Shown piece after piece: positions 1-64,000 of a stretch of 64,000 nt of DNA. Both the position numbers and the translations under genes were made by a program. Where the stretch lies: positions 3,288,264-3,352,263 of the forward strand of contig NZ_JAFN01000001.1 in the NCBI RefSeq assembly GCF_000526155.1, written 5' to 3'. The DNA is from Deferrisoma camini S3R1. GTDB lineage: Bacteria; Desulfobacterota; Deferrisomatia; Deferrisomatales; Deferrisomataceae. Positions within the stretch are counted from its first letter, which is position 1; the number at the start of each line of letters is the position of its first letter. The notes beneath the pieces are model-generated. The model saw only the letters and a list, made by a program, of their open reading frames with translations. It had not been told where the DNA came from and did no database searches.

Positions 1-23
1 CTGGATCGACGCGTAAGCGGCGG

Positions 24-98
24 CATGAGAAGGCGCGGCGATCGGATGCCGCACTCGCGCCCGGCCGGAACCAGGCCCCCACCCCGCACCCCGCACCC
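24..98 (-). repeat. Dispersed intergenic repeat, module M1 (copy)
   Basis: Positions 24-92 are almost base-for-base identical to about 52247-52315, and the core (CGGATGC then GCACTC then CGGCCGGAACCAGGCC) recurs in diverged form near 44137, 46190, 47510 and 49410. It lies in the 176-base stretch before the CoA-transferase stop codon, where I see no gene. The overlapping short open frame is simply the repeat. Confidence 0.75.
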
Positions 99-176
99 TG
101 GCAATACGTTTGCAGGTCTTAGTACCTTCCCCGTTGTAGGGCCCCGCAGGGGCCTGATGGAGCTTCCCGGCCGCTG

Positions 177-935
177 TCACCGGCTCCAGAACCCCTCGGG
201 GTCGTAGCGCCGGATCACGGCCAGGTCCTCCGCGGTGGGCTCGGGGGTCCGGGGCACGGGGCTCGGGATCACCACGGGCCACCCCGTGAGGGCGCGGACC
301 TCGTCCGGGTCCACCCCTGGGTGGACCGAGGCCACCACCATCTCCCGGGTGCGGGGGTGGAATGTGAACACGCATTTGTCCGTGATCACGGCCGCCGGGC
401 CGCCCCCGGGCAGCCCGTTCTCCTCCCGCCAGGTTCGGCCGGTGCCGTGGCCCGGGCTCGTCACGTAGCGCACCCGCTCCACGAACCGCCGGCGCTCGTG
501 CTTCATCACGATCACGAGCCGGCCGGCCATGCACGCGATGTCGCACGCCCCGCCGCTGCCGGGCAGCCGGATTCCGGCGCCGTCGGGCCCAACCTCGGTG
601 GTGTTCAGGTTTCCGTACCGGTCGATCTCGGCCCCACCGATGAACCCCAGGTCCACCCGGCCGGCCTGCAGCAGGCCCATGGCCAGCTCCATGCCCATGC
701 ACATGCGCGCGCCCCTGAGGTTGGGGGGGTCGCTCATGGTGATCAGGGGGTCCGGGGTGGGCGAGTCCCGCAGCACCCCGTTCTCGAACAGCCCCACGGC
801 CTGGGGCGCGTGGGTGGACCGGGCCAGCAGGAACGCCAGAAGGGGCAGGCGCATCCCCACGAACACGAGCTCCCGGTCGCCGATCTCCCGGGCGGCCCGG
901 GCGATCATCAGCTCCCCGGGGGTGTAGGCGGCCAT
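177..935 (-). CDS. CoA-transferase subunit B (glutaconate CoA-transferase beta-like)
   Basis: About 252 residues, last gene of a minus-strand operon. It resembles the beta subunit of family I CoA-transferases of the glutaconate/3-oxoacid type: an N-terminal stretch AAYTPGELMIARAAREI, a central block with GFIGGAEIDRYGNLN, and GSGGACDIACMAGR, typical of the CoA-binding fold. The enzyme would move CoA between acyl carboxylates in the cytoplasm; the substrate cannot be read from sequence. I chose the ATG at 935 because the family homology begins there. The frame stays open to 1073 but that extension overlaps subunit A and looks non-coding. The stop of subunit A lies 17 bases upstream. Family assignment is strong; substrate unknown. 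Confidence 0.85.
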   Translation of the reverse strand: MAAYTPGELMIARAAREIGDRELVFVGMRLPLLAFLLARSTHAPQAVGLFENGVLRDSPTPDPLITMSDPPNLRGARMCMGMELAMGLLQAGRVDLGFIGGAEIDRYGNLNTTEVGPDGAGIRLPGSGGACDIACMAGRLVIVMKHERRRFVERVRYVTSPGHGTGRTWREENGLPGGGPAAVITDKCVFTFHPRTREMVVASVHPGVDPDEVRALTGWPVVIPSPVPRTPEPTAEDLAVIRRYDPEGFWSR

Positions 936-952
936 GGTTCGTCCTCCCCGGC

Positions 953-1879
953 TCAGTACCCGAAGTCCGCGGCCACGGTGTACGCGTGGTCCCGCACGGC
1001 CAGGGCCTCGAGCCGTCCCGCGGCCCGCAGCCGCTCCACGTACTCGGTGTGGTCGGCCAGGCCGGTGACCCACTCGTCCAGCCAGGCCTCAAACCCCTCC
1101 CGGGTCCGGCTGGCCCGGTGGTACTCCCGGTAGAACCCGTGGTCCCGGTTGGTGTACCCCTGGCAGGGGGAGGGGTGGCTGCCCCACCGGGCCTCCACCA
1201 CGGCGCTCACCCGGAACCCCGGGATCAGGGTGCGGTTGGGGTCGCTGGCGATCACCCAGGGCGGCACGATCTCCTCGGCCACCACGAGCACCCGGTCGGC
1301 CGCGAACGCGGCCTCCTGGGTCACCCCCAGGTTGCCCCAGGCGTGGGCGTTGCCCCGGGCGTCGGCCCGCTGCACGTGGAGTACGGCCACGTCGGGCTCG
1401 ATGGCCCGCACCGCCACCAGGGGCTCGCCCGTGAACGGGCAGCGGGTCGGGACGAGACCTGGGTTGCGCTCGAGCAGGCTGCTCCCCAGGGCCGTGCGGG
1501 TGGGCAGGTACGGCAGGCCCTGACTGGCGGCCTTGAGCCCGGTCTGGATCGTGAAGTTGGTGTGATCCACCACCTCCAGGGGCCGGGGCTCCCCCCGCTC
1601 CACGGCCCGCCGGAAGTTGTACCCCGACCCCATCATCACGTTGCCCACCCAGGCCGCCTCCACCCGGGCCACGGCCCCGGCCCCGATCAGCACGTCGAAC
1701 AGCATGTCCGAGATGGGGCCGATCAGGGTGAGATCTCCGATGCCCTGGCGCACCATCTCGTAGCCCACCGCGAACGGGATCAGGGACTCCAGGGCCGCGC
1801 CCATGACCACCCGGTCCCCCGGGTGGACGAACAGCCCCACCGCTTCCTTCAGGGTGTAGATCTTCGTCTCCATGCTCAT
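953..1879 (-). CDS. CoA-transferase subunit A (glutaconate CoA-transferase alpha-like)
   Basis: About 308 residues. Features of the alpha subunit: an N-terminal METKIYTLKEAVGLFVHPGD, then GDLTLIGPISDMLFDVLIGAG and VDHTNFTIQTGLKAA. It would pair with the downstream subunit B as a heteromeric CoA-transferase. In-frame ATGs occur at 1891, 1879 and 1873 and none has a clear Shine-Dalgarno sequence, because a palindromic repeat abuts the start; 1879 is a compromise. The operon order (XRE-cupin regulator, DUF2889 protein, subunits A and B) suggests acyl-CoA or aromatic/fatty acid catabolism, but no other catabolic gene is in view. Confidence 0.83.
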   Translation of the reverse strand: MSMETKIYTLKEAVGLFVHPGDRVVMGAALESLIPFAVGYEMVRQGIGDLTLIGPISDMLFDVLIGAGAVARVEAAWVGNVMMGSGYNFRRAVERGEPRPLEVVDHTNFTIQTGLKAASQGLPYLPTRTALGSSLLERNPGLVPTRCPFTGEPLVAVRAIEPDVAVLHVQRADARGNAHAWGNLGVTQEAAFAADRVLVVAEEIVPPWVIASDPNRTLIPGFRVSAVVEARWGSHPSPCQGYTNRDHGFYREYHRASRTREGFEAWLDEWVTGLADHTEYVERLRAAGRLEALAVRDHAYTVAADFGY

Positions 1880-2098
1880 ACCAGGTCGCATTCGAAGCCA
1901 GCGATTTGGGGGCCGTTGGACCGGAGCGCTACGGCCGAGCCGTTCAAGCCGCTCGGCGCAGGGGGGCGCCCGCGGCGCGTGCTCTCACGCGCCGCAGCGG
2001 ACCGAGCCGTAGCGGCTTCGGCGAGGCCGTCTTTTCCGGCGGAGGACCGACGGCCCCCAAATCGCCCCTCTATGAGCTCATCTTGATCGCAAATTGGT
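1879..2098. repeat. Palindromic intergenic element between the DUF2889 and CoA-transferase genes
   Basis: A 16-base perfect inverted repeat, GCGATTTGGGGGCCGT (1901-1916) and its complement (2050-2065), encloses a nested pair GCTACGGC (1928-1935, 2006-2013) and a central perfect 10-bp hairpin GCGGCGCGTG/CACGCGCCGC (1972-1995). The outermost ends both read roughly ATACCAxxTxGC into the element. The whole could fold as one long stem, in DNA or RNA, inside an operon. The outer end resembles the TGATACC/TTGCGTTC repeat seen near 11110 and 44250. Confidence 0.7.
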
Positions 2099-2099
2099 A

Positions 2100-2552
2100 T
2101 CAGTCCTCGGCGAACACCAGACAGGTGTTCTTGAGGCGCTTCTTGCCGTGGGCCACGATCTCGTCCTCGGTCATGGTCTTCTTGAGCTCGTCCCAGTAGT
2201 TGACCGAGGCCCCGATCCGGATCATCGACACCAGGCGCACGGCATCGGTGATCAGCTCCACCATGTGGGCGCAGCCCCGGGGCCCGCCGAGCCGGCGGCT
2301 GATCTCCTTGACGATGCCCCGGCCGATCGTGAGCCCCTCCAGCCGCCGCACCCCCTCGGCGCCGGCGTGGCACCGGTTCAGGGGGGCCTTGGTCATGTTG
2401 GCCCGGGCCTCCTCGATCAGCCCGTCGGACAGCCGGACCCGCAGCTCCAGGTGGAACGAGTGCTCCAGGTCCAGCAGGGTGCTGGTGACCAGCAGGTGGT
2501 CCTCGTCCACCTGCTTCACGTTGGAGTGGATCGAACGCTGGAAGATGTCCAT
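2100..2552 (-). CDS. DUF2889 domain protein
   Basis: 150 residues. The sequence from RSIHSNVKQVDEDHLL through DLEHSFHLELRVRLSDG to ANMTKAPLNRC matches the DUF2889 family as I know it; members are often near acyl-CoA metabolism genes, but no activity is established. No signal peptide or membrane segment. It begins 6 bases after the stop of the XRE-cupin regulator, so the two are probably cotranscribed. The stop codon TGA forms the edge of the palindromic element separating it from the CoA-transferase genes. Confidence 0.75.
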   Translation of the reverse strand: MDIFQRSIHSNVKQVDEDHLLVTSTLLDLEHSFHLELRVRLSDGLIEEARANMTKAPLNRCHAGAEGVRRLEGLTIGRGIVKEISRRLGGPRGCAHMVELITDAVRLVSMIRIGASVNYWDELKKTMTEDEIVAHGKKRLKNTCLVFAED

Positions 2553-2558
2553 GGCTAC

Positions 2559-3098
2559 CTAGAAGCTCGGCGGGGTCACGACCCAGATGGCCCGCATCAC
2601 GTCCGGGCCGGGGTTTCGCCACCGGTGGGGGATCGACGAGGTGAAGTAGATCGAGTCGCCGGGCTCCATGCGGTACTCCCGGCCCCCCAGCTCGAACACC
2701 AGGGTGCCCTCGAGCACCGTGCCGAACTCCTCGCCCTCGTGGGTGTACTCGCCCTCGCTCTCGCCTCCCGGCAGCAGGGTGAAGAAGATCACCTCCATCT
2801 TCCGGTTCGGCACCTTGGATGCCCCGAACTCGAAGATGACCTTGTCCTTTACCACCTCGTAGGGCACCCGGTCGGCCTTCTTGAGAAAGTAGACCTGCTC
2901 GTCCCGGTTGTCGGCGAACATCTCGCCGATGCTTACCCCGAGGGCCTGGGTGATCTTCTTCAGGCTGGCGATCGAGGGGGAGTTCTTGTCGTTCTCGATC
3001 TGGGAGAGGAAGCTTTTGGAGAACCCCGTTCGTCTAGCGAGCTCCTCCAGGCTGAATCCTCGGGCCCTGCGGGCCTGCTTGAGTCGTTTCCCGAGCAT
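2559..3098 (-). CDS. XRE-family regulator with C-terminal cupin
   Basis: About 179 residues in two parts: an N-terminal helix-turn-helix of the XRE/Cro type (GKRLKQARRARGFSLEELAR, then TGFSKSFLSQIENDKNSPS) and a C-terminal cupin_2 sensor domain (YTHEGEEFGTVLEG with EPGDSIYFTSSIPHRW). Proteins of this build sense a small molecule and usually control adjacent catabolic genes. ATG 3098 is chosen because GGAG lies 9 bases upstream; an in-frame TTG at 3113 overlaps that site. It leads the operon, so it may control itself and the CoA-transferase genes. Confidence 0.88.
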   Translation of the reverse strand: MLGKRLKQARRARGFSLEELARRTGFSKSFLSQIENDKNSPSIASLKKITQALGVSIGEMFADNRDEQVYFLKKADRVPYEVVKDKVIFEFGASKVPNRKMEVIFFTLLPGGESEGEYTHEGEEFGTVLEGTLVFELGGREYRMEPGDSIYFTSSIPHRWRNPGPDVMRAIWVVTPPSF

Positions 3099-3141
3099 GG
3101 GCGTCGTCTCCAACCGCGGTTTTGCAGCCCCAACCCAGTTC

Positions 3142-3169
3142 TTGTAAACGAAAGTGCGCTACAGGTCAA
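3142..3169 (-). promoter_or_regulatory. Putative sigma70-type promoter of the XRE-cupin operon
   Basis: Read on the minus strand: TTGACC (3169-3164), a 16-base spacer, then TTACAA (3147-3142), about 44 bases before the start codon. Spacing and hexamers fit a housekeeping promoter, and the GTTTACAAGAAC around the -10 is a possible operator for the XRE protein. Read by eye only. Confidence 0.4.
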
Positions 3170-3217
3170 CCACGCCTTGACTCGCCCCCCCGCCCGTGGG
3201 AGCATAAACCCCCTTGC

Positions 3218-3290
<73 letters not shown>

Positions 3291-3294
<4 letters not shown>

Positions 3295-3700
3295 TTCGAA
3301 AGGAATCGCCGCTTCCGCAGGGGAGCGGCGTCGTCGTTTGGGCGGGCAGCGAAGCCGGGGGGAAGGGGCACGCTCGGAGGATGAGACCCCCCGATGGGGT
3401 TCGACGATTCCGCAGGAGAGCGGAATCGGACGATCCCGAAGGGATCGCCCGAAGGGCGAGGCTCAGGGAGGGGCCGAGTCCATCCCGGAGGGCGTGCCAT
3501 TCGAAAGGAATCGCCGTTTCCGCAGGGGAGCGGCGTCGTCGTTTGGGCGGGCAGCGAAGCCGGGGGGAAGGGGCACGCTCGGAGGGTGAGAACCCCCGAT
3601 GGGGTTCGACGATTCCGCAGGAGAGCGGAATCGGACGCGCCGAAGGCGCGCCCGAAGGGTGAGGCCCAAGGAGGGGCCGAGTCCATCCCGAAGGGCGGAG
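3291..3700. repeat. 205-bp tandem duplication starting at the tRNA-Arg 3' end
   Basis: Copy 1 spans 3291-3495 and copy 2 spans 3496-3700; both begin GCCATTCGAAAGGAATCGCCG and are nearly identical throughout. Each contains two hairpins: CGCTTCCGC/GCGGCG near the start and CGATTCCGC/GCGGAATCG in the middle. The second half of each copy carries short inverted pairs such as CGATCCC-GAA-GGGATCG, changed to CGCGCC-GAA-GGCGCG in copy 2 with pairing kept, which suggests selection for an RNA structure. No protein gene is credible here although several frames are open. Confidence 0.85.
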
Positions 3701-3807
3701 CCTCGGGAGGCTCGTAGCCAACTAACCTTTTTGAGGCGGGTGGGAAACTCTTGCGGACCCGGGGGAGGGGTTGTCCTCTGCAGGGAGGCGGATGCAAAGA
3801 TTTTTGG

Positions 3808-3835
3808 TGGACATGAAAGGCGGGATGCGTATATT
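3808..3835 (+). promoter_or_regulatory. Putative promoter of the Abi_2-associated RNA
   Basis: TGGACA (3808-3813) and TATATT (3830-3835) with 16 bases between; a second AT-rich -10-like GATAAT follows at 3839-3844. It is a local AT-rich island in otherwise GC-rich DNA and lies directly upstream of a structured, T-tract-terminated segment. Confidence 0.5.
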
Positions 3836-3841
3836 TTAGAT

Positions 3842-3931
3842 AATCATCGCATTGGCCGAAAAGGAATATGGAGAGCATACCCGCCAAGCCTCTGCCCCTT
3901 CAGGGGATACGCTCACTTTTGGCGGGTTTTT
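3842..3931 (+). ncRNA. Candidate structured small RNA upstream of the Abi_2 HEPN gene
   Basis: From the promoter to a T-tract at 3927-3931 is about 90 bases with no open frame of note. The 3' half folds into a 9-bp stem ACCCGCCAA (3879-3887) with TTGGCGGGT (3919-3927), enclosing a small CCCC-TTCA-GGGG hairpin (3895-3906), and ends in TTTTT as an intrinsic terminator would. It ends 42 bases before the Abi_2 start codon. Abi-F-type HEPN proteins have been described as toxins held in check by an adjacent RNA. The position here fits that, but expression and function are inference. Confidence 0.5.
3879..3931 (+). terminator. Intrinsic terminator-like hairpin between small RNA and Abi_2 gene
   Basis: A 9-bp perfect stem, ACCCGCCAA/TTGGCGGGT, followed by TTTTTG. 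If it terminates, the Abi_2 gene would be read only through leaky termination or its own promoter, giving excess RNA over toxin message. Confidence 0.55.
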
Positions 3932-3973
3932 GCTTTATGGGAGGCGAGTTGCCAGCAATCTGGGGGGCGACCC

Positions 3974-4939
3974 ATGAGGTACGAGAAACCCTTTCTTACC
4001 TATGAGGCCCAAGCGCAGAGACTCCTCGAACGGGGGATGCAGGCCGACCCCGAGCAGCTCGTCCAGACCCTCCAGCAGGTGAACTACTACCGCCTCAGCG
4101 CCTACTGGTATTCCTTCCGCGAAGCCGATCCGGACGACCCTACTGGAAAGATCCGTCTTAACCGGTTCCGAGAAGGGACCCGCTTCCAGGACGTGTGGTC
4201 CCGCTACACCTTCGATCGCCAACTTCGCGTTCTCGTGATGGACGCTATCGAACGCGCAGAGATCGCCATCCGAACCCGAGCCGTCCATCTCTTCTGCGAA
4301 GCCCATGGACCTTTCGGATATCTGGATCTTTCCAACTTTCACCGCCAGTGGAAAACGAGTGATCACACCTCCTGGCTCTTGGGGATGCAGAAACGAGTCG
4401 AACATGCAAGAGAGGAATTCGTACGTCACTATCGCACACGATATACGGAAGAGCGGCACCTCCCTTTCTGGATGCTCTCGAGCCTTATGACGTTTGGAGA
4501 TCTTTTCACGTTTTGCAGGAATCTTCAGAAGCCCATGCTTCGAAAACTGGCAGAAGAATTCGGGCTGGTGGACGATATCCTGAAGTCTTGGCTACAGGTG
4601 TTGAACTTTGTCCGAAATGTCTGTGCCCATCATGGAAGGCTTTGGAACCGGGAAATGCCTATCAAACCGAAGATTCCAAGGGGCCGGAAACACCCTGAGT
4701 GGCATAACCCTGTAAAGGTGCCTGACAATCGGATCTTCGGCGTATTGACTGTGCTCCGGTACTTGATGAACCAAGTAGCCCCACAGTCCCGGTGGTCATG
4801 CCGGCTGGTGCGCTTGTTGAAAAATTACCCTGAGTTGTCGCGAGAGGCCATGGGCTTTCCAGAAAACTGGGCTCAGTGTCCCATCTGGCACAACTGTCGA
4901 GCCACCCACCTGCTGCGGGAGGTGAACCTCACCAACTGA
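3974..4939 (+). CDS. Abi_2 family HEPN protein (AbiD/AbiF-like abortive infection)
   Basis: 321 residues, about the usual family length. The N-terminal MRYEKPFLTYEAQAQRLLER and NYYRLSAYWYSF, then the motif DAIERAEIAIRTRAVH (about 90-105), LPFWMLSSLMTFGDL (163-177) and NFVRNVCAHHGRLWNRE (211-227) are hallmarks of Abi_2. The last contains an RX4H pair (R214, H219), the catalytic signature of HEPN ribonucleases; R100/H105 forms a second RX4H-like pair. Expected role: an RNase that arrests growth on phage infection, in the cytoplasm. ATG 3974 follows GGGGGG 8 bases upstream; the frame is open further upstream but that is repeat DNA. Codon use is less GC-biased than that of the neighbours, and the gene sits beside a tRNA, both pointing to transfer. 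Confidence 0.88.
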   Translation: MRYEKPFLTYEAQAQRLLERGMQADPEQLVQTLQQVNYYRLSAYWYSFREADPDDPTGKIRLNRFREGTRFQDVWSRYTFDRQLRVLVMDAIERAEIAIRTRAVHLFCEAHGPFGYLDLSNFHRQWKTSDHTSWLLGMQKRVEHAREEFVRHYRTRYTEERHLPFWMLSSLMTFGDLFTFCRNLQKPMLRKLAEEFGLVDDILKSWLQVLNFVRNVCAHHGRLWNREMPIKPKIPRGRKHPEWHNPVKVPDNRIFGVLTVLRYLMNQVAPQSRWSCRLVRLLKNYPELSREAMGFPENWAQCPIWHNCRATHLLREVNLTN

Positions 4940-5570
4940 CAAGAGGGTGGGACGGGCTTGCCCCCCTTCGGGAAGGGGGCCATGGATGGGCCACGGGGTG
5001 GGCGGCACGGGTTGAACGAGACGGCCACTGTGGTGCTGCTGTGCACCCGGTGGCCGTTTTGCCGCCCGAGAAGACCCGCCCTCAACAAAACAGGAATGCT
5101 GGTAGGGCGGCCTCGTACGGTGTCGGATACTCGTGGATCGGCAACATTTCCGACATGTGGAAAGAATGGATAGCCGCCTCCGAACCCTTATTGGAGTACC
5201 CAGACCCTCGGTATCCGACTGGTGGCCGAGATTGGAAGGAAACGTGCAGAGGACGAGTGCCAAAGGGCACTCTCTCGAGAGAGGATAGAGAAGGTGCGGG
5301 GACTTTGGTAACGGACACGATGCTACAAGAGGGAGGACTTGGGGAAGTCCGCCGAGAGCGAAGCTTTCGTCGGGGGCCATGAGACAGCTGGACGGCGGCC
5401 CGGGGTGAAGGACTCCGTGGGTGCGCTGGAGCTCGGCGGATCATCCGGCCGCGCTCTTCCACGAGGGCGTTTGTCAGGGGGCTCCCTCGGGGAGCAACGA
5501 CCGGCGCCTGGATGAAGAAAGGGGAAAGGCGGCCAGGCGGCTTGCGAGGTCATCGGCGAAAAAGGCAGCC
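4940..5570. other. Intergenic stretch without a recognisable gene
   Basis: About 630 bases between the Abi_2 gene and the antitoxin remnant. Several frames are open for 60-190 codons but none resembles a protein family and they overlap each other. Base composition is more even than in the core genes. Probably decayed accessory DNA. Confidence 0.6.
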
Positions 5571-5735
5571 ATGCGTGAGACCGTGTCCGCAACGGAAGAA
5601 AAGGTCCACCTGGGTGCGACGCGCGAGTAGGCGGCTAACCACCTGGAAGGGGTGGTGATCGAGTCCCGGGGTCGGCCCCGGGCGGTTCTGTTGTCGTTCG
5701 AAGAGCATCAGAGCTCAAACAGGCCTAGCAGGTGA
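5571..5735 (+). pseudogene. Phd/YefM-type antitoxin remnant
   Basis: The frame starting at ATG 5571 reads RETVSATEEKVHLGATRE, hits TAG at 5628-5630, then continues in the same frame with GVVIESRGRPRAVLLSFEEH to TGA at 5733-5735. The first part matches the DNA-binding start of Phd/YefM antitoxins and RPRAVLLSFEE is their usual middle motif. The stop and the shortened central section make it inactive unless read through. It is followed 60 bases later by a broken PIN toxin, the normal partner order. Confidence 0.65.
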
Positions 5736-5795
5736 CGTGGCGACAGGAGGTACTGGCCCGGTCTGGCCGTGTGAGGTTCGGGGGGCGGTGAGCCC

Positions 5796-6060
5796 GTGAG
5801 AGTTCTGCTCGACGCGAATCTGTTTGTCAGCTACCTGCTCGGCCCTGGCCGGAAAGGTCCGGTGGATGCTGTTGTGAGGGCGGAGAGCCTCGGGCGGCTT
5901 GCCCTGCTTGTGCCCGCGGGGCTGTTCGAGGAGATCAGTCCGAGGAGGGTAAGGCGTATCTTGCGGAGCGGATCCGGTAGGGTACGGAGGAGCTCCTCGA
6001 GGCCCTCCGAAAAGTCGGGGAGGTACTTCCGGCGATTTCCGAGCCGGCTCGTCCTCTCCC
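5796..6060 (+). pseudogene. PIN-domain (VapC-like) toxin remnant
   Basis: Starts at GTG 5796 with RVLLDANLFVSYLLGP, the first PIN motif with its acidic residue, and LLVPAGLFEEIS. Near 5940-5950 the reading frame shifts: the continuation AYLAERIR, a TAG stop, then EELLEALRKVGEVLPAISEP lies in another frame. Everything after about residue 90 of the family, including the later acidic residues, is absent. Such proteins are tRNA/rRNA-cutting toxins when intact; this one is not. Confidence 0.65.
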
Positions 6061-6105
6061 CCACGGGGGCGGGGTCGGCAAGGGGGGCAGAAGACCCCGG
6101 CCCGG

Positions 6106-6237
6106 GGGCAGGTCCAGGACGGAGATGTTGGGGAGCACCTTCTCGCCCTCCAGATCCCGGCCCACCCGGGGGGACGTGCCGAACGGAACGGCCGAGACGT
6201 TGTCGGGGTGCTGGGTCCCCATGACCGGGGGGATCCG
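6106..6237 (-). pseudogene. Possible N-terminal fragment of an archaeal-type PEP carboxylase
   Basis: One minus-strand frame contains RIPPVMGTQHPDNVSAVPFG, which resembles the conserved N-terminus of archaeal-type phosphoenolpyruvate carboxylase (IPxxMSTQHPDN). Only some 40 residues are preserved and the downstream part is missing, so if real this is a relic. The match is recalled, not searched; chance similarity is possible. Confidence 0.3.
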
Positions 6238-6314
6238 GGTCGGAGGGGCGTGCGGGGAGCGGCCTCGAACTCCCAGCATGGCGGGCCCTCCCGGACGGAT
6301 CGTCCGGATCGGAG

Positions 6315-7421
6315 TCAGGAGCCGGTCAGGAATCGGGCCTCCAGGAAGTCGCAGACCGGGCCGGGGTCGTCCAGGGGGAGCACCGGCACGGGAAGGTCGA
6401 GGGCTGCGTCGCTGACCACGGCGATCAGGCGGTGGTCCAGAAGGCGGCCGTCCGGGGCGGCGCACAGCAGCTCGGGGCTGCGGGCCGCCCGGTGGACCTC
6501 GATCTTGGGCAGGGTGCCCGTCTTGTATCCCTCGGTCAGCACGATGTCGGTCTCGGTCATGAACCGGTAGATGATCTCTTCCAGGGTCATCTCGCCCCGG
6601 CCGTTGGGGTGCACCATGGCGAGCTTCTCGGCCGAGGAGATCACCATGGGGCTCGCCCCGGCCCGGGTAAGCCGCCAGGAGTCCTTGCCTTCGTGGTCGA
6701 TCTCGAACCGGTGAGCATCGTGCTTGATGGTTCCTACCCGGTACCCCCGCCGGGTGAGCTCACGGATCACCTTCTCGAGCAGGGTGGTCTTGCCTGTGCC
6801 CGATTTGGCCACGAACGAGACGGCCGGGGGCCCGAAGCCCCGGAGCCGGGCCAGGTGCAGCCGGCACGCGTCCAGGTCGGCCGGGGTGTGGACGTTCCGA
6901 AACGCCAGGCCCGCCGGGTCCAGCACCTCCAGATCGTCCCGGCCCACGATCCGGGTCCGGACCTCCGAGATCAGGTCCAGCACCTTCAGGTTCCCCCGTC
7001 GGATGCGCTCCTCCATCGCGGCCACGCAGGTCTTGGCGTACACCGCGCACAGCGGCTCGAACCCCTCCTTCCCCCGGGGCACCACCACGTCCCAGCCCCG
7101 GCGGAGCCCGTACAGGTGGCGGATCACCCTGCGGTTCAGGAACGGCATGTCTGCGCCCACGACCACCGCGTGAAGGCTCTGCACGTGCTGGAGCCCGGTG
7201 GTGATCGCGCCCAGCAGCCGGGCCTCGGGGTACTCGTCCGCCACGGCCTCCAGCCCCAGAGCCCGGAAAGGGGCCGGGTCCGGGGCGACCACCAGCACCC
7301 GGTCGAAAAATCCCTCCAGGATGCGCCGGACCCGCTGGAGCAGCATCTCGCCTTGAAGCTCCCACCGCCATCGCTTTTCGTGGCTGTTCGCCAGAATCAC
7401 GGCCGTTCGGGTGTCTCGCAT
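6315..7421 (-). CDS. MobA-MobB fusion: molybdenum cofactor guanylyltransferase and GTP-binding adaptor
   Basis: 368 residues in two parts. Residues 1-195 resemble MobA (GADMPFL at 89-95, FEPLCAVY at 121-128, FRNVHTPADL at 174-183), which attaches GMP to molybdopterin. Residues 200-368 are MobB, with the P-loop VAKSGTGKTT (204-213), RVGTIKHDAHRFEID and DIVLTEGYK. The product would supply bis-MGD for the NapA-like enzyme encoded nearby. Odd: the normal MobA GTP-binding signature near the N-terminus (LAGGxSxRMGxDK) is replaced by ILANSHEKRWRWELQ, which lacks the two glycines and the usual lysine spacing. The MobA half may therefore be altered in activity. It is divergent from the thioredoxin-CcdA pair. 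Confidence 0.85.
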   Translation of the reverse strand: MRDTRTAVILANSHEKRWRWELQGEMLLQRVRRILEGFFDRVLVVAPDPAPFRALGLEAVADEYPEARLLGAITTGLQHVQSLHAVVVGADMPFLNRRVIRHLYGLRRGWDVVVPRGKEGFEPLCAVYAKTCVAAMEERIRRGNLKVLDLISEVRTRIVGRDDLEVLDPAGLAFRNVHTPADLDACRLHLARLRGFGPPAVSFVAKSGTGKTTLLEKVIRELTRRGYRVGTIKHDAHRFEIDHEGKDSWRLTRAGASPMVISSAEKLAMVHPNGRGEMTLEEIIYRFMTETDIVLTEGYKTGTLPKIEVHRAARSPELLCAAPDGRLLDHRLIAVVSDAALDLPVPVLPLDDPGPVCDFLEARFLTGS

Positions 7422-7587
7422 GGGCGGCTCCGGTTCCTGCGGTATGTGTCCAGCTCCGGCTCCCGTGGGGCGGAGCGAGAACGAGCGCTCGAGATTCTAC
7501 GACGAGGGCACTACACAAACAAAACGTATCGGGTAAGTTTTCAGAAGTAAAGCCGTATGAAAGGACCCCACGAGCCGGAGGCGAGCC

Positions 7588-9276
7588 ATGCGGGTTTTTT
7601 CGTGGATCGGTGCCCTGCTCCTCGTCGTGGCTGCGGTGCCCGCCCAGGCGTACACCCACCACAAGGGCCCGGTGCGGTGGCAGGAGTACGCCCAGACGGC
7701 CTTCGAGCGGGCCCGGTCCGAGGGCAAGCCCGTGTTCATGGTGGTGAGCGCGGTGTGGTGCTTCAACTGCAAGATCTACGAGGAGACCTCGCTGGCCGAC
7801 CCGCGGGTGGCCCGGCTCCTGAACGAGAGCTACGTGCCCGTGTTCGTGGACTACGACCGGAGGCCCGACATCGCCCGCAGGTACCCCGGCCCGGGCATTC
7901 CCGTGACCGTGGTGTTTGCGCCCGACGGCACGCCGCTGGTGTCGGTTCCCGGGGTGATCCCGGCCGACCAGCTCCTGGCCAACCTGCGGCGCACCCTGGC
8001 CTACCTCGAGGAAGGGTACCGGCCCGAGACCCGGGCCCGGGAGGCCGAGCCCACCGGGCCTGCCGCCCCGCCAGCCCCCGAGGTGCTGGAGCGGTACCGG
8101 CAGGGCTTCGGCGACACCCTCTGGCGGGCCCGGGACCCGGCGTTCGGCGGGTTCGGCCTGGCCCAGAAGGAGCCCCGGGCCGAGGTGCTGCGCCGCCTGG
8201 TGGAGCGGTTTCGGGGGGGCGAGACCCGCTGGGACGAGTGGCTCCGGACCACCCTGGACCACGTGCTGGGTCGGGCCCAGAGGCCGGCCCGGCGCACCAG
8301 GCCGCCGTTCCAGCTGCTCTTGGAGCTTAGACGCCAGGACACCCGGCGGCTCGACGGGGTGGACGCCCTCCAGACCGACCACCTGCTGGCCGGCTTGCTG
8401 GACCCGGTGGAGGGCGGGTTCTTCCGGTACGCCACCCGGCGGGACTGGACCGTGCCCCACTTCGAGAAGATGCTCTTCGACAACGCGGCCCTGATCGACC
8501 TCTTGCTCGCAGCCCACCGGGCCTGGCCGGACCGGGGCTACCGGTCGCCGGCCGTGGCCACGGCCCGGTACGTGGGCCGGCGGCTGTTCGACCCAACGGA
8601 GGGCCGGTTCCTGGGAAGCCAGGTGGCCGACGAGGTGTACTACCACCTGACCGGGGAGGAGCGGTCCCGGGTGGCCCCGCCGGCCGTGGATCCCACCACC
8701 TACGCCGCGCCCAGCGCCCGCGCCGCGATCGCGCTCCTGAACGCGGCCCGGGCCGGGGGCGACCCCGGCCTCCGCCGCACCGCCCTGGCCGGCCTGGGCT
8801 TTCTGGTGGACCGAATGCTCGGGCCCAACGGGGTCTGGAGCTACTACGATCCCCGGGACGGCCGGGCCCGGCTGGACGGCCAGCTTCGGGACAACGCCTG
8901 GGTGGCCGCGGCCCTGGTGCGGGCCCTGGAGGAAGAGCCCGGCGGGCCCTACCGCAAGGCCCTGGACCGGGTGCTCGCGATCCTGGAGGAGCGCCTGTTC
9001 GACCCGGCCGAGGGCGGCTTCTTCGCCCGGCGCAGCACGAGCCAGGACCTGTACCGGGCCGACGAGCTGTTCTCGCCGGACAAGCCCTTCGAGGAGAACG
9101 CCCTGGCCGCCTGGGTGTTCCTGCGGGCCCACCGCATCACCCGGAACGACCGGCACCTGGAGCTCGCCCGGCTCACGGCCGGCCACCTGCTCCGGCGGGT
9201 CGAGGCGGGCCGGGCCGAGCCGGTGTCGCCCTACCTGGACCGGGTGGCGGCCCGGCTCCTGGGATCCGGCCGGTAA
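7588..9276 (+). CDS. Exported thioredoxin-domain (DUF255/YyaL-type) protein
   Basis: 562 residues. A signal peptide ends near AQA-Y (residue 21). Residues 30-140 form a DUF255/thioredoxin-like domain with a CxxC motif WCFNCK (C58, C61). The rest resembles the six-hairpin barrel of the YyaL/spermatogenesis-associated protein 20 family (PHFEKMLFDNAALIDLL, DNAWVAAALVRAL). Those proteins are normally cytosolic, so export is unusual. The next gene starts 6 bases after the stop and encodes a CcdA-type electron carrier, so the pair probably forms a periplasmic thiol-reducing system. The start ATG 7588 follows GGAGGCG. Confidence 0.8.
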   Translation: MRVFSWIGALLLVVAAVPAQAYTHHKGPVRWQEYAQTAFERARSEGKPVFMVVSAVWCFNCKIYEETSLADPRVARLLNESYVPVFVDYDRRPDIARRYPGPGIPVTVVFAPDGTPLVSVPGVIPADQLLANLRRTLAYLEEGYRPETRAREAEPTGPAAPPAPEVLERYRQGFGDTLWRARDPAFGGFGLAQKEPRAEVLRRLVERFRGGETRWDEWLRTTLDHVLGRAQRPARRTRPPFQLLLELRRQDTRRLDGVDALQTDHLLAGLLDPVEGGFFRYATRRDWTVPHFEKMLFDNAALIDLLLAAHRAWPDRGYRSPAVATARYVGRRLFDPTEGRFLGSQVADEVYYHLTGEERSRVAPPAVDPTTYAAPSARAAIALLNAARAGGDPGLRRTALAGLGFLVDRMLGPNGVWSYYDPRDGRARLDGQLRDNAWVAAALVRALEEEPGGPYRKALDRVLAILEERLFDPAEGGFFARRSTSQDLYRADELFSPDKPFEENALAAWVFLRAHRITRNDRHLELARLTAGHLLRRVEAGRAEPVSPYLDRVAARLLGSGR

Positions 9277-9282
9277 GGGGCC

Positions 9283-11025
9283 ATGGGCCGGCTGGCCGGT
9301 CTCGCGATCCTGCTCGTCCTGGCGGCAGGGCCGGCAGCCGGCCAGGAGGGCCGTGGCCTCGCCTGGGTCGCGGCCGGGAACGGGCCGGCCGGCCTGCTCA
9401 CCCGGCGATTCCCTCCCGACGCGTTCCGCCGGGCCGAGGCGGAGGTGCTTCGGCGGTGGGCCGGAGCGCCCGAGGTGGTGGCCTATGCCCTCCTCCACGG
9501 CCCGGACCGCTCGGAGCGGGCGCTCCGGGCCTGGGCGGCCCGGCTCGATGCTCCCCAGGCCCCCCGGAATCTGAGAGGGCACGGCCTGCGGGCCCTGGCG
9601 CTGGCCGCGGCGGCCCGGGCGCTGGAGGATCCCTCCCTCCGGGAGCGCGCGGCCATCGAGGCCCGGGAGGCGGCCCGGCTGTGGGAGGTGGATCTCGCCG
9701 CAGGCCGGATCACCGCGATCCGGGCAGCCTGGACCGCCCGGGCCCTCACGGCCGCGGGGCTTCACGGCCGGGCTCGGGAGGTGCTCGGGCTCGCCCGGCG
9801 ATACCTGGTGGGCCCGGAGGGCGCGTTCGACCGTTACGACCCGGCCGCCGGGAACGGCCAGGGCGACGGCGGGCTCGAAGCGAATGCGTTCCTGGGCCTG
9901 GCGTTCCTGGAGGCGGCCGAGGCCGCGGACGATCCCGGGCTGGCCCGGGCCGGCCAGGAGCTCGGCCGGTTCGTGTGGTCCCGGCTCCGGGACCCCAAGC
10001 TGGGGGGATTCTTCGCCAGAAACGTGGCCCTTCCCGCGCCGGGCGAGCCTCCCTTCGTGGCCGAGAAACCCTTGGGGCCCAACGCCGCGGCCGCCCTCCT
10101 CATGGTGGCCGCCGGCCGCTGGAGCGGGCAACAGCGCTACCTGGAGGCCGCGGCCCGGGCGGTGACAGCCCTCAAGGGCCGGATCACCGAGGGGCCGGAG
10201 GGGGCGGACCTTCTGGCTGCGTACCGGGAGCTCGTCGGCCCCCGCCCCGGCCGGGCCCGGCCTGCGTTCCTGCCCCTGCTGGTGCTCTCGTTCCTGGCCG
10301 GGGTGCTGGGGTTCCTGTCGCCCTGCTCGCTACCGGTGCTGCCCGCCTACTTCGCCTTTGCGGCCGGCAGCACCCGGCGGACGGTGCTGGGCCGGACCGT
10401 GGCGTTCTTCCTAGGGCTCGCCCTCAGCTTCTCGGCCATGGGCGCCTCGGCCGGCCTCGTGGGCGCGGCCCTCCGGGGACCCATGCCCTGGATCCAGCGC
10501 GCGGCCGGGGCCCTCATCGCGGCCTTCGGGGTGGCCTCGTTCCTGGGCAAGGGGTTTGAAGGCCTTCGGCTCCGGGGCCGTCCGGCCACGGGCCATGGGG
10601 GCGCGTTCTGGTTCGGGCTCGCGTTCTCCGTGGGCTGGACCGCGTGCGTGGGCCCGATCCTGGCAGGGGTGCTGGTGCTCGCGTCCACCCGCGAAGGGGC
10701 CCTGGCCGGGGGAGCGCTGCTTTTCGCGTTTGCCCTGGGCCTGGGGCTGCCCCTGATGGGGGTCTCGGCGGCCCTGGGGCGCCTGGACCGGCGGGGGAGG
10801 GTATGGCGCCTGCTTCGCGGCCGGGCCTGGGAGGTGCGCGTGGGCCGCAGGACCCTGTACCTCCACACCGCGGGCATGGTGTCGGGCGTGCTCCTGCTGG
10901 CCCTGGGCCTTCTCGTGGCCACCGGCCAGCTCGCCGTGCTCAACCGGCTCGTGCCGGCCGGGGCTGCGGCCTGGGTGGCCGGTTTGGAGGAACGGCTGCT
11001 GGGATGGCTCGGCAGCACCCCGTGA
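9283..11025 (+). CDS. Exported barrel domain fused to CcdA/DsbD-type membrane domain
   Basis: 580 residues. Signal peptide (about 1-20), a periplasmic region to about 325 resembling the barrel half of YyaL proteins (NAFLGLAFLEAAE, GGFFARN), then six or more membrane helices of the CcdA/DsbD type. The two redox cysteines of that family are present: SPCSLPVLPAY (C348) and GWTACVGPIL (C455). CcdA carries electrons from cytoplasmic thioredoxin to periplasmic thiols, for cytochrome c maturation or disulfide reduction. Together with the preceding thioredoxin protein it looks like a DsbD system divided and recombined across two genes. Given the many c-type cytochromes here, a role in haem attachment is plausible. 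Confidence 0.8.
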   Translation: MGRLAGLAILLVLAAGPAAGQEGRGLAWVAAGNGPAGLLTRRFPPDAFRRAEAEVLRRWAGAPEVVAYALLHGPDRSERALRAWAARLDAPQAPRNLRGHGLRALALAAAARALEDPSLRERAAIEAREAARLWEVDLAAGRITAIRAAWTARALTAAGLHGRAREVLGLARRYLVGPEGAFDRYDPAAGNGQGDGGLEANAFLGLAFLEAAEAADDPGLARAGQELGRFVWSRLRDPKLGGFFARNVALPAPGEPPFVAEKPLGPNAAAALLMVAAGRWSGQQRYLEAAARAVTALKGRITEGPEGADLLAAYRELVGPRPGRARPAFLPLLVLSFLAGVLGFLSPCSLPVLPAYFAFAAGSTRRTVLGRTVAFFLGLALSFSAMGASAGLVGAALRGPMPWIQRAAGALIAAFGVASFLGKGFEGLRLRGRPATGHGGAFWFGLAFSVGWTACVGPILAGVLVLASTREGALAGGALLFAFALGLGLPLMGVSAALGRLDRRGRVWRLLRGRAWEVRVGRRTLYLHTAGMVSGVLLLALGLLVATGQLAVLNRLVPAGAAAWVAGLEERLLGWLGSTP

Positions 11026-11094
11026 CCTCCGCCCCTGCCGGGGAGGACGGGATGGTCCGGGGCAGCGCATCACCCCTCTCCCCCCCGAGTCCTC

Positions 11095-11125
11095 TCTGTT
11101 CGGACGGAACCCGGTATCAACCGGG
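11095..11125. repeat. TGATACC/TTCxGTxC-type repeat with hairpin, convergent gene end
   Basis: Lies in the 110 bases between two convergent genes. CCCGGT-ATCA-ACCGGG (11110-11125) makes a 6-bp stem. Read on the minus strand the segment TGATACCGGGTTCCGTCCGAAC resembles the repeat at 44230-44268 and the ends of the 1879-2098 element. It may serve as a transcription end for both genes, though there is no clear T-tract. Confidence 0.45.
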
Positions 11126-11135
11126 GCAAAAAGAC

Positions 11136-13121
11136 CTACATCGCCGAGGTTCGCATCTCCATGGGCTGCTTCAGCAGCCACAGGCTGAACACGCTGAAGG
11201 CGATCATGCCGACCAGGATGGGGATCTGGCCCCGCCGGGCCCGGGCCGGGTCCGGGAACAACCCCCGGCTGATCTTCTGGGCGGCCCACAGGCTGTACAC
11301 GTGCCCCACCCCCACCAGGACCACCTGGAGGAGCCACAGCACGTCCAGGGAGACCAGCGGGGGCACCTTCCACGCGGCCGTGCCCAGAAGGTTCCAGCCC
11401 CGGCCCAGGGGGTCGCTGAGCAAGCGCACCACCTTGGGTCCCTCCATGAGCAGGTGCTCCAGGTTGTGGGACAGGTGGTAGAAAAGGGCGATGGGCAGCA
11501 CGCAGTAGGCGTACCGCACGAAGTAGCTGCCGTAGGAGACCGGGTTCGGGTCGCCCCGGGTGGCGATCCGATGGGACCAGGCCACGAGCACGGCGTACAC
11601 GAGCACCGGCAGCCCCATGATCAGGGCCATGCCCGCAGTGAACGCCCCCATCTCGCCCATGCCCGCCCCGGCCTGGAGCCACTCCAGAAGCTGGGGCCAC
11701 GCCGGGGTCATGGTCAAGCCGTGGAACCCGGTGATGGCGAGCATCAGCAGGGCCAGGTACGCCTCGTCCACCGCGGGTTTGCCGAGGGCGGCGAGATCCG
11801 CGCCCCAGGGCCTCAGGTTCACGGTCATGTTGTCGTGGGGGCAGGCCTGGATGCACTCGGTGCACTGGATGCAGTAGGTGTTCACGGACATCCGGGCCGG
11901 GTTCTCGAAGGTGGGGCAGGGGTAGGCCGCGGCGCTGCCCCGGACGCACTCCTTGCTCGCGCACGAACGGCAGACCTTCCGGTCGCGGGCCCGGATCTCC
12001 ACTCCGGCGAACAGGGCGTACAGCCCGCTCACCCGGCCCACCAGGCACCCGTACCGGCAAAAGCTTTTGCGCTCGAACAGGAACACGGCCACGATGGTCA
12101 TCACCAGCATCCCGAGGCCCAGGTAGGCCGTGGCCCGGGGGCTCAGGGTCACCCCGAACCCCAGCTCGATCCAGGTGAGCCCCACGAACAGGGCGGTGGC
12201 GAGCCAGATGTTCCGCAGCCTCCGGGGCCAGGGCAGGCCCAGGCCCAGGCCCTGGTCGGTCTTCCTCCACAGCCGCAGCCGCTCCATCCAGGTGGCGATG
12301 GCGTCCCAGGGGCACACGTAGCACCAGGCCTTGCCCGCGAACAGGAGCACGATCACCAGCCCGCACCACCAGATCGTCCAGGTGAGCAGCGGCGCGATGT
12401 TCAGCCCCGGCGTCTGGTCGCCGAACAGACCGGCCACCAGGATCAGCGCGAACGCGGCCACGAACGCGAGCTGGCAGGCCGCCCGGAAGGCCCGGGACCG
12501 CACGGCCCGGCGGATCACGCCGAACCGCAGCAGGTCCACCCGATCGGGGTGGTCTGACGAGGGGCCGGGGGGGGTGGGGCGTCGCGGCCGGGCCGGCCGG
12601 CCCTCGAAGCACACGAACGAGACCAGGAGCACCGCCGCGATGGACACGTAGTACATCCACTGGGGGATGCCCCACATGGTGTGCATGAAGTACCGGGCCG
12701 GATCGAGCTGGAACGCCTGGCGGTGCTCGGCCGAGCACAGGTAGTAGGTCTTGCCCAGGTACGTGGAGGGAAGGGCCGTGGAGGGATCCACCGCCGCCTC
12801 GCACACCATGCACCGCTCGCGCACGTACCGCTCGGGGTCTGCACGGAAGAGCTTCCTGCACCGCTCGGTGCAGAAGTGGAACGTGGTGCCTTCGAAGGTC
12901 TCGGCGTAACCCCAGCCGGGGTTTACCTGCATGCGGCACACCGGGTCGGTGACCGCGCCGGCCATCCCCCCTTGCATCCCCCCATGGCCCTCCATGCCCT
13001 CCATGCCCTCCATGGAGCGCATGGCCATGGCCGGCTTCATGGCGCTCCAGTTGGACCAGGCCACCAGAAGGACCATGGCCCCGAAGAAGAGGTACGGAAA
13101 CGCAACGCCCAGCCGCCTCAT
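11136..13121 (-). CDS. YHS-YHS-NapH/NosR-like iron-sulfur membrane protein
   Basis: 661 residues. An N-terminal membrane helix is followed by a Met/Gly-rich linker and two YHS-type metal-binding domains (DPVCRMQV with FHFCTERC near residues 60-100; CMVCEAAVD with YYLCSAEH at 105-145). Then come several membrane helices, CP motifs WCYVCPWD and FCRYGCLVG typical of NapH/NosR, cysteine clusters CRSCASKEC and CIQCTECIQACPHD, and a C-terminal membrane half. NapH/NosR-type proteins pass electrons from quinol to periplasmic reductases. The YHS domains suggest metal (copper or haem-metal) binding as well. The start overlaps the previous stop as ATGA. Confidence 0.8.
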   Translation of the reverse strand: MRRLGVAFPYLFFGAMVLLVAWSNWSAMKPAMAMRSMEGMEGMEGHGGMQGGMAGAVTDPVCRMQVNPGWGYAETFEGTTFHFCTERCRKLFRADPERYVRERCMVCEAAVDPSTALPSTYLGKTYYLCSAEHRQAFQLDPARYFMHTMWGIPQWMYYVSIAAVLLVSFVCFEGRPARPRRPTPPGPSSDHPDRVDLLRFGVIRRAVRSRAFRAACQLAFVAAFALILVAGLFGDQTPGLNIAPLLTWTIWWCGLVIVLLFAGKAWCYVCPWDAIATWMERLRLWRKTDQGLGLGLPWPRRLRNIWLATALFVGLTWIELGFGVTLSPRATAYLGLGMLVMTIVAVFLFERKSFCRYGCLVGRVSGLYALFAGVEIRARDRKVCRSCASKECVRGSAAAYPCPTFENPARMSVNTYCIQCTECIQACPHDNMTVNLRPWGADLAALGKPAVDEAYLALLMLAITGFHGLTMTPAWPQLLEWLQAGAGMGEMGAFTAGMALIMGLPVLVYAVLVAWSHRIATRGDPNPVSYGSYFVRYAYCVLPIALFYHLSHNLEHLLMEGPKVVRLLSDPLGRGWNLLGTAAWKVPPLVSLDVLWLLQVVLVGVGHVYSLWAAQKISRGLFPDPARARRGQIPILVGMIAFSVFSLWLLKQPMEMRTSAM

Positions 13122-14653
13122 GCCCCCGCCTCCTGGGCCTGGCGCCGACGGCGCTTGATCCGCACCGCCCGCACCCCGATCAGGAACACCGCCAGCCCCC
13201 CTCCCACCGCGGCCAAAACCGATGCGGCGGACGACGGATCCCCCACCACCATCCGAAACGGGATCACCTCGGACCGGCCCTCCACCTCCATGGCAAGCTC
13301 CACCACGTACTCCCCCTCCCTGTCGAAGGTGACGGTGAGCTTGTGCACCCGGTCGAACGGCTCGATCCGGATGGGCGGCTGGAGCTCCCGGTTGCGGCCG
13401 AAGGTGAAGGTCTGGAGCACCCGTACCGTGACGGGCTGGCCGTAGGGTTCGCCGGTGGCGCGGTTCTTGATGTAGAAGGCCAGGTTGGCCGGCTCGCCGG
13501 GCGGGGGCTTGCCCGGGTAGCTGGTGAGCAGGACGTCGTAGGGGCCGGCGCTCGCCGGGTACTCCAGGGTGGGCACCTGGGGGTAGTTCTCCTTATACGA
13601 GTAATGGGGCAGCCCCAGGATATGGTGGGCCCGGGCCGGGGTCGGCGCCAAAACCGCCAGGGCGAGGGCTCCCCAGAACAGCGCCGCGGCCAGAGACCCG
13701 GCTCGTCCGGGCCCGTCGGACGACCGCATCCGTTGGATGCCCACCCGATAGGCCAGCGCGTCCTCCGGGCACGCCCGCACGCACCGGCCGCAGTTGTCGC
13801 ACTCCATCCCCGAGCTCTCGGTCACGGGGTTCAGGCCCTGCTCGCACACCGGCTCGCACCTGCGGCAGTGGGTACACCGGTGCGGTTCGAGCCGCACGCG
13901 CACCGGCCGGCCCCGTCCCAGAACTCCCAGCAGTGCCCCCCCGGGGCACAGGCTCCGGCAGAACCACCGGGGCGACACGAACACCTCAAAGGCCAGGATC
14001 AGCCCCAGCACCACGAGCATGCCGGTCAGCGCCGTGCCGAACACCCAGGCGTGCACGAGCCGGCTCACCACGGCAGGCGGGTAGATCAGGGCGAACAGGG
14101 GCCGGGCCGTGATCGCGGCCACCACCAGCCCCACCGCCAGAAAGAGGTACTTGTTTCGGTACGAGAACCGGACCTCTGCCGGCGGGAGCTCCACCCAACG
14201 TAGGAGCCTCCGAAGCTTTCCGCCCGCCTCGAACAGCAGGTACCCGGGGCAGACCCAGCTGCAGAACACCCGGCCCAGCAGAAGGGCAAGGAGCACCGGC
14301 ACGGCCGCTGCCAGGAGCAGCGGGGGGTGCAACACCTTGGAGGTGGCGATCACCTCGAGGGCGGCCAGGGGGTCGGTCACGTCCCAGCCAGCGAGCCGCA
14401 TGGACCACAGGCTTCCCTTGAACCCATCCAGGAACGCCCGGGGATCGTCCAGGCCGGAGACCAGCCGGTCCACGACCCGGAGCCCCGAGCCCACCGGGCC
14501 CTCCACCGCCCGCATCTCGTCCAGGGCCCGGGCCGCCCGGTAGTGGGCGTACAGGCTGGCCAGGGCAAGGCCCACCACCAGGCACACCGTGCCGATCTGG
14601 ACCAGGCGCCGGAGCGCCTGGATCCACCCGTGTCGTCTCTGTCGGGCTGTCAC
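13118..14653 (-). CDS. NapH-like polyferredoxin with C-terminal periplasmic domain
   Basis: 511 residues. Four to five membrane helices carry the paired CP motifs FCSWVCPGYLLFEAGG and FCRSLCPGGALLG, then two 4Fe-4S motifs CTHCRRCEPVC and CDNCGRCVRACPEDA. After another helix (about 325-345) a domain of some 130 residues with beta character (PYDVLLTSYPGKPPPGEPA) precedes a last anchor helix. The NapH core would oxidise quinol and feed NapG-like ferredoxins. The extra C-terminal domain resembles FixG/CopC-like immunoglobulin folds but I cannot name it firmly. Confidence 0.82.
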   Translation of the reverse strand: MTARQRRHGWIQALRRLVQIGTVCLVVGLALASLYAHYRAARALDEMRAVEGPVGSGLRVVDRLVSGLDDPRAFLDGFKGSLWSMRLAGWDVTDPLAALEVIATSKVLHPPLLLAAAVPVLLALLLGRVFCSWVCPGYLLFEAGGKLRRLLRWVELPPAEVRFSYRNKYLFLAVGLVVAAITARPLFALIYPPAVVSRLVHAWVFGTALTGMLVVLGLILAFEVFVSPRWFCRSLCPGGALLGVLGRGRPVRVRLEPHRCTHCRRCEPVCEQGLNPVTESSGMECDNCGRCVRACPEDALAYRVGIQRMRSSDGPGRAGSLAAALFWGALALAVLAPTPARAHHILGLPHYSYKENYPQVPTLEYPASAGPYDVLLTSYPGKPPPGEPANLAFYIKNRATGEPYGQPVTVRVLQTFTFGRNRELQPPIRIEPFDRVHKLTVTFDREGEYVVELAMEVEGRSEVIPFRMVVGDPSSAASVLAAVGGGLAVFLIGVRAVRIKRRRRQAQEAGA

Positions 14654-14660
14654 GGCTCCC

Positions 14661-15389
14661 TCACACCATTCCCCGGGTGGCGACCACCCGGATGGCCGGC
14701 CGTCCCCGGGTGACCACCCGGCAGATCTCCTCGCACATGCCGCATCCCACGCACTCCTTCTTCACCAGGATCGGCGCCAGGAACGCCCCCGGCTCCAGCC
14801 GGATGGCCCGCTCCCGGAGAGGGCAGAACATGTAGCACTCGCCGCACGGCCCCCGCCGCTCCGCCATGGCCGTGGCCTCGGTGGGCTCCCGGCCCAGGGC
14901 CATGAGCATGGCCTGCTCGTCCCGGATGCGCTTGGCCTTGTACGAGAGGCACAGGTCCTCGCGCAGCTCGGCCGACGCCATGCGCACCCGGCCGCGCTCC
15001 CTGGGCTCCAGGGGACGGAGCACGTGGGTGGGGCAGACCTGGGTGCACCGCATGCACAGGGTGCAGCCCTTCACCGCCGGGTCGATGTGCGGGGTGTGAA
15101 AGAGCGCACCGTCGCCCGCGGTGAAGAACCGGATCGCGCCCACGTCGCAGGCGTCCTGACACCGGTAGCATCGGATGCAGCCCGCCAGAAAGGCCGGCTC
15201 CCCCACGGCGCCCGGCGGCCGGACGAGCCGGCGGCCCGGGTCCTTTCGCGCCACCGGAAGCGCCGACGCCGCTCCGCGGGGTTTTCGGAGCAGCATCTGG
15301 GCTGCCACGGCCGCCGCACCGAATGCAGCGGCTCCGGCCCCGAGGCGCAGCATCGTTCGGAGGGCGCCCCGACGTCCCCTGCGGATCAC
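14661..15389 (-). CDS. NapG-like periplasmic 4Fe-4S ferredoxin
   Basis: About 242 residues from GTG 15389, which overlaps the preceding stop as GTGA; the frame remains open upstream but that part is a shadow. RRGRRGALRTMLRLGAGAAAFG is a plausible Tat-type export signal. Four cysteine clusters follow: CIRCYRCQDAC, CTLCMRCTQVCP, CGECYMFCP and CVGCGMCEEIC. NapG proteins ferry electrons from NapH to NapA-type reductases. A second NapG-like gene lies directly upstream. Confidence 0.83.
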   Translation of the reverse strand: MIRRGRRGALRTMLRLGAGAAAFGAAAVAAQMLLRKPRGAASALPVARKDPGRRLVRPPGAVGEPAFLAGCIRCYRCQDACDVGAIRFFTAGDGALFHTPHIDPAVKGCTLCMRCTQVCPTHVLRPLEPRERGRVRMASAELREDLCLSYKAKRIRDEQAMLMALGREPTEATAMAERRGPCGECYMFCPLRERAIRLEPGAFLAPILVKKECVGCGMCEEICRVVTRGRPAIRVVATRGMV

Positions 15390-15991
15390 GCCGCCCTCGG
15401 CCGCACCCGGATCGCCTGGGGGTACCGGATGCAGGCTCGCTCGCACGCGCCGCAGCCCACGCAGCCCTCGGCCTTCACTTCGGGCCGCTCCCACAGCCCC
15501 AGGGTCATGGCCCTGCCCGGAAACGGGCAGGCCCGGTAGCAGGCGCCGCAGGTCCAGCTGTTGTAGGAGTAGCACAGGCCCTTGTCGAGTACGGCCTTAC
15601 CCATGGCCACCTTTTGTTGGATCTCCTCGGGGTCCTTGCGCACGGGCTGGAGCGCCCCGCTGGGGCACGCCTCGGTGCACCGCAGGTACTGGCCTTTGAC
15701 CCGGTTGCACAACATGCAGGCCTGGCGGCGGGGCTGGATCGCAGGGGTTCCCTCCATGCCGCCGCCGGCCGAAACGCCCAGGGCCACGATGGCCCGGTTG
15801 GGGCAGGCGTCCGCGCACCGCTGACACCGGATGCACCGGGCCAGGAACTCCGCCTCGAGCAGCGCCCCGGGGGGCCTCACCCAGGCGGCCCGGGCCGCCC
15901 GGGGCGAGCCGGGCCGCAGGGACAACCAGGTTACGCCCACGCCCGGCACCAGCACCGACAGGGCGTTCTTGAGGAACTGCCTGCGCTCCAT
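15386..15991 (-). CDS. NapG-like 4Fe-4S ferredoxin with Tat-like signal
   Basis: 201 residues beginning ERRQFLKNALSVLVPG, a Tat-like signal. Four cysteine groups: CIRCQRCADACP, CMLCNRVKGQYLRCTEACP, CGACYRACP and CVGCGACERAC. It starts 19 bases after the stop of the NapA-like gene and overlaps the next gene by GTGA. Having two NapG-type ferredoxins in one operon is not the standard nap layout. One may serve the NapA-like enzyme and the other a second acceptor. Confidence 0.83.
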   Translation of the reverse strand: MERRQFLKNALSVLVPGVGVTWLSLRPGSPRAARAAWVRPPGALLEAEFLARCIRCQRCADACPNRAIVALGVSAGGGMEGTPAIQPRRQACMLCNRVKGQYLRCTEACPSGALQPVRKDPEEIQQKVAMGKAVLDKGLCYSYNSWTCGACYRACPFPGRAMTLGLWERPEVKAEGCVGCGACERACIRYPQAIRVRPRAA

Positions 15992-16010
15992 CCGAGACCG
16001 CTTTCCGGGC

Positions 16011-18743
16011 TCACACCCTCTCGATGCGGGCCGCGAGCTTCTTGTAGTCCACCTGGCCGCTCACCGGGTCCCACGCCCGGTGACTCACGGCGTTCACCAG
16101 CCACCGGTTTTTCCGGGGATCGGCGCTGTCGGCCACGGAAAGGTTCCACGGGCTGAACACGAGCCCCGGCGGCACCTCGGTTCGGGCCGGCCGCACCAGG
16201 CTCTCCACCCCCACCGACACCCGGGCCTCGTAGGAGCCCCGACGGGTCACCACCCGCACCCGGTCGCCGTCCTCCAGCCCGAACCGCTCGGCGTCCTCGG
16301 GGCTGAGCTCCACGTACTGCTCGGGCACCAGCTTCAGGGTCGTCGGCCCCCGGATCGTCTTCGCCGTGTGGAAGTGCTCGTACACGATGCCGAGCGAGAG
16401 CCAGAAGGGGTACAGGTCCTTCTTCTTGTGGTCCTCCAGGGCCAGGGTCCGGTCGTGATACGCGTCCAGATCGGGCAGTTCCGGGGTGAGGCCCGCGTCC
16501 CGAGCCTGGACCAGCAGGTTCTTGATCCCCTTCTTCTTGGCCTCGGCCAGGTTGTCGATCAGGAACGGTCCGGCGCCGGGCAGGTCCCGATAGCCGTAGC
16601 GCATGAGCTGCCCGGTGATCTCCTTGAGACGGGAGTAGTCCTGCTCGCACAGCTTCATCCGGGCCTTGCCGTCCTTGTGGCGGAAGGCGCCGTAAGGCTT
16701 GCCGGCCCAGCCCTCCTGGCCCAGGTACCGGCGGGGTACCCCGCCCTTGCGGGCCAGCTCCACGGTGGGTGCCGGCCACTGCACGCCCCGGAGCCTCCGG
16801 AGCTGATCGTAGAGGCTGACCCCGTCCTGCCGCTCTACCTCGAGCATGCCGCTGACATCGGCGTCGGAGCCCTTGCTCGCGGCCACGATGTCCCGGAACA
16901 CGTCCTCGGGATCGTAGGCCATGAGCCCGTTGCCCAAGGGGATCTTCTTCTCGTAGGGGAAGATCCGGTCCGCGTCGAGACCCAGCTTCCGGGCCAGGGC
17001 CTTGCCCTTGTCGATGGCCATGTCCATGTCGGGCCGGCAGTTGGGCGGCGGGTTGGACGTGCCGTCGCAGACGTAGATGCGCCGCTCCGACTGGATGTAG
17101 GTGCCACCGGCCCACTCGCCCCAGGTGGCGGCCGGGAACACCACGTCGGCGTAAAGCAGGTTGGGTGCGTGGCGGTAGATGTCCTGGACCACGCAGAACA
17201 TCTTGGTCATGGCGGGCCGAACCAGGGTCTCCACGTCGGGAAGGTGGACGTGGGTGGTGTACATCCAGAACATGGCCAGCAGATCACCCTTCAGCGCCCG
17301 CTCCATCATGCCGATGACCATGCCCGGGTTCTGGAGAAGCGCGGTCTGGGCCAGCCGCTCCCGGGGCACGCGCCAGGCGTCGGCGATGTGGTTTCGCCAC
17401 TGCTCGTTCTTCAGCGGCTGGTTGAACGGCAGCCGCCCGGTGAGCCCGCCCATGAGCCGCTCGCTCATGGCGTTGGGCTGGCCGGTCTGGGAGTGGGTGC
17501 CGCATCCGGGCCGGCCGACGTTGCCCGTGAGCAGGTGCAGGTTGATGATGCTGATCGTGTTGTGCTGGCCGTGGAGCATCTGGTTGTACCCGATGCCCCA
17601 GAACGAGAGCACCCCGCCCCGGCCCCGCTGCCGGCCCTTGACGGTGGCCGCGGCCCACTCCTTGGCCACCTGCTCGATGAACCCCACGGTGACCCGGCCG
17701 TTCTCGAACACCCGCTGCCGCTCCACCACCTGCTGGGGCGAGTAGCGCTCCTTCACGCCCGTGACGTACTCGCGCCAGCCGTTCACGTTCTCGTCGAGCC
17801 ACTTCTCGGGCATGAGGGCCTGGGGGTAGCGGGTGAGCAGCACGTGGGCGATGGCGTTCTGGTAGCTGATGTCGCCGTTGAGGGTCTGGAGGTGGTAGCT
17901 GTTCCTGGGGTCGATGGACTCCAGCCCGATCACCGTTCCGGTCTTCCTCGGATCGGCCACCAGCGTGGGGATGCCCGTGCGCTTCTTGTAGTCGGCCACC
18001 CGCCAGAACAGGATCGGGTGGGCCTCCCGGGCGTTGTGGCCCCAGAAGCAGATGAAGTCCGCGTGCTCGATGTCTTCGTAGCTCGTGGGCGGGGCGTCCG
18101 AGCCGTAGGAGTGGAAGTACCCGGTCACGGCCGAGGTCATGCACATGCGGGCGTTGGCCTCGATGGAGTTGGACCCGATCACCCCCTTCATCAGGACGTT
18201 CTCGATCCACTGGGCCTCCATGGTGAGCTGGCCCGAGCCGTTGAGGCCCACGGCATTTCCGCCCTTGGCCTTGACGATCTCGGCGATCTTCTCGGCCACC
18301 AGCTCCTCGGCCTCCTCGTAGGGCATCTCCGTGAACACGCTGTCGTCGAACCGGCCCTTGGTGCTGGACACGTGATCCCGCAGGGGATCGGTCATGTCCT
18401 TTCGCACCAGCACCTTGGTGAGCCGGTCCCGGTAGATGGGCTCGTGGGCGTTCAGGCCCTTGATGCACTGGATCCCCCGGTTGGTCGGGTGCTTCTTGTC
18501 GGGCACCATGCCCACCACCTTGCCGTCCTGGACCTTGATCAGGGTGCCGCAGCCCACCCCGCAGTAGGGGCAGGCCGACTGGAGCAGCCTCACCCCGGCC
18601 GGGGGCTTCGCAGGGGCTGCGTGGGCCGCCTCGATCAGCTCCAACGGGGCCAGCTTGGACGCGGCGCACACGACGCCGGCTCCGGCGGCCATCTTGAGGA
18701 ACTCCCTTCGGTCGAAGTGCACGGGTCCGCGACGGCGTTGCAT
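16011..18743 (-). CDS. NapA-like Tat-exported molybdopterin oxidoreductase (probable nitrate reductase)
   Basis: 910 residues. A Tat signal (DRREFLKMAAG) is followed by a 4Fe-4S motif C58, C61, C65, C93 with spacing CX2CX3CX27C, then IKG, so the lysine after the last cysteine seen in Nap/Fdh enzymes is present. The likely Mo ligand is C201 in NARMCMTSAV, close to the NapA pattern NARHCMASAV. Further blocks FWGHNAREAHP, GNVGRPGCGTHSQTGQPN and a C-terminal molybdopterin-binding domain are typical. Length exceeds NapA of about 830. Genes for NapG- and NapH-like partners follow, but no NapB. Nitrate is the best guess at substrate; a related oxyanion cannot be excluded. SD AAGGAG precedes the start. 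Confidence 0.85.
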   Translation of the reverse strand: MQRRRGPVHFDRREFLKMAAGAGVVCAASKLAPLELIEAAHAAPAKPPAGVRLLQSACPYCGVGCGTLIKVQDGKVVGMVPDKKHPTNRGIQCIKGLNAHEPIYRDRLTKVLVRKDMTDPLRDHVSSTKGRFDDSVFTEMPYEEAEELVAEKIAEIVKAKGGNAVGLNGSGQLTMEAQWIENVLMKGVIGSNSIEANARMCMTSAVTGYFHSYGSDAPPTSYEDIEHADFICFWGHNAREAHPILFWRVADYKKRTGIPTLVADPRKTGTVIGLESIDPRNSYHLQTLNGDISYQNAIAHVLLTRYPQALMPEKWLDENVNGWREYVTGVKERYSPQQVVERQRVFENGRVTVGFIEQVAKEWAAATVKGRQRGRGGVLSFWGIGYNQMLHGQHNTISIINLHLLTGNVGRPGCGTHSQTGQPNAMSERLMGGLTGRLPFNQPLKNEQWRNHIADAWRVPRERLAQTALLQNPGMVIGMMERALKGDLLAMFWMYTTHVHLPDVETLVRPAMTKMFCVVQDIYRHAPNLLYADVVFPAATWGEWAGGTYIQSERRIYVCDGTSNPPPNCRPDMDMAIDKGKALARKLGLDADRIFPYEKKIPLGNGLMAYDPEDVFRDIVAASKGSDADVSGMLEVERQDGVSLYDQLRRLRGVQWPAPTVELARKGGVPRRYLGQEGWAGKPYGAFRHKDGKARMKLCEQDYSRLKEITGQLMRYGYRDLPGAGPFLIDNLAEAKKKGIKNLLVQARDAGLTPELPDLDAYHDRTLALEDHKKKDLYPFWLSLGIVYEHFHTAKTIRGPTTLKLVPEQYVELSPEDAERFGLEDGDRVRVVTRRGSYEARVSVGVESLVRPARTEVPPGLVFSPWNLSVADSADPRKNRWLVNAVSHRAWDPVSGQVDYKKLAARIERV

Positions 18744-18761
18744 GGGTCTTCTCCTTACGAG

Positions 18762-18793
18762 GCTGGAAGGCTGGAACGCTGGAACGCTCGAAG
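18762..18793 (-). repeat. Octamer tandem array (four units) upstream of the NapA-like gene
   Basis: Four consecutive 8-base units GCTGGAAG, GCTGGAAC, GCTGGAAC, GCTCGAAG in the 84 bases between the decaheme cytochrome and NapA-like genes. The same period-8 family (GCTRGRNN) appears at 40686-40718, 46036-46053 and 47777-47812. Confidence 0.75.
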
Positions 18794-18827
18794 GCCGTTC
18801 ATTCGTTCGATCTCCGGGTTCCCCCGC

Positions 18828-21638
18828 TCACCGGGCCGGGGCCGCGGCCAGCACGCTGCGCTCGGCCGGAAGGGTCATGGGCGAGGGTGCCGCCCGGGAC
18901 CAGTGGCGGATGTAGGCCACGAGGTCGTCGATCTCGTCCATGGTCAGGTCCACCAGGCCGTTGAACCCGCGGCCGAAGGGGCGCATGGCCGTGCCTGCGC
19001 GGCCCTTCACGATGGTGGCCTGGAGGAACCCGTCCGTGGCCGCGGCCAGGAAGCCTTCGTTGTTGAGCGCGGGCGCCCACGAGGAGAGCTTGGGCTCGTC
19101 GATCTCGGCCTTTCCGTTGATCCCGTGGCAGCCCGCGCAGTTGGCCTCGTAGAGCCTTTGGCCCCGGGCCAGGTCCCAGGGGATCACGAACCGGTGGGGG
19201 GTGTCCCCCGGGGGCCGGGCGTGCTCCAGGGAGCGCAGGTAGGCCACGATGTCGTTGATCTGGTCGCTGGTGAGATCCAGGATGGACTGGGGCCCCTTCT
19301 TGACCGGCCGCATCTCGGTGCCGTCGCGGCCCATGGCCATGGTGGCCATGAGAAACCCGTCGGACGCGCTCCGGAGGAACGAGAGGTTGGCCAGGGCCGG
19401 GCCGCTCGCCCCCTCCCCGGCCTCGCCGTGGCACTGGGAGCACGACTGCCGGTACCAGATCTCCCCCAGCTGGGGCACGCCGTGGGGGGAGTGCTTCACC
19501 GAGACCCGCGGCCGGTCCTGGAACGTGCGCAGGTAGGCCACGATGTCACGCATCTGCCGGTCCGTGAGCTCGCCGATCCCCTGCTCGGCCCGGGCGAACC
19601 CCAGCATCTGGGTACCCACCTTGCCGTTGCGGATCCACTCGAGAATCATGCCGTCTGTGGCCGAGGCCAGGAACACCGGGTTGTTGAGCTGGGGGCCCAC
19701 CCCCCCCTCGGCCGCCTCGCCGTGGCACTTGCTGCAGTTGTCCCGGTAGAGGGCCCGGCCCACCCATGGGTCGCCACGCCCGGCCCCCGCGGGCACGCTT
19801 CGGCTGGGCTCGGTCTGCCACGAGCGGATGAAGCGGATGATCGACGCCACGTCCTCGCTCGACAGATGGCGCCAGGCGGGCATGCCGGTACCGGGCCGGC
19901 CGGACACGATGGTGGTGTACAGGTAGTCGTTCCCCACCAGGGCAAGGAACTCCTGGGTGGCCAGGGACACCGCCAGATCCCCCATGCCGTCGAGGCCGTG
20001 GCAGGTGCGGCAGTTGGTCCGGTACAGGATCCGGCCGATGCGCTCGGAGGCCCGGGGGTCACCGGCCTCCAGGAGCGAGAGCACCGCAGCCCGGTCGCTG
20101 CGCCTCGGCTGCCAGGTGCGCAGGAACGCCAGCAGGTCCGAGACCTCCTGCTCGGTGAGCCGCCGCCAGCCCGGCATGGCCGTGTTCTCCCGGCCGTCCA
20201 GGATGGTGGCGGCCAGGAACGCGTCCGAGGCCGCGGCCAGGAACCCCGGGGAGTTGAGGGATGCGCCGATCCCCCCCTCGCCCCGGCGGCCGTGGCATGC
20301 CGCGCAGTTGCGACGGAACAGGATCCGCCCGGACCGGGGGTCCCCCTTGGCCGCTGCGATGCGGGCCCGGTCGGGTCCGGGGATCTGCCACGAGCGGATG
20401 TAGGCCACCACCCGGTCCACCTCCTCGGGCAGCAGCCCCCCGCCCTCCGCATCGCCCCAGGCGAGCATGGTGGTGCCGGGCCGGCCGTTTTTCACGATGG
20501 TGGCCAGGTAGTGGTCGCTGGCCACGGCCAGGGTGTCCGGGTTGTTCAGCGAAGGCACCATCAGGTCCAGCGGGCGGTCCGCGGCCTGGGCCAGGAGGGG
20601 GTCCCGCACGGTGCTGCCCTGCCCGTCCCGGCCGTGGCAGGCCGAGCAGAACATGCGGTACAGCCGCTTGCCGTCCAGGGGTTCGCCGTCTCCCCGGGGC
20701 GGCGGCGGGGTGTACGAGGCCGGGGCAGCCTTCTCCCGCAGGCTCAGCATGTAGTTGGTGAGGTCCTCGGCCTGGCGGTCGGTGAGGCCCAGGTCGGGCA
20801 TCAGGGTGTTGGGGCTCACGGCGGCCGGCCGCTTGAAGTGCTCGAACAGCCATTGGCGGACCGTGCGCTCCCCCTGGACGTGCGAGAAGTCGAACCCCTC
20901 GGGCCCCTTGTCGCCCACATGGGTGATGTCGGGCCCCAGCGACCCGCCTCGGTTCCGGTACTTGTGGCAGCCCAGGCAGCCGTACTCCACCACCAGACGC
21001 TTTCCGCGGGCGACCGAGGCGCTTCCGGGGAGGGCCGCGTCCAGCTCATCGGTCGTGATCGGCCGGGGCGGCACGCCCGCCACGTACTGGATCGCCTCGA
21101 CGCCGTAGAGGTCGTTCTCGTGGTGGCACCGGCCGCAGTTGGTGTACACGAGCTCGCCCGTGCGCAGGGGCTCGGGCCAGTACCGGGTCTGACCGTGGGC
21201 GTCGGCCTTCTCCAGGGCGCGGCCCTGGCCGTCGTGGCACACCGTGCAGCCGAACCGTCCGAGGGGGTGGGTCTTCAGCCAGTCGCCGCTGTGGGCCCGC
21301 AGGGGCGGGTCTGCGTCGGCCAGGCTGGGGTTGTCCACGCCGGCGTGGCAGGTGACGCACCGGTCCAGCCGGCCCAGCTCGGGCAGCACCACCTGCTGCA
21401 CCTCCACCCGGATCCGCTCGGCCGCGGCCCGGGCTCGGTCGTCCGCGGCCCGGGCCAGCACGGCCTCCTTGTAAGCCCGCTGGTAGCCGCGCCACTCCAG
21501 CCCCAGGTTCTCCCGGACCGCGGCCACCGCCATCAGGCCCAGGGCCGCAAGCGAGCTCGCCAGCAGCGCGAGCTTCCACCGGCGCGAGGAGGGGAAGGCA
21601 CCCTTCGGGGGGGACGTGTCGGCTCGATCGTTGCCCAT
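18828..21638 (-). CDS. Membrane-anchored decaheme cytochrome c
   Basis: 936 residues with a single N-terminal membrane helix (LALLASSLAALGLMAVAAV) and ten CXXCH haem motifs. The first four (CVTCH, CTVCH, CGRCH, CLGCH) lie in the N-terminal 270 residues; then six successive class I cytochrome c-like domains each carry one CxxCHG and an axial Met-containing loop (GxxMPxW or GTxMRPxxxG). It follows cytochrome b by 7 bases, so it probably takes electrons from the b/Rieske complex and passes them along a haem chain. It may stand in for NapB/NapC. The repeated domains look like products of internal duplication. Confidence 0.88.
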   Translation of the reverse strand: MGNDRADTSPPKGAFPSSRRWKLALLASSLAALGLMAVAAVRENLGLEWRGYQRAYKEAVLARAADDRARAAAERIRVEVQQVVLPELGRLDRCVTCHAGVDNPSLADADPPLRAHSGDWLKTHPLGRFGCTVCHDGQGRALEKADAHGQTRYWPEPLRTGELVYTNCGRCHHENDLYGVEAIQYVAGVPPRPITTDELDAALPGSASVARGKRLVVEYGCLGCHKYRNRGGSLGPDITHVGDKGPEGFDFSHVQGERTVRQWLFEHFKRPAAVSPNTLMPDLGLTDRQAEDLTNYMLSLREKAAPASYTPPPPRGDGEPLDGKRLYRMFCSACHGRDGQGSTVRDPLLAQAADRPLDLMVPSLNNPDTLAVASDHYLATIVKNGRPGTTMLAWGDAEGGGLLPEEVDRVVAYIRSWQIPGPDRARIAAAKGDPRSGRILFRRNCAACHGRRGEGGIGASLNSPGFLAAASDAFLAATILDGRENTAMPGWRRLTEQEVSDLLAFLRTWQPRRSDRAAVLSLLEAGDPRASERIGRILYRTNCRTCHGLDGMGDLAVSLATQEFLALVGNDYLYTTIVSGRPGTGMPAWRHLSSEDVASIIRFIRSWQTEPSRSVPAGAGRGDPWVGRALYRDNCSKCHGEAAEGGVGPQLNNPVFLASATDGMILEWIRNGKVGTQMLGFARAEQGIGELTDRQMRDIVAYLRTFQDRPRVSVKHSPHGVPQLGEIWYRQSCSQCHGEAGEGASGPALANLSFLRSASDGFLMATMAMGRDGTEMRPVKKGPQSILDLTSDQINDIVAYLRSLEHARPPGDTPHRFVIPWDLARGQRLYEANCAGCHGINGKAEIDEPKLSSWAPALNNEGFLAAATDGFLQATIVKGRAGTAMRPFGRGFNGLVDLTMDEIDDLVAYIRHWSRAAPSPMTLPAERSVLAAAPAR

Positions 21639-21645
21639 GATCCAC

Positions 21646-23226
21646 CTAGTGTGTCGGCCACAGCGTGGGCCACCAGTAGAACACCCAGTTGGGCCCCCGG
21701 AACCAGACCGCGATGATGGTCAGCACCAGGAAACCGGCCAGGAAGCAGGTGAACAAACCGACGGCGCCCAGCCGGGTTGATCCGGTGCGGTGCGCCACCA
21801 GCAGGGACCAGAGCATGTACACGGCCGTGAGCACGGTGCCGGGGTTGAACAGGATCACGGCAATCTGGGGGATGTCGGGGAACCAGTTGCGGAGCCACCC
21901 GAACGCGATGGCGAACGTCTCGAGCCCCAGCACCGCGGTCAGGCCGAACGCGGCCGACACCAGGGCGATGCGCTTCTCCCGGGCGCTCCCCCCGAACCAC
22001 CGGCCCGACACGGTCTGCTCCCGGTCGAGGTACGGCACCAGGGCGAGCCCCAGGAGCGCCACCGTGGGGATGCCGATGCCCCCCATGAACGCCGAGTACG
22101 ACACGAGCTCCTGGAGGCCCAGAAAGTACCAGGGCGCCTTGGCCGGGTTTTCGGGCACCAGGGGGTTGGCCGGCTCTTTCAGGGGCGCATCCTGGAGGAA
22201 GGCCCAGGCCAGCAGGAACACCACCGTGACCATGAGGACCGTGGCCTCGGCATAGAACAGGTGGGGCCAGGAGGGGAGGGTGTTCTCCGGGCCGCGGCCC
22301 ACGGCCGGGCTCTTGCCCCGCACCAGCGCCATGAGCCCGTAGGTCTTCTTGGGCTCCTGGGTGAACACCGGCCGGCAGTCCTCGGGCGGGGGGCCGAGCA
22401 CGGCATCGGCGTCCGGCGGACGCGACAGCCCCCCGTCCTTCCGGATGCGCCAGAAGTGCACCCCGATGAACACGGCCGTGAGCAGGGGCAGCAGGATGCA
22501 GTGGATCATGTTGAACCGGATGAGGGCCTCGTCCCCGAGGACCCGGCCCCCCACCAGGGCGGCCTGCATGTACGCGCCCGGGTCGAAGTACCGGGTGATG
22601 CCCAGGGCGTCGGTCACCTCCCGGATCGAGGTGGCGATGTTGGTGCCGATCACCATGGCCCAGTACCCGAGCTGGTCCCACGGGAGCAGGTACCCGGTGT
22701 AGGACAGGGCCATGGTCAGCACCCACAGCAGGATCCCCAGGACCCAGTTGAACTGGCGGCCGCCCTTGTACGAGGCCGTGAAGAACACCCGGACCATGTG
22801 GAGGATCACCGAGGCCACCATCAGGTGGGCCGCCCACCGGTGCATGTTGCGGATGATCCGGCCCACCGGCACCATGAAGTGGATCTCCTTAATGGAGTCG
22901 TAGGCCAGGGCCGTGGTGGGCTTGTAGTAGAACATGAGCAGCACGCCCGTGACCGCGAGGATCACGAAGCTGAAAAACGCGATCAGCCCCAGTCCCAGGG
23001 TGAACGAGGGCCTCAGGCTCCACCGGTGGACCCGCGCGGAGTGGATATGGAGGAAGAAGTTTTGGGTCACGGCCTCGGACCGGGCCCGGTCGGTGACGGG
23101 CGGGCCGTGGCGCACCAGGCTGCGCTTCAGGGTCTGGGGCAGCGCCTTCAGGTTGGCCACCAACGCGGCCAGTCCGCCCGGGGGGGGCTCGTGGGCTTCG
23201 CCGGCGATCGGGTTGGGCTGGCTCAT
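21646..23226 (-). CDS. Cytochrome b subunit of a bc-type quinol oxidase complex
   Basis: 526 residues, with the cytochrome b6-like N-terminal half and subunit IV-like C-terminal half in one chain. Haem-ligand histidines occur in NMHRWAAHLMVASVILHMVRVF and the second pair in FNMIHCILLPLLTAVFIGVHFWRI. The Qo-site motif appears as APWYFLGLQEL, the PxWY form seen in b6f-like and many anaerobe complexes rather than PEWY. Around nine membrane helices. It lies between the Rieske and cytochrome c genes, forming a complete quinol:cytochrome c oxidoreductase cassette. Confidence 0.9.
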   Translation of the reverse strand: MSQPNPIAGEAHEPPPGGLAALVANLKALPQTLKRSLVRHGPPVTDRARSEAVTQNFFLHIHSARVHRWSLRPSFTLGLGLIAFFSFVILAVTGVLLMFYYKPTTALAYDSIKEIHFMVPVGRIIRNMHRWAAHLMVASVILHMVRVFFTASYKGGRQFNWVLGILLWVLTMALSYTGYLLPWDQLGYWAMVIGTNIATSIREVTDALGITRYFDPGAYMQAALVGGRVLGDEALIRFNMIHCILLPLLTAVFIGVHFWRIRKDGGLSRPPDADAVLGPPPEDCRPVFTQEPKKTYGLMALVRGKSPAVGRGPENTLPSWPHLFYAEATVLMVTVVFLLAWAFLQDAPLKEPANPLVPENPAKAPWYFLGLQELVSYSAFMGGIGIPTVALLGLALVPYLDREQTVSGRWFGGSAREKRIALVSAAFGLTAVLGLETFAIAFGWLRNWFPDIPQIAVILFNPGTVLTAVYMLWSLLVAHRTGSTRLGAVGLFTCFLAGFLVLTIIAVWFRGPNWVFYWWPTLWPTH

Positions 23227-23241
23227 GCCGTCATCCCCTTG

Positions 23242-23706
23242 TCATGCCTGAAAGTACGTGCCGGCTGACACGGTCCGGCTCTCGTCCACCTGGAGCTGGC
23301 CGTCGGGGGCCAGGGAGATCTCGTACCAGGGCAGGGGGCTCGGCGCCGGGCCCTGGAGGACCTTGCCGTCGGGGTCGAACCTCGATCCGTGGCAAGGGCA
23401 CACGAACCCCGGGGGGGCCTGGTTGACGATGCACCCCAGGTGCGTGCACACGGCCGAGATGGCCACGAACCCCTCGGGCCGGTGGAAGATGAACACGTTG
23501 CGGCCCTCGGGCCGGCGGACCTCCCCCACCCGGAAGTCGTTGGCCAGCCCGATCTTGTAGCGCCGGGAGGGTTCGGGAAACGCCCGGGGGAAGGCCAGGC
23601 TCAGCATCCCGCCCACCGAGGCCGCCACCGCCGCCAGAAAGCTGCCCAGGGCCGCCAGGCCCAGGAAGTCCCTTCGCTTGACCGGGGGATCCGTCGAGAC
23701 GCTCAT
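23242..23706 (-). CDS. Rieske 2Fe-2S protein
   Basis: 154 residues. Twin-arginine start ([15 protein letters not shown]) and one anchor helix, then the two cluster-binding motifs CTHLGC and CPCHGS. Start ATG 23706 overlaps the stop of the upstream FAD oxidoreductase (ATGA); the frame stays open to 25353 but that is a shadow of that gene. It should pass electrons from quinol in cytochrome b to the decaheme cytochrome. Confidence 0.92.
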
Positions 23707-25535
23707 GGCCACACCTCCTGGAACTCCACCCGCTCCATGGTGATCGCCGCGTTGGGGCACCGCTGGGCGCACAGGGCGCACCGGATGCACAGATCCTCGT
23801 CCTTGATGATGGCGCTCGCCTGCTCCCACCCCTCGCCGATCACCTCCCGGGCGAGGCGCTGCTGCTCGTCGTCCAGCTCCAGGTCCGCCAACGGCACGAG
23901 CTTGAGGCAGCCCATGGGGCACACGTCCGCGCACCCGCCGCACAGCACGCACCGCTCGCTGTCGAAGATCGGGTTCACCCCGCAGTCCAGGCACCGGCTC
24001 GCCTCGCGCCGGGCCAGGGCTTCGTCGTAGCCCCGCTCCACGAGGCGGCCCGGAGAGGAGAGCCGTTTTTGCACCTCCTCCAGGGGCACCGGGGTACGGG
24101 GGAGGGCCTCGTAGCCCGGTTCGCGCCGGAAGCCGGGCAGATCCCGGTGGCGCTCCAGGAGCCGGGGGGCGATCTCCCGGCCGGAGAGGTAGGCGTACAC
24201 GGACCGGGCGGCCCTTTTGCCGCTGGCCACCGCCGTGACGATGTTGGCCGCGCCCAGGGCGGCGTCGCCGGCCACGAACACGCCCTCGGCCGTGGTGGCC
24301 AGGGTGTCCTCGTCGATCTCCAGCAGGCCCCAGTCGGTGAACCGCACCCCGTGGCGCTCGGGATCCACAAAGTCCAGATCGGTGCGCTGGCCGATGGCCA
24401 GGATCACGGTGTCGCAGGGCTCCATCCGCTCGGACCCGGGGATCGGCTCCGGCCAGCGCCGGCCGCTCTCGTCCGGCGGGCCCAGCCGGTTCTCCACCAG
24501 GCGCACGCCGCGCACCCGGCCCTGCTCGTCCTTCTCGATGGCCACCGGGGTCACCAGGTACTGGAAGTTGACCCCCTCCTCCCGGGCCTCCTCCAGCTCC
24601 TCCTCGGTGACCGGCATCTCGTCCCGGGTGCGGCGGTACAGCACGTTCACCACGCTGTCCACCCCCACCCGCAGGGAGGACCGGGAGCAGTCCAGGGCCG
24701 TGAACCCGCCCCCGATCACCACCACCCGCTTCCCCAGGGGCGGGGGGGCGCCGAAGGCCACCTGCCGCAGGAACTCCACCCCGCCGAGCACCCCCTCGGC
24801 GTCCTCGCCGGGGATGCCCAGGCTCCGGGAGCGCTTGGCCCCCACGGCGATCACCACCGCGTCGAACTCCCGGAGCAGGTCGTCGAAGCCGACGTCCCGG
24901 CCCACCCGGACCCCGCAACGGATCTCCACCCCCAGGTCCTGGATGGCCCGGATCTCGGCGTCGAGCACCTCCCGGGGGAGCCGGAACGCCGGGATGCCAG
25001 TGTACATCATGCCGGCCGGCTTGGGCTCCATCTCCAGGACCACCGGCCGGGCGCCCATCAGGGCCAGGTCGTGGGCGCAGGCGAGCCCCGCGGGCCCCGC
25101 GCCGATGATCGCCACGCGCCGGCGCTCGGGGGGCGGCAGGGCCCCCTCGGCGCGGGCCCGGAACAGGTGGGCCAGTTCGTCCTGGTCGGCGTCTGGCGTT
25201 GCCGGTTCCTGGAAGTTCTCGGGGCGGGCCAGCGTGCGGTCCGGCGGGGCCTCGGTACCGAACCGCTCGGTCACGTAACGCTTCAGCGCCCGGATGGAGA
25301 TGGGCTCGTCCACTTTGCCCCGGCGGCAGGCCTCCTGGCAGGGCGCGCTGCACACCCGGCCGCAGACCGAGGCCAAGGGGTTGGGTCCCCGGGCGATCCG
25401 ATACGCTGTTTCATCCTCACCCGAGGCGATCGCCCGCACATACCCCCGCGCGTCCGTGTGCACGGGGCAGGCCGCCTGGCAGTTGATCAGCTCTTTCCAG
25501 TAGCGATCGTCCGGAACAGTGACGCGCAGGCCCAT
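23703..25535 (-). CDS. GltD-like FAD oxidoreductase with ferredoxin domain
   Basis: 610 residues. An N-terminal Fe-S region ([25 protein letters not shown]), two nucleotide-binding folds ([16 protein letters not shown] for FAD and [14 protein letters not shown] for NAD(P)H), [11 protein letters not shown], and a C-terminal ferredoxin with [15 protein letters not shown] and [13 protein letters not shown]. This is the glutamate synthase small-subunit family, here without a large subunit. As first gene of the operon it may connect NAD(P)H or ferredoxin to the quinone/b-complex. ATG 25535 is preferred because AGGGG lies 7 bases upstream; the longer frame to 25643 lacks homology. Confidence 0.85.
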
Positions 25536-25648
25536 CCAACCCCTCCGCGGATCAGGACGGGTGCTCGTTCCCGGCCGGCTCCGGGCGGTTGACCGGGTGG
25601 CCGAGAATGGCCGTGTTGAGAGCCGGTGAATCCACGCAAGCAAGAGTC

Positions 25649-25677
25649 ACTATTCCACGACTTGCCGACTCAGGCAA
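25649..25677 (-). promoter_or_regulatory. Putative promoter of the respiratory operon
   Basis: On the minus strand TTGCCT (25677-25672), 17 bases, then AATAGT (25654-25649), about 114 bases before the start. The -35 overlaps a small inverted repeat TTGCC-N6-GGCAA (25662-25677), a possible operator. Read by eye. Confidence 0.35.
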
Positions 25678-25715
25678 ACTAGAACTTGGTTTGGGGGATA
25701 AGAAAATGAAAAACC

Positions 25716-25729
25716 TTGACCCAGGTCAA
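25716..25729. promoter_or_regulatory. CRP/FNR-family palindrome between divergent respiratory genes
   Basis: TTGACCCAGGTCAA is a near-perfect palindrome (TTGAC-N4-GTCAA) of the FNR/DNR/HcpR type. It lies 181 bases from the start of the FAD oxidoreductase gene and 200 bases from the hemerythrin gene, so it could act on either side. Such sites respond to oxygen, NO or nitrogen oxides. It is a sequence match only. Confidence 0.55.
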
Positions 25730-25929
25730 AGCGACGGAAGGCGGGGACGGCTCGTCCCCCCGAGGGGGCTAAAGGTTCCCACCCCTCATGACGATAGATC
25801 TTTGCAAGTGCACGGGGCCGCTATCGTCGGATCGTCGCCCCTCCCCTTGCCCGCACAACCCCCTTTCGAACGCTACCCCCTGTTCGCCGACCCGGCCCCC
25901 GGGCCGGTGTGACGGAAAGGAGAAGGACC

Positions 25930-26334
25930 ATGCAGTGGGAACCCAAGATGGCCACGGGCATCGCCAAGATCGACGCCCAGCACAAGGAGCTGATCCGAAG
26001 GATCAACAAGCTGCTGGACGCGATGAAGGAGGGGCAGGGTCGGGAGATGGTGGGGGAGGTGCTGGAGTTTCTGGGGCGGTACGTGGTGGAGCACTTCGCC
26101 GACGAAGAGGCCCTGATGAAGAAGTACGGCTACCCCAAGTACCCCGAGCACAAGGCGATCCACGACCGGTTCAAGAAGGAGTTCGAGGCCCTGGCCGCCG
26201 AGAACGAGAAGAGGGCGGGGAGCCTGTCGCTCACGCTCCAGGTGCAGAACAAGGTCGTGGACTGGCTGCGCAACCACATCATGAACGTGGACGTGAAGAT
26301 GGCGGCCCAGTTGAAGGAGAAGGGAGCAGCCTGA
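25930..26334 (+). CDS. Bacteriohemerythrin
   Basis: 134 residues. The four-helix hemerythrin pattern is present: KIDAQHKELIRRIN, VVEHFADEEALM, YPEHKAIHDRF and LRNHIMNVD supply the His and acidic ligands of a di-iron site. No signal peptide, so it is a soluble cytoplasmic O2- or NO-binding protein. ATG 25930 follows GGAGAAGGA; an in-frame ATG at 25909 lacks an SD. It lies opposite the respiratory operon and before the HAO-like cytochrome, suggesting protection of anaerobic nitrogen respiration. Confidence 0.92.
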   Translation: MQWEPKMATGIAKIDAQHKELIRRINKLLDAMKEGQGREMVGEVLEFLGRYVVEHFADEEALMKKYGYPKYPEHKAIHDRFKKEFEALAAENEKRAGSLSLTLQVQNKVVDWLRNHIMNVDVKMAAQLKEKGAA

Positions 26335-26364
26335 CCGGTCTGTGCCCCGGGGCCCAATCCGGAC

Positions 26365-26396
26365 GAACGCCGCGTCCCCATGGGGGCGCGGCGTTC
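26365..26396 (+). terminator. Strong hairpin after hemerythrin
   Basis: GAACGCCGCG (26365-26374) and CGCGGCGTTC (26387-26396) form a 10-bp stem, extended by CCCC/GGGG in the loop region. No T-tract follows, so it may terminate weakly, stabilise the message or act with Rho. Confidence 0.5.
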
Positions 26397-26526
26397 GCTC
26401 GTCCAAGGGCTTGGGGAAAGGGGCGCCCTTGCGGTGCCCGCGGCCTGTGGTAAGGGATACCGGCGGCCCCGGCCCGGGGCCGGGCAGCAAACGGACCATT
26501 CCGGCATCGGAGAGAGGAGCGCGATC

Positions 26527-28023
26527 ATGAAGAGCCTGGGGGCGTTGGCCGCGGCCGTCGTGGTCGCCCTGGCTGCGGCACGGGTGGGGGCTTCGGAGAC
26601 ACCGGTGAGCGACGACACCGAGGCGTGCATCGGATGCCACGAGGAGGTGACCCCCGGCATCGTGGCGGACTGGCGCCGCAGCCGTCACGCCCACACCACG
26701 CCCGGGGAGGCGCTGGACCGGCCGAAGCTCGAGCGCAGAGTCTCGGCAGCCTCCGTGCCCGAGGCGCTCCGGACCGTGGTGGTGGGCTGCGCCGAGTGTC
26801 ACACCCGCAACCCCGACGCCCACCCCGACACCTTCGACCACAACGGGTTCCGGGTGCACATCGTGGTCACCCCGGCCGACTGCGCCACCTGCCACCCCGA
26901 GGAGCGCGAGCAGTACGGCCGCAACCTCATGGCCAACGCCCACGACAACCTGATGGGCAACCCGCTGTACGGGGCGTTGGTGGCGGCGGCGGCCGGGCCC
27001 ACCACGTACGACGGGCAGGGGTTGGTGGTGAGCCCCCCCGACGAGCGGACGCTCGGCGACGCCTGCCTCGCCTGCCACGGAACCCGGGTCACGGTGGACG
27101 GTATGGAGACCCGCGACACGGCCATGGGCGAGATGGAGTTCCCCAGGCTCCGGGGCTGGCCCAACCAGGGGGTGGGTCGGATCAACCCCGACGGCACCAA
27201 GGGGGCGTGCACCTCGTGTCACACCCGCCACCGGTTCTCGATCGAGGAGGCCCGCGAGCCGGACGCGTGCGAGCAGTGCCACAAGGGGCCGGACGTGCCG
27301 GCCTACAAGGTGTACGAGGTCAGCAAGCACAACGCCGTGTATCAGTCGTCCAGGGGCTCGTGGGACCTTGAGGGCGTTCCCTGGGTGGTGGGCCGGGACT
27401 TCACCGCTCCCACCTGCGCCACCTGCCACGCGAGCCTCATCGTGAGCCCGGGGGGAGACGTGCTGGCCCCGCGCACCCACGAGATGGCCGACCGGCTGAA
27501 GTACCGCCTGTTCGGGCTGCCCTACGCCACGGCCCACCCCCGCTCGGGCGACACCACGGTGATCCGGAACAAGGGGGGGCTCTCCCTCCCGTCGGAGCTG
27601 TCCGGGGAGCCGGTGGCCGAGTTCCTGATCGACGGGGCCGAGCAGGCCCGGCGGGAGGCTCGGATGCGCTCGGTGTGCTCGGGGTGCCACAGCGGCCAGT
27701 GGATCCGGGGCCACTTCGAGCGGCTGGACCACACGGTCCGGACCACCAACGCGCTGACGCTCGAGGCCACCAAGATCCTTCTGCGGGCCTGGGAGTCCGG
27801 GCTGGCCCGGGGGCCCGGCCAGGGCGGGAACCCCTTCGACGAGGCCATCGAGAAGATGTGGGTGGAGCAGTGGCTGTTCTACGCGAACTCCACCCGGTTC
27901 GCCTCGGCCATGGCCGGCGCGGACTACGGGGTGTTCGCCAACGGCCGGTGGTACCTGCAGAAGAACCTCGCCCTCATGAAGGACTGGCTGGGGTTCCTGT
28001 CGCGGCCCCCGACGGGCCGGTGA
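26527..28023 (+). CDS. Octaheme HAO-like cytochrome c (hydroxylamine oxidoreductase family)
   Basis: 498 residues from ATG 26527 (GGAGCG upstream). Signal peptide ending near VGA-S, then eight CXXCH motifs: CIGCH, CAECH, CATCH, CLACH, CTSCH, CEQCH, CATCH and CSGCH. The layout with RRSRHAHTTPGEA, a long C-terminal part containing CSGCHSGQWIRGHFER and no further membrane anchor matches the HAO family, and the organism's anaerobic gene set suggests the reductive epsilon-Hao branch. Expected activity: hydroxylamine (or nitrite) reduction to ammonium in the periplasm. I do not see an obvious cross-linking tyrosine, but alignment would be needed. Confidence 0.85.
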   Translation: MKSLGALAAAVVVALAAARVGASETPVSDDTEACIGCHEEVTPGIVADWRRSRHAHTTPGEALDRPKLERRVSAASVPEALRTVVVGCAECHTRNPDAHPDTFDHNGFRVHIVVTPADCATCHPEEREQYGRNLMANAHDNLMGNPLYGALVAAAAGPTTYDGQGLVVSPPDERTLGDACLACHGTRVTVDGMETRDTAMGEMEFPRLRGWPNQGVGRINPDGTKGACTSCHTRHRFSIEEAREPDACEQCHKGPDVPAYKVYEVSKHNAVYQSSRGSWDLEGVPWVVGRDFTAPTCATCHASLIVSPGGDVLAPRTHEMADRLKYRLFGLPYATAHPRSGDTTVIRNKGGLSLPSELSGEPVAEFLIDGAEQARREARMRSVCSGCHSGQWIRGHFERLDHTVRTTNALTLEATKILLRAWESGLARGPGQGGNPFDEAIEKMWVEQWLFYANSTRFASAMAGADYGVFANGRWYLQKNLALMKDWLGFLSRPPTGR

Positions 28024-28102
28024 CCGGGGGTTTGGCCCAGGGGGCGGGTCGCGGTATCATTCGCGGCCGCTTTTTTCCACGAAACGGGAAGGAGAACGCC
28101 CC

Positions 28103-28534
28103 ATGCCCCACGTCACCAGGATCAAGGTCCGGGGGTACCACCTGGATCTCTACGGACACGTCAACAACGCCCGGTACCTGGAGTTCCTCGAGGAGGGCCG
28201 GTGGAGCTGGGTGGAGGAGCGCGGAGACCTGGCCGGGTTCATGAAGGGGGGGTACGGGTTCTCCGTGGTGAACATCAACATCAACTACCGCCGGCCCGCC
28301 TTCCTGGGCGACGAGCTGGAGATCCTCACCTCCCTGAAGGGGCTGGGGAACCGCTCGGGCGTGGTGCGCCAGGTGGTGCGCCTGGCCGGCACCGACACCG
28401 TGGTGGCCGAGGCCGACGTGACCTTCGTGGTGGTGTCGGCCCAAACCGGCCGGGCCGTGCCCCTGGATGGGGAGGTGCGGGCCCTCCTGGCGGGGTTGGA
28501 GGCGGACCGCAGCGGGGATTCGGCGGAGTCGTAG
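28103..28534 (+). CDS. Acyl-CoA thioesterase, 4HBT/YbgC type
   Basis: 143 residues of the hotdog-fold family. The motif YHLDLYGHVNNARYLEFLEE contains the catalytic aspartate and HVNNARY typical of 4-hydroxybenzoyl-CoA thioesterase/YbgC proteins, and INYRRPAFLGDELEI follows as expected. It would hydrolyse acyl-CoA in the cytoplasm; substrate unknown. GGAAGGAGAAC precedes ATG 28103. A bidirectional terminator ends it, so it may form an operon only with the HAO-like gene 79 bases upstream. Confidence 0.88.
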   Translation: MPHVTRIKVRGYHLDLYGHVNNARYLEFLEEGRWSWVEERGDLAGFMKGGYGFSVVNININYRRPAFLGDELEILTSLKGLGNRSGVVRQVVRLAGTDTVVAEADVTFVVVSAQTGRAVPLDGEVRALLAGLEADRSGDSAES

Positions 28535-28560
28535 CCTCCTTGGGCCGTGCCCGGGGGAAA

Positions 28561-28592
28561 AAGGAAGGGCCCCGAGGGGCCCTTCCTTTCTT
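28561..28592. terminator. Bidirectional intrinsic terminator
   Basis: Perfect 13-bp stem AAGGAAGGGCCCC (28561-28573) with its complement at 28576-28588 and a 2-base loop. On the plus strand TTTCTT follows; on the minus strand a run of five T follows. It serves both the thioesterase gene and the convergent giant lipoprotein gene. Confidence 0.88.
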
Positions 28593-28610
28593 GCAGATGG
28601 GGTTTCCGGC

Positions 28611-31600
28611 TTACGGGGGGCCGAGGGTCCACGAGGTGCGTTTCCACGCCATCTCCTCCACGGCCGGCACCTCCATCAGGTCGATCGGCTGCCACCCGTA
28701 GGACGAGATCTCCTCGAGGGTGCCGCCCTCCCGGAGGACCTCCCGGACGAAGGCGTCGTAGCCGCCCGTCAGGCGCATGCAGGTGACCCGGGCCGTGACC
28801 TTGCTCACGGCATCCGTGGCGGGGTAGGTCTGGGTGTCGGCGCTTCCCTCTCCCCCGTAGGTCACGGTCATCTCGGGCAGGGGATAGCCCAGGGTGAGCT
28901 CGGTGATCGAGCCGTCCGTCAGGTAGTTCTCCCACCGGGTGCGGTCGGCCCACCCGTCGCCGTTCGTGTCGAACTCCACGTCCACGTCCACCGCGCAGGC
29001 GTCGGCGTTCGAGGCCTGGTAGCGTACCGTGACCGTCTTGCCCTCGGTGTCCACGGTGATCTCCGGATCCGACACGGTCACGGCCACGCCCGGCGCGGCG
29101 AGGTCCAGGGGGTCGGGCAGCGCCTCGGGCGCCCAGGAGCGGTAGAACCCGAACCCGTCCCGTTGGTCCGTGCCGTCGAACATCAGGTGCACCGTGCTCT
29201 CGTCCTGCACTGTGAGCACCGACCCGGTGGCGGCGGCGCCCTCGGACACACTCTGCATGGACCGCACCCGGATCCCCGACGCCCCCACAACCTCCGCCCG
29301 TAGATAGCCTGGGGGCGCGTTCTCCAGCCCCAGGGGAGACTCCGGGTCGAGCCCCGAAAGATCCACGGGCACGGGGTCGGACGCCCCCACCGTGTCCGCG
29401 TCCAGGGGGACCTCCACGGTCCAGTAGGAGCCGTCGTCGAGTGGGGCAGCGAACTCCAGCACGTAGTCCGCCCCCGGCACCACCGGGATCTGTACCCTGC
29501 CCTGGTCATCCTGGGGAAGCTCGTGGGTTTCCCCGAACCGAAGCTCCATCCCGTCGACGAGGATCGCCACGTCGGACAGCTCGACTTGGATGCCGGCGGG
29601 CGAGGCGATCTCCAATGACCGCAGCGCCACCGCGTCCGTCTCGCCCAGGGAGAACGCGTCCTCCCCGGAGCTCTTGAACCCGAAGTACTCGTAGTCGCAG
29701 GTGTACGTGGAGTCGTTCCACTGACCCAGCATGGCGAGCAGGTTCACCCGCCCGTCCGACGTCGTAAAGGCCCACAGCGGCTCGATGTCCAGGGAGGACA
29801 GCGGGGAATCCACGTTCGACCCCCAGTACCCGAAGTTGCGGGGCCACTGCCCGTAGAGAAGGAGCCCGCAGCTGTAGGCCGCAGGGAACCGGACCGTGCG
29901 TGACGAGCCGGTCTCCCAGGAGTCCAGACCCACCTCATACGTGCCGGGGGTCTCGATCTGGACCAGGGTATCGGACACGTTGCCCCAGCTCTCTCCGTGG
30001 AACCCGTAAAACGCCGGCCCCGCAAACGTCAGCTGGGAGCTCAGCCCCTGCAGGTCCTCCGAGTTCACGGCAGGATCGTCCACCGGAGTGCTCGCAAACC
30101 ACAGGCCTCCGCCGTGGCCGATCACGTCCGACAGGGCGTCGAAGTCCACCTCCGGTCCGAGGCCGTCGGACCGGACCTCCTTGAACTGGAACACCACGCC
30201 CGCTTCGTCCGGATCCAGGACGTACACCGTGACGCTCTTGGTCGAGCTCTGGCCCGCGTCGTCGGTGACCTCCGCGGTCAGCGTGTAGGTGCCCGGGTCC
30301 TGGAAGGTATGGGATAGGGTGGCGCCCGATCCGATCGGTTCGTCGTCCAGGTACCACGCGTACCCGGTGATCTCCCCGTCGTCGTCGGCCTCGGCCGTTG
30401 CCGTGACGTCCAGGGGGGCCACGCCCGAACCGGGCTCCACCCGAACGGACACGATCGTCGGCGGCCGGTCCTGGACCAGCACCGGTACCGAAGACGAGGC
30501 AGTGAGCCCGCCCGCATCCGTCACCTCCACCCGCACGGTGTGGGTGGCCTCCGCCTCGAAGGCATGGGTGAAGGTGCTCGCGGTGCCGGCGCTCACGGGC
30601 TCACCGTCCACGAACCACCGGTAGTACAGGCTCTCGCCCTCCCGGGCGTCCGGATCCTCGGCATCCGCAGCAAACGTGACCTCCAGCGGCGGTCGGCCCG
30701 AGGCGGGGTCGGCCGTGAGGGCGTGGATCACCGGCGGGTCGGCCGTGACCGTCACGGCGTACGTGGCCGTGGACACGACCCCCCGGCTGTCCTCCGCCTC
30801 CACCCTCACGGTGTAGGAGCCGGCCTCCGCAAAGGTCCACGCGGCCTGCAGCGGATCGTCCGTGGGAACCGGCCGGAACCCGCCCTCCGGGCCATCCACG
30901 CTCCACCGGACCTCCGCCACCTCCACGCCCTCCGGCACCGCGGCCCCCAGGGTCACCACGTCGCCCGCCCGGGCCGTAGGCTCGTCCACCCCGTCCGCGC
31001 GGCCCACCTCCAAGAGTACCGGGGAGTAGGCCTGGAAGCTCACCTCCCGCACCACCTTGTGGGCCTCGGCCGTCTCCTGGGCGTTTCGAATCTCGACCCG
31101 CACGGTGTGTTCGCCCTCGGTGTCCGGGGTGTAGGTGAACGCTGGGCTCGTGCCCTCCCCTTGGTCCACGCCGTCCACGAGCCACCGGAATCGCAGGTCT
31201 GCATCGTCGGGCTGGGTGGTCACCTCCACCGAGAGCGCCACCTCGTCGCCCACGAGCACCCAGCCGCCGGAGGCGGCAAAGGCATCCAGGGGGTCGCCGT
31301 TCACCCGGAGCTCGCCGTCGAACGGAGCCGTGACCTCGATCACCCGTGAGAGCGACGCGCTCATCCCCCTGGCATCCTGGGCCCACACCGACACCGTGTA
31401 GCTGCCCGGCTTGTCCAGAACGAGGGGGATGGCCCCGTCCTCGGGGAGTTCCGCGTTCCAGGCGATCGTCTCGGACCACCACCACCGGTTGCCCGACCGG
31501 TAGGTCACCGAGTACGTGCCTTCCGCGATCGAACCGCCCCCTTCCTCGTACCCGCCGGGGCCGTTGTCGCTCTTGACCTGCACGGTCACGTCCAGGCCGG

Positions 31601-34600
31601 GGGCGTCCCCGGCCGGGAGCTCCACCCAGGTGTTGCCGTCCTCGTCTTGGTGAAGCGCGTCTTCCGGCAGGGACACCTCGAACCGCAAGGGGTAGAGCAC
31701 GTGCACCGTGGTGGTGAGGGCCGTCTCGAGCCCCCGGGAGTCCACCGCTTTGTAGGTGACCGCGAAGTCCCCGGGGTCGGTGTAGCGGCACGCGGGGAGG
31801 TCCCAGACGCTGGCGGCCTCGGCCGGGGATTCGCCGTTACCGCAGTCGAGCTCGAAGTGGTCCAGGTCGCCGTTGGGGTCTCGGAACCAGACCCGCCCGG
31901 CCATCCACACGTCCACCCGCTCTTGCCATCCGTCGGTGTCCGCATCGTACGCCCGGTACAGGGACACCACGTACTCGTCGTCGAGCCCGCCGCCCGCCAC
32001 TTCCGGCGGAACCGGGTTGGGTTCCACGGTGAACTCGGCGGTTTCCCGGTCCGTGAGCCACGTGCGATCCGTCACCGAGGCGATGACCACGCACCGGAGC
32101 GTGCCCTCGAGCAGGGTGTAGGCCGGATCGGTGCCGATGGACCAGGTTCCGTCGGGCTCGGCCCTCACGGCCAACCAGCGGCGGGTGCCCGCCTCGTCCG
32201 AGCAGTCCAAGGTGATGTTGCGGGAGCGGATCGTGTCGTCGCCGTCGGGGTCCGACGCGTCCAGGCTCACCACCACCGGGCTGCCGGCCTGGACCTCGTC
32301 GGCGCTCAGGGTAAGGGCATCGATCGAGGGCGGGGTGCTCTGCACGTCGATCCCCAGGTCCACCACCCGGGGCGGCACCGTGTCGTCGTCCGCCACGGAC
32401 AGGGTCACCCGGAGGGTGTACCGGCCCAGGTCCACGTCGTCTGCCACCGTGAACGAAAACGACTCCCCCGACCCTTCCTCGATCGGCACCGATTCGTCGG
32501 ACACCCAACCCCGGTACAGGGCGTAGGAGATCGCGAGCGTCCGGCCGCTGGCGCTTCCGGCCCACTCGTCCGGTCGAACGGTCAGCGACTCCCCCCGCCG
32601 GAGCCTCGTCAGCCAAGGTACGTTCCCGTAGTCCACCGTCACCTGGTCCTGGACCTCGATCGTTCCCAGGTCCAGGGCCCCTTCGCGGAGCGTACCGCTT
32701 CCACCCAGCCCGAAGGACGGCAGCTGGTACGGCACCCACGTGGAGTCGGAAAACCACGAGATCTCGCCCTCGAACCGCCCGTCGGGGCCGGTGCGCAGCT
32801 CGGTGCCGGCCACCACCACCGGCACGTCCGGCAGGGGTGCGCCCCCCTTGCTCTGCACCAGCCCCTGCACGGTCACGTTGGGCTCCAGGTCCAAGGTCCA
32901 GGTGCCCAGGTAGAGCGCCGGGGCCTGGGGGCTGCCGGGCCCGAACGAGGTCACCGTCGGAACAGGGATGAACGAGGCGTCCACCCCCAGATCCGACCGG
33001 CCTTCCAACGGGACCCAGTCGGTGCCGTCGTAGTACTCCAGCATGACCACCGCGTCCCCGCCCACGTACTCGGGCTTCCCGGGCCAGTCCTCCACAGGGT
33101 GGAACTCGCCCTGGTCGTCGAAGTAGCCCCATTGGTACCGCCGCATGTGCGACGCCCCGAGCAGGAGCCCGCCCAGTTCGTCGTACGAGGCCAACACCTC
33201 GTCCGCCACGTCGTCCACCGCGGCCGCCTCCTCCTCGGGGGTCTGCGGATCGGGCTCGGTGAGCGGCGCCGCCCGGGTCACACGCCGGTTCAGGCGGCTG
33301 CCCAGGGTGCTGGCGAGGCTCTTGATGTTCTCCATGGTCTCCCGGAGCTGTTTGGCCAGGTTCCAGAAGTCGCGCCAGCTTCCCGTCCCTTTTTTGTACG
33401 CCCGGTAGGCTTGAAGGGCCTGCGAGGCCAGCTCCTTGGCCGACTTGATCTGACCGGGAATCTCGCCGAGCTCCTGGGCCACGCCGTCGGTGTTCGCCAC
33501 AACGTCCAGGAACTCCAGGCCTTTGGTGGCCGCGTACTCGAAGTCCAGGTTGGTAGGGTTGTAGGCGTCCACCGCGATCTGCATCAGGAACGCGGTGACC
33601 TGCTTGGCCTTGGACGACCGGTTCACGGCTTCGGCCGCGGCCGCGACGGCCCCCTTGCAGAGGTCGGGGGTCTTGGAGCAGTCCAGCCCCTCGGTGTTGA
33701 TGAAGGCGTCGTTGATTTCTTTCCTCCGGAAGATATCCATCAGTCCCCGTTTGAACTCGCTCTCCTCCGAGGAGATCTCCACCATCTGGTTCTCCTCGTA
33801 GCGGCGTAGGGCCTCCAGAAGGGCGGTCAGGGCGTCGGGGTTTTTGGAGTGCATCACGGCGTACAGGTACCGGGAGCGTTCCTCGGCCGAGATGCTCCGG
33901 TCCAGCACCCTGCGGATGATGCTGTCGGCCGTGGCGGCCCGGTAGGTGTGGAGGTTGGGGTCGGGGCGGTTGCTGTAGTCCGAGGTCCGGCCGCCGCGCC
34001 TCGTGCGCACGCGCACCGAGACGTTCTTCACGCGGTTGCCGTTCCGGTCCCGGAGCCTGGCGTGGTAGCTGACCGAGTACCCGGAGCGGTCGCAGTTCCA
34101 GGTGGTAAAGTGGTGCACCGTTCCCACCCCGAACACCGGGGTGTCGGTGTCGTCCCCGGCCCGGAGCCGCGCGAGGTCGTCCTGGGTGAGCACGTTTCCG
34201 TACGGGTCCTCGAGATGGCCGTAGGCCGGGCTGCCGTCGGCCGTGCGGTGGAGTCGCCAGGTTCCTGCTGCTTCGTCATAGTAGAAGAGCGGAATCTCCA
34301 CCTCAGGGGTCTCGGGATCCTCGTCCACCAGCGTCTCATACGCCTCGGCCGGAATCGCGATCCGGATCCGGATGTCCCGGTCCCGATCGGTGGGGTCGGT
34401 GAGGAGCTTGTTGCCGAGCTCGTCGTATAGGGTGATCTCGGAGGCGGCGTAGGTGCTTAGCACCTCCACCGGGCTGTCGCCGGAGCCCTCGGCCTTGAAA
34501 CCGCCGGGCATGGTGTCGGGGTCGTTGGCCGTGTCCAGGTAGGCCACGCTTGCGTACAGCCGCTGGGTGCCGGCCGGTAGCTCCAACCCCCGCAGGCTGA

Positions 34601-35294
34601 ATGACATCCGGGCGAGCTCCTGGCCGGCGCCGGAAAAGGGCGAGGGCTCGGAGCCCCAGAACACCCGTGCCGCGCGGCGGCCCGTGGCCCGGTCGCGTAC
34701 CAGGCTCACGGTGACCGTGCGGTCGGTGTCGAGCACCACTCGACCCGCGCGTGCCGGCGAGGCCGACACCCCGTCCAGGTCCACCGCGGCCACCGCGCCC
34801 TCGGACAAGACCGGGTCCATTAGGATGGACCCCTCGACGTCCTCGTACCGCTTCACAAAGGTGCTGTACCCGGGCTTCTCCACCCGGACCTCCACCGTCT
34901 TGCCCTCGGCTTCGGCCGGCAGGCTGACAACGAAGCCGCCGCTTTCATCGGTGCGCACGGTGAACACCTCGGTCTCCGGGGCGAACAGGCCGTCCCCGTC
35001 CAGGTCCACCGACACCCGCACGACCGCGTTCTCCACGGCGGAGAGTTCCGATCGGGCCAGGCGCGCCGCGCCGGCGCTGGACAGATCCCGGACCGTTCCG
35101 GACACGGTCAGGGCGCTCTCGGTCGTCGATGCCGCCGAGGGTTGGGTTCCTCCTGAGCCGCCTCCCCCACCCCCGCAGCCGGCGGCGGCCAAGACGAGCA
35201 GGCTGATCAGTCCGAGCCGCATCCGCTGGGAAAGCACGCCCCTCCCTTCGCGGGCCCCCCGCACCGGTCCGATTGTCGGCAGTTTCCACACCAT
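28611..35294 (-). CDS. Giant PKD/Ig-repeat lipoprotein (2227 residues)
   Basis: A lipoprotein signal (LISLLVLAAAGC, Cys about 40) is followed by a Gly/Ser linker, a carboxypeptidase-regulatory-like domain (VRVSVDLDGDGLF, ESGGFVVSLP), a helical region near 480-690, and then many Ig/PKD-like repeats, best seen around 1700-1830 (YYRWFVDGEPVSAGTASTFT, YAWYLDDEPIGSGATLSHTF, TYTLTAEVTDDAG). The final 400 residues contain extra beta-rich segments with few Cys. The protein is acidic and Asp-rich, suiting calcium-binding outside the cell. Function is probably surface adhesion or carbohydrate/matrix contact. ATG 35294 has the best SD (AGGAGAGG); GTG 35237 and ATG 35222 give shorter signal peptides. A membrane LuxR-type regulator lies divergently. 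Confidence 0.85.
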   Translation of the reverse strand: MVWKLPTIGPVRGAREGRGVLSQRMRLGLISLLVLAAAGCGGGGGGSGGTQPSAASTTESALTVSGTVRDLSSAGAARLARSELSAVENAVVRVSVDLDGDGLFAPETEVFTVRTDESGGFVVSLPAEAEGKTVEVRVEKPGYSTFVKRYEDVEGSILMDPVLSEGAVAAVDLDGVSASPARAGRVVLDTDRTVTVSLVRDRATGRRAARVFWGSEPSPFSGAGQELARMSFSLRGLELPAGTQRLYASVAYLDTANDPDTMPGGFKAEGSGDSPVEVLSTYAASEITLYDELGNKLLTDPTDRDRDIRIRIAIPAEAYETLVDEDPETPEVEIPLFYYDEAAGTWRLHRTADGSPAYGHLEDPYGNVLTQDDLARLRAGDDTDTPVFGVGTVHHFTTWNCDRSGYSVSYHARLRDRNGNRVKNVSVRVRTRRGGRTSDYSNRPDPNLHTYRAATADSIIRRVLDRSISAEERSRYLYAVMHSKNPDALTALLEALRRYEENQMVEISSEESEFKRGLMDIFRRKEINDAFINTEGLDCSKTPDLCKGAVAAAAEAVNRSSKAKQVTAFLMQIAVDAYNPTNLDFEYAATKGLEFLDVVANTDGVAQELGEIPGQIKSAKELASQALQAYRAYKKGTGSWRDFWNLAKQLRETMENIKSLASTLGSRLNRRVTRAAPLTEPDPQTPEEEAAAVDDVADEVLASYDELGGLLLGASHMRRYQWGYFDDQGEFHPVEDWPGKPEYVGGDAVVMLEYYDGTDWVPLEGRSDLGVDASFIPVPTVTSFGPGSPQAPALYLGTWTLDLEPNVTVQGLVQSKGGAPLPDVPVVVAGTELRTGPDGRFEGEISWFSDSTWVPYQLPSFGLGGSGTLREGALDLGTIEVQDQVTVDYGNVPWLTRLRRGESLTVRPDEWAGSASGRTLAISYALYRGWVSDESVPIEEGSGESFSFTVADDVDLGRYTLRVTLSVADDDTVPPRVVDLGIDVQSTPPSIDALTLSADEVQAGSPVVVSLDASDPDGDDTIRSRNITLDCSDEAGTRRWLAVRAEPDGTWSIGTDPAYTLLEGTLRCVVIASVTDRTWLTDRETAEFTVEPNPVPPEVAGGGLDDEYVVSLYRAYDADTDGWQERVDVWMAGRVWFRDPNGDLDHFELDCGNGESPAEAASVWDLPACRYTDPGDFAVTYKAVDSRGLETALTTTVHVLYPLRFEVSLPEDALHQDEDGNTWVELPAGDAPGLDVTVQVKSDNGPGGYEEGGGSIAEGTYSVTYRSGNRWWWSETIAWNAELPEDGAIPLVLDKPGSYTVSVWAQDARGMSASLSRVIEVTAPFDGELRVNGDPLDAFAASGGWVLVGDEVALSVEVTTQPDDADLRFRWLVDGVDQGEGTSPAFTYTPDTEGEHTVRVEIRNAQETAEAHKVVREVSFQAYSPVLLEVGRADGVDEPTARAGDVVTLGAAVPEGVEVAEVRWSVDGPEGGFRPVPTDDPLQAAWTFAEAGSYTVRVEAEDSRGVVSTATYAVTVTADPPVIHALTADPASGRPPLEVTFAADAEDPDAREGESLYYRWFVDGEPVSAGTASTFTHAFEAEATHTVRVEVTDAGGLTASSSVPVLVQDRPPTIVSVRVEPGSGVAPLDVTATAEADDDGEITGYAWYLDDEPIGSGATLSHTFQDPGTYTLTAEVTDDAGQSSTKSVTVYVLDPDEAGVVFQFKEVRSDGLGPEVDFDALSDVIGHGGGLWFASTPVDDPAVNSEDLQGLSSQLTFAGPAFYGFHGESWGNVSDTLVQIETPGTYEVGLDSWETGSSRTVRFPAAYSCGLLLYGQWPRNFGYWGSNVDSPLSSLDIEPLWAFTTSDGRVNLLAMLGQWNDSTYTCDYEYFGFKSSGEDAFSLGETDAVALRSLEIASPAGIQVELSDVAILVDGMELRFGETHELPQDDQGRVQIPVVPGADYVLEFAAPLDDGSYWTVEVPLDADTVGASDPVPVDLSGLDPESPLGLENAPPGYLRAEVVGASGIRVRSMQSVSEGAAATGSVLTVQDESTVHLMFDGTDQRDGFGFYRSWAPEALPDPLDLAAPGVAVTVSDPEITVDTEGKTVTVRYQASNADACAVDVDVEFDTNGDGWADRTRWENYLTDGSITELTLGYPLPEMTVTYGGEGSADTQTYPATDAVSKVTARVTCMRLTGGYDAFVREVLREGGTLEEISSYGWQPIDLMEVPAVEEMAWKRTSWTLGPP

Positions 35295-35401
35295 GGATCC
35301 TCTCCTCTCCTTGGGACGGGGCCGCCGGCCAGGCCGGCGGACGGGAAGGGTCTGGCGCCCCCAGCTAAGGTTCTGTATCGGACGCCGAGAACGGGCGAAA
35401 A

Positions 35402-35451
35402 GTCGTCCACCGTGTCATCCGCCGGAAATCGTGTCGTCCACGGTGTCGTCC
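35402..35451. promoter_or_regulatory. Duplicated operator-like sequence in the divergent promoter
   Basis: GTCGTCCACCGTGTCATCC starts at 35402 and GTCGTCCACGGTGTCGTCC starts at 35433, a 31-base spacing, close to three helical turns. Each unit is itself a half-repeat of GTCGTCC/GTGTC. It lies between the giant lipoprotein gene and the LuxR-type regulator gene, where an autoregulatory activator would bind. Confidence 0.5.
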
Positions 35452-35516
35452 AGGAGGAGTCGGGCGCCGACGCGTTTGCTTGTATTTCTCGTTTTCTTGG
35501 GGGTAAAGTAGCCGCC

Positions 35517-36809
35517 ATGCATCCCGGAAACCGGCCGGCGATCCATTTTGCCGCTTTCGTGTTCTGGCTCCTTCTGTTCCCGCTCCAAGGGCCGTTCTTC
35601 GCCCTGGAGAACACCCCCCCTCCGCCGGTCGCCGCGTTCCTGCTTCCCCACGCGGCCGGGCTGGCGCTGCTGGGAGCGAGCGGGGCGCTGCGCCGGATGC
35701 TCCTTCCCGCCTCCGTGGGCGGCGGCGTTGTCGCGGCGGGGCTCACCGCCCTGTACCCGTTCTTCCCCGCAGGCCACGGCCTGGTCCTGGGGGTCTTGGG
35801 CGCGGTGAGCGCGCCCCTGGCCGTGCGGGTGGCCGGGGCCCTGGCCCGCTCCGACCGCCCCCTCGTCGCGGGGGCCTGGGCTCTGGTGGCGGCCAATCTG
35901 GTGCTGCCCCTGGCCGCACGGCTTCCCGGCCCGCCGGGGCTGCGGCTGTTGGCCGCGGCTGCGGTGGTGCTCGTTCCCCTGTGGAGACCCGTGCCCCCGC
36001 CGCCAGCCCCCCCGTCGGTGCGGCTTCTCCACGGGGCCCACCTGGGGTTCCTGCTGGCCATCTACGCCCTGAACGGGGTGTTTTACGAGAAACTGTTTCC
36101 CGCTTACGCGCGGGTGGCCTGGCTGCCGGGCGCGGAGCTCGCGGCGTACGCGGGGGCGGTGCTGGCCGCGGTGTACCTGGGCCGGGGCCGGGCCAAGCCC
36201 ACCCTGGTCCTGGGGGTGGCGTTCGGATTCGCCGCGCTCGCGGTGTTTCGAACGGGCGGTGCAGGGGGGGTGAACGCCGGCATGGGCCTCATGCAGGGGG
36301 GGTCCGGCTTCCTGGACGCCTTTGTGCTGGCTTACTGCCTGGGGCAGCCCGATCCCGCGCGGGGCTTCGCCCTGGGGCTGGCGAGCGTGTGCGGGGGGCT
36401 GGGGCTGGGGTGCCTTGCCGCCCACGGACCGTGGGCGGTGGGGGACGGGGTGCCGCTGCTGGGGGCGTTTTTCGTGAACGGCGCGCTGCTCGTGCTCTAC
36501 GCCGTATCGGGGGGCGACGTCCCTGGCGCGGCACCGGGCCGGGACCCCACCGGGCCCTCCGCGGCCGAGGGGACTCCGACCGGGGAACTGGTGCTGCCCC
36601 GGCTCGGCGCGGTGCCCCTTTCCTCCCGCGAGCGGGAGGTCGCGGTCTGCATGCTCCAGGGGTTGAGCAACCGCGCCATCGCCGAGCGCCTGGGCATCTC
36701 GCCCTCGTCGGTCCAGACCTATGCCCGCCGCATCTACGCCAAGGTCGGGGTCTCGGGCCGGGAGGAGCTGCTCGAACGCCTCCGGCCCCCCGCTGCGGCG
36801 ACCAACTAG
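35517..36809 (+). CDS. Membrane-embedded LuxR-type regulator
   Basis: 430 residues. The first 335 form about ten to twelve hydrophobic helices; the last 60 are a LuxR/GerE helix-turn-helix (LSSREREVAVCMLQGLSNRA, then IAERLGISPSSVQTYARRIY). Such proteins are one-piece membrane sensors whose DNA-binding domain faces the cytoplasm. The ligand is unknown. ATG 35517 is chosen because the first helix follows directly; the upstream extension covers the operator repeats. Its most likely target is the divergent giant lipoprotein gene. Confidence 0.85.
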   Translation: MHPGNRPAIHFAAFVFWLLLFPLQGPFFALENTPPPPVAAFLLPHAAGLALLGASGALRRMLLPASVGGGVVAAGLTALYPFFPAGHGLVLGVLGAVSAPLAVRVAGALARSDRPLVAGAWALVAANLVLPLAARLPGPPGLRLLAAAAVVLVPLWRPVPPPPAPPSVRLLHGAHLGFLLAIYALNGVFYEKLFPAYARVAWLPGAELAAYAGAVLAAVYLGRGRAKPTLVLGVAFGFAALAVFRTGGAGGVNAGMGLMQGGSGFLDAFVLAYCLGQPDPARGFALGLASVCGGLGLGCLAAHGPWAVGDGVPLLGAFFVNGALLVLYAVSGGDVPGAAPGRDPTGPSAAEGTPTGELVLPRLGAVPLSSREREVAVCMLQGLSNRAIAERLGISPSSVQTYARRIYAKVGVSGREELLERLRPPAAATN

Positions 36810-36831
36810 GCCCGGGGCCGCGGTGGGAGGC

Positions 36832-37149
36832 CTAGGGCTCGTCCTGAGAACCTTTCCCGGCGGAGTAGATGCCCAGGGTGTACCGGTGGGGGCCGGGCGT
36901 GCCCTGGGGCACGAACGCGGCCCGGTCGCCCGGCCGGATGGGGTGGGAGAGGTCGTGGGTTCGGTGGTTCACGATGACGGCCTCGATCCGGTCCAGCGGC
37001 AGGTCGAGCCGCCGGGCCACCTCGGCGGCGGGCGTGCCCTCGGGGGGCACCTCCACCTCCACCTCGGTGGGCAGACCTCGCCGCCGGCGCAGGGTGTGCA
37101 GGAGCCCGAGCATGAGGATCCGGGCGGTGGAGGGGGCGTCCGGGGCCAT
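36832..37149 (-). CDS. MoaD/ThiS-like ubiquitin-fold protein
   Basis: 105 residues with the beta-grasp pattern GTPAAEVARRLDLPLDRIEAV, VIVNHRTHDLSHPIRPGDRA. It ends in GIYSAGKGSQDEP, not the terminal GG needed for sulfur transfer, so it is likely the structural Mut7-C/MoaD-like kind rather than a functional MoaD. It is 3 bases downstream of the CvpA-family gene and probably cotranscribed. Role unknown. Confidence 0.6.
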   Translation of the reverse strand: MAPDAPSTARILMLGLLHTLRRRRGLPTEVEVEVPPEGTPAAEVARRLDLPLDRIEAVIVNHRTHDLSHPIRPGDRAAFVPQGTPGPHRYTLGIYSAGKGSQDEP

Positions 37150-37152
37150 GGG

Positions 37153-37671
37153 TCAGATCCCCCGGCCCAACCGGCGAAGGGCCTGCCGTCCTTCGCGCAC
37201 GGGCCTGCGGTAGGTTGGGGGTAGGAGCTCCAGGGCGGTTTCGGCGGCCCGCAGGGCATAGGGCAGGGTCACCGAGCGCCGGATCAGGGTCGAACGGGCC
37301 GGCAGGAGCGCGGCCAGGAAGTACCCGACGGTCGCTGCCACCACGATCGCCTTCACGAGCCCCAGGGCCGCACCCAGGGTCCGGTCTAGCCACCCCAGGC
37401 AGGCGGCGCCCAGGAGCCGGGAGATCGCCCACCCCACCAGGAACGCCGCCGCGATCGCCCCCACCAGAAGCGCCGAGAACGCGATCAGCTCCCGGGTAGC
37501 CGGCGCGCCCCAGGGGATCAGGCGGGCCAGCTCCCCGTGGTAGCGAAGCGCGGCCCCGGCGCCCAGGATCACCCCGGCGAAGCCCGCGATCTGGCGCACG
37601 GCGCCCTTCCAGATCCCGGCCAGCAGGAGCAGGCCGGCCAACACGAGCACGAACAGGTCAAAGGGGTTCAT
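37153..37671 (-). CDS. CvpA family membrane protein
   Basis: 172 residues. MNPFDLFVLVLAGLLLLAGIWKG, then IAFSALLVGAIAAAFLVGWA and LGLVKAIVVAATVGYFLAALL give four hydrophobic segments in the CvpA pattern. CvpA proteins are linked to colicin V production and envelope stress, with no settled biochemical role. The neighbouring TrkH gene ends the preceding unit 48 bases upstream. Confidence 0.8.
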   Translation of the reverse strand: MNPFDLFVLVLAGLLLLAGIWKGAVRQIAGFAGVILGAGAALRYHGELARLIPWGAPATRELIAFSALLVGAIAAAFLVGWAISRLLGAACLGWLDRTLGAALGLVKAIVVAATVGYFLAALLPARSTLIRRSVTLPYALRAAETALELLPPTYRRPVREGRQALRRLGRGI

Positions 37672-37719
37672 TCCGCGTCTCCAGGGGTGTCATGCCAAGT
37701 TGCCATCCATCTGATCCGC

Positions 37720-39165
37720 CTACCTTCTCCATGCCCCGGGGAAGAACAGCACGAACACCGTGAACAGCTCGAGCCGGCCGGCCAGCATGCAGAAGGTGAG
37801 CACGGCCTTGCCGGCCTGGGGCAGGTGGGCGTAGGTGTCGGTCGGGCCCACCCCCCCGAGCCCGGGCCCGATGTTGCCCACGCAGGCGATCACCGACGCC
37901 ACGGCCGTGACCGGGTCCACGCCGAGGGCGGCCATGGCCAGGGCGCCCCCGCCGACGGTCAGGAGGTAGAGGGCGAAGAACCCCAGCACCCCCTGGAGCA
38001 CCTCGGGGGGCACGGGCCGGCCGTCCAGCTTCACCAGCCGCACCCCCCGGGGATGGATGAGCGACCAGAGCTGGGCCCAGGCGTGCTTGACGATCAGCAC
38101 GACCCGGCTCACCTTCATGCCCCCGCCGGTGCTGCCGGCGCACCCCCCGATGAACATGAGCAGCACCAGGAGCACCTGCCCCACCACGGGCCAGGTCTCG
38201 TAGTCGGCCGTGCCGAACCCCGTGGTGGTCAGGATCGACACGGCCTGGAACGCGCTGTAGCGCAGGTTCTGCCAGAAGTTCGGGTAGGCGCGGGCCGTGT
38301 TGGAGACCATCAGCACGGCCACCGCGGCCAGGGTCAGCAGCCCGTAGGCCCGCAGCTCCTCGTTCCGGCGGATGCGGCGCCACCCGCCGGTCAGGGCGGC
38401 GTGGTGCAGGGCGAAGTTCACGCCGGCCAGAAACATGAACACCGTGATCACGGCGTCCACGTAGGCGCTGCCGAACCCGGCCACGCTGGCGTTGCGGGTG
38501 CTGAACCCGCCGGTGGCCATGGTGGCGAAGGCGTGGCACACCGCCTCGAACCAGTCGAGCCCCCCCAGCATCAGGAGCAGGGTCTCCACCGCGGTCAGGG
38601 CCACGTACACCCCCCACAGGAGCTTGGCCGTGTCCTGGATGCGCGGCCGGAGCCGGTCCGCGGTGGGGCCGGGCACCTCGGCCCGGAACATCTGCATGCC
38701 GCCGACCCCGAGCATGGGCAGGATGGCGAGCCCCAGCACGATGATGCCCATGCCGCCGAGCCAGTGGGTGGTGGCCCGCCATAGCAGCAGGCTCCGGGGC
38801 AGGGCCTCGATGTCGGTGAGCACGGTGGCCCCGGTGGTGGTGAACCCGGAGAGGGACTCGAACACCGCGTCCACCATGGTGGGCAGGGCGCCGTGGAGCC
38901 GGTAGGGCAGGGCGCCCACCAGCCCGAACAGGACCCAGCCCAGGGTGACCACGGCGAACCCCTCCCGGTGGGTGAGCTCGGCCGGGCCCCGCCGTCCCAG
39001 GGCCAGGAGCCCCCCTCCGAGGCCTGCCGAAGCGGCCAGGGCGGCGAGAAAGGTCGGGTGGGTCCCGTCGCCGTCGGCCAGCGAGAGGGCCAGCGGCACC
39101 AGCAGCACGGCGGTCAGGGCCAAGGCCAGGCCGCCCAGGACTCGGGCGAGGGCGAACAGGTTCAT
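37720..39165 (-). CDS. trkH: TrkH-type potassium transporter
   Basis: 481 residues of the Trk/Ktr K+ channel family, about ten membrane helices. Selectivity-filter-like loops occur at SLSGFTTTGATVL, ATMATGGFSTRN, SILTTTGFGTADYE and IACVGNIGPGLGGVG; GGCAGSTGGGMKVSR precedes the fourth unit. The start ATG 39165 overlaps the TrkA stop (ATGA), so the pore and its gating subunit are made together. The frame upstream of 39165 stays open through TrkA but is a shadow. Confidence 0.92.
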   Translation of the reverse strand: MNLFALARVLGGLALALTAVLLVPLALSLADGDGTHPTFLAALAASAGLGGGLLALGRRGPAELTHREGFAVVTLGWVLFGLVGALPYRLHGALPTMVDAVFESLSGFTTTGATVLTDIEALPRSLLLWRATTHWLGGMGIIVLGLAILPMLGVGGMQMFRAEVPGPTADRLRPRIQDTAKLLWGVYVALTAVETLLLMLGGLDWFEAVCHAFATMATGGFSTRNASVAGFGSAYVDAVITVFMFLAGVNFALHHAALTGGWRRIRRNEELRAYGLLTLAAVAVLMVSNTARAYPNFWQNLRYSAFQAVSILTTTGFGTADYETWPVVGQVLLVLLMFIGGCAGSTGGGMKVSRVVLIVKHAWAQLWSLIHPRGVRLVKLDGRPVPPEVLQGVLGFFALYLLTVGGGALAMAALGVDPVTAVASVIACVGNIGPGLGGVGPTDTYAHLPQAGKAVLTFCMLAGRLELFTVFVLFFPGAWRR

Positions 39166-40511
39166 GACGTGCCGAAGAAGTCTTCCACCGCCACCACCGC
39201 CTCGGGCAGGGCGAACACCACGATGCGGTCCCCGGGATCCAGGGTGGTGTCGCCGGTGGGGATGAACGCCTGGTCGCCCCGCAGGGCGGCGCCCACGATG
39301 GCGCCGTCGGGGAACGGGATCTCCCGCAGGGGTCGGCGGGCCCAGGCGAACGCCTCGGGGATGCGCAGCTCGAGCACCTCGGCCTGGTTCTCCTCCACGG
39401 TGGCCATGTTGAGCACCCCACCCCGGCGCACGTACTTGAGGATGGCGCTGGCCGTGGAGAGTCGGGGGCTGATGCAGGCGTCGATGCCCAGGCTCGGCAC
39501 CAGCCCCACGTAGGCCGGCCGGTCCACCACGCACAGGGCCCGGCGGGCGCCGTGGCGCTTGGCCAGCAGGGAGGCCAGGATGTTCTTCTCCTCGTTGGGG
39601 GTGGTGGCCACCACCACGTCGGCCTTGCCGATGCCCTCCGAAAGGAGCACGTCCACCTCGGTGATGTCCGCGTTGATCACGGTGGCCCGGGTGGCTCGGC
39701 GGGCGAGCTCCTCGCACCGGGCCCGGTTGGGCTCCACCAGGGTCACTTCGGCCCGGTTTTGCTCGAAGTGCTCGGCCACCCGCTGGCCCACCGCCCCGCC
39801 GCCGAACACGAAGATCCGCCGGGTCTGGCGCTTCTCCAGGCCGAACATGTAGCGCACCGCGGCCAGGTCCTCCCGCCGGAGCACCAGAAACACGTGGTCG
39901 TCGGGCTCCACCCGGTCGTCGCCCCGGGGGATCAAGGTGCGGCCGTGGCGGGTGATGGCGGCCACCACGAACGGGTACATGGTGCGCAGCTCCCCGATCT
40001 CGGCCAGGGTGAGGCCGGCCACCGGGCTGTCGGGGGTGATGGGGTACCCCACGAACAGGATCCGGCCCCCCGCGAACTCGGCCACCTCCACGGCGGCGGC
40101 GTGGCTGGCGATGTTGATCAGGTCCTGGGCCACGGCCTCCAGTGGGTTGATCAGGAGCTCGATCCCGAGCTTCTCGGCGTTGAGCACCGCGCCCCGGCCG
40201 GTGTACGCCACCGAGCGCACCCGGGCGATCTTCACCGGCACCCCGTACTCCTTGGCCAGGAGGCAGGCCACGAGGTTCACCTCGTCCACGTCGGTGACCG
40301 CGATGAACAGGCCGCACGCCCCGATGCCGGCCTCCTCCAGCACCCGGGCCTCGGCGCCGTTGCCCTCGAGGGCCATGACGTTCAGCCGCTCCTCCACGGA
40401 GCGCAGGGCCTGGCGGCTGTGCTCCACTACCACCACGTCGTGGCCCTCGAGGGCCAGGCGCTCGGCGGTGTGGAACCCCACCTCGCCCGCGCCCACCACG
40501 ATCACGCGCAC
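39162..40511 (-). CDS. trkA: TrkA potassium-transport regulator
   Basis: 449 residues in two RCK halves, each with a Rossmann nucleotide-binding fold (RVIVVGAGEVGFHTAERLAL; RIFVFGGGAVGQRVAEHFEQ) and a TrkA_C domain. It binds NAD(H)/ATP in the cytoplasm and gates TrkH. The GTG at 40511 is chosen: AGGAGG lies 6 bases before it and it gives the family N-terminus; the GTG at 40517 overlaps the SD. A 600-base repeat-rich leader precedes it. Confidence 0.92.
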   Translation of the reverse strand: MRVIVVGAGEVGFHTAERLALEGHDVVVVEHSRQALRSVEERLNVMALEGNGAEARVLEEAGIGACGLFIAVTDVDEVNLVACLLAKEYGVPVKIARVRSVAYTGRGAVLNAEKLGIELLINPLEAVAQDLINIASHAAAVEVAEFAGGRILFVGYPITPDSPVAGLTLAEIGELRTMYPFVVAAITRHGRTLIPRGDDRVEPDDHVFLVLRREDLAAVRYMFGLEKRQTRRIFVFGGGAVGQRVAEHFEQNRAEVTLVEPNRARCEELARRATRATVINADITEVDVLLSEGIGKADVVVATTPNEEKNILASLLAKRHGARRALCVVDRPAYVGLVPSLGIDACISPRLSTASAILKYVRRGGVLNMATVEENQAEVLELRIPEAFAWARRPLREIPFPDGAIVGAALRGDQAFIPTGDTTLDPGDRIVVFALPEAVVAVEDFFGTS

Positions 40512-40550
40512 CCACACCTCCTTGCGGCGGTTTGGACCTTCGGCATATCA

Positions 40551-40618
40551 GGGGCCAGAACTCAGAGGACAGTGGACGGGGAGAACCCCTGGGACCCAAC
40601 CCTGTCCTCTGAATTCTG
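40551..40618. repeat. Long inverted-repeat element in the trkA leader
   Basis: CAGAACTCAGAGGACAG (40556-40572) pairs with CTGTCCTCTGAATTCTG (40602-40618), 17 bp with one mismatch, across a 29-base loop. A diverged relative with the same order of motifs (GGGGCCAGAATTCAG, GTGGACAGGGAGAAC, CTGAATTC) is found at 40806-40935. On the minus strand it would be in the untranslated leader of trkA. Confidence 0.75.
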
Positions 40619-40800
40619 TCTTCTTCCCAGTAGCTTCGGTCGTTGGTCGTTGGTCGTCGGTCGTTGGTCTGGGCCTTCGGCCCGCTAGAAAGCTGGCAGG
40701 CTAGGATGCTAGAAGGCTTGAAACCCTCCGTGATCTCCCAGCATTCCAAGCATGACCACGCCTCTTTGACGCCACCTCACGGTCTCGGGGGGCATGGGTT
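40619..40800 (-). repeat. Modular leader repeat with heptamer and octamer arrays (trkA copy)
   Basis: On the minus strand, modules in order: CATGCCCCCCGAGACCGTGA, GTGGTCATGCTTGGAA, a period-8 GCTRGRNN region (40686-40718), GCGGGCCGAAGGCCC, then period-7 units CGACCAA/CGACCGA and CGAAGCTACTGGGAAG (40623). The same modules occur in the same order at 47699-47865, ahead of the 15-heme cytochrome gene. The arrays differ in length and spelling between copies. Confidence 0.8.
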
Positions 40801-40805
40801 TCAGG

Positions 40806-40935
40806 GGCCAGAATTCAGAAGTCGGTGGACAGGGAGAACGCTCTTCGGTGCCCCGAGAGGATCCCCCCGGGAACCCAAACTACTTTTCGGGACTTCCTGT
40901 CTCCTGTCCGCTGAATTCCGGTTCCTGAAACCCAT
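40806..40935. repeat. Second copy of the GAATTC inverted-repeat element
   Basis: Starts GGGGCCAGAATTCAG and ends CTGAATTCCGGTTCC, with inner GTGGACAGGGAGAAC and GGGAACCCAAACT. It shares motif order with 40551-40618 but is longer and the stem is less perfect. From 40936 to 41114 I see no further structure apart from the CheR leader. Confidence 0.65.
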
Positions 40936-41114
40936 GCCCTGCCGGCTGCAACGGCCCGGGCCTGCCCGAACCGACTAACAGTCTGCCGAGGATCCCAGGA
41001 TGCCCCAGGGCTCCCGGTCGTCGCAACCCGGGGGTCAAGCCGGGGCCCGTGCGGGCCGATGGGGAAGGGGCCCCCAAGACCCAGAAACCGTGGACGCCCC
41101 GGAGGAATCCCCGG

Positions 41115-41963
41115 ATGGAGCCCCGATCGCCCCCGATCCTGGATGCCGCCTCGTTTCGGGCGGTGGCGGAGTTGGTGTTCGAGCACACCGGCATCCGCCT
41201 GGCGCCGGGCAAGGAGTACTTCGTGGTGTCCCGGCTGGGGAAGCTTCTGCGGGACACCGGATGCTCCCGGTGGGAGGACCTGCCGGACGCGATCCTACGG
41301 GCCGGCACCCGGGCCCGGGAGGGGTTGGTCCAGGCGGTGCTCACGCTGGAGACCTCGTTCTTCCGGGACGGCCGGCCGTTCCAGGCCCTGCACGAGGTCC
41401 TCGTTCCGGAGCTGGCCCGGGGCGGGCCCGTACCCTACCCCCTGCGGATTTGGAGCGCGGGGTGCAGCACGGGGCAAGAGCCCTACAGCATCGTCATGTG
41501 CCTGGCAGACCTCTTGGACCGGGGCCGGATCCGGTTGGACCTGCTGGCCACGGACCTGAGCCCCGTGGCTCTGGAGCGGGCCCGCCAGGGGGTGTACGAC
41601 CCGTGGGAGCTGGAGCGGGGCCTCGACGAAGGGCACCGGGCGCGGTATTTTGAGCCCCTCGACCGCGGCCGGGCCCGCATCCGGGCCGACGTGCGGCGCT
41701 GGGTCCGGTTCCGGCGGCACAACCTGGTCGCCGGGCCCCCGCCGGAGACCGGGTTCGACGTGGTGTTCTGCCGCAACGTGGGCATCTACTTCGGCCCGGA
41801 GACCCTGGAGCGGCTCCACCGCAACCTGACGGCCGCGCTCCGGCCGGGTGGGGTCCTGGTGCTGGGGGCCGGGGAGACCGTGTCGCCGGAGCTCACGGGG
41901 TTCCGCCCGGAGTACCCCTGCCGGACCCTGGTGTACCGGTACACAGCGGAGGACCTCCCATGA
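41115..41963 (+). CDS. CheR-type protein-glutamate methyltransferase
   Basis: 282 residues. An N-terminal CheR helical domain (FRAVAELVFEHTGIRLAPGK) and a SAM-binding domain with RIWSAGCSTGQEPYSIVM, DLLATDLSPVALERARQGVY and FDVVFCRNVGIYF. It would methylate glutamates of chemoreceptors. No che genes are near; the next gene, overlapping by ATGA, is a PilZ protein, so the pair may connect chemosensory input to c-di-GMP. ATG 41115 has GGAGG 9 bases upstream. Confidence 0.9.
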   Translation: MEPRSPPILDAASFRAVAELVFEHTGIRLAPGKEYFVVSRLGKLLRDTGCSRWEDLPDAILRAGTRAREGLVQAVLTLETSFFRDGRPFQALHEVLVPELARGGPVPYPLRIWSAGCSTGQEPYSIVMCLADLLDRGRIRLDLLATDLSPVALERARQGVYDPWELERGLDEGHRARYFEPLDRGRARIRADVRRWVRFRRHNLVAGPPPETGFDVVFCRNVGIYFGPETLERLHRNLTAALRPGGVLVLGAGETVSPELTGFRPEYPCRTLVYRYTAEDLP

Positions 41964-42319
41964 AGCGTTCCCCACCGCCCCGGCCCCCGGCCGACCGGCG
42001 GGCCCACCCCAGGGTTCCCCTGGTCGTGAGGGAGACCCGCTGCATCGCGGGCATGGAGGTGTTCTTCGGGTACGCCACCAACGTGAGCCGGGGGGGGCTG
42101 TTCATCAACTCCCCGCGGGTGCGGCGGCCCGGCGAGGAGTTCGAGATCCGTTTCGGGCTGCCCGGCCTCGACCGGGAGTTCTCGTGCCGGGCCCGGGTGG
42201 TGTGGGCCCGGCCCTACCGCCACGACTCCCCCCATCCTCCGGGGTACGGCCTGCAGTTCCTGGACCTGCCCGAGGAGGACGCCCGCCGGATCGACGAGTG
42301 GGTGAGGTCACAGGAATAG
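41960..42319 (+). CDS. PilZ domain protein
   Basis: 119 residues. The c-di-GMP-binding signature is present as RRAHPRVPL followed by NVSRGGLFI (RxxxR and N/DxSxxG). Single-domain PilZ proteins carry c-di-GMP signals to motility or surface machinery. Overlaps CheR by ATGA and converges on SerA, with a 12-base overlap of the 3' ends. Confidence 0.88.
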   Translation: MKRSPPPRPPADRRAHPRVPLVVRETRCIAGMEVFFGYATNVSRGGLFINSPRVRRPGEEFEIRFGLPGLDREFSCRARVVWARPYRHDSPHPPGYGLQFLDLPEEDARRIDEWVRSQE

Positions 42320-43900
42320 CTGCCGCACCTCCAGGATGTCGGGCAGGCCCGCCAGGGCCTCGAGTACCTCGGGGCCGGCCGTGCCGTCGATGTTCACCAT
42401 GCTGATCGCGGTGCCGCCGGGCGCGGATCGGCCGTTGTACATGCCGGCGATGTTCACCCCCTGATCCCCCAGGCAGGTGCCGATCTTCCCGATGACCCCG
42501 GGCACGTCCCGGTTGTAGATCAGGATCAGGGTGCCCCGGGGCAGGGCGTCGAGCCGGTAGTCATTGAACCGCACCAGCCGGGGCTCGTGCTTGCCGAACA
42601 GGGTGCCCTCGACCCGGTGCTCCCCCGAGGGGCCGGCCACGGTGATCGCCACCAGGTCGCTGAAGTCCCCGGCCTCGGCCGTGACCCGGGTGGAGACCCG
42701 CACGCCCCGCTCCCGGGCCACGGCCGGGGCGTTCACTAGGTTCACCCGGGTCTCCAGGGCCGGGGAGAGCAGCCCCACCAGGGCGGCGGCCGTCACCAGG
42801 TCGGCCCCCTGGCCCGAGGCCTGGCCCTGCACCGCCACCTCCACCCGGTCCACGGGTTCGGGCACGGCCTGGGCCAGGAACAGCCCCAGCCTGCGGGCCA
42901 GGTCCAGGTACGGACCGAGCCGGGTCAGGGTCTCGGAGGGCACGCTGGGGGCGTTCAGCGCGTTGGGCGCCACGCCGGTGCGCAGGAACGAGATCACGTT
43001 CTCGGCCACCTCCAGGGCGACGCTCTCCTGGGCCTCGACCGTGGAGGCGCCCAGGTGGGGGGTGACCACCACCTCGTCCCGGCCGTAGAGGGACTTCGGG
43101 GGCGGCGGCTCCTGCTCGAACACGTCCAGGGCGGCGGCCGACACCCGGCCCCCGGCGATGGCCCGGTCCAGGGCGTCCTCGTCCACGATGCCCCCCCGGG
43201 CGCAGTTGACCACGATCACCCCGGGCTTGACCTTGGCAAACGCCTCGTCTCCCAACAGCCCCCGGGTGTCGGGCGTGAGCGGGGTGTGCACGGTGATCGC
43301 GTCCGCCTCGGCGAGGAGCCGGTCCAGATCCACCTTCTCCACCCCGAGCTGGGCCGCCCGCTCCTCGGTCAGATAGGGATCGTAGGCGACCACCCGCATC
43401 CGGATGCCCCGGGCCAGCTCGGCCACCACCGAGCCGATCCGGCCCACGCCCACGATCCCCAGGGTCTTGCCCCGCAGCTCCCGGCCCACGAACCGCTTCT
43501 TCTCCCAACGGCCCGCCTTCAGGGCCGCGCAGGCCTGGGGCACCTTGCGGGCCGCGCTCATCAGGAGGGTCAGGGCGTGCTCGGCCGTGGTGACCACGTT
43601 GCCGCCCGGGGCGTTCACCACCGCCACCCCCAGGCGGGTGGCCGCGTCCATGTCGATGTTGTCGACCCCGATGCCGGCCCGACCCACCACCCGTAGGTCG
43701 GTTCCGGCCTCGAGCACCTCCCGGGTCACCCGGACGTTGCTCCGCACGATCACGGCGTGGAACCCGGGCACGGCCCGCGCCAGGGTCTGGGGATCGTTGA
43801 TGCTCTCGACCCGGACCATGAAGCCGGGTTCCTCGGTGAACCGGTCCAGGGCCGCCTGGCCCAACGAGCAGGTCACGAGCACGCGGAAGGTGTCGGGCAT
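42308..43900 (-). CDS. serA: D-3-phosphoglycerate dehydrogenase
   Basis: 530 residues, the long form. NAD-binding GIVGVGRIGSVVAELARG, catalytic-region blocks VVNCARGGIVDEDAL and VVTPHLGASTVEAQESVA, an intervening ASB-like domain (about 320-450), and a C-terminal ACT domain (LILIYNRDVPGVIGKIGTCL) for serine feedback. It catalyses the first step of serine synthesis. ATG 43900 follows AAGGAGGC. Confidence 0.95.
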   Translation of the reverse strand: MPDTFRVLVTCSLGQAALDRFTEEPGFMVRVESINDPQTLARAVPGFHAVIVRSNVRVTREVLEAGTDLRVVGRAGIGVDNIDMDAATRLGVAVVNAPGGNVVTTAEHALTLLMSAARKVPQACAALKAGRWEKKRFVGRELRGKTLGIVGVGRIGSVVAELARGIRMRVVAYDPYLTEERAAQLGVEKVDLDRLLAEADAITVHTPLTPDTRGLLGDEAFAKVKPGVIVVNCARGGIVDEDALDRAIAGGRVSAAALDVFEQEPPPPKSLYGRDEVVVTPHLGASTVEAQESVALEVAENVISFLRTGVAPNALNAPSVPSETLTRLGPYLDLARRLGLFLAQAVPEPVDRVEVAVQGQASGQGADLVTAAALVGLLSPALETRVNLVNAPAVARERGVRVSTRVTAEAGDFSDLVAITVAGPSGEHRVEGTLFGKHEPRLVRFNDYRLDALPRGTLILIYNRDVPGVIGKIGTCLGDQGVNIAGMYNGRSAPGGTAISMVNIDGTAGPEVLEALAGLPDILEVRQLFL

Positions 43901-43924
43901 GGAGCGCCTCCTTGGTGTTCAGCA

Positions 43925-44262
43925 GGGTTCACGGCGAGTTGCGTTCAAAACCATTGGCCCCCTGAGAGAGCGGGGCAAGGGGCCTGGTGGAGCGCCGGGC
44001 GTGGCTCCGACAGTCGTTGCCTCCGGCACTCAGCCGATGCCCGCCCGGCTGCAATCCGAGAAATACGGTGTCAACGTTCGTTTTTCCGGCGTTCATGGAG
44101 CCTCCGGGCTGAGTGCTGGAGGCAACGTGAGTCGGATGCTGCACTCACGCACGGCCGGAACCAGGCCCCTTGCCCCGCCCCGGAGGCGCTCTGTTTGAAC
44201 GCAATTCGGAATGAAACCCTTGCCCCGTCCCACGAGAGTTCTCGGTTTGAACGCAACGCGGT
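43925..44262. repeat. Repeat-filled intergenic region between SerA and pseudouridine synthase
   Basis: No gene. From left to right: GAGTTGCGTTCAAA (43927), GGGGCAAGGGGCCTGGTGGA, module M2 on the minus strand (43984-44033), module M1 on the minus strand (44137-44182), then two minus-strand copies of TTGCGTTCAAAC (44192-44213, 44230-44268). The last runs into the stop codon of the pseudouridine synthase. Some short frames are open but look non-coding. Confidence 0.75.
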
Positions 44263-44263
44263 A

Positions 44264-45325
44264 TCAGGTGGCCCGAAGGGCGGCCAGGCCGTCCACACCG
44301 GACGGGAGGCCGCCGAACGCGGCCAGACTGGCCACCAGATCCTCGGGCAAGGGGTCGGTGAGGTCAAGGGGGCCGCCCCCGGCGGGGTGGCGGAGCCGCA
44401 CCCGATAGGCGTGGAGGAACATCCGGCCCAGGCCGGCCACGGCTCGCAGGTGCTCGTTGAACTCCGGGTCGCCGTAGCGCCGGTCGAGGGCCAGGGGATG
44501 GCCGGCCAGGGCCAGATGGCGGCGGATCTGGTGGGTCCGGCCGGTCACCAGGTCCACCTCGAGCAAGACCACTTGCAGGGGCTGGGGGTACCGGGCCAGG
44601 GTGCGGTACCGGGTCAGGGCCTCCTGGAGCACCGGCCGAGTTCGGGCATGGCCCGGAGGGTGCCGGCCCCGGTCGCGGGAGTCCGGGTGGCGGGGCAGGG
44701 GGATCCGGATCTCCCCCTCGGCCGGCTCGGGCCAGCCGGCCACGAGGGTGAGGTACGCCTTCCCGATCCGGCCCCTCTGGAGGTTCCGGCCCAGGCGGCG
44801 CTGGGCCGGGCGGGTCTTGGCCACCAGCACGATCCCGGAGGTCTCGAGGTCCAGGCGGTTGGCCAGGGCCGGCTGGAACGGGTCCGCCGGGGTCACGCCC
44901 AGGTAGGCGCGGACCCGCTCGATCAGGGTATCGCCGGCGTGGCCCAGGGCGGGGTGGCTCGCGCATCCCGGCGGCTTCGACACCACGAGCAGGTGGGGGT
45001 CCTCCCTCACCACCCGGAACGGCCCCGCCGGCGTGTCCACCTGCACGTGCTCCCGGTCGGCCGGGGGGACGCTAGGCCGGGTCGGCCGCACGAGCTCCAC
45101 CGACACGGTGTCCCCCGCGTTCAGCCGGTCCAGGGCCCGGCAGCGCCGGGCGTTCCGCCGGATCTCGCCCGATCGGGCCTTGCGGAACACCTCGCGCGGG
45201 TCCAGGTCGGGAAACGCCGTGCGCACGGCGTCGTACACGGTCTTTCCGGCCCAGGCGGTGCCGATCCGCAGGTGCCGGACGACCCGCTCCAGCTCCGCCT
45301 CGGGTTCGGCCTCGGCCAGGGCCAC
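44264..45325 (-). CDS. RluA-family pseudouridine synthase
   Basis: 353 residues. An N-terminal S4-like region and the catalytic motif LANRLDLETSGIVLVAKT, in which the aspartate is the nucleophile; VDLVTGRTHQIRRHLALAGHPL and RMFLHAYRVRL follow as expected. It modifies rRNA or tRNA uridines; the target is not clear. GTG 45325 lies one base after the stop of the small Cys-rich gene, so the two are translationally coupled. Codon usage matches the core genome. Confidence 0.88.
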   Translation of the reverse strand: MALAEAEPEAELERVVRHLRIGTAWAGKTVYDAVRTAFPDLDPREVFRKARSGEIRRNARRCRALDRLNAGDTVSVELVRPTRPSVPPADREHVQVDTPAGPFRVVREDPHLLVVSKPPGCASHPALGHAGDTLIERVRAYLGVTPADPFQPALANRLDLETSGIVLVAKTRPAQRRLGRNLQRGRIGKAYLTLVAGWPEPAEGEIRIPLPRHPDSRDRGRHPPGHARTRPVLQEALTRYRTLARYPQPLQVVLLEVDLVTGRTHQIRRHLALAGHPLALDRRYGDPEFNEHLRAVAGLGRMFLHAYRVRLRHPAGGGPLDLTDPLPEDLVASLAAFGGLPSGVDGLAALRAT

Positions 45326-45326
45326 C

Positions 45327-45710
45327 TCAGCACCCTCCCAGGCCGGGGCGGGGCCCTGCGAACAGCTCGTCGCCCCGCACCGCCCTGCGGTCCACCAGGG
45401 CCTCCATCACCAGCAAGGCGCCGCAGGGGGAGGCCCCTTCCCGCTTGTCGGGTCGCCGGAGCGGGCAGCGGTAGGGGTAGAGCTCGCACCGGATGCACAC
45501 GGCCCGCAGCAGCAGGGCGTCGTGCTGGTTGCGCCAGCGCAGGGGCGCGCCCCGGAGCCGCTCCACCACCCGGAAGGCCGGTGACCCGGGGGCGACCCGG
45601 TCCCGGAGCCAGGCGAACGCGGCGCACTTCTGCCGCTCCTCCCAGGGCTTGAACAGCCGGCAGTGCTCGGCGCAGACGGCCCGTTCCAACACTTCTTCGT
45701 GGGTGCGCAT
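45327..45710 (-). CDS. Small Cys-rich protein of unknown function
   Basis: 127 residues; I do not recognise the family. Two cysteine groups, CAEHC near residue 13 and CIRCELYPYRC near 72, could bind zinc or an Fe-S cluster. Arg-rich. It is joined to the pseudouridine synthase by a one-base gap, and the coding pattern is consistent across the whole length, so the gene is probably real and may assist RNA modification. Confidence 0.6.
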   Translation of the reverse strand: MRTHEEVLERAVCAEHCRLFKPWEERQKCAAFAWLRDRVAPGSPAFRVVERLRGAPLRWRNQHDALLLRAVCIRCELYPYRCPLRRPDKREGASPCGALLVMEALVDRRAVRGDELFAGPRPGLGGC

Positions 45711-45899
45711 GGGTGGCCTCTCCAGGGCTCCGCAGGAAGGTTCAGGGTACCAATCCGGGCCCTCGGGTCAAGCGCAAAACGATGTGCGCTTGTGCGGCAC
45801 GGACGAGGGATGGCACACTGCCCCCCCTCCTCACGGCAACCCGGCCCGGCCCCTGCGGGGCCGGGCAACAGGGGAAGGTAACTGGCGGGGGCGGTTGCC

Positions 45900-46402
45900 G
45901 GCGGTGGGGCATGGGGCCTGCTTCCGGCCGGCCAGAGACTAGAAACTAGGGAAATTCCGGGTAGCCTGGCCCGTTAGGCGGGCGCTCCAGCAGACCCATG
46001 CCCCCCTGGGCTTTGGCGCGGTTCGAGAGCCGCCCGGCCGCCTAGCTGCCTAGCGGGCCGAAGGCCCCAGACCGACGACCAACGACCGACAACCGAAGTT
46101 ACTGGGAAGCCTCGGCAGGCCCCTGGGAGGCCCTGCAACGTGCGGCGTAACAGGACGCCCTCCCGCGGCGGCGGGGGACCTGTTTCCGGCCGTGCGTGAG
46201 TGCAGCATCCGACTTACGCTGCATCCGGCACTCAGCCCGGAGGCCGAAGCGTTTCAGCGGATCTCATGGCGAGGCGGCCGGGAAGCGAAGCCGACCGGGC
46301 ACGCGGTGGCTGTGAGTGCCGGATGCAGCGACTGTCGGAGCCACGCGCCCTGGGGGCCAGGAGACCGACGACCGACGGCCGTAGACCGAAGTTACTGGGA
46401 AG
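45900..46402. repeat. Composite repeat region upstream of the TPR gene
   Basis: No gene between 45711 and 46413. Contents: partial M1 (45914-45930), AGAGACTAGAAACTAG (45934-45949, again at 49435), a period-8 GCTRGRNN array on the minus strand (46036-46053), heptamer array B (46051-46109, GACCGAC/GACCAAC, ending CGAAGTTACTGGGAAG), M1 (46186-46212), M2 (46312-46352) and heptamer array C (46355-46402), which ends 12 bases before the TPR start. Confidence 0.8.
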
Positions 46403-46413
46403 GGGGCGGAGCG

Positions 46414-47385
46414 TTGACTCGGTGGTTGGGGCTCATCGCGGGAATGTGGGCGGCCGTGGCGATGGCGGCCGACCCCTACGGCACGGGGGTGGAGGCGTTT
46501 CGGCGGGGGGATCTGGCGGGGGCGCTGGAGGCGTTCCGGTCCGCCGCCCGGGACGCCCCCGACAACCTTGCAGTGACGTTCGCCCTGGCCCAGACCTGCC
46601 AGGCCTTGTTCGAGCGCACGGGCCTGTACTACCAGGAGGGCCGGGACGCCTACGACCGGGTGATCCGGGGGCTGGACCCCCGCACGCCCCCCGACAGCCC
46701 GTTTCAGATGGCCCGCCTGTTCCTGGGCACCCTGCTGGTGCGTGGGGGGGAGTATGATCGGGCGGTGGAGGTGCTGCAGGGGTTCCTCGAGGCCAAGCCG
46801 GACTACTGGGCCCGGGAGGAGGTGTGGAACACCCTGGGCGTGGCCCACTACTACCGCAACGACTACCGGGAGGCGGTGCGGGCGTTCGAGCGCGCCCTGA
46901 AGGTCGACCCGGAGTTCGGCCCGGCCCGGTTCAACCTGCGCAGCGTGTTCACCCGGCTGTCGCTGTTCGACATCGCCATGGCGAACCGGCGGGCGGGCCG
47001 GCTGAGCCTGGCCCTGGGCGACCTGGACCGGCTGCTGCGGCTCGCCCCCCGGTTCCATGAGGCCCGGCTGCAGAAGGCATTGGTCCTGCGGGACCTGGAC
47101 CGACCGGACGAGGCCCTGGCCGAGGCCCGGCGGGCCCTCTCCGGGGATCCCCCGCCCCGGGTGGCGTTCGAGCTCAACGATCTGGTGGGCGACCTGCTGG
47201 CGGCCCGGGGCGATCGGGCCGGGGCGGTGGCCGCCTACCGGCGGTGCCTCAGGATCTTTCCCGGCTACGTACAGGTGGTGGAGAAGATCGATCGCCTGGA
47301 ACGCCGGGAGGGCGGGGAGGAGCCCCCGGCGGCCGCGGCGCCGCCGGCCCGGACGGCCACGCCGGTGGCCGAGTTTCCCATGTGA
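46414..47385 (+). CDS. Exported TPR protein
   Basis: 323 residues from TTG 46414, chosen because a signal peptide (TRWLGLIAGMWAAVAMA) begins there and GGGGGCGGAG lies just upstream; the longer frame is repeat DNA. About six TPR units follow (GVEAFRRGDLAGALEAFRSA, LGVAHYYRNDYREAVRAFER, GRLSLALGDLDRLLRLAP). It ends with a Pro/Ala-rich tail. TPR proteins act as scaffolds. Its neighbour is a 15-heme cytochrome, so it may help assemble or hold that protein. Confidence 0.82.
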   Translation: MTRWLGLIAGMWAAVAMAADPYGTGVEAFRRGDLAGALEAFRSAARDAPDNLAVTFALAQTCQALFERTGLYYQEGRDAYDRVIRGLDPRTPPDSPFQMARLFLGTLLVRGGEYDRAVEVLQGFLEAKPDYWAREEVWNTLGVAHYYRNDYREAVRAFERALKVDPEFGPARFNLRSVFTRLSLFDIAMANRRAGRLSLALGDLDRLLRLAPRFHEARLQKALVLRDLDRPDEALAEARRALSGDPPPRVAFELNDLVGDLLAARGDRAGAVAAYRRCLRIFPGYVQVVEKIDRLERREGGEEPPAAAAPPARTATPVAEFPM

Positions 47386-47400
47386 GCTCTGGGAGACTGC

Positions 47401-47865
47401 GCGGGCCGAAGGCCCCAGACCAACGACCGACGTTACTGGGAAGTCTCTCAGGCCCCTGCGGAGCCGGGCACCGGGGGTTGGTCCGGGGCGTTGCCGCGAG
47501 GGGGCAAGGGGCCTGGTTCCGGCCGTGCGTGAGTGCAGTATCCGGCTCACGCTGCATCCGGCGCCCAGCCCGGGTTGCAACAAAGGTTCAATGGGGGATC
47601 GATCAGCGCGAACGTTTTCAGGGTCCCTGGGGAAGGCGAGCATCGGCTGGGCACCGGATGCAGCGACTGTAGGAGCCACGCCCGGCGCTCCACCAGACCC
47701 CATGCCCCCCGAGACCGTGAGGTGACGCCAAAGGGGCGTGGTCATGCTTGGAACGCTTGGAAAGCAGTGAGGTTTTCCAGCCTCCTAGCCTCCCATCGTC
47801 CTAGCATCCTAGCGGGCCGAAGGCCCCAGACCAACGACTGACGACCAACGACCGAAGTTATTGAA
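47401..47865 (+). repeat. Composite repeat region with heptamer/octamer modules ahead of the 15-heme cytochrome
   Basis: Contents: heptamer array D (47401-47443), M1 (47508-47545), M2 (47651-47703), and a full modular element 47699-47865: CATGCCCCCCGAGACCGTGA, GTGGTCATGCTTGGAA, period-8 array (47777-47812 on the minus strand), GCGGGCCGAAGGCCCC, heptamer array E with CGAAGTTATTGAAG. It ends 14 bases before the start codon of the next gene. No gene in the 490 bases. Confidence 0.82.
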
Positions 47866-47878
47866 GGGGGGTATACGC

Positions 47879-49306
47879 GTGGGGGTGTTGGCCCGGGTTA
47901 TGGGGGTGGCGGTGATCGTGTTGGGGTGGGCGGGCCGCGCGCCGGCAGGGGGGCTGCCGCCGCCGGCCCCGCCCCACGACGGGGCCGTGTGCGAGGATTG
48001 CCACGGCGCCGAGCCGACGGAGCCGGTGGACTGCGGCCGGTGCCACGGCCCGGGGGCGAACCTGCATCCGGACGGGATGGTGCCGCCCCGCCCCCTCCCC
48101 TCGGAGTTCCCCCTGGAGGGTGGGCGGGTGACGTGCCGGTCGTGTCACCGGCTCCACGGCCCCGCAGGGCCCCACGCCCTGCGGGGGTTCGGGCGCCCCG
48201 GGGTCCGCAGGCTGTCGGACTTCTGCGCCCTGTGCCACGGCGAGGGCCTGGCCCGCACCAACCCCCACCGGGCCGATGCCGGGGAGAACCGGTGTGCCTT
48301 CTGCCACGCCTCGGTCCGGGTGGACTCGGTGCTGGCGGGGGGCCGGCCCGAGGCCCGGGCCGCAGCGAACCGGCTGTGCGACTTCTGCCACGACGTGCGG
48401 GCCAGGAACCACCCCCGCAACATCGACCCCGTGCTCGACCTGCCGGACGAGCTGCCCCGGGGGCCCGGGGGCGGGATCACCTGCGTCACGTGCCACGACC
48501 CCCACGGATCGAGCCGGTTCACCCATTACCTGCGGGAGGCCTACGGCCTGAGGTTCGAGCGGGGCCTGCAGGACGACCCCCACCGGGACGACAGGTATGC
48601 GTGCCGGGCGTGTCACGTCGAGCCGGCGCCCGAGCGGATCACACCGGAGCGCCACGACCTGCGGTTCCAGGGGGACACGATCCTCCTGTGCGTGTCGTGC
48701 CACGTGTCGGCCCGGAGCCACCACCCGGTGGGGGTGCCGCTGCCGCCGGACATGGCGGCCCGGCTGGAGCGGGCCGGGCCGCTGCCCTTGGACCCCCAGG
48801 GGAGGACCACCTGCACCACCTGCCACACGAACCACTGCGACACCGGCGCCCAGCGCATGGGGGTGCGGCGGTACGACCCGAAGCGGTTCCGGTTGGACCT
48901 GTGTTGGGGTTGCCACGAGAAGGAGAGGTTCGCGGCCACGGATCCCCACCGCAAGACCGTGGGCGACTCCCAGGAGGGGTGCGTGTTCTGCCACGACCGG
49001 CCGCCGGTCAAGGGGTTGGAGCGGGCCGAGGACCTGTATTTCGTGAGCCAGGTCAAGATGATCTGCCTGCGGTGCCACGAGGACCTGTCGGACCAGGACG
49101 TGAGCCACATGGGCAAGACCCCGCCCCCCCCGATGCGCGAGCGGCTCGAGGCGGCGGGTCGGGAGCGGTCGATCGAGTTCCCCCTGGCGCGGGACGGAAC
49201 CCTGACCTGCACCACCTGCCACAACGCCCACTTCTCGGCCAAGGACGACCGGCACAAGACCCGGCTGCCCAGCCGGGACATGTGCGCCCTGTGCCATGCC
49301 CGATGA
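47879..49306 (+). CDS. Fifteen-haem c-type cytochrome
   Basis: 475 residues from GTG 47879, which is preceded by AAGGGGGG; an in-frame TTG at 47861 lies in the repeat. Signal peptide ending near APA-G. Fifteen CXXCH motifs: CEDCH, CGRCH, CRSCH, CALCH, CAFCH, CDFCH, CVTCH, CRACH, CVSCH, CTTCH, CWGCH, CVFCH, CLRCH, CTTCH and CALCH. One haem per 32 residues. No membrane segment after the signal, so it is periplasmic or outer surface. High haem density suggests an electron wire for metal or electrode-like acceptors. I do not recognise a characterised relative. Confidence 0.9.
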   Translation: MGVLARVMGVAVIVLGWAGRAPAGGLPPPAPPHDGAVCEDCHGAEPTEPVDCGRCHGPGANLHPDGMVPPRPLPSEFPLEGGRVTCRSCHRLHGPAGPHALRGFGRPGVRRLSDFCALCHGEGLARTNPHRADAGENRCAFCHASVRVDSVLAGGRPEARAAANRLCDFCHDVRARNHPRNIDPVLDLPDELPRGPGGGITCVTCHDPHGSSRFTHYLREAYGLRFERGLQDDPHRDDRYACRACHVEPAPERITPERHDLRFQGDTILLCVSCHVSARSHHPVGVPLPPDMAARLERAGPLPLDPQGRTTCTTCHTNHCDTGAQRMGVRRYDPKRFRLDLCWGCHEKERFAATDPHRKTVGDSQEGCVFCHDRPPVKGLERAEDLYFVSQVKMICLRCHEDLSDQDVSHMGKTPPPPMRERLEAAGRERSIEFPLARDGTLTCTTCHNAHFSAKDDRHKTRLPSRDMCALCHAR

Positions 49307-49404
49307 CAGGTGCCAGGATTCAGCTTCGGCAGGCCGCGGGGCGGTCCGTTTGCGAGACAGGAACTGCGGCCCGTAGGGCCCATGCGGCATCCGCGGGGGG
49401 GCGT

Positions 49405-49450
49405 GTTTTTCGGCCGTGCGTGAGTGCCGGGGGCAGAGACTAGAAACTAG
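49405..49450 (+). repeat. M1 fragment and AGAGACTAGAAACTAG repeat ahead of RecQ
   Basis: TTCGGCCGTGCGTGAGTGC (49409-49427) is the core of M1 and AGAGACTAGAAACTAG (49435-49450) repeats 45934-45949. The RecQ start is 24 bases further. The 49307-49404 part holds no gene. Confidence 0.65.
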
Positions 49451-49473
49451 CGGAACTTACCGGGAGGACCCCC

Positions 49474-51393
49474 TTGGGAACCGGATCGCCCCCCACCCCT
49501 AACCCCTTCGAGATCCTGCGGCAGGTGTTCGGCTACCCCGGGTTCCGCGGGCAGCAGGAGGCCGTGGTGGGCCACGTGGTGGAGGGGGGCGACGCCCTGG
49601 TGGTCATGCCCACCGGCGCGGGCAAGAGCCTGTGCTACCAGATCCCGGCCCTGGCCCGGCCGGGGGTGGGGGTGGTGGTGTCGCCCCTGATCGCCCTGAT
49701 GAAAGACCAGGTGGACGCCCTGGTCCAGCTCGGGGTGCGGGCCGCTGCGCTCAACTCGTCCCTGGATCCGGCCGAGGCCCGGCGGGTGGAGGAGGCCCTG
49801 GCCCGGGGGGAGCTGGACCTGGTGTACGTGGCGCCCGAGCGGTGCCTGACGCCCCGGTTCCTGGAGCTGCTGTCCCGGGTGCGGGTGGCGCTCTTTGCCA
49901 TCGACGAGGCCCACTGCGTGAGCCAGTGGGGGCACGACTTCCGGCCCGACTACCTGGGGCTGTCGATCCTGGCCGAGCGGTTTCCCGGGGTTCCGAGAAT
50001 GGCCCTCACCGCCACGGCCGACGCGCCCACCCGCTCCGACATCGTCGAAAGGCTGGCGCTGGGCCGGGCCCGAGTGTTCGTCTCCGGGTTCGACCGGCCC
50101 AACATCCGGTACCGGGTGGTGTACAAGGAGCGGCCGAGGCAGCAGCTGGCCCGGTTCCTGGAGGGGCACCGGGGCGAGGCCGGCATCGTGTACTGCCTGT
50201 CGAGAAAGCGGGTCGAGGCAACGGCCGCCTGGCTGCGGGAGCAGGGGTGGGATGCCCTGCCCTACCACGCAGGCCTGGACCCTGCCGTGCGCCACGCCCA
50301 CCAGGAACGGTTCCTGCGGGACGAGGGGGTGATCGTGGTGGCCACCGTGGCGTTCGGCATGGGCATCGACAAGCCCGACGTGCGGTTCGTGGCCCACCTG
50401 GACCCCCCGAAGAGCCTGGAGGCGTACTACCAGGAGACGGGCCGGGCCGGTCGGGACGGGCTGCCGGCCGAGGCCTGGATGGCCTACGGCATGGGAGACA
50501 TCGCGGCCCTGGCGTGGCTGCTGGAGGGCTCCGGCGCGGACGAGGCCCACCGCCGGGTGGAGCGCCGCAAGCTCGAGGCCCTGTTCGGGTACTGCGAGAC
50601 CGCCGAGTGCCGGCGCCGGGTGCTGTTGGGGTACTTCGGCGAGCGCCTCGCCGCGGACTGCGGCAACTGCGACACCTGCTTGGAGCCGGTGGAGACGTGG
50701 GACGCCACGGTGGAGGCCCAGAAGGCCCTCTCGTGTGTGTTCCGGACCGGGCAGCGGTTCGGGGTGGGCCACCTGGTGGACGTGCTGCGGGGCCGCGACA
50801 CCCCCAAGGTGCGGGGGTGGGGGCACCACCGGGTCAGCACCTTCGGGATCGGGGAGGACCTGGACGCCCGCACCTGGCGCAGCGTGTTCCGGCAGCTGGC
50901 CGCGGCCGGCATGATCCAGGCCGACCCCGACGGCCACGGGGCCCTGCGGCTCACGCCCCGGGCCCGGCCGGTGCTCCGGGGCGAGGAGCGGGTGCGGCTG
51001 CGGCGCGACCCCGCCGGCCGGAGGACGGCCCGAACGCAGGTCCCTGCGGCCGAGCTCGGGGGAGCGGACGAGGCCCTGTTCCAGCGGCTGCGGGCCTGGC
51101 GCCTGGAGACGGCCCGGGCCCAGGGCGTGCCCCCCTACGTGATCTTCCACGACGCCACCCTCCGGGAGGTGGCCCGGGCCCGCCCCCGGACCCTTGAGGA
51201 GCTGGCGGCCGTGCCCGGGCTGGGCCGGGCCAAGCTGGCCCGGTACGGGGCCGCCCTGCTCGGGATCGTGACGGAGGCGGCCGTGGACCGGGAGGAAGAA
51301 GGAGGCCCCCTGCAGCGCCCCGTTGGACCCCCGACCGAGGACCGAGGACCGTCCGACCGACGACCGAAGTTCCCCCCGAGGAGCCCTCCGTGA
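49474..51393 (+). CDS. recQ: ATP-dependent DNA helicase RecQ
   Basis: 639 residues from TTG 49474 (GGGAGG upstream). Helicase motifs: MPTGAGKS (Walker A), [15 protein letters not shown] (motif II), [11 protein letters not shown] (III), [12 protein letters not shown] (VI). Zinc region with CETAEC and CGNCDTC, winged helix, and an HRDC domain (about 530-600, [17 protein letters not shown]). RecQ unwinds DNA in repair and recombination. The last 22 residues ([16 protein letters not shown] and on) are encoded by an intergenic repeat module rather than by conserved RecQ sequence, and its stop overlaps the next start as GTGA. Confidence 0.93.
51331..51372 (+). repeat. Heptamer array inside the RecQ 3' end
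   Basis: CGACCGAG, GACCGAG, GACCGTC, CGACCGAC and GACCGAAGTT form a period-7 array related to arrays B to E, here within the coding sequence of RecQ and directly upstream of the uracil-DNA glycosylase start at 51390. A change in unit number would alter the reading frame. Confidence 0.7.
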
Positions 51394-52106
51394 CCCACCG
51401 CGACATCACCGACCGGCTCGCGGCCAGCGTGGCCGCCCTGCGGTTCTCCCCACCGGTGGCCTACGTGTACAACCCCCTGGAGTACGCCAGGGCCCCCTAC
51501 GACCTCTACTGGGAGCTCTACGGCGCCCCGCCCAAGGAGGTGGTGCTCCTGGGCATGAACCCCGGCCCGTTCGGCATGGCCCAGACTGGGGTGCCGTTCG
51601 GGGCCGTGGGCCGGGTGCGGGGGTGGCTGGGCATCGAGGCGCCGGTGGGCACGCCCCCCCGCCAGCACCCCAAGCGGCCCGTACTGGGGTTCGGGTGCCC
51701 CCGCGAGGAGGTGAGCGGGGCGCGGCTGTGGGGGTGGGCCGAGGAGCGGTTCGGCACGCCCGAGCGGTTCTTCGCCCGGTTCTTCGTGGCCAACTACTGC
51801 CCCCTCGTGTTCCTGGAGGAGACCGGGCGGAACCGCACCCCCGACAAGCTGCCCGCGGCCGAGCGCAAGGCCCTGTTCGCGGCCTGCGATCGGGCCCTGC
51901 GGGATACGGTGGCGCTGCTCCGGCCGCGGCTGGTGGTGGGAGTCGGGGCGTTCGCCGAGGCCCGGGCCCGGGCGGCCCTGGCCGGCACCGGCGTGCGGAT
52001 CGGCCGGATCAGCCACCCGAGCCCGGCCAGCCCCCGGGCCAACCGGGGGTGGAGCCGCCTGGTGGAGGCGGAGCTCGCGGCCCTGGGGGTGGGGCGGGAG
52101 GCGTGA
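51390..52106 (+). CDS. SMUG1-like uracil-DNA glycosylase
   Basis: 238 residues. The catalytic loop [17 protein letters not shown] and the C-terminal [13 protein letters not shown] match the SMUG1 family of uracil-DNA glycosylases. It removes uracil and oxidised pyrimidines from DNA. The GTG start overlaps the RecQ stop; both genes serve DNA repair and are probably coupled. SMUG-type enzymes are less common in bacteria than Ung. Confidence 0.88.
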
Positions 52107-52239
52107 GGGCGGGCTAAGGGGTGCGGGGTGGGGGTCTGGCGGAGTGCCGGGTGCGGCCCCTTAGCTCGCCGCGCCCCCGAATGTCCGGATCGCCAACAGA
52201 TCCCAGGGGTTCCGCTATCGTCGCCCGGACCGACGGGTA

Positions 52240-52315
52240 GACGACGGCATGAGAAGGCGCGGCGATCGGATGCCGCACTCGCGCCCGGCCGGAGCCAGGC
52301 CCCCACCCCGCACTG
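52240..52315 (-). repeat. M1 repeat copy, near-identical to the copy at the window start
   Basis: Positions 52247-52315 match 24-92 with about one difference in 69 bases. The rest of the 324-base gap (52107-52430) includes GGAGTGCCGGGTGCGG and GC-rich DNA with no gene. Confidence 0.8.
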
Positions 52316-52430
52316 CGGGAACACTCCTGAAGGGTCTAGGGGCCGGAAGCAGGGCCCCGTGCCCCGGACCCCCCAGACCCGGGGCGCCCGTCTGGCCGCC
52401 GGGGGGTGGTGGGGGCGTGACGGCGGGGGA

Positions 52431-52835
52431 TCAGGGGCGGGGCTTGGTGGTGGGAGGCGAGGTCCAGTCCTCCTCCCACTCCTCGTCCAGCAGCCCCTGG
52501 CGCTCCATGAACTCCATGTTCGCCTGGAGCACCCGGAGGATCACGTCCCGCTCGATGCCCCGGTTCCTCTGGATGAACGAGACGGCCACGTCCATGTCGT
52601 ACCCGTCGGGGTTGCGGTCGAGCAGGTCCTCGTTCTCCCGGCGCAGCTCCTCGAACTCCCGGCGGGTGGCCTCGTCCATGACCTCGCCGTTCAGGAGTCC
52701 GAGGCAGCCCAGGTAGTCCAGCTCTCCCTCCAGGACCTGGGCGATGTCCTTGAGGTCCAGGCCGGTGCGCACGGCGATGTCCTCCAGCGCCGCGAACGGG
52801 TCGTATCGGGCCACCGTGTCGTCCAAAGGGCTCAC
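52431..52835 (-). CDS. Small acidic coiled-coil protein, unknown
   Basis: 134 residues from GTG 52835, which overlaps the stop of the preceding gene (GTGA). Highly charged with Leu/Glu-rich helical stretches (ATRREFEELRRENEDLLDRN). No signal peptide. Family not recognised. Last gene of the ABC transporter operon, so it may be a cytoplasmic adaptor for that system. Confidence 0.65.
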   Translation of the reverse strand: MSPLDDTVARYDPFAALEDIAVRTGLDLKDIAQVLEGELDYLGCLGLLNGEVMDEATRREFEELRRENEDLLDRNPDGYDMDVAVSFIQRNRGIERDVILRVLQANMEFMERQGLLDEEWEEDWTSPPTTKPRP

Positions 52836-54046
52836 GGGCTCTCCTCCCTCAACCGGGCGGCGTACACCCGCCGCCAGCGTTTTTCGACCCGGCCGGCCGC
52901 GCCCTGGGCCGTGAAGAATACGATCACCTCGCCCTCCCGCACCGTGACCCAGGGGTCGGCGTTCAGCTCGGTGCCGGTGCGGAGCACCCGGGGCGGTGCG
53001 CTGCCGTCCCGGGGCACCCAGGCCAGCGGGTTCATGCGGTCGGCGTCGTCCAGCACCACCACGAAGCCCCGGGAGTCCGGGGTCCAGCGGGGGCCGCCCC
53101 GGGTCTCGGACAGCACCCGCCGGCACACCCGGCGGGCCGGGCCTCCCCCGGCCGGGACCACGTACAGGTCGGCGGGCCTGCTCGCCGCGGGCCGGGACAG
53201 GAAGGCCACCCACCGGCCGTCGGGGGAGAAGCTGGGAGCGAGGCACGTTCCGGTCCACCCGGGCGTGAGATCCCGCAGGTGCTCCCGCAGCCGCAGCCGG
53301 CGCGAGGCCTCGTCGGTCACCGCGAGCAGGGCCCCCACCCGGTCCACCACGTACACGTGGTCCGAGGCGCCCAGATGCCCCACGAAGGCAAGCCGGTCCC
53401 CGTCCGGAGACCAGGCCGGGTACAGCTCGGAGCCGCCCGCCTCGAACGTCAGGCGCATCAGACCGGCCGGCTCGCCCCGCAACCGGTACACGTACAGGTC
53501 CCCCTGGCCGGTCCGGCCCGAGGTGAACGCCACCGCCGTTCCGTCCGGAGCGAACGCGGGCTGGGCGTCGTTCTCCGGGTGCTCGGTCAGGAAGATGCGG
53601 CGGCCGGGCTCCCGCAGGAACACGTCCAGGTTCACCACCCCCGCGCCCCGAACCGCGGCCTTCCGGGTGGCGGCCACCACGAGCCGCGGCCGCCCCCGCT
53701 TCGGCGGGCCGAAGCTGAGCCCCTCGCTCAGGGGGCGTTCGGGCTTGAGGGCGAACGGGTCGGGGCCGGCCGCGGGCACGGTGGGTTTCGGCGGGGCCGC
53801 ACCTTCGGGCAGGGCCTCGGCCCCCCGAAGCCGGGTCAGGTACACCTCGAGGGTGTCCCCGTCAGCCGCCAGGAACTCGAACCCCAGGTGGTCCCCCGGG
53901 GGGTCCACGGCAAGGGCCGCGGGCTGGCCCCTGCCGTCCAGGCCCGGCAGGGGCAGGGGCGCCACGGCCTCCACCCGGTACCCAGCCCGGGCGCCGGCGG
54001 GCAGCAGCACCGCCGCGAGCAGGGCGGCCGCGAGGCGCCGGGTCAC
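52832..54046 (-). CDS. Exported TolB/PD40-type beta-propeller protein
   Basis: 404 residues from GTG 54046 (GTGA overlap). Signal peptide TRRLAAALLAAVLLPAGARA. Repeated PD40 blades: NDAQPAFAPDGTAVAFTSGR, ELYPAWSPDGDRLAFVGHL, APSFSPDGRWVAFLSR, GPRWTPDSRGFVVVL. Propellers of this type bind partner proteins in the periplasm. It is encoded with an ABC importer and FnIII-like protein, so it may be part of a surface complex. The open frame further upstream is a shadow. Confidence 0.82.
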   Translation of the reverse strand: MTRRLAAALLAAVLLPAGARAGYRVEAVAPLPLPGLDGRGQPAALAVDPPGDHLGFEFLAADGDTLEVYLTRLRGAEALPEGAAPPKPTVPAAGPDPFALKPERPLSEGLSFGPPKRGRPRLVVAATRKAAVRGAGVVNLDVFLREPGRRIFLTEHPENDAQPAFAPDGTAVAFTSGRTGQGDLYVYRLRGEPAGLMRLTFEAGGSELYPAWSPDGDRLAFVGHLGASDHVYVVDRVGALLAVTDEASRRLRLREHLRDLTPGWTGTCLAPSFSPDGRWVAFLSRPAASRPADLYVVPAGGGPARRVCRRVLSETRGGPRWTPDSRGFVVVLDDADRMNPLAWVPRDGSAPPRVLRTGTELNADPWVTVREGEVIVFFTAQGAAGRVEKRWRRVYAARLREESP

Positions 54047-55827
54047 GGTCGGGACCCCCGGTTGTCGGGGCGCGGATAGGCCTGGTAGGAGAGGTCCAGG
54101 GTCAGCAGGGGTACGCGCTCGCCCCCCGCGCCCACGGCGTACACGCGCACGAGGTGGCGGGTGGCCAGAAGCGGGGTCTGCAGCCCGTCCACCTCCACGT
54201 AGGGCCGTTTCACGAGCACCTCCTTCTCCCCCACGACCACGGCGTACAGCCGTGCCCCCCGGTAGGGGTCCCAGGAAAGGGCCAGGTCCGGGAGGGCCTG
54301 GCCCATCCGGCGGCGCTTCTCGAACCGTTGGTCGGGTTCCTCGCCGGTGGCCCGGATCCACTCCGGATCCAGGATCCACCGGTCCCCCACGACGGGGATC
54401 ACAAAGTGGCGCCACTGGGACGCCTCGAGGGGGTCGGCCACCTCGTAGGAGAACTCCCGGGCGAACGCGTCGGTGGTCTCGCCCACGAGCTCCCCCAGGG
54501 TTCCCCGGCCCCGCTGGCGGTAGATGCGGTAGCCCTGGGCCGCCGCCTCCCTGGGGAGGGTCTCCCAGTACACCACCACCAGGCCTCGGTCCACCGACTC
54601 GGCCACCTGGACGACCCGCTCCACCCGGGCCGGGATCTCCACCTCGGCCCGAACCGCGGCGGACGGGGCCTCGGCCCCGGCCACCCAGGCCTCGATCCGG
54701 TAGCTCACCGGACGGGGCCGGGCCTCGGGAAGAAACGGCCCGTCCACGGTCTGGCCCTCCCGCAGGGGCTCCGGGCTGCGGCGCCGCAGGACGACCCGGT
54801 CGCCTTCGGCGTCTTCCCGCACCACCCGCACCTCGTCCACGGCTCCGTCGCCCAGCACCCACGCCACCGCCACCCGCAGGTCGTCCTGGACCTGGGCCTC
54901 GGCCGCGGCCCGGTCCACCGGGGCCAGGGTGCGGGCCGTCACCCGGCCCACTGCGGCCAGGGCCCCGTCGGCGGCGCGCACCTCGAGCCGGTAGGCGGCG
55001 TCCACCCCCACCGCCAGGCCCTGGTCCCGGCACGAGGGCTCGGTCCCTTCGCACACGACCACGGGGCCGTCCGGGGCCTCCCGCACCAGGCGGTAGGTCA
55101 TGCCCTCCAAAGGGGGCCAGGCCAGGTCCACGGTGCGCGCGCCCGGCGCCACCCGCCAGGAGGCCGGCCGAGGATAGCGGGGCACGAGCCGAAGGTCCAC
55201 CTCGTCGCCGGCCCACACCTCCAGGTCCACCGCGTCCTTGGGGGCCTCCAGGGGCGTGGCCGGGTCGAAGACGACCCGGAACCGGCCCTCGGGCACCAAC
55301 AGCACGGTGCCGTCGGGCCCCACCCCCAGGCCCCGGTCGAACAGCTCGGACAACCGCTCCACGGCCCGGCGGCCCGCCGGGTCCAGGGCGGCGGGGTCCA
55401 GGGGGGTCATCCGGAGCCGGACCCGCTCCAGGGGCACCGCGCTCAGCATTCGCACCCGGCCGAGGCCGGAGGCCTCGAGCAGGTGCTCGCGCAGGGCCGC
55501 CGCCTCGGGCCCCAGGGCTCCCTGCGCCTCCAGGCGCTCCAGGGCCCAGTAGGCCTCGGTGTGGCGGCCGGTCTGGACGTAGGCGCGGGCCGCCGCCTCG
55601 AGCCAGCGGGGGTCGGACCAGGCCCGGGTGGGGTCCTCGGCCTCGGCCTTCCGCAGGCTTCGCACCGCGTCCGCACCGTAGGTGCTGCCGCGGCTCAGGT
55701 AGAACAGGGCCTGGTCGAGGGCGGCGGTGTAGCCCCCCCAGGCCGGCAGGGCCAGGAGCACCAGGAGTCCCGCCCAGAGGCCGATCCCGGCCGGCCGGGC
55801 GAGCGACGATCGCTGGGTCTGTCTCAC
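54043..55827 (-). CDS. Exported FnIII-like repeat protein
   Basis: 594 residues from GTG 55827 (GTGA overlap with the ABC ATPase). Signal peptide (ARPAGIGLWAGLLVLLALPA), a short TPR-like region (about 30-130), then three or four beta-sandwich segments with FnIII character (TVDLAWPPLEGMTYRLVREA, LVVVYWETLPREAAAQGYRI, LALSWDPYRGARLYAVVVGE). No enzyme motif seen. It probably works as a binding or scaffold protein next to the propeller and the TPR lipoprotein of the same operon. Confidence 0.72.
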   Translation of the reverse strand: MRQTQRSSLARPAGIGLWAGLLVLLALPAWGGYTAALDQALFYLSRGSTYGADAVRSLRKAEAEDPTRAWSDPRWLEAAARAYVQTGRHTEAYWALERLEAQGALGPEAAALREHLLEASGLGRVRMLSAVPLERVRLRMTPLDPAALDPAGRRAVERLSELFDRGLGVGPDGTVLLVPEGRFRVVFDPATPLEAPKDAVDLEVWAGDEVDLRLVPRYPRPASWRVAPGARTVDLAWPPLEGMTYRLVREAPDGPVVVCEGTEPSCRDQGLAVGVDAAYRLEVRAADGALAAVGRVTARTLAPVDRAAAEAQVQDDLRVAVAWVLGDGAVDEVRVVREDAEGDRVVLRRRSPEPLREGQTVDGPFLPEARPRPVSYRIEAWVAGAEAPSAAVRAEVEIPARVERVVQVAESVDRGLVVVYWETLPREAAAQGYRIYRQRGRGTLGELVGETTDAFAREFSYEVADPLEASQWRHFVIPVVGDRWILDPEWIRATGEEPDQRFEKRRRMGQALPDLALSWDPYRGARLYAVVVGEKEVLVKRPYVEVDGLQTPLLATRHLVRVYAVGAGGERVPLLTLDLSYQAYPRPDNRGSRP

Positions 55828-56807
55828 CGTGGGGTCTCGCTCCCGGAGGTTCTGCGGTGACAAGCCACGCGGTGGGCCGGGCCCACCGCCCGAAGGGCCG
55901 GGGTCATTCTAGCACACGGTCCGTCGGGTTCCGCGAGGGCCTCGACGCACCGGCTGGAGAAGGGGCATCCGGACACGGGGGGCTCGGAGAACGGCCGGGA
56001 CGGGCCTGCGACGGCCTCGGCCACGCCGAAGGCGCTCTCCAGGAGCTCCCGGGAGTACGGGTGCAGGGCGCCGCAGCCGAAGAACACCCGGGCCGGGGCG
56101 TCCTCGACCAGCCGGCCCCGGAACAGCACGAGCACCCGGCCGACCAGGGTGCGCACCACCCTGAGGTCGTGGGTCACCAGGAGCACGGTCAGGCCCCTGC
56201 GCCGGTGGATCCGGCGCAGCAGGGCCACCATCTGCTCCTGGATCGGGGGGTCCAGCCCGGCCACGGGCTCGTCGGCCACCACGAACCGGGGGCGGGTGGC
56301 CAGGGCTCGGGCAAACGCCACGCGCCGGCGCTCCCCGCCCGACAGCTCGGGCGGGAAGGCGTCGAGGCGTTCGGGGGGCAGGTGGACCGTCTCGGCCAGC
56401 CGCGCCACCTCGGCCCGCACGGCGGACCGGGGCAGGCGCCGGTGGAGCCGCACGGCCTCGGCCAGGAGGAACCGCACCCGGAACGCGGGGTTCAGGGTGG
56501 CGTAGGGGTTCTGGAACACCATCTGGGCCGTGCGGGCGAACTCGGCCCGGCGGCCCCAACCCAGCCGGGACGGATCGTACTCCCCCACCCGGACCCGCCC
56601 CCGCTCGAACCGGGTCAGCCCCAGCAGACACCGGCCGAGGGTGGTCTTGCCCGACCCGGACTCCCCCACCAGGGCGGCGAACTCGCCCGCCTCCAGGGCG
56701 AACGACACCCCCCGCACGGCCGGGACCGGCCGGGCGCGGCCCAGGGCGGTCCGGTGCGGCCGGAACGTCTTGTGGAGGCCGCTCACCTCCACCCGCACGC
56801 CGCTCAC
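55824..56807 (-). CDS. Dpp/Opp-type ABC ATPase, second subunit (DppF-like)
   Basis: 327 residues from GTG 56807. Walker A GESGSGKTTLG, signature LSGGERRRVAFARAL, Walker B RFVVADEPVAGLD, switch His in VLLVTHDLRVV. A C-terminal cysteine group (GCPFSSRCVEAL, CARMTP, VACHRR) is the usual oligopeptide-type extension, which often holds an Fe-S cluster. It pairs with the upstream ATPase to power the importer. GTGA overlaps at both ends. Confidence 0.92.
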   Translation of the reverse strand: MSGVRVEVSGLHKTFRPHRTALGRARPVPAVRGVSFALEAGEFAALVGESGSGKTTLGRCLLGLTRFERGRVRVGEYDPSRLGWGRRAEFARTAQMVFQNPYATLNPAFRVRFLLAEAVRLHRRLPRSAVRAEVARLAETVHLPPERLDAFPPELSGGERRRVAFARALATRPRFVVADEPVAGLDPPIQEQMVALLRRIHRRRGLTVLLVTHDLRVVRTLVGRVLVLFRGRLVEDAPARVFFGCGALHPYSRELLESAFGVAEAVAGPSRPFSEPPVSGCPFSSRCVEALAEPDGPCARMTPALRAVGPAHRVACHRRTSGSETPR

Positions 56808-57847
56808 CCCGCCACCCCCCAGCAGGCGATGCCGTGATCGGGGCCGACCCGGACCCAGGGCGGCGCCTCGGCCCGGCACCGGCTGCGAGAGCGGCCGCAC
56901 CGGTCCGCGTAGGGGCAGGCGCCGGCCGGGCCGGCCCCGGGGCGGGCCGACGGCGGAGCCTTCCGGCCCGCCAGCACCTGCTCGGCCTCCAGCAGCATGC
57001 GGGTGTACGGGTGCTTTGGCGTACCGTCCGGATCGAGGACCCTGCCTGCCGGCCCGTTCTCCACCACCCGCCCCCCGCACAGCACGGCCACCCTCTGGCA
57101 CAGCAGGCGGGCCGCCTCGGTGTCGTGGGTGATCAGCAGCAGGGTGGTGCCCCCGGCCTGCCGGGCCCGGGCGAGCAGGTGGAGCACCCGCACCCGCAGA
57201 GTGGCGTCCAGGCCGGTGGTGGGCTCGTCGGCCACCAGCAGGTGCGGGCCAGGGGCCAGGGCCAGGGCCAGGGCGACCCTCTGGGCCATGCCGCCCGAAA
57301 GCTCGTAAGGGTGCTGCCGGGCCACCTCGCGGGTGCGGTACATGCCCACCCGGGCCAGGTGCTCGAGCCCCGCCTCCAGGGCCTCGGCCCGGGTCAGGCC
57401 CGGGTCCCTGCGCCGGACCGCCCGCACGAGGAGGTCGGCCACCGTGGCGTAGGGGGGGAACGCCGTGGCCGGGTCCTGGGGCACCAGGGTCACCTCCCGG
57501 CCCAGCACCGAGGCCACCCGCCGCCGCAGCCGGCGGTTCCAGGTGCGCACGTCCTTGGCCGCCCGGTCGGGGGATTCGGAGGACCATGCCACCAACCGAT
57601 CGAGGCCGGCGAACAGGTCCAGGTGCAGGACCCGGGCCGCGCCGGCCACCACCCCGGGCACCCCCTCGGACAGCCCGAGCACCGAGTGGAGCAGGAGGGT
57701 CTTTCCCGAGCCCGACTCGCCCAGCAGGCCGAACGGCTCCCCGGCCCGCACCTCGATGTGGACCCGGTCGAGCACCCGGCGCATCGACCGGCCGGCCTCC
57801 AGGGCCACGACCAGGCCCCGGATCCCCAGCAGCACGGGGGCGCTCAC
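56804..57847 (-). CDS. Dpp/Opp-type ABC ATPase, first subunit (DppD-like)
   Basis: 347 residues from GTG 57847. Walker A GESGSGKTLLLHS, signature LSGGMAQRVALALAL, Walker B LLVADEPTTGLD, and C-terminal HPYTRMLLEAE with cysteines CPYADRCGRSRSRC and ACWG. It carries an unusual insert after Walker A (FAGLDRLVAWSSESPDRA) between the A-loop and Q-loop, lengthening the family norm by about 20 residues. Confidence 0.9.
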   Translation of the reverse strand: MSAPVLLGIRGLVVALEAGRSMRRVLDRVHIEVRAGEPFGLLGESGSGKTLLLHSVLGLSEGVPGVVAGAARVLHLDLFAGLDRLVAWSSESPDRAAKDVRTWNRRLRRRVASVLGREVTLVPQDPATAFPPYATVADLLVRAVRRRDPGLTRAEALEAGLEHLARVGMYRTREVARQHPYELSGGMAQRVALALALAPGPHLLVADEPTTGLDATLRVRVLHLLARARQAGGTTLLLITHDTEAARLLCQRVAVLCGGRVVENGPAGRVLDPDGTPKHPYTRMLLEAEQVLAGRKAPPSARPGAGPAGACPYADRCGRSRSRCRAEAPPWVRVGPDHGIACWGVAG

Positions 57848-58695
57848 CGGGGTTCCTCCACGGCCTCCAAGAGCCCCCGGCCCAGGAGGTTGAGGCCCAG
57901 CAGGGTCAGCGACAGCATGACCGCGGGCGCCAGCGCCGGGAGCCAGTGGCCCCGGAACACGCCGTCGCGGGCCAGGGCGAGCATGTTGCCCCAGCTCGCG
58001 GCCGGCTCCTGCACCCCCAGCTCGCCCCCCAGGTACGAAAGGCTGGCCTCGGCCAGCACGGCGAACGACAGCAGGCTGGTGGCCTGGGCCAACAGCACCC
58101 GGCGGGCGTGGCCCCAGAGGATGTGCACGAACACGATCCGGCCCGGCCCCACGCCCAGGCTCCGGGCCGCCTCGATGAACGCCAGGGAACGAAGCCTCTC
58201 GATGCTCGACCGGATCGGCTCGGCCACCTGGGGTGCGAACGACACCCCCACGGCCGCCATGATCCAGCCCAGGTCGCTCTGGGTCACCGCGGCCACCAGG
58301 AGCACCGTGACCAGCTTGGGGACCCCGTCCACCGCCTGGGCGAGACCGGTGGCCAGGGCGGCCACCGGCCCGGGCAGGAGCCCCTCGGCCAGGCCGAGGG
58401 CCACGCCGACGAGCGCTCCCACGGCCACGGCCAGGAGGGCCGGACCGGCGAACCGGGCCGCGGCCGAGGCGAGCCGGGCCGCCAGGTCGCGGCCGAGGGC
58501 GTCGGCCCCGAGCCACAGGTCCGGGCCGGGCGGGGCGTGGGCCGGGGCCACGAAGGCGGTAGGGTCGTGGGGGAGCCAGCCCAGCAGCCCCAGGGCGGCC
58601 CCCAGCACGGTGGGGGCCAGGCACGCCGCTCCGGCCGCCAGGGCCAGGCGGGCCGCGGCAGGGCCGCCCCGGGGGAACCGCGTCAGCCGTCCCAT
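57844..58695 (-). CDS. Dpp/Opp-type ABC permease (DppC-like)
   Basis: 283 residues. Five to six membrane helices and the coupling motif FIEAARSLGVGPGRIVFVHIL, with LSYLGGELGVQEPAASWGNML near the end as in DppC. ATG 58695 overlaps the stop of DppB by one base (TGATG). It forms the channel with DppB. Confidence 0.9.
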   Translation of the reverse strand: MGRLTRFPRGGPAAARLALAAGAACLAPTVLGAALGLLGWLPHDPTAFVAPAHAPPGPDLWLGADALGRDLAARLASAAARFAGPALLAVAVGALVGVALGLAEGLLPGPVAALATGLAQAVDGVPKLVTVLLVAAVTQSDLGWIMAAVGVSFAPQVAEPIRSSIERLRSLAFIEAARSLGVGPGRIVFVHILWGHARRVLLAQATSLLSFAVLAEASLSYLGGELGVQEPAASWGNMLALARDGVFRGHWLPALAPAVMLSLTLLGLNLLGRGLLEAVEEPR

Positions 58696-59654
58696 CACGC
58701 GGCCTCCCCGCCGGTGCGGGGGTCGGCCCAGCGCCGCACCAGCTCGGCCAGCAGCCCGGCCGCCCGCACCACCGCGGCCATGAGCACGGCAGCGCCCAGC
58801 AGGAGCGGCAGGTCCCGCTGGGCCGCGGCGCGCCACGCCAGGTAGCCCAGGCCCGGCCACCCCAGGGCCGCCTCGAGGACGACGGTGGAGCCCAGCACGA
58901 ACGACACCCGCCGGGACAGGTGGGCCGCCAGGCCGGGCAGGGCCTCGCGCACCCGCACCTCCCAGTCGGGGATGCCGAGCAGCCGCGCGCCGGTGCGGTG
59001 CTCCACGGCGCAGGCCGCCCTCCACTCGGCCTGGGTCCGGCGGAACAGGTCCGCCAGCAGGCCGTCGCCCACCGCCAGGATCAGGGCGGCCACGAGCCAC
59101 GGCACCCAGTCGTCCCGGCTCGGAAACGGGAACCAACCGGGCCGGTCCCACCAGCCCGCCCGGATCCCGGCCCCCACGAGCCGGTTTTCGGCCAGGGTGG
59201 TCAGGTACGCCAGCAGGAACACGGGAACGGCCGACACCAGGTGGGCGGCGGCCGACAGGGCGGACGCCGGGCCCGGATCGGACCAGCGGGAGCGGATCAG
59301 GGTGAGCCCGGCCGAGAGGAGGGAGGAGAGGGCCAGGCCGGCGGCCGCCAGCCCCAGGGAGCGGCGCAGCCCGGCAAAGACCAGGTCGGACACGGGCCGA
59401 CCCTGCTGCACCGCCGTGGACCGGCCCAGGTCGCCCCGGACCACCCCGGCGAGCCACTCCGTGTACCCGGGCAGGCCCTCGGCCGGCACGGTCCCGGCCG
59501 GAGCGGCGGCCACCACCCGGCCGGCCGGCCCGGCGTGGGGAGCCAGGCGCACCACGGCGTAGAGGGCCGCGCTGGTGCCCAACAGGACCAGGAGCGCGCC
59601 GGCCGTCTGGCGCAGGGTCCACCAGGCCAGGGAGAGGGCCGGCCGCGGGGTCAC
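58695..59654 (-). CDS. Dpp/Opp-type ABC permease (DppB-like)
   Basis: 319 residues from GTG 59654 (GTGA overlap). Membrane helices with the family loop GDLGRSTAVQQGRPVSDLV and coupling region HRTGARLLGIPDWEVRVREA, then VVLEAALGWPGLGYLAWRA. The EAA-type motif is less conserved than usual (TGARLLGI rather than ARAKGL). The frame stays open far upstream only as a shadow. Confidence 0.88.
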   Translation of the reverse strand: MTPRPALSLAWWTLRQTAGALLVLLGTSAALYAVVRLAPHAGPAGRVVAAAPAGTVPAEGLPGYTEWLAGVVRGDLGRSTAVQQGRPVSDLVFAGLRRSLGLAAAGLALSSLLSAGLTLIRSRWSDPGPASALSAAAHLVSAVPVFLLAYLTTLAENRLVGAGIRAGWWDRPGWFPFPSRDDWVPWLVAALILAVGDGLLADLFRRTQAEWRAACAVEHRTGARLLGIPDWEVRVREALPGLAAHLSRRVSFVLGSTVVLEAALGWPGLGYLAWRAAAQRDLPLLLGAAVLMAAVVRAAGLLAELVRRWADPRTGGEAA

Positions 59655-61183
59655 CGTTCCTTCCAGGACCCCACGTAGGAGAAGAAGTAGAAGGGGTGGA
59701 GCCGGACGTTGTCGATCCGGGTGGACACGGCCGCGTACCGGTTGAGGCTCCACAGGAACAGGTACGGCAGGTCGTCGTGGAGGATGCGGTGGAGCTCGCC
59801 GTAGGCCGCCCGCAGCGCCTCCGAGTTGGTGACCTCCCGGGTCTCGTCCAACAGCCGGTCCACCTCGGGGTTCGCGTAGGCGCCCAGGTTGTTGCGGCCC
59901 GGCCCGGCCTCGGCCGAGTGGAACAGGGAGTAGATGTTCACGCTGTGGTCGAAGGTCCACTCGGCCAGCACCAGGTCGAAGTCGTGGTCTTGGAACACCG
60001 CCTTGCGCCAGGCCGACGGCTCCAGGAACTTCACCTCGATCCCGATGCCCAGGCCCTTCAGTTGCTGCTGCAGGTCCAGCACCACGGCCTTCTGGGCCTC
60101 GCTGGCCGCCAGGGACACGAGCCGAAACCGCACGGGCTTTCCGTCCTTCTCGCGGATGCCGTCCCCGTCGGAGTCGACGAGCCCTGCCTCGTCCAGCAGG
60201 CGGGCGGCGGCGTCGGGCTCGTGGGGCCAGGGTTTGACGTCGAAGTTGTACGCCCACGAGGCCGGCGGGAACGGCCCGGAGATCACGACCCCCCGGCCCC
60301 CGTAGTGGGCCTTGAGCATGGCCTCCCGGTCGATGCCCCGGGCCAGGGCCCGGCGGACCCGCAGGTCCCGCAGCAGGGGGTTGCGGAAGTTGATGCCCAC
60401 GAATGCGTAAGAGAGGGTGCTGTAGGGGTACAGGCGGATGCCCGAGAGCTCCTCGAGCACCGGGATGTCCCGGGGCCGGACCCGGGGGACCAGGTCCACG
60501 GCGCCGTAACGCAGCAGCTCGTTGCGGATGTTGTCGTCGGGCACCGGCGAGGCCTCCACCTCCCGGATGCCCGGCTGGCCCGGCCGGTGGTAGTCGGGGT
60601 TGGCCTCGAACCGGATCTCCCCCGAGGGCGCCCACTCGCGGAACCGGAACGGGCCGGTGCCCACGGCCGAGGGGTCTCCGCCGGCGAGCCTGCCCTCGGG
60701 GAACCGGTGGGCCGGGAGGATCCGGAAGTCGAACAGGAGGATGGGGTTGGCCGAGGGGTGGGCCAGCCGGAACCGCACGGTGTGGTCGTCGAGGGCCTCC
60801 ACCGACTCGAAGGCCGCGAACTGGCTGCGCAGGGGAGAGGCGTTCGCCGGGTCCCGGCCGGCCTCCACCGTGAACACCACGTCCCGGGCCGTGAACGGCC
60901 TGCCGTCGTGCCACCGGACCCCCCGCTTCAGGTAGAACGTCACGGTGCGGCCGTCGGGGTCCACCTCCCACCGCTCGGCCAGCAGGGGGCGCACCTCCCC
61001 CGCGTCGGGGGGGGTGATGAGCCCCTCGTACACCAGCTCCGACGCCCGCACGCTGGGCATGTCCCGGGCCAGCAGGGGGTTCAGGGTAGACGGGGGGGTG
61101 CTCTCGGCGTACCGCAGCCCGGCCGAGGCGTTCGCGGCCGGGCCGACCACCAGCAGGAACAGGGCGATGACGTGGCGGATCAT
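59651..61183 (-). CDS. Peptide/nickel-type ABC substrate-binding protein (DppA/OppA-like)
   Basis: 510 residues. Signal peptide ending near ASA-G. Family 5 solute-binding signature: LNPLLARDMPSVRASELVYEG, KRGVRWHDGRPFTARDVVF, AVGTGPFRFREW, DLRVRRALARGIDREAML. Delivers peptides or another small ligand to the permease in the periplasm; no lipobox. It begins 45 bases after the TPR lipoprotein. Confidence 0.9.
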   Translation of the reverse strand: MIRHVIALFLLVVGPAANASAGLRYAESTPPSTLNPLLARDMPSVRASELVYEGLITPPDAGEVRPLLAERWEVDPDGRTVTFYLKRGVRWHDGRPFTARDVVFTVEAGRDPANASPLRSQFAAFESVEALDDHTVRFRLAHPSANPILLFDFRILPAHRFPEGRLAGGDPSAVGTGPFRFREWAPSGEIRFEANPDYHRPGQPGIREVEASPVPDDNIRNELLRYGAVDLVPRVRPRDIPVLEELSGIRLYPYSTLSYAFVGINFRNPLLRDLRVRRALARGIDREAMLKAHYGGRGVVISGPFPPASWAYNFDVKPWPHEPDAAARLLDEAGLVDSDGDGIREKDGKPVRFRLVSLAASEAQKAVVLDLQQQLKGLGIGIEVKFLEPSAWRKAVFQDHDFDLVLAEWTFDHSVNIYSLFHSAEAGPGRNNLGAYANPEVDRLLDETREVTNSEALRAAYGELHRILHDDLPYLFLWSLNRYAAVSTRIDNVRLHPFYFFSYVGSWKER

Positions 61184-61228
61184 GGGGTGTGAGACTCCTT
61201 GGTGTGGGCGGGGCCGACCCCGAAGGGG

Positions 61229-62752
61229 TCACCGGGGCGGGACCCCTCCACCGCTCCGGGACGCGTACAGGCGCTTCATGCTCTCGTAGGCCAGGCGGGC
61301 CGAGGGGTACTCCCGGGTCAGGTCGAACAGGATCGCCACGGCCGGGGCGAACTGCCCGGCCCGGGCGTAGGCCCGGGCCAGGTCGGCCAGGAACGCCGGG
61401 GGATTGCGGAAGTCCGGGTGGGCCCCCTGGCCCTTCTGGTGGGCCGCGTCGAGCACCTGGAGCGCCTCGGTGTCGAGGCCCCGGGCCCACAGGGCCCGGG
61501 CGGCCCACCGGGCCACCTCGGCCCGGCGCACGGCGTACAGCTCGGCCACGGCGGCCGACTCGGGGCCCGGCGGCAGGCGTTCGGGCAGCCGTTCCACGGC
61601 CCGCACCGCGGCCCGGGCCGACTCCACCGGGTCTCCCAGCGGCTCCGACAGCCCGAGCTCGGCCTGGAACCCGGCCAGCACGGCCAGGGTCAGGGGGGTG
61701 GGGTCGCCGCCGGCCACCTTCCGCCACAGGGCCAGGCCCTCGGCCCGCCGGCCCGCCCGGAACAGGGCCGCGCCGGCCCGGACCCGGCCCACCTCCGCGG
61801 CCTCCGCCGCGCCGTGCACGGGGCTGAACAGCCACGGCGCCGGCCCGGATCCGTCCGGCAGGTCGGCCACGTAGCTCGCGGCGGCCTTGTCCCAGCGGCC
61901 CTGGGCCTCGAAGCCCCGGCCCGCCCAGTAGGGCGAGGGGATCTGTCCCGCGCCGTTGGCCGCCAGCCCGCCGAACCCCCGCTGCAGGAGCTCGTACAGG
62001 AACAGGTCCGCGCCGGGTCCGTCGCCCACCCGATTGAAGTCGATCATCTCCAGGGCGAGCACGCCGCTGGCCAGGTCGCCCTGGCGGAACGCGTCCAGGG
62101 CCTGCCCGTAGGGGCTGCGGTCGCCCGTGGGGCACGGCACGCCCCACAGGTAGCAGGCCACCAGGCCCAGGACCTTGTCCGTGTCGGTCTCGGGCGGGGG
62201 GGCCTGCCGGGCGAGCACCCGGACTCGATCCATGTCCCCCTGCCAGTACGCGATGCCGGCTCGGGCCAGCGCCGCCGGGTAGCTGCGGGGTCGACCCCCT
62301 TCGGCCCCGAACACGGCTCGGGCCTCGGCCAGGTCCCCCCGCCGCAGGGCCACCCAGCCCCTGCGCTCCACGAGGGCCCGGTCGCCGGAGGGGGCCCGGC
62401 TCAGGTACAGGTGCTCCGTCTCGAGGAACAGGTCGTCCATGGCCCCGTACAGGTCGGAGAACGCCTGGTAGGTGCGCACCAGGCCGGGGCCGGGGGGGGC
62501 GGCGGAAAACACCTGGATCGCGTCGTACAGCCGCATGTCCCGCAGGGCCCGCCAGCCGTCCCCGGCGGAGAGGAGCCGGGCGATCTGCGGATCCTTCCGG
62601 GCATACCGCCCCATCCACCCCTCCTGGCAGGCCCGGACCTCGGGGTCGGGACCGGGGGGCTGGTCGGCCCGGCCCTCGGGGGCCTGGGTGCAGGCGATCC
62701 CCAGGGCCAGAAGGAGCAGGCTAGCCGCCCAGCTTGGTCGCCAGGTACTCAA
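61229..62752 (-). CDS. TPR-rich lipoprotein
   Basis: 507 residues if translation starts at TTG 62752, which yields STWRPSWAASLLLLALGIAC, a good lipoprotein signal. The region overlaps the end of the upstream PEGA gene by 32 bases. No SD is visible, so translation is probably coupled. The body has helical repeats of the TPR type (SGDRALVERRGWVALRRGDL, FGLAANGAG region, LARAYARAGQFAPAVAILFD). It likely anchors to a membrane and scaffolds the transporter-associated complex. Confidence 0.78.
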   Translation of the reverse strand: MSTWRPSWAASLLLLALGIACTQAPEGRADQPPGPDPEVRACQEGWMGRYARKDPQIARLLSAGDGWRALRDMRLYDAIQVFSAAPPGPGLVRTYQAFSDLYGAMDDLFLETEHLYLSRAPSGDRALVERRGWVALRRGDLAEARAVFGAEGGRPRSYPAALARAGIAYWQGDMDRVRVLARQAPPPETDTDKVLGLVACYLWGVPCPTGDRSPYGQALDAFRQGDLASGVLALEMIDFNRVGDGPGADLFLYELLQRGFGGLAANGAGQIPSPYWAGRGFEAQGRWDKAAASYVADLPDGSGPAPWLFSPVHGAAEAAEVGRVRAGAALFRAGRRAEGLALWRKVAGGDPTPLTLAVLAGFQAELGLSEPLGDPVESARAAVRAVERLPERLPPGPESAAVAELYAVRRAEVARWAARALWARGLDTEALQVLDAAHQKGQGAHPDFRNPPAFLADLARAYARAGQFAPAVAILFDLTREYPSARLAYESMKRLYASRSGGGVPPR

Positions 62753-63998
62753 GGTTCTGGCGGTGGCGCCGGGCCCGTTCGACCCACTCCGGCGCCATGG
62801 CGTCCGGGGCTTGCTCCAGGCGGGCGAAGAACACCTGCCAGGCCTGGGCCCCTTTCTGGATGAACCGGGCCTCTCCGGTCTCTTGGAACAGACGCTCACT
62901 GGTCACCCCCAGGTAGTAGTAGGCTTTCAGAAGGAGCGGCTGACGCCGGCCCGCCGGCAGGAGCTCCGGGGTGGCCACGGCCCGTTCCAGGGCCTCGACC
63001 CCCTGGCGCAGAAGGGCCACGGCCTCCCCCGGGTCGGCCTGCCGCGCGGCCTGCCAGCACCAGTACCCCAGGGCCAGGTTGAGGGCAGGGTTCCGGCCCG
63101 TCTCCGGCCGGGCCACCAGCTCGGCCAGGACCGGGGGGATCTCCCGGATGCGGCCCGCCCGGGCCAGCAGGTCCACCATCTGGGCCCGGGCCCGGGCGAA
63201 GCTGGGGTGGTCCGGCGGCACCCGTCCCAGGAACCCCAGGGCCTCCTCGATCTGCCCCCGCTCGATCAGCTTCTGGGCGTTGGCGTAGTTCTCGTCCACC
63301 GGCGGGATGCGAAGGGGGCGGTCCCGGAAGTCCTCCACGTCGTCCCGGAACTGCACCGTGACCTCCAGGGGCGTGTACCCGGGCCGCTCGGCCGGGTCGA
63401 AGGCCAGCCGGAGCCGGTGGAGCCCCTTGGTCGCCCGGAACCCCAGGCCGTTCTCGTCGGCTTGGCCGATCTCCTTTCCGTCCAGCCACACCCGGGCGCC
63501 CGGGGGGTCGGTGTAGAGCCGCACCGAGCTGTCGTTGCGCACGGGCATGAGGGCCGCGATCACGGTGGTGGTGCGGCCGTTGCCCACCACCACGTCCCCG
63601 CGCTCCCAGGGGCGGTAGCCCTCGAGCTCCACCCGGACCCGGTGCACCCCGGGCGTCACCGGGTCCACCCGCAGGGGGCCCTGGGCCGTGCCCCGGGGCT
63701 CGTCGTCCACGAACACCCGTCCGCCCTCCGGGCTGGATACCACGAGGAGCGCCCCGTCCTCCGGGGCCAACGTGAGCGCGACCTCCTGGGCGGCTGCGCC
63801 GGCGCTCACCTCCACGGCGGCCTCGGCGGGCTGGAACCCCTGCTTGGCCGCCCGGATCACGTGGCGGCCGGCCTTCAGGGGGATCTCCAGGGGGGCCAGG
63901 CCCACGGGCTTGCCGTCCACCTCCACCCGGGCGTCGGCCGGGTCGGTGGTCACGGACACGAGCCCGATCCCGATGCCGGTCTCCTCGTCCAGGTCCAC
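62721..63998 (-). CDS. PEGA-repeat and TPR protein, truncated by the window edge
   Basis: 425 residues in view; the true start probably lies beyond 64000. Three PEGA domains: SVTTDPADARVEVDGKPVGL, VVSSPEGGRVFVDDEPRGTA, RLYTDPPGARVWLDGKEIGQ. They are followed by TPR-like helices (YANAQKLIERGQIEEALGFL). PEGA domains occur in surface-layer and cell-envelope proteins. It is first in the operon seen here and overlaps the TPR lipoprotein. Confidence 0.8.
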   Translation of the reverse strand: MDLDEETGIGIGLVSVTTDPADARVEVDGKPVGLAPLEIPLKAGRHVIRAAKQGFQPAEAAVEVSAGAAAQEVALTLAPEDGALLVVSSPEGGRVFVDDEPRGTAQGPLRVDPVTPGVHRVRVELEGYRPWERGDVVVGNGRTTTVIAALMPVRNDSSVRLYTDPPGARVWLDGKEIGQADENGLGFRATKGLHRLRLAFDPAERPGYTPLEVTVQFRDDVEDFRDRPLRIPPVDENYANAQKLIERGQIEEALGFLGRVPPDHPSFARARAQMVDLLARAGRIREIPPVLAELVARPETGRNPALNLALGYWCWQAARQADPGEAVALLRQGVEALERAVATPELLPAGRRQPLLLKAYYYLGVTSERLFQETGEARFIQKGAQAWQVFFARLEQAPDAMAPEWVERARRHRQNLEYLATKLGG

Positions 63999-64000
63999 GA

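Follow-up and report, generated by a model that had tools for sequence, protein, structure and literature searches.

In Deferrisoma camini S3R1, within the 64,000-nucleotide stretch of DNA that was analysed (the window), the trkA gene on the minus strand and a multihaem cytochrome gene on the plus strand are each preceded by an ordered series of short repeated modules, at 40939-40623 (minus) and 47440-47867 (plus). The features of the two gaps and of their neighbours are as follows.

39162-40517, minus strand: open reading frame for TrkA, two TrkA_N plus TrkA_C domains (Pfam PF02254, 1.7e-46)
40548-40586, minus strand: second T3 piece, truncated, separating the end of the element from the start of trkA, 89.7% to the T3 consensus
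40623-40669, minus strand: F period-7 array, including the element end GACCGAAGCTACTGGGAAG at 40623-40641
40671-40685, minus strand, and 47812-47826, plus strand: E hairpin GCGGGCCGAAGGCCC, exact match
40692-40788, minus strand: D2 slot, 87.6% to the D2 consensus, modules exact
40744-40759, minus strand, and 47738-47753, plus strand: GTGGTCATGCTTGGAA, exact match
40777-40796, minus strand, and 47701-47720, plus strand: CATGCCCCCCGAGACCGTGA, exact match
40789-40939, minus strand: T3 cargo module, 90.7% to the T3 consensus
46010-46109, plus strand: first element of the TPR gap, with D1 (46010-46054), E (46053-46067, an extra hairpin copy) and F (46070-46109) with end GAAGTTACTGGGAAG
46106-46402, plus strand: second TPR-gap element, in tandem, with S0 (46106-46140), T2 pieces (46175-46240 and 46319-46346) and F with its end (46363-46402)
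47401-47443, plus strand: E (47401-47415, an extra hairpin copy, in the cytochrome gap) and F (47418-47443) with end GACGTTACTGGGAAG, directly 3' of the TPR gene
47440-47476, plus strand: S0 start module of the cytochrome-gap element, 81.6% to the S0 consensus
47501-47708, plus strand: T2 cargo module, 94.2% to the T2 consensus
47709-47805, plus strand: D2 slot with period-8 array, 92.8% to the D2 consensus
47829-47867, plus strand: F period-7 array with end GACCGAAGTTATTGAAGG at 47850-47867
47861-49306, plus strand: multihaem cytochrome gene, 15 CxxCH motifs in the translation
51333-51371, plus strand: isolated F array at the RecQ/SMUG boundary, end GACCGAAGTTCCCCCCGAGG at 51362-51381

The earlier note had described the same modules in the same order at both gaps, and all the modules that it named were matched exactly. 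The order is thus real, but the element is longer than had been noted, since the trkA copy extends back through T3 to 40939 and the cytochrome copy begins at 47440 with S0 and T2 cargo. Both copies carry the D2 variant and are alike over about 170 bp. The D2 slot of the trkA gap runs from CCGAGACCGTGAGGTG through GTGGTCATGCTTGGAA to a period-8 CCTAGC array, the array follows GTGGTCATGCTTGGAA in the cytochrome gap as well, and in both copies a period-7 GACCAAC/GACCGAC array comes after the hairpin; the T3 cargo is made of heptad TG-rich inverted arrays enclosed by GGGGCATGGGG...CCCCATGCCCC. Because the truncated T3 piece intervenes, some 110 bp separate the end of the trkA-gap element from the start codon, and the F array of the cytochrome gap ends about 12 bp upstream of a predicted GTG start at 47879. 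The S0 module at 47440 starts within the GGGAAG of the preceding element, which is the pattern of a tandem insertion. Related pieces had also been noted before the TPR gene (46363-46402; predicted start 46444) and at the RecQ/SMUG boundary, where the last part of the RecQ reading frame overlaps the F array, and both are real.

Family size, range and slot order

The hairpin GCGGGCCGAAGGCCC, of the form GGGCC-GAA-GGCCC, is matched exactly 193 times in the genome of 4.24 Mb, against none for the reversed 15-mer control, which excludes chance. Among the relatives searched, two sister genomes have 138 and 177 exact copies and none of 36 others has more than two, and the end pattern GACCNACGACCGAAGTTAC is found 60, 39 and 48 times in three congeners and never in nine further genomes from the class. 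Copies are present in three independent assemblies, so an assembly artefact, considered in the earlier note, is unlikely. A phage or plasmid as carrier was rejected because the family has no match in IMG/VR or PLSDB.

Gaps, order and orientation were surveyed over 67% of the genome (2.85 Mb), where a module is present in 499 of the 1392 gaps that measure 40 bp or more. A full element measures about 300-450 bp and follows the order S0, cargo, D (period 8), hairpin, F (period 7) and GAAGTTACNNGGAAG; 545 of the 627 steps between neighbouring modules keep this order, and 22 of the 82 that break it are tandem joins. The start module S0 reads GGAAG-CCCC..CAGGCCCCTGCGGGGCC..GGTAAC(T/G)TTCGTTGGTC. The cargo slot is filled by one of the palindromic modules T1, T2 and T3 or by an ACTAGAG array (B), the D slot by D1 or D2 with a period-8 CCTAGC array, and the F slot by a period-7 GACCNAC array, after which the tail reads GAAGTTAC-NN-GGAAG. 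The GTAACTTTCGTTGGTC of S0, about 40 bp inside the element start, is inverted relative to GACCAACGACCGAAGTTAC of the tail. The end modules are fixed and the interior ones variable, a BOX-like trait, and new elements start within the GGAAG tails of older ones. Enrichment at stops was confined to B and D modules, the others being near background, and with this restriction a role of the modules as general stop-codon barriers was rejected.

Orientation and position relative to start codons

Both copies had been described as pointing toward a downstream gene start, and the same tendency holds widely: in co-directional gaps of the surveyed 67% the tail faces a gene start in 76 cases and away in 16, the hairpin in 87 and 16, and convergent gaps hold few copies. 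Tails lie 8-25 bp upstream of the facing start codon in 52 of 132 cases, against a null of 4.0 (sd 1.9), and 61% of tails are away from start codons. F arrays occur in forward orientation directly upstream of start codons, as do TAACTGA-type arrays. A replication-strand or chi-like bias was ruled out, since the orientation of copies follows the strand of neighbouring genes in both skew classes. GGAAG itself has no strand bias in module-free co-directional gaps (229 sense and 256 antisense), so that target choice alone fails to explain the orientation, and GGAAG availability was rejected as its full cause. Some of the insertions that count as new in a sister run in reverse or lie upstream of the promoter (L193, L212).

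Comparison between sister species

The suggestion of a mobile or copied element is borne out by hundreds of copies, by presence and absence, and by module swaps between sister species. Among 48 orthologous gaps, 17 carry the same modules, 19 carry different ones and 12 lack modules in one genome. Whole units are present or absent between relatives at L045, L193 and L209, and interiors are swapped in place with the ends kept at L192, at L200 and at trkA in G001. By a comparison that was not letter by letter, the trkA gap has a substitute interior in one sister and lacks most of the interior in the other, and D2/E are absent at trkA in both. At L045, the empty site GGCTGCGGGGAAGGGAGGTG of our genome corresponds in G001 to GGCCGCAGGGAAG, the insert and GGGAAGGGAGGTG, so that, at a Shine-Dalgarno site, GGGAAG flanks the insert on both sides and occurs once in the empty gap. 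In 26 full copies, however, left and right flanks match beyond GGAAG no better than shuffled pairs; target-site duplication is therefore not statistically established, and a longer one is unsupported.

No copy was found to contain a transposase gene, and none of the gene-bearing intervals between start-side and end-side modules was an autonomous transposase-bearing copy (67% of the genome). One interval held an IS701-like insertion with its own ends. The genome has 12 Y1 matches, of which five were inspected and none is bounded by the element, and on these a RAYT-driven REP/BIME origin was rejected.

Downstream genes and leader properties

The description of the modules as a regulatory leader common to trkA and the cytochrome gene found no support. 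Ten downstream genes scanned with Pfam have no common theme, the modules preceding such diverse and unrelated housekeeping genes as FtsH, MetK, PGK, an SdhC-like protein and a thiamine-diphosphate enzyme, and the trkA interior differs in the sisters. An Rfam scan of 40300-48100 gave a single chance-level match, outside the element, and no promoter or terminator was found. RNA folding at trkA hardly departs from that of shuffled sequences (z -0.94), and at the cytochrome gene the departure is modest (z -1.97).

Discussion

The upstream regions of trkA and the cytochrome gene belong, with a probability of roughly 0.7, to a genus-specific family of high-copy, non-coding mosaic repeats, which we read as a MITE/BOX-like non-autonomous repeat. 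Hundreds of copies keep one order, tails often lie shortly before start codons and interiors are often replaced between sisters, and hence the pair is a spreading repeat rather than a switch for these two genes. The family, its order, orientation bias, end position, presence or absence and in-place swaps are read directly from the genomes; the route behind them would be as follows. A transposase acting in trans may insert the element strand-specifically at the purine motif GGAAG, often a gene's Shine-Dalgarno sequence, and interiors would then be exchanged in place through recombination between copies, by which the slot order would be kept. Copies whose tail ends at a Shine-Dalgarno site and reads into the gene would be preferentially retained because the tail's GGAAG preserves or provides a functional ribosome-binding site, so that selection would be the cause of the orientation bias.

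A different explanation takes the element as a functional genome-wide 5'-UTR cassette, whose F array and hairpin, in the mRNA leader, act through protein binding or RNA structure to tune translation downstream, its spread being adaptive. Tails at Shine-Dalgarno sites far above chance and pointing at starts agree with it, and translational regulation was proposed for TAACTGA heptamer arrays just 5' of start codons (MacGregor 2015, PMC4679880); however, at orthologous genes, trkA among them, the interior is exchanged or absent, downstream genes have no function in common, Rfam gives no match and folding a weak signal, and most tails are not at starts, and we hold it unlikely. Another possibility is that independent simple repeats expanded by polymerase slippage into heptamer and octamer arrays and were later spread by gene conversion, with no transposition. 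Most modules are indeed arrays of 7- or 8-bp words, many gaps hold other such arrays, and among long simple repeats those with heptanucleotide units form the most frequent class in most genomes (Mrazek et al., cited in PMC4679880), but the precise presence or absence of whole elements with common start and end (L045, L193; the 26 full copies) and the dispersal of the non-array modules T1, T2 and S0 in many copies make it quite improbable. A specific shared leader, bound by a regulator and controlling trkA and the 15-haem cytochrome gene together, for which the shared D2 variant and the match of the two copies speak, is barely credible and already contradicted by the comparative data, being ruled out by copy number, by 34 gaps where D2 together with E or F points to the starts of unrelated genes, by the absence of D2/E at trkA in sisters and by a cytochrome gene only 44% identical to its best match in the nearest sister.

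As a spreading mosaic repeat, the family has several counterparts. MIRUs of Mycobacterium are likewise operon-gap repeats oriented with genes and placed at translation starts, but they are short units at stop/start overlaps without slot structure. The BOX elements of Streptococcus pneumoniae (PMC3049150) are also composite, non-coding and intergenic with fixed ends and a variable interior; their ends resemble an insertion sequence of the same genome, whereas no such partner was found here, and they differ from the Deferrisoma repeat with its slot alternatives (T1/T2/T3/B; D1/D2) and its tail at start codons. MITEs and BIMEs/REPs (PMC2229807, PMC2817692) share the short, non-coding, high-copy and palindromic character, apparently also mutually inverted ends, and presence or absence between relatives; unlike them, the Deferrisoma repeat has no demonstrated duplication beyond GGAAG and does not flank the inspected Y1 genes, and its slots are ordered where BIMEs/REPs have alternating palindromes. 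The TAACTGA arrays of marine Beggiatoaceae are mostly forward and lie no more than several nucleotides from start codons, where the ribosome-binding site is expected (PMC4679880); they too are heptamer tandem arrays in gaps with no functional theme downstream, but they are plain arrays that replace the Shine-Dalgarno sequence, while the Deferrisoma array occupies a single slot in an ordered composite and is followed by a Shine-Dalgarno-like GGAAG. The 49 GGGACCG heptanucleotide elements of Geobacter metallireducens (PMC2700814), GC-rich tandem GACCG-type heptamers in a metal-reducing host as well, differ by their description in that they also lie inside genes and have four repeats.

Small interspersed repeats are common in bacteria; what is unusual here is the strict slot order together with alternative modules per slot, in-place replacement between sisters and a tail ending at start codons. 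Two matching upstream regions are accordingly poor ground for calling gene-specific leaders. It is distinctly unlikely, though conceivable, that the repeats form genome-wide interchangeable 5'-UTR cassettes, in which the element targets Shine-Dalgarno sites in the reading direction and swaps its interiors between fixed ends in a fixed slot order, many genes drawing their leaders from one rapidly recombining pool. Should the targeting of Shine-Dalgarno sites prove real, an insertion would alter the leader while sparing translation, a simple route for a parasite to remodel many 5' UTRs.

Results

Distribution of the element

The earlier note had described ordered leader modules common to the gap of trkA and the gap of a 15-haem cytochrome gene, and the named modules were confirmed as exact matches, in the stated order, on both strands. 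The family is much larger than was noted, and its best reading is a genus-specific mobile mosaic repeat; the view of a leader belonging to two genes does not hold, since D2 together with E or F occurs in 34 gaps facing the starts of unrelated genes. The slots of the element follow a fixed order, namely S0 (start), cargo (B, T1, T2 or T3), D1 or D2 (period-8 CCTAGC array), E (hairpin 15-mer) and F (period-7 array with tail and end), and the window holds the following copies.

40939-40623, minus strand: trkA gap; T3 cargo, D2, hairpin E, F array and end
46010-46402: TPR gap; two tandem elements
47401-47443: copy directly behind the TPR gene
47440-47867, plus strand: cytochrome gap; S0 start, T2 cargo, D2, E, F and end
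51333-51371: RecQ/SMUG boundary; F alone

The window also carries a 205-bp unit twice in tandem at 3285-3697 (93% matches).

Letters were read in stretches totalling 2.85 of the 4.24 Mb of the genome, with 2479 genes called by a codon-usage script instead of a standard caller; the region from 1.74 to 2.93 Mb was mostly sampled where hairpin copies lay, which inflates the densities somewhat and should leave the orientation counts unaffected. At least one module lies in 499 of 1392 gaps of at least 40 bp, and in gaps of this size repeats with at least five matches make up 32% of intergenic bases.

The hairpin 15-mer has 193 exact copies genome-wide (reversed control pattern: 0) and 138 and 177 in two congeners, and among 36 other genomes there was one copy in a same-family genome, two in a distant genome and none in the rest. 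The end pattern GACCNACGACCGAAGTTAC counts 60, 39 and 48 copies in the three genomes of the genus, this one included, and is absent from nine further genomes belonging to the class. A longer end pattern hit 30 stretches in a collection of 84,980 species genomes, 27 of them in the two sister assemblies; the three single matches in unrelated bacteria are taken for chance. Viral contigs and plasmids gave no match to the element.

Orientation and site

Nearly all hairpins (149 of 152) lie inside gaps. Where both flanking genes share a strand, 87 hairpins point toward the downstream start vs 16 opposite (two-sided binomial p 5e-13), as do 76 tails vs 16, and element strand tracks genes in both GC-skew classes. 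A facing start codon follows the tail by 8-25 bp in 52 of 132 cases, where random placement within these gaps gives 4.0 (sd 1.9). Because the usual tail/gene junction is GAAGTTAC-NTGGAAGGAG-nnnnn-ATG, the tail adjoins or makes up the Shine-Dalgarno sequence.

The S0 start stands directly behind GGAAG or one of its variants, and several new S0 starts fall right within the GGAAG tail left by an earlier copy. In gaps free of modules, GGAAG motifs have no orientation bias, hence a preference for GGAAG sites alone is insufficient to account for the orientation, and the extra factor would be preferential retention or true Shine-Dalgarno targeting.

Anatomy

Twelve consensus sequences were mapped back onto the genome as a slot map. 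The slot order holds for 545 of the 627 steps from one module to a different neighbour on the same strand; among the 82 steps that break it, 22 lead from a tail or hairpin into a new start. Full copies (n=26) have a median length of 328 bp, and S0 contains GGTAACGTTCGTTGGTC, which is the tail sequence GACCAACGACCGAAGTTAC inverted. A shell distinct from the leader family, with ends TACCAAGTTGC.../...GCAACTTGGTA, holds the same T2 cargo (L204 near 1754, genome 3014871-3015156; L194 near 6926), thus cargo is common to different shells. A separate MITE, T4 (ends TGTTCCGTTTCGC.../...GGAAACGCTACA, 4-bp GTAG duplication), sits inside an S0 module of this genome, where the sister has an empty GTAG site (L206 5363-5745 vs genome 3505609-3505986). 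Owing to their CTAG words, the B and D modules carry many stop codons on either strand. Other arrays of 7- or 8-bp words, CGTGAATCGTAAATCG, GGACGTTAGGACG, GGTGACGGGTGACGG and ATCTGTGTTCATCTGTG, occur in many gaps (e.g. genome 1128608, 1156756, 1665319), frequently with a left and a right arm inverted to each other.

Comparison with sister species

The sister loci compared were selected for carrying the element. In this non-random sample, modules occupy 48 orthologous gaps in one genome or more; they are the same in 17 of these gaps, differ in 19 and are missing from one genome in 12. Anchor alignments at these loci are mostly 90-97% identical. At the sister locus L045, a clean insertion of ~374 bp lies at GGGAAGGGAGG and has GGGAAG at either end; the two genes that it separates are 4 bp apart in this genome. 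Full copies lie in reverse orientation at L193 and L212, and at L192 and L200 the interior is replaced in place with both ends kept. As read from match coordinates and not from letters, the tail and gene of trkA are 98% identical in sister G001 with an interior of ~327 bp changed to 282 bp, and sister G002 has 91 bp where this genome has ~338. For the cytochrome gene no close match was found in the sisters, the best being 44% protein identity. Elsewhere (L210 3280-3539), 258 bp within a reading frame are deleted here at genome 996564 relative to G001, the deletion ending in short direct repeats GCC(G/A)TGGCC.

Candidate mobilisers

Y1 transposase genes occur in the genome, and none of the five Y1 matches inspected is bounded by the element. 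From a list of the multi-copy transposases, a gene of 425 aa with its own ends TAATTCTACTTTGTCAGAT lies within a mosaic at 3501869-3503146, with four more copies; on its sequence we read it as IS701-like. It is missing at the corresponding place in G002. No element copy with a candidate mobiliser was seen in the 2.85 of 4.24 Mb read.

Discussion

The general class to which the family compares is that of MITEs and BIMEs. The closest published parallels are the TAACTGA heptamer arrays that Beggiatoaceae carry close to start codons (PMC4679880) in position, and the pneumococcal BOX element (PMC3049150) in composite structure; a GGGACCG heptanucleotide family is known from Geobacter metallireducens (PMC2700814). 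The present family unites the position, composite-structure and repeat traits of known systems and adds slot order and in-place replacement. It shares some features of a MITE, but with both the transposase link and the duplication only putative, we label it MITE/BOX-like, not MITE.

Ten downstream proteins were scanned, among them FtsH, S-adenosylmethionine synthetase, phosphoglycerate kinase, a thiamine-diphosphate enzyme and TrkA. Searches for an RNA family, a promoter-like site or an element-linked terminator found none, and RNA folding was unremarkable. For the tail, a putative role in translation is possible.
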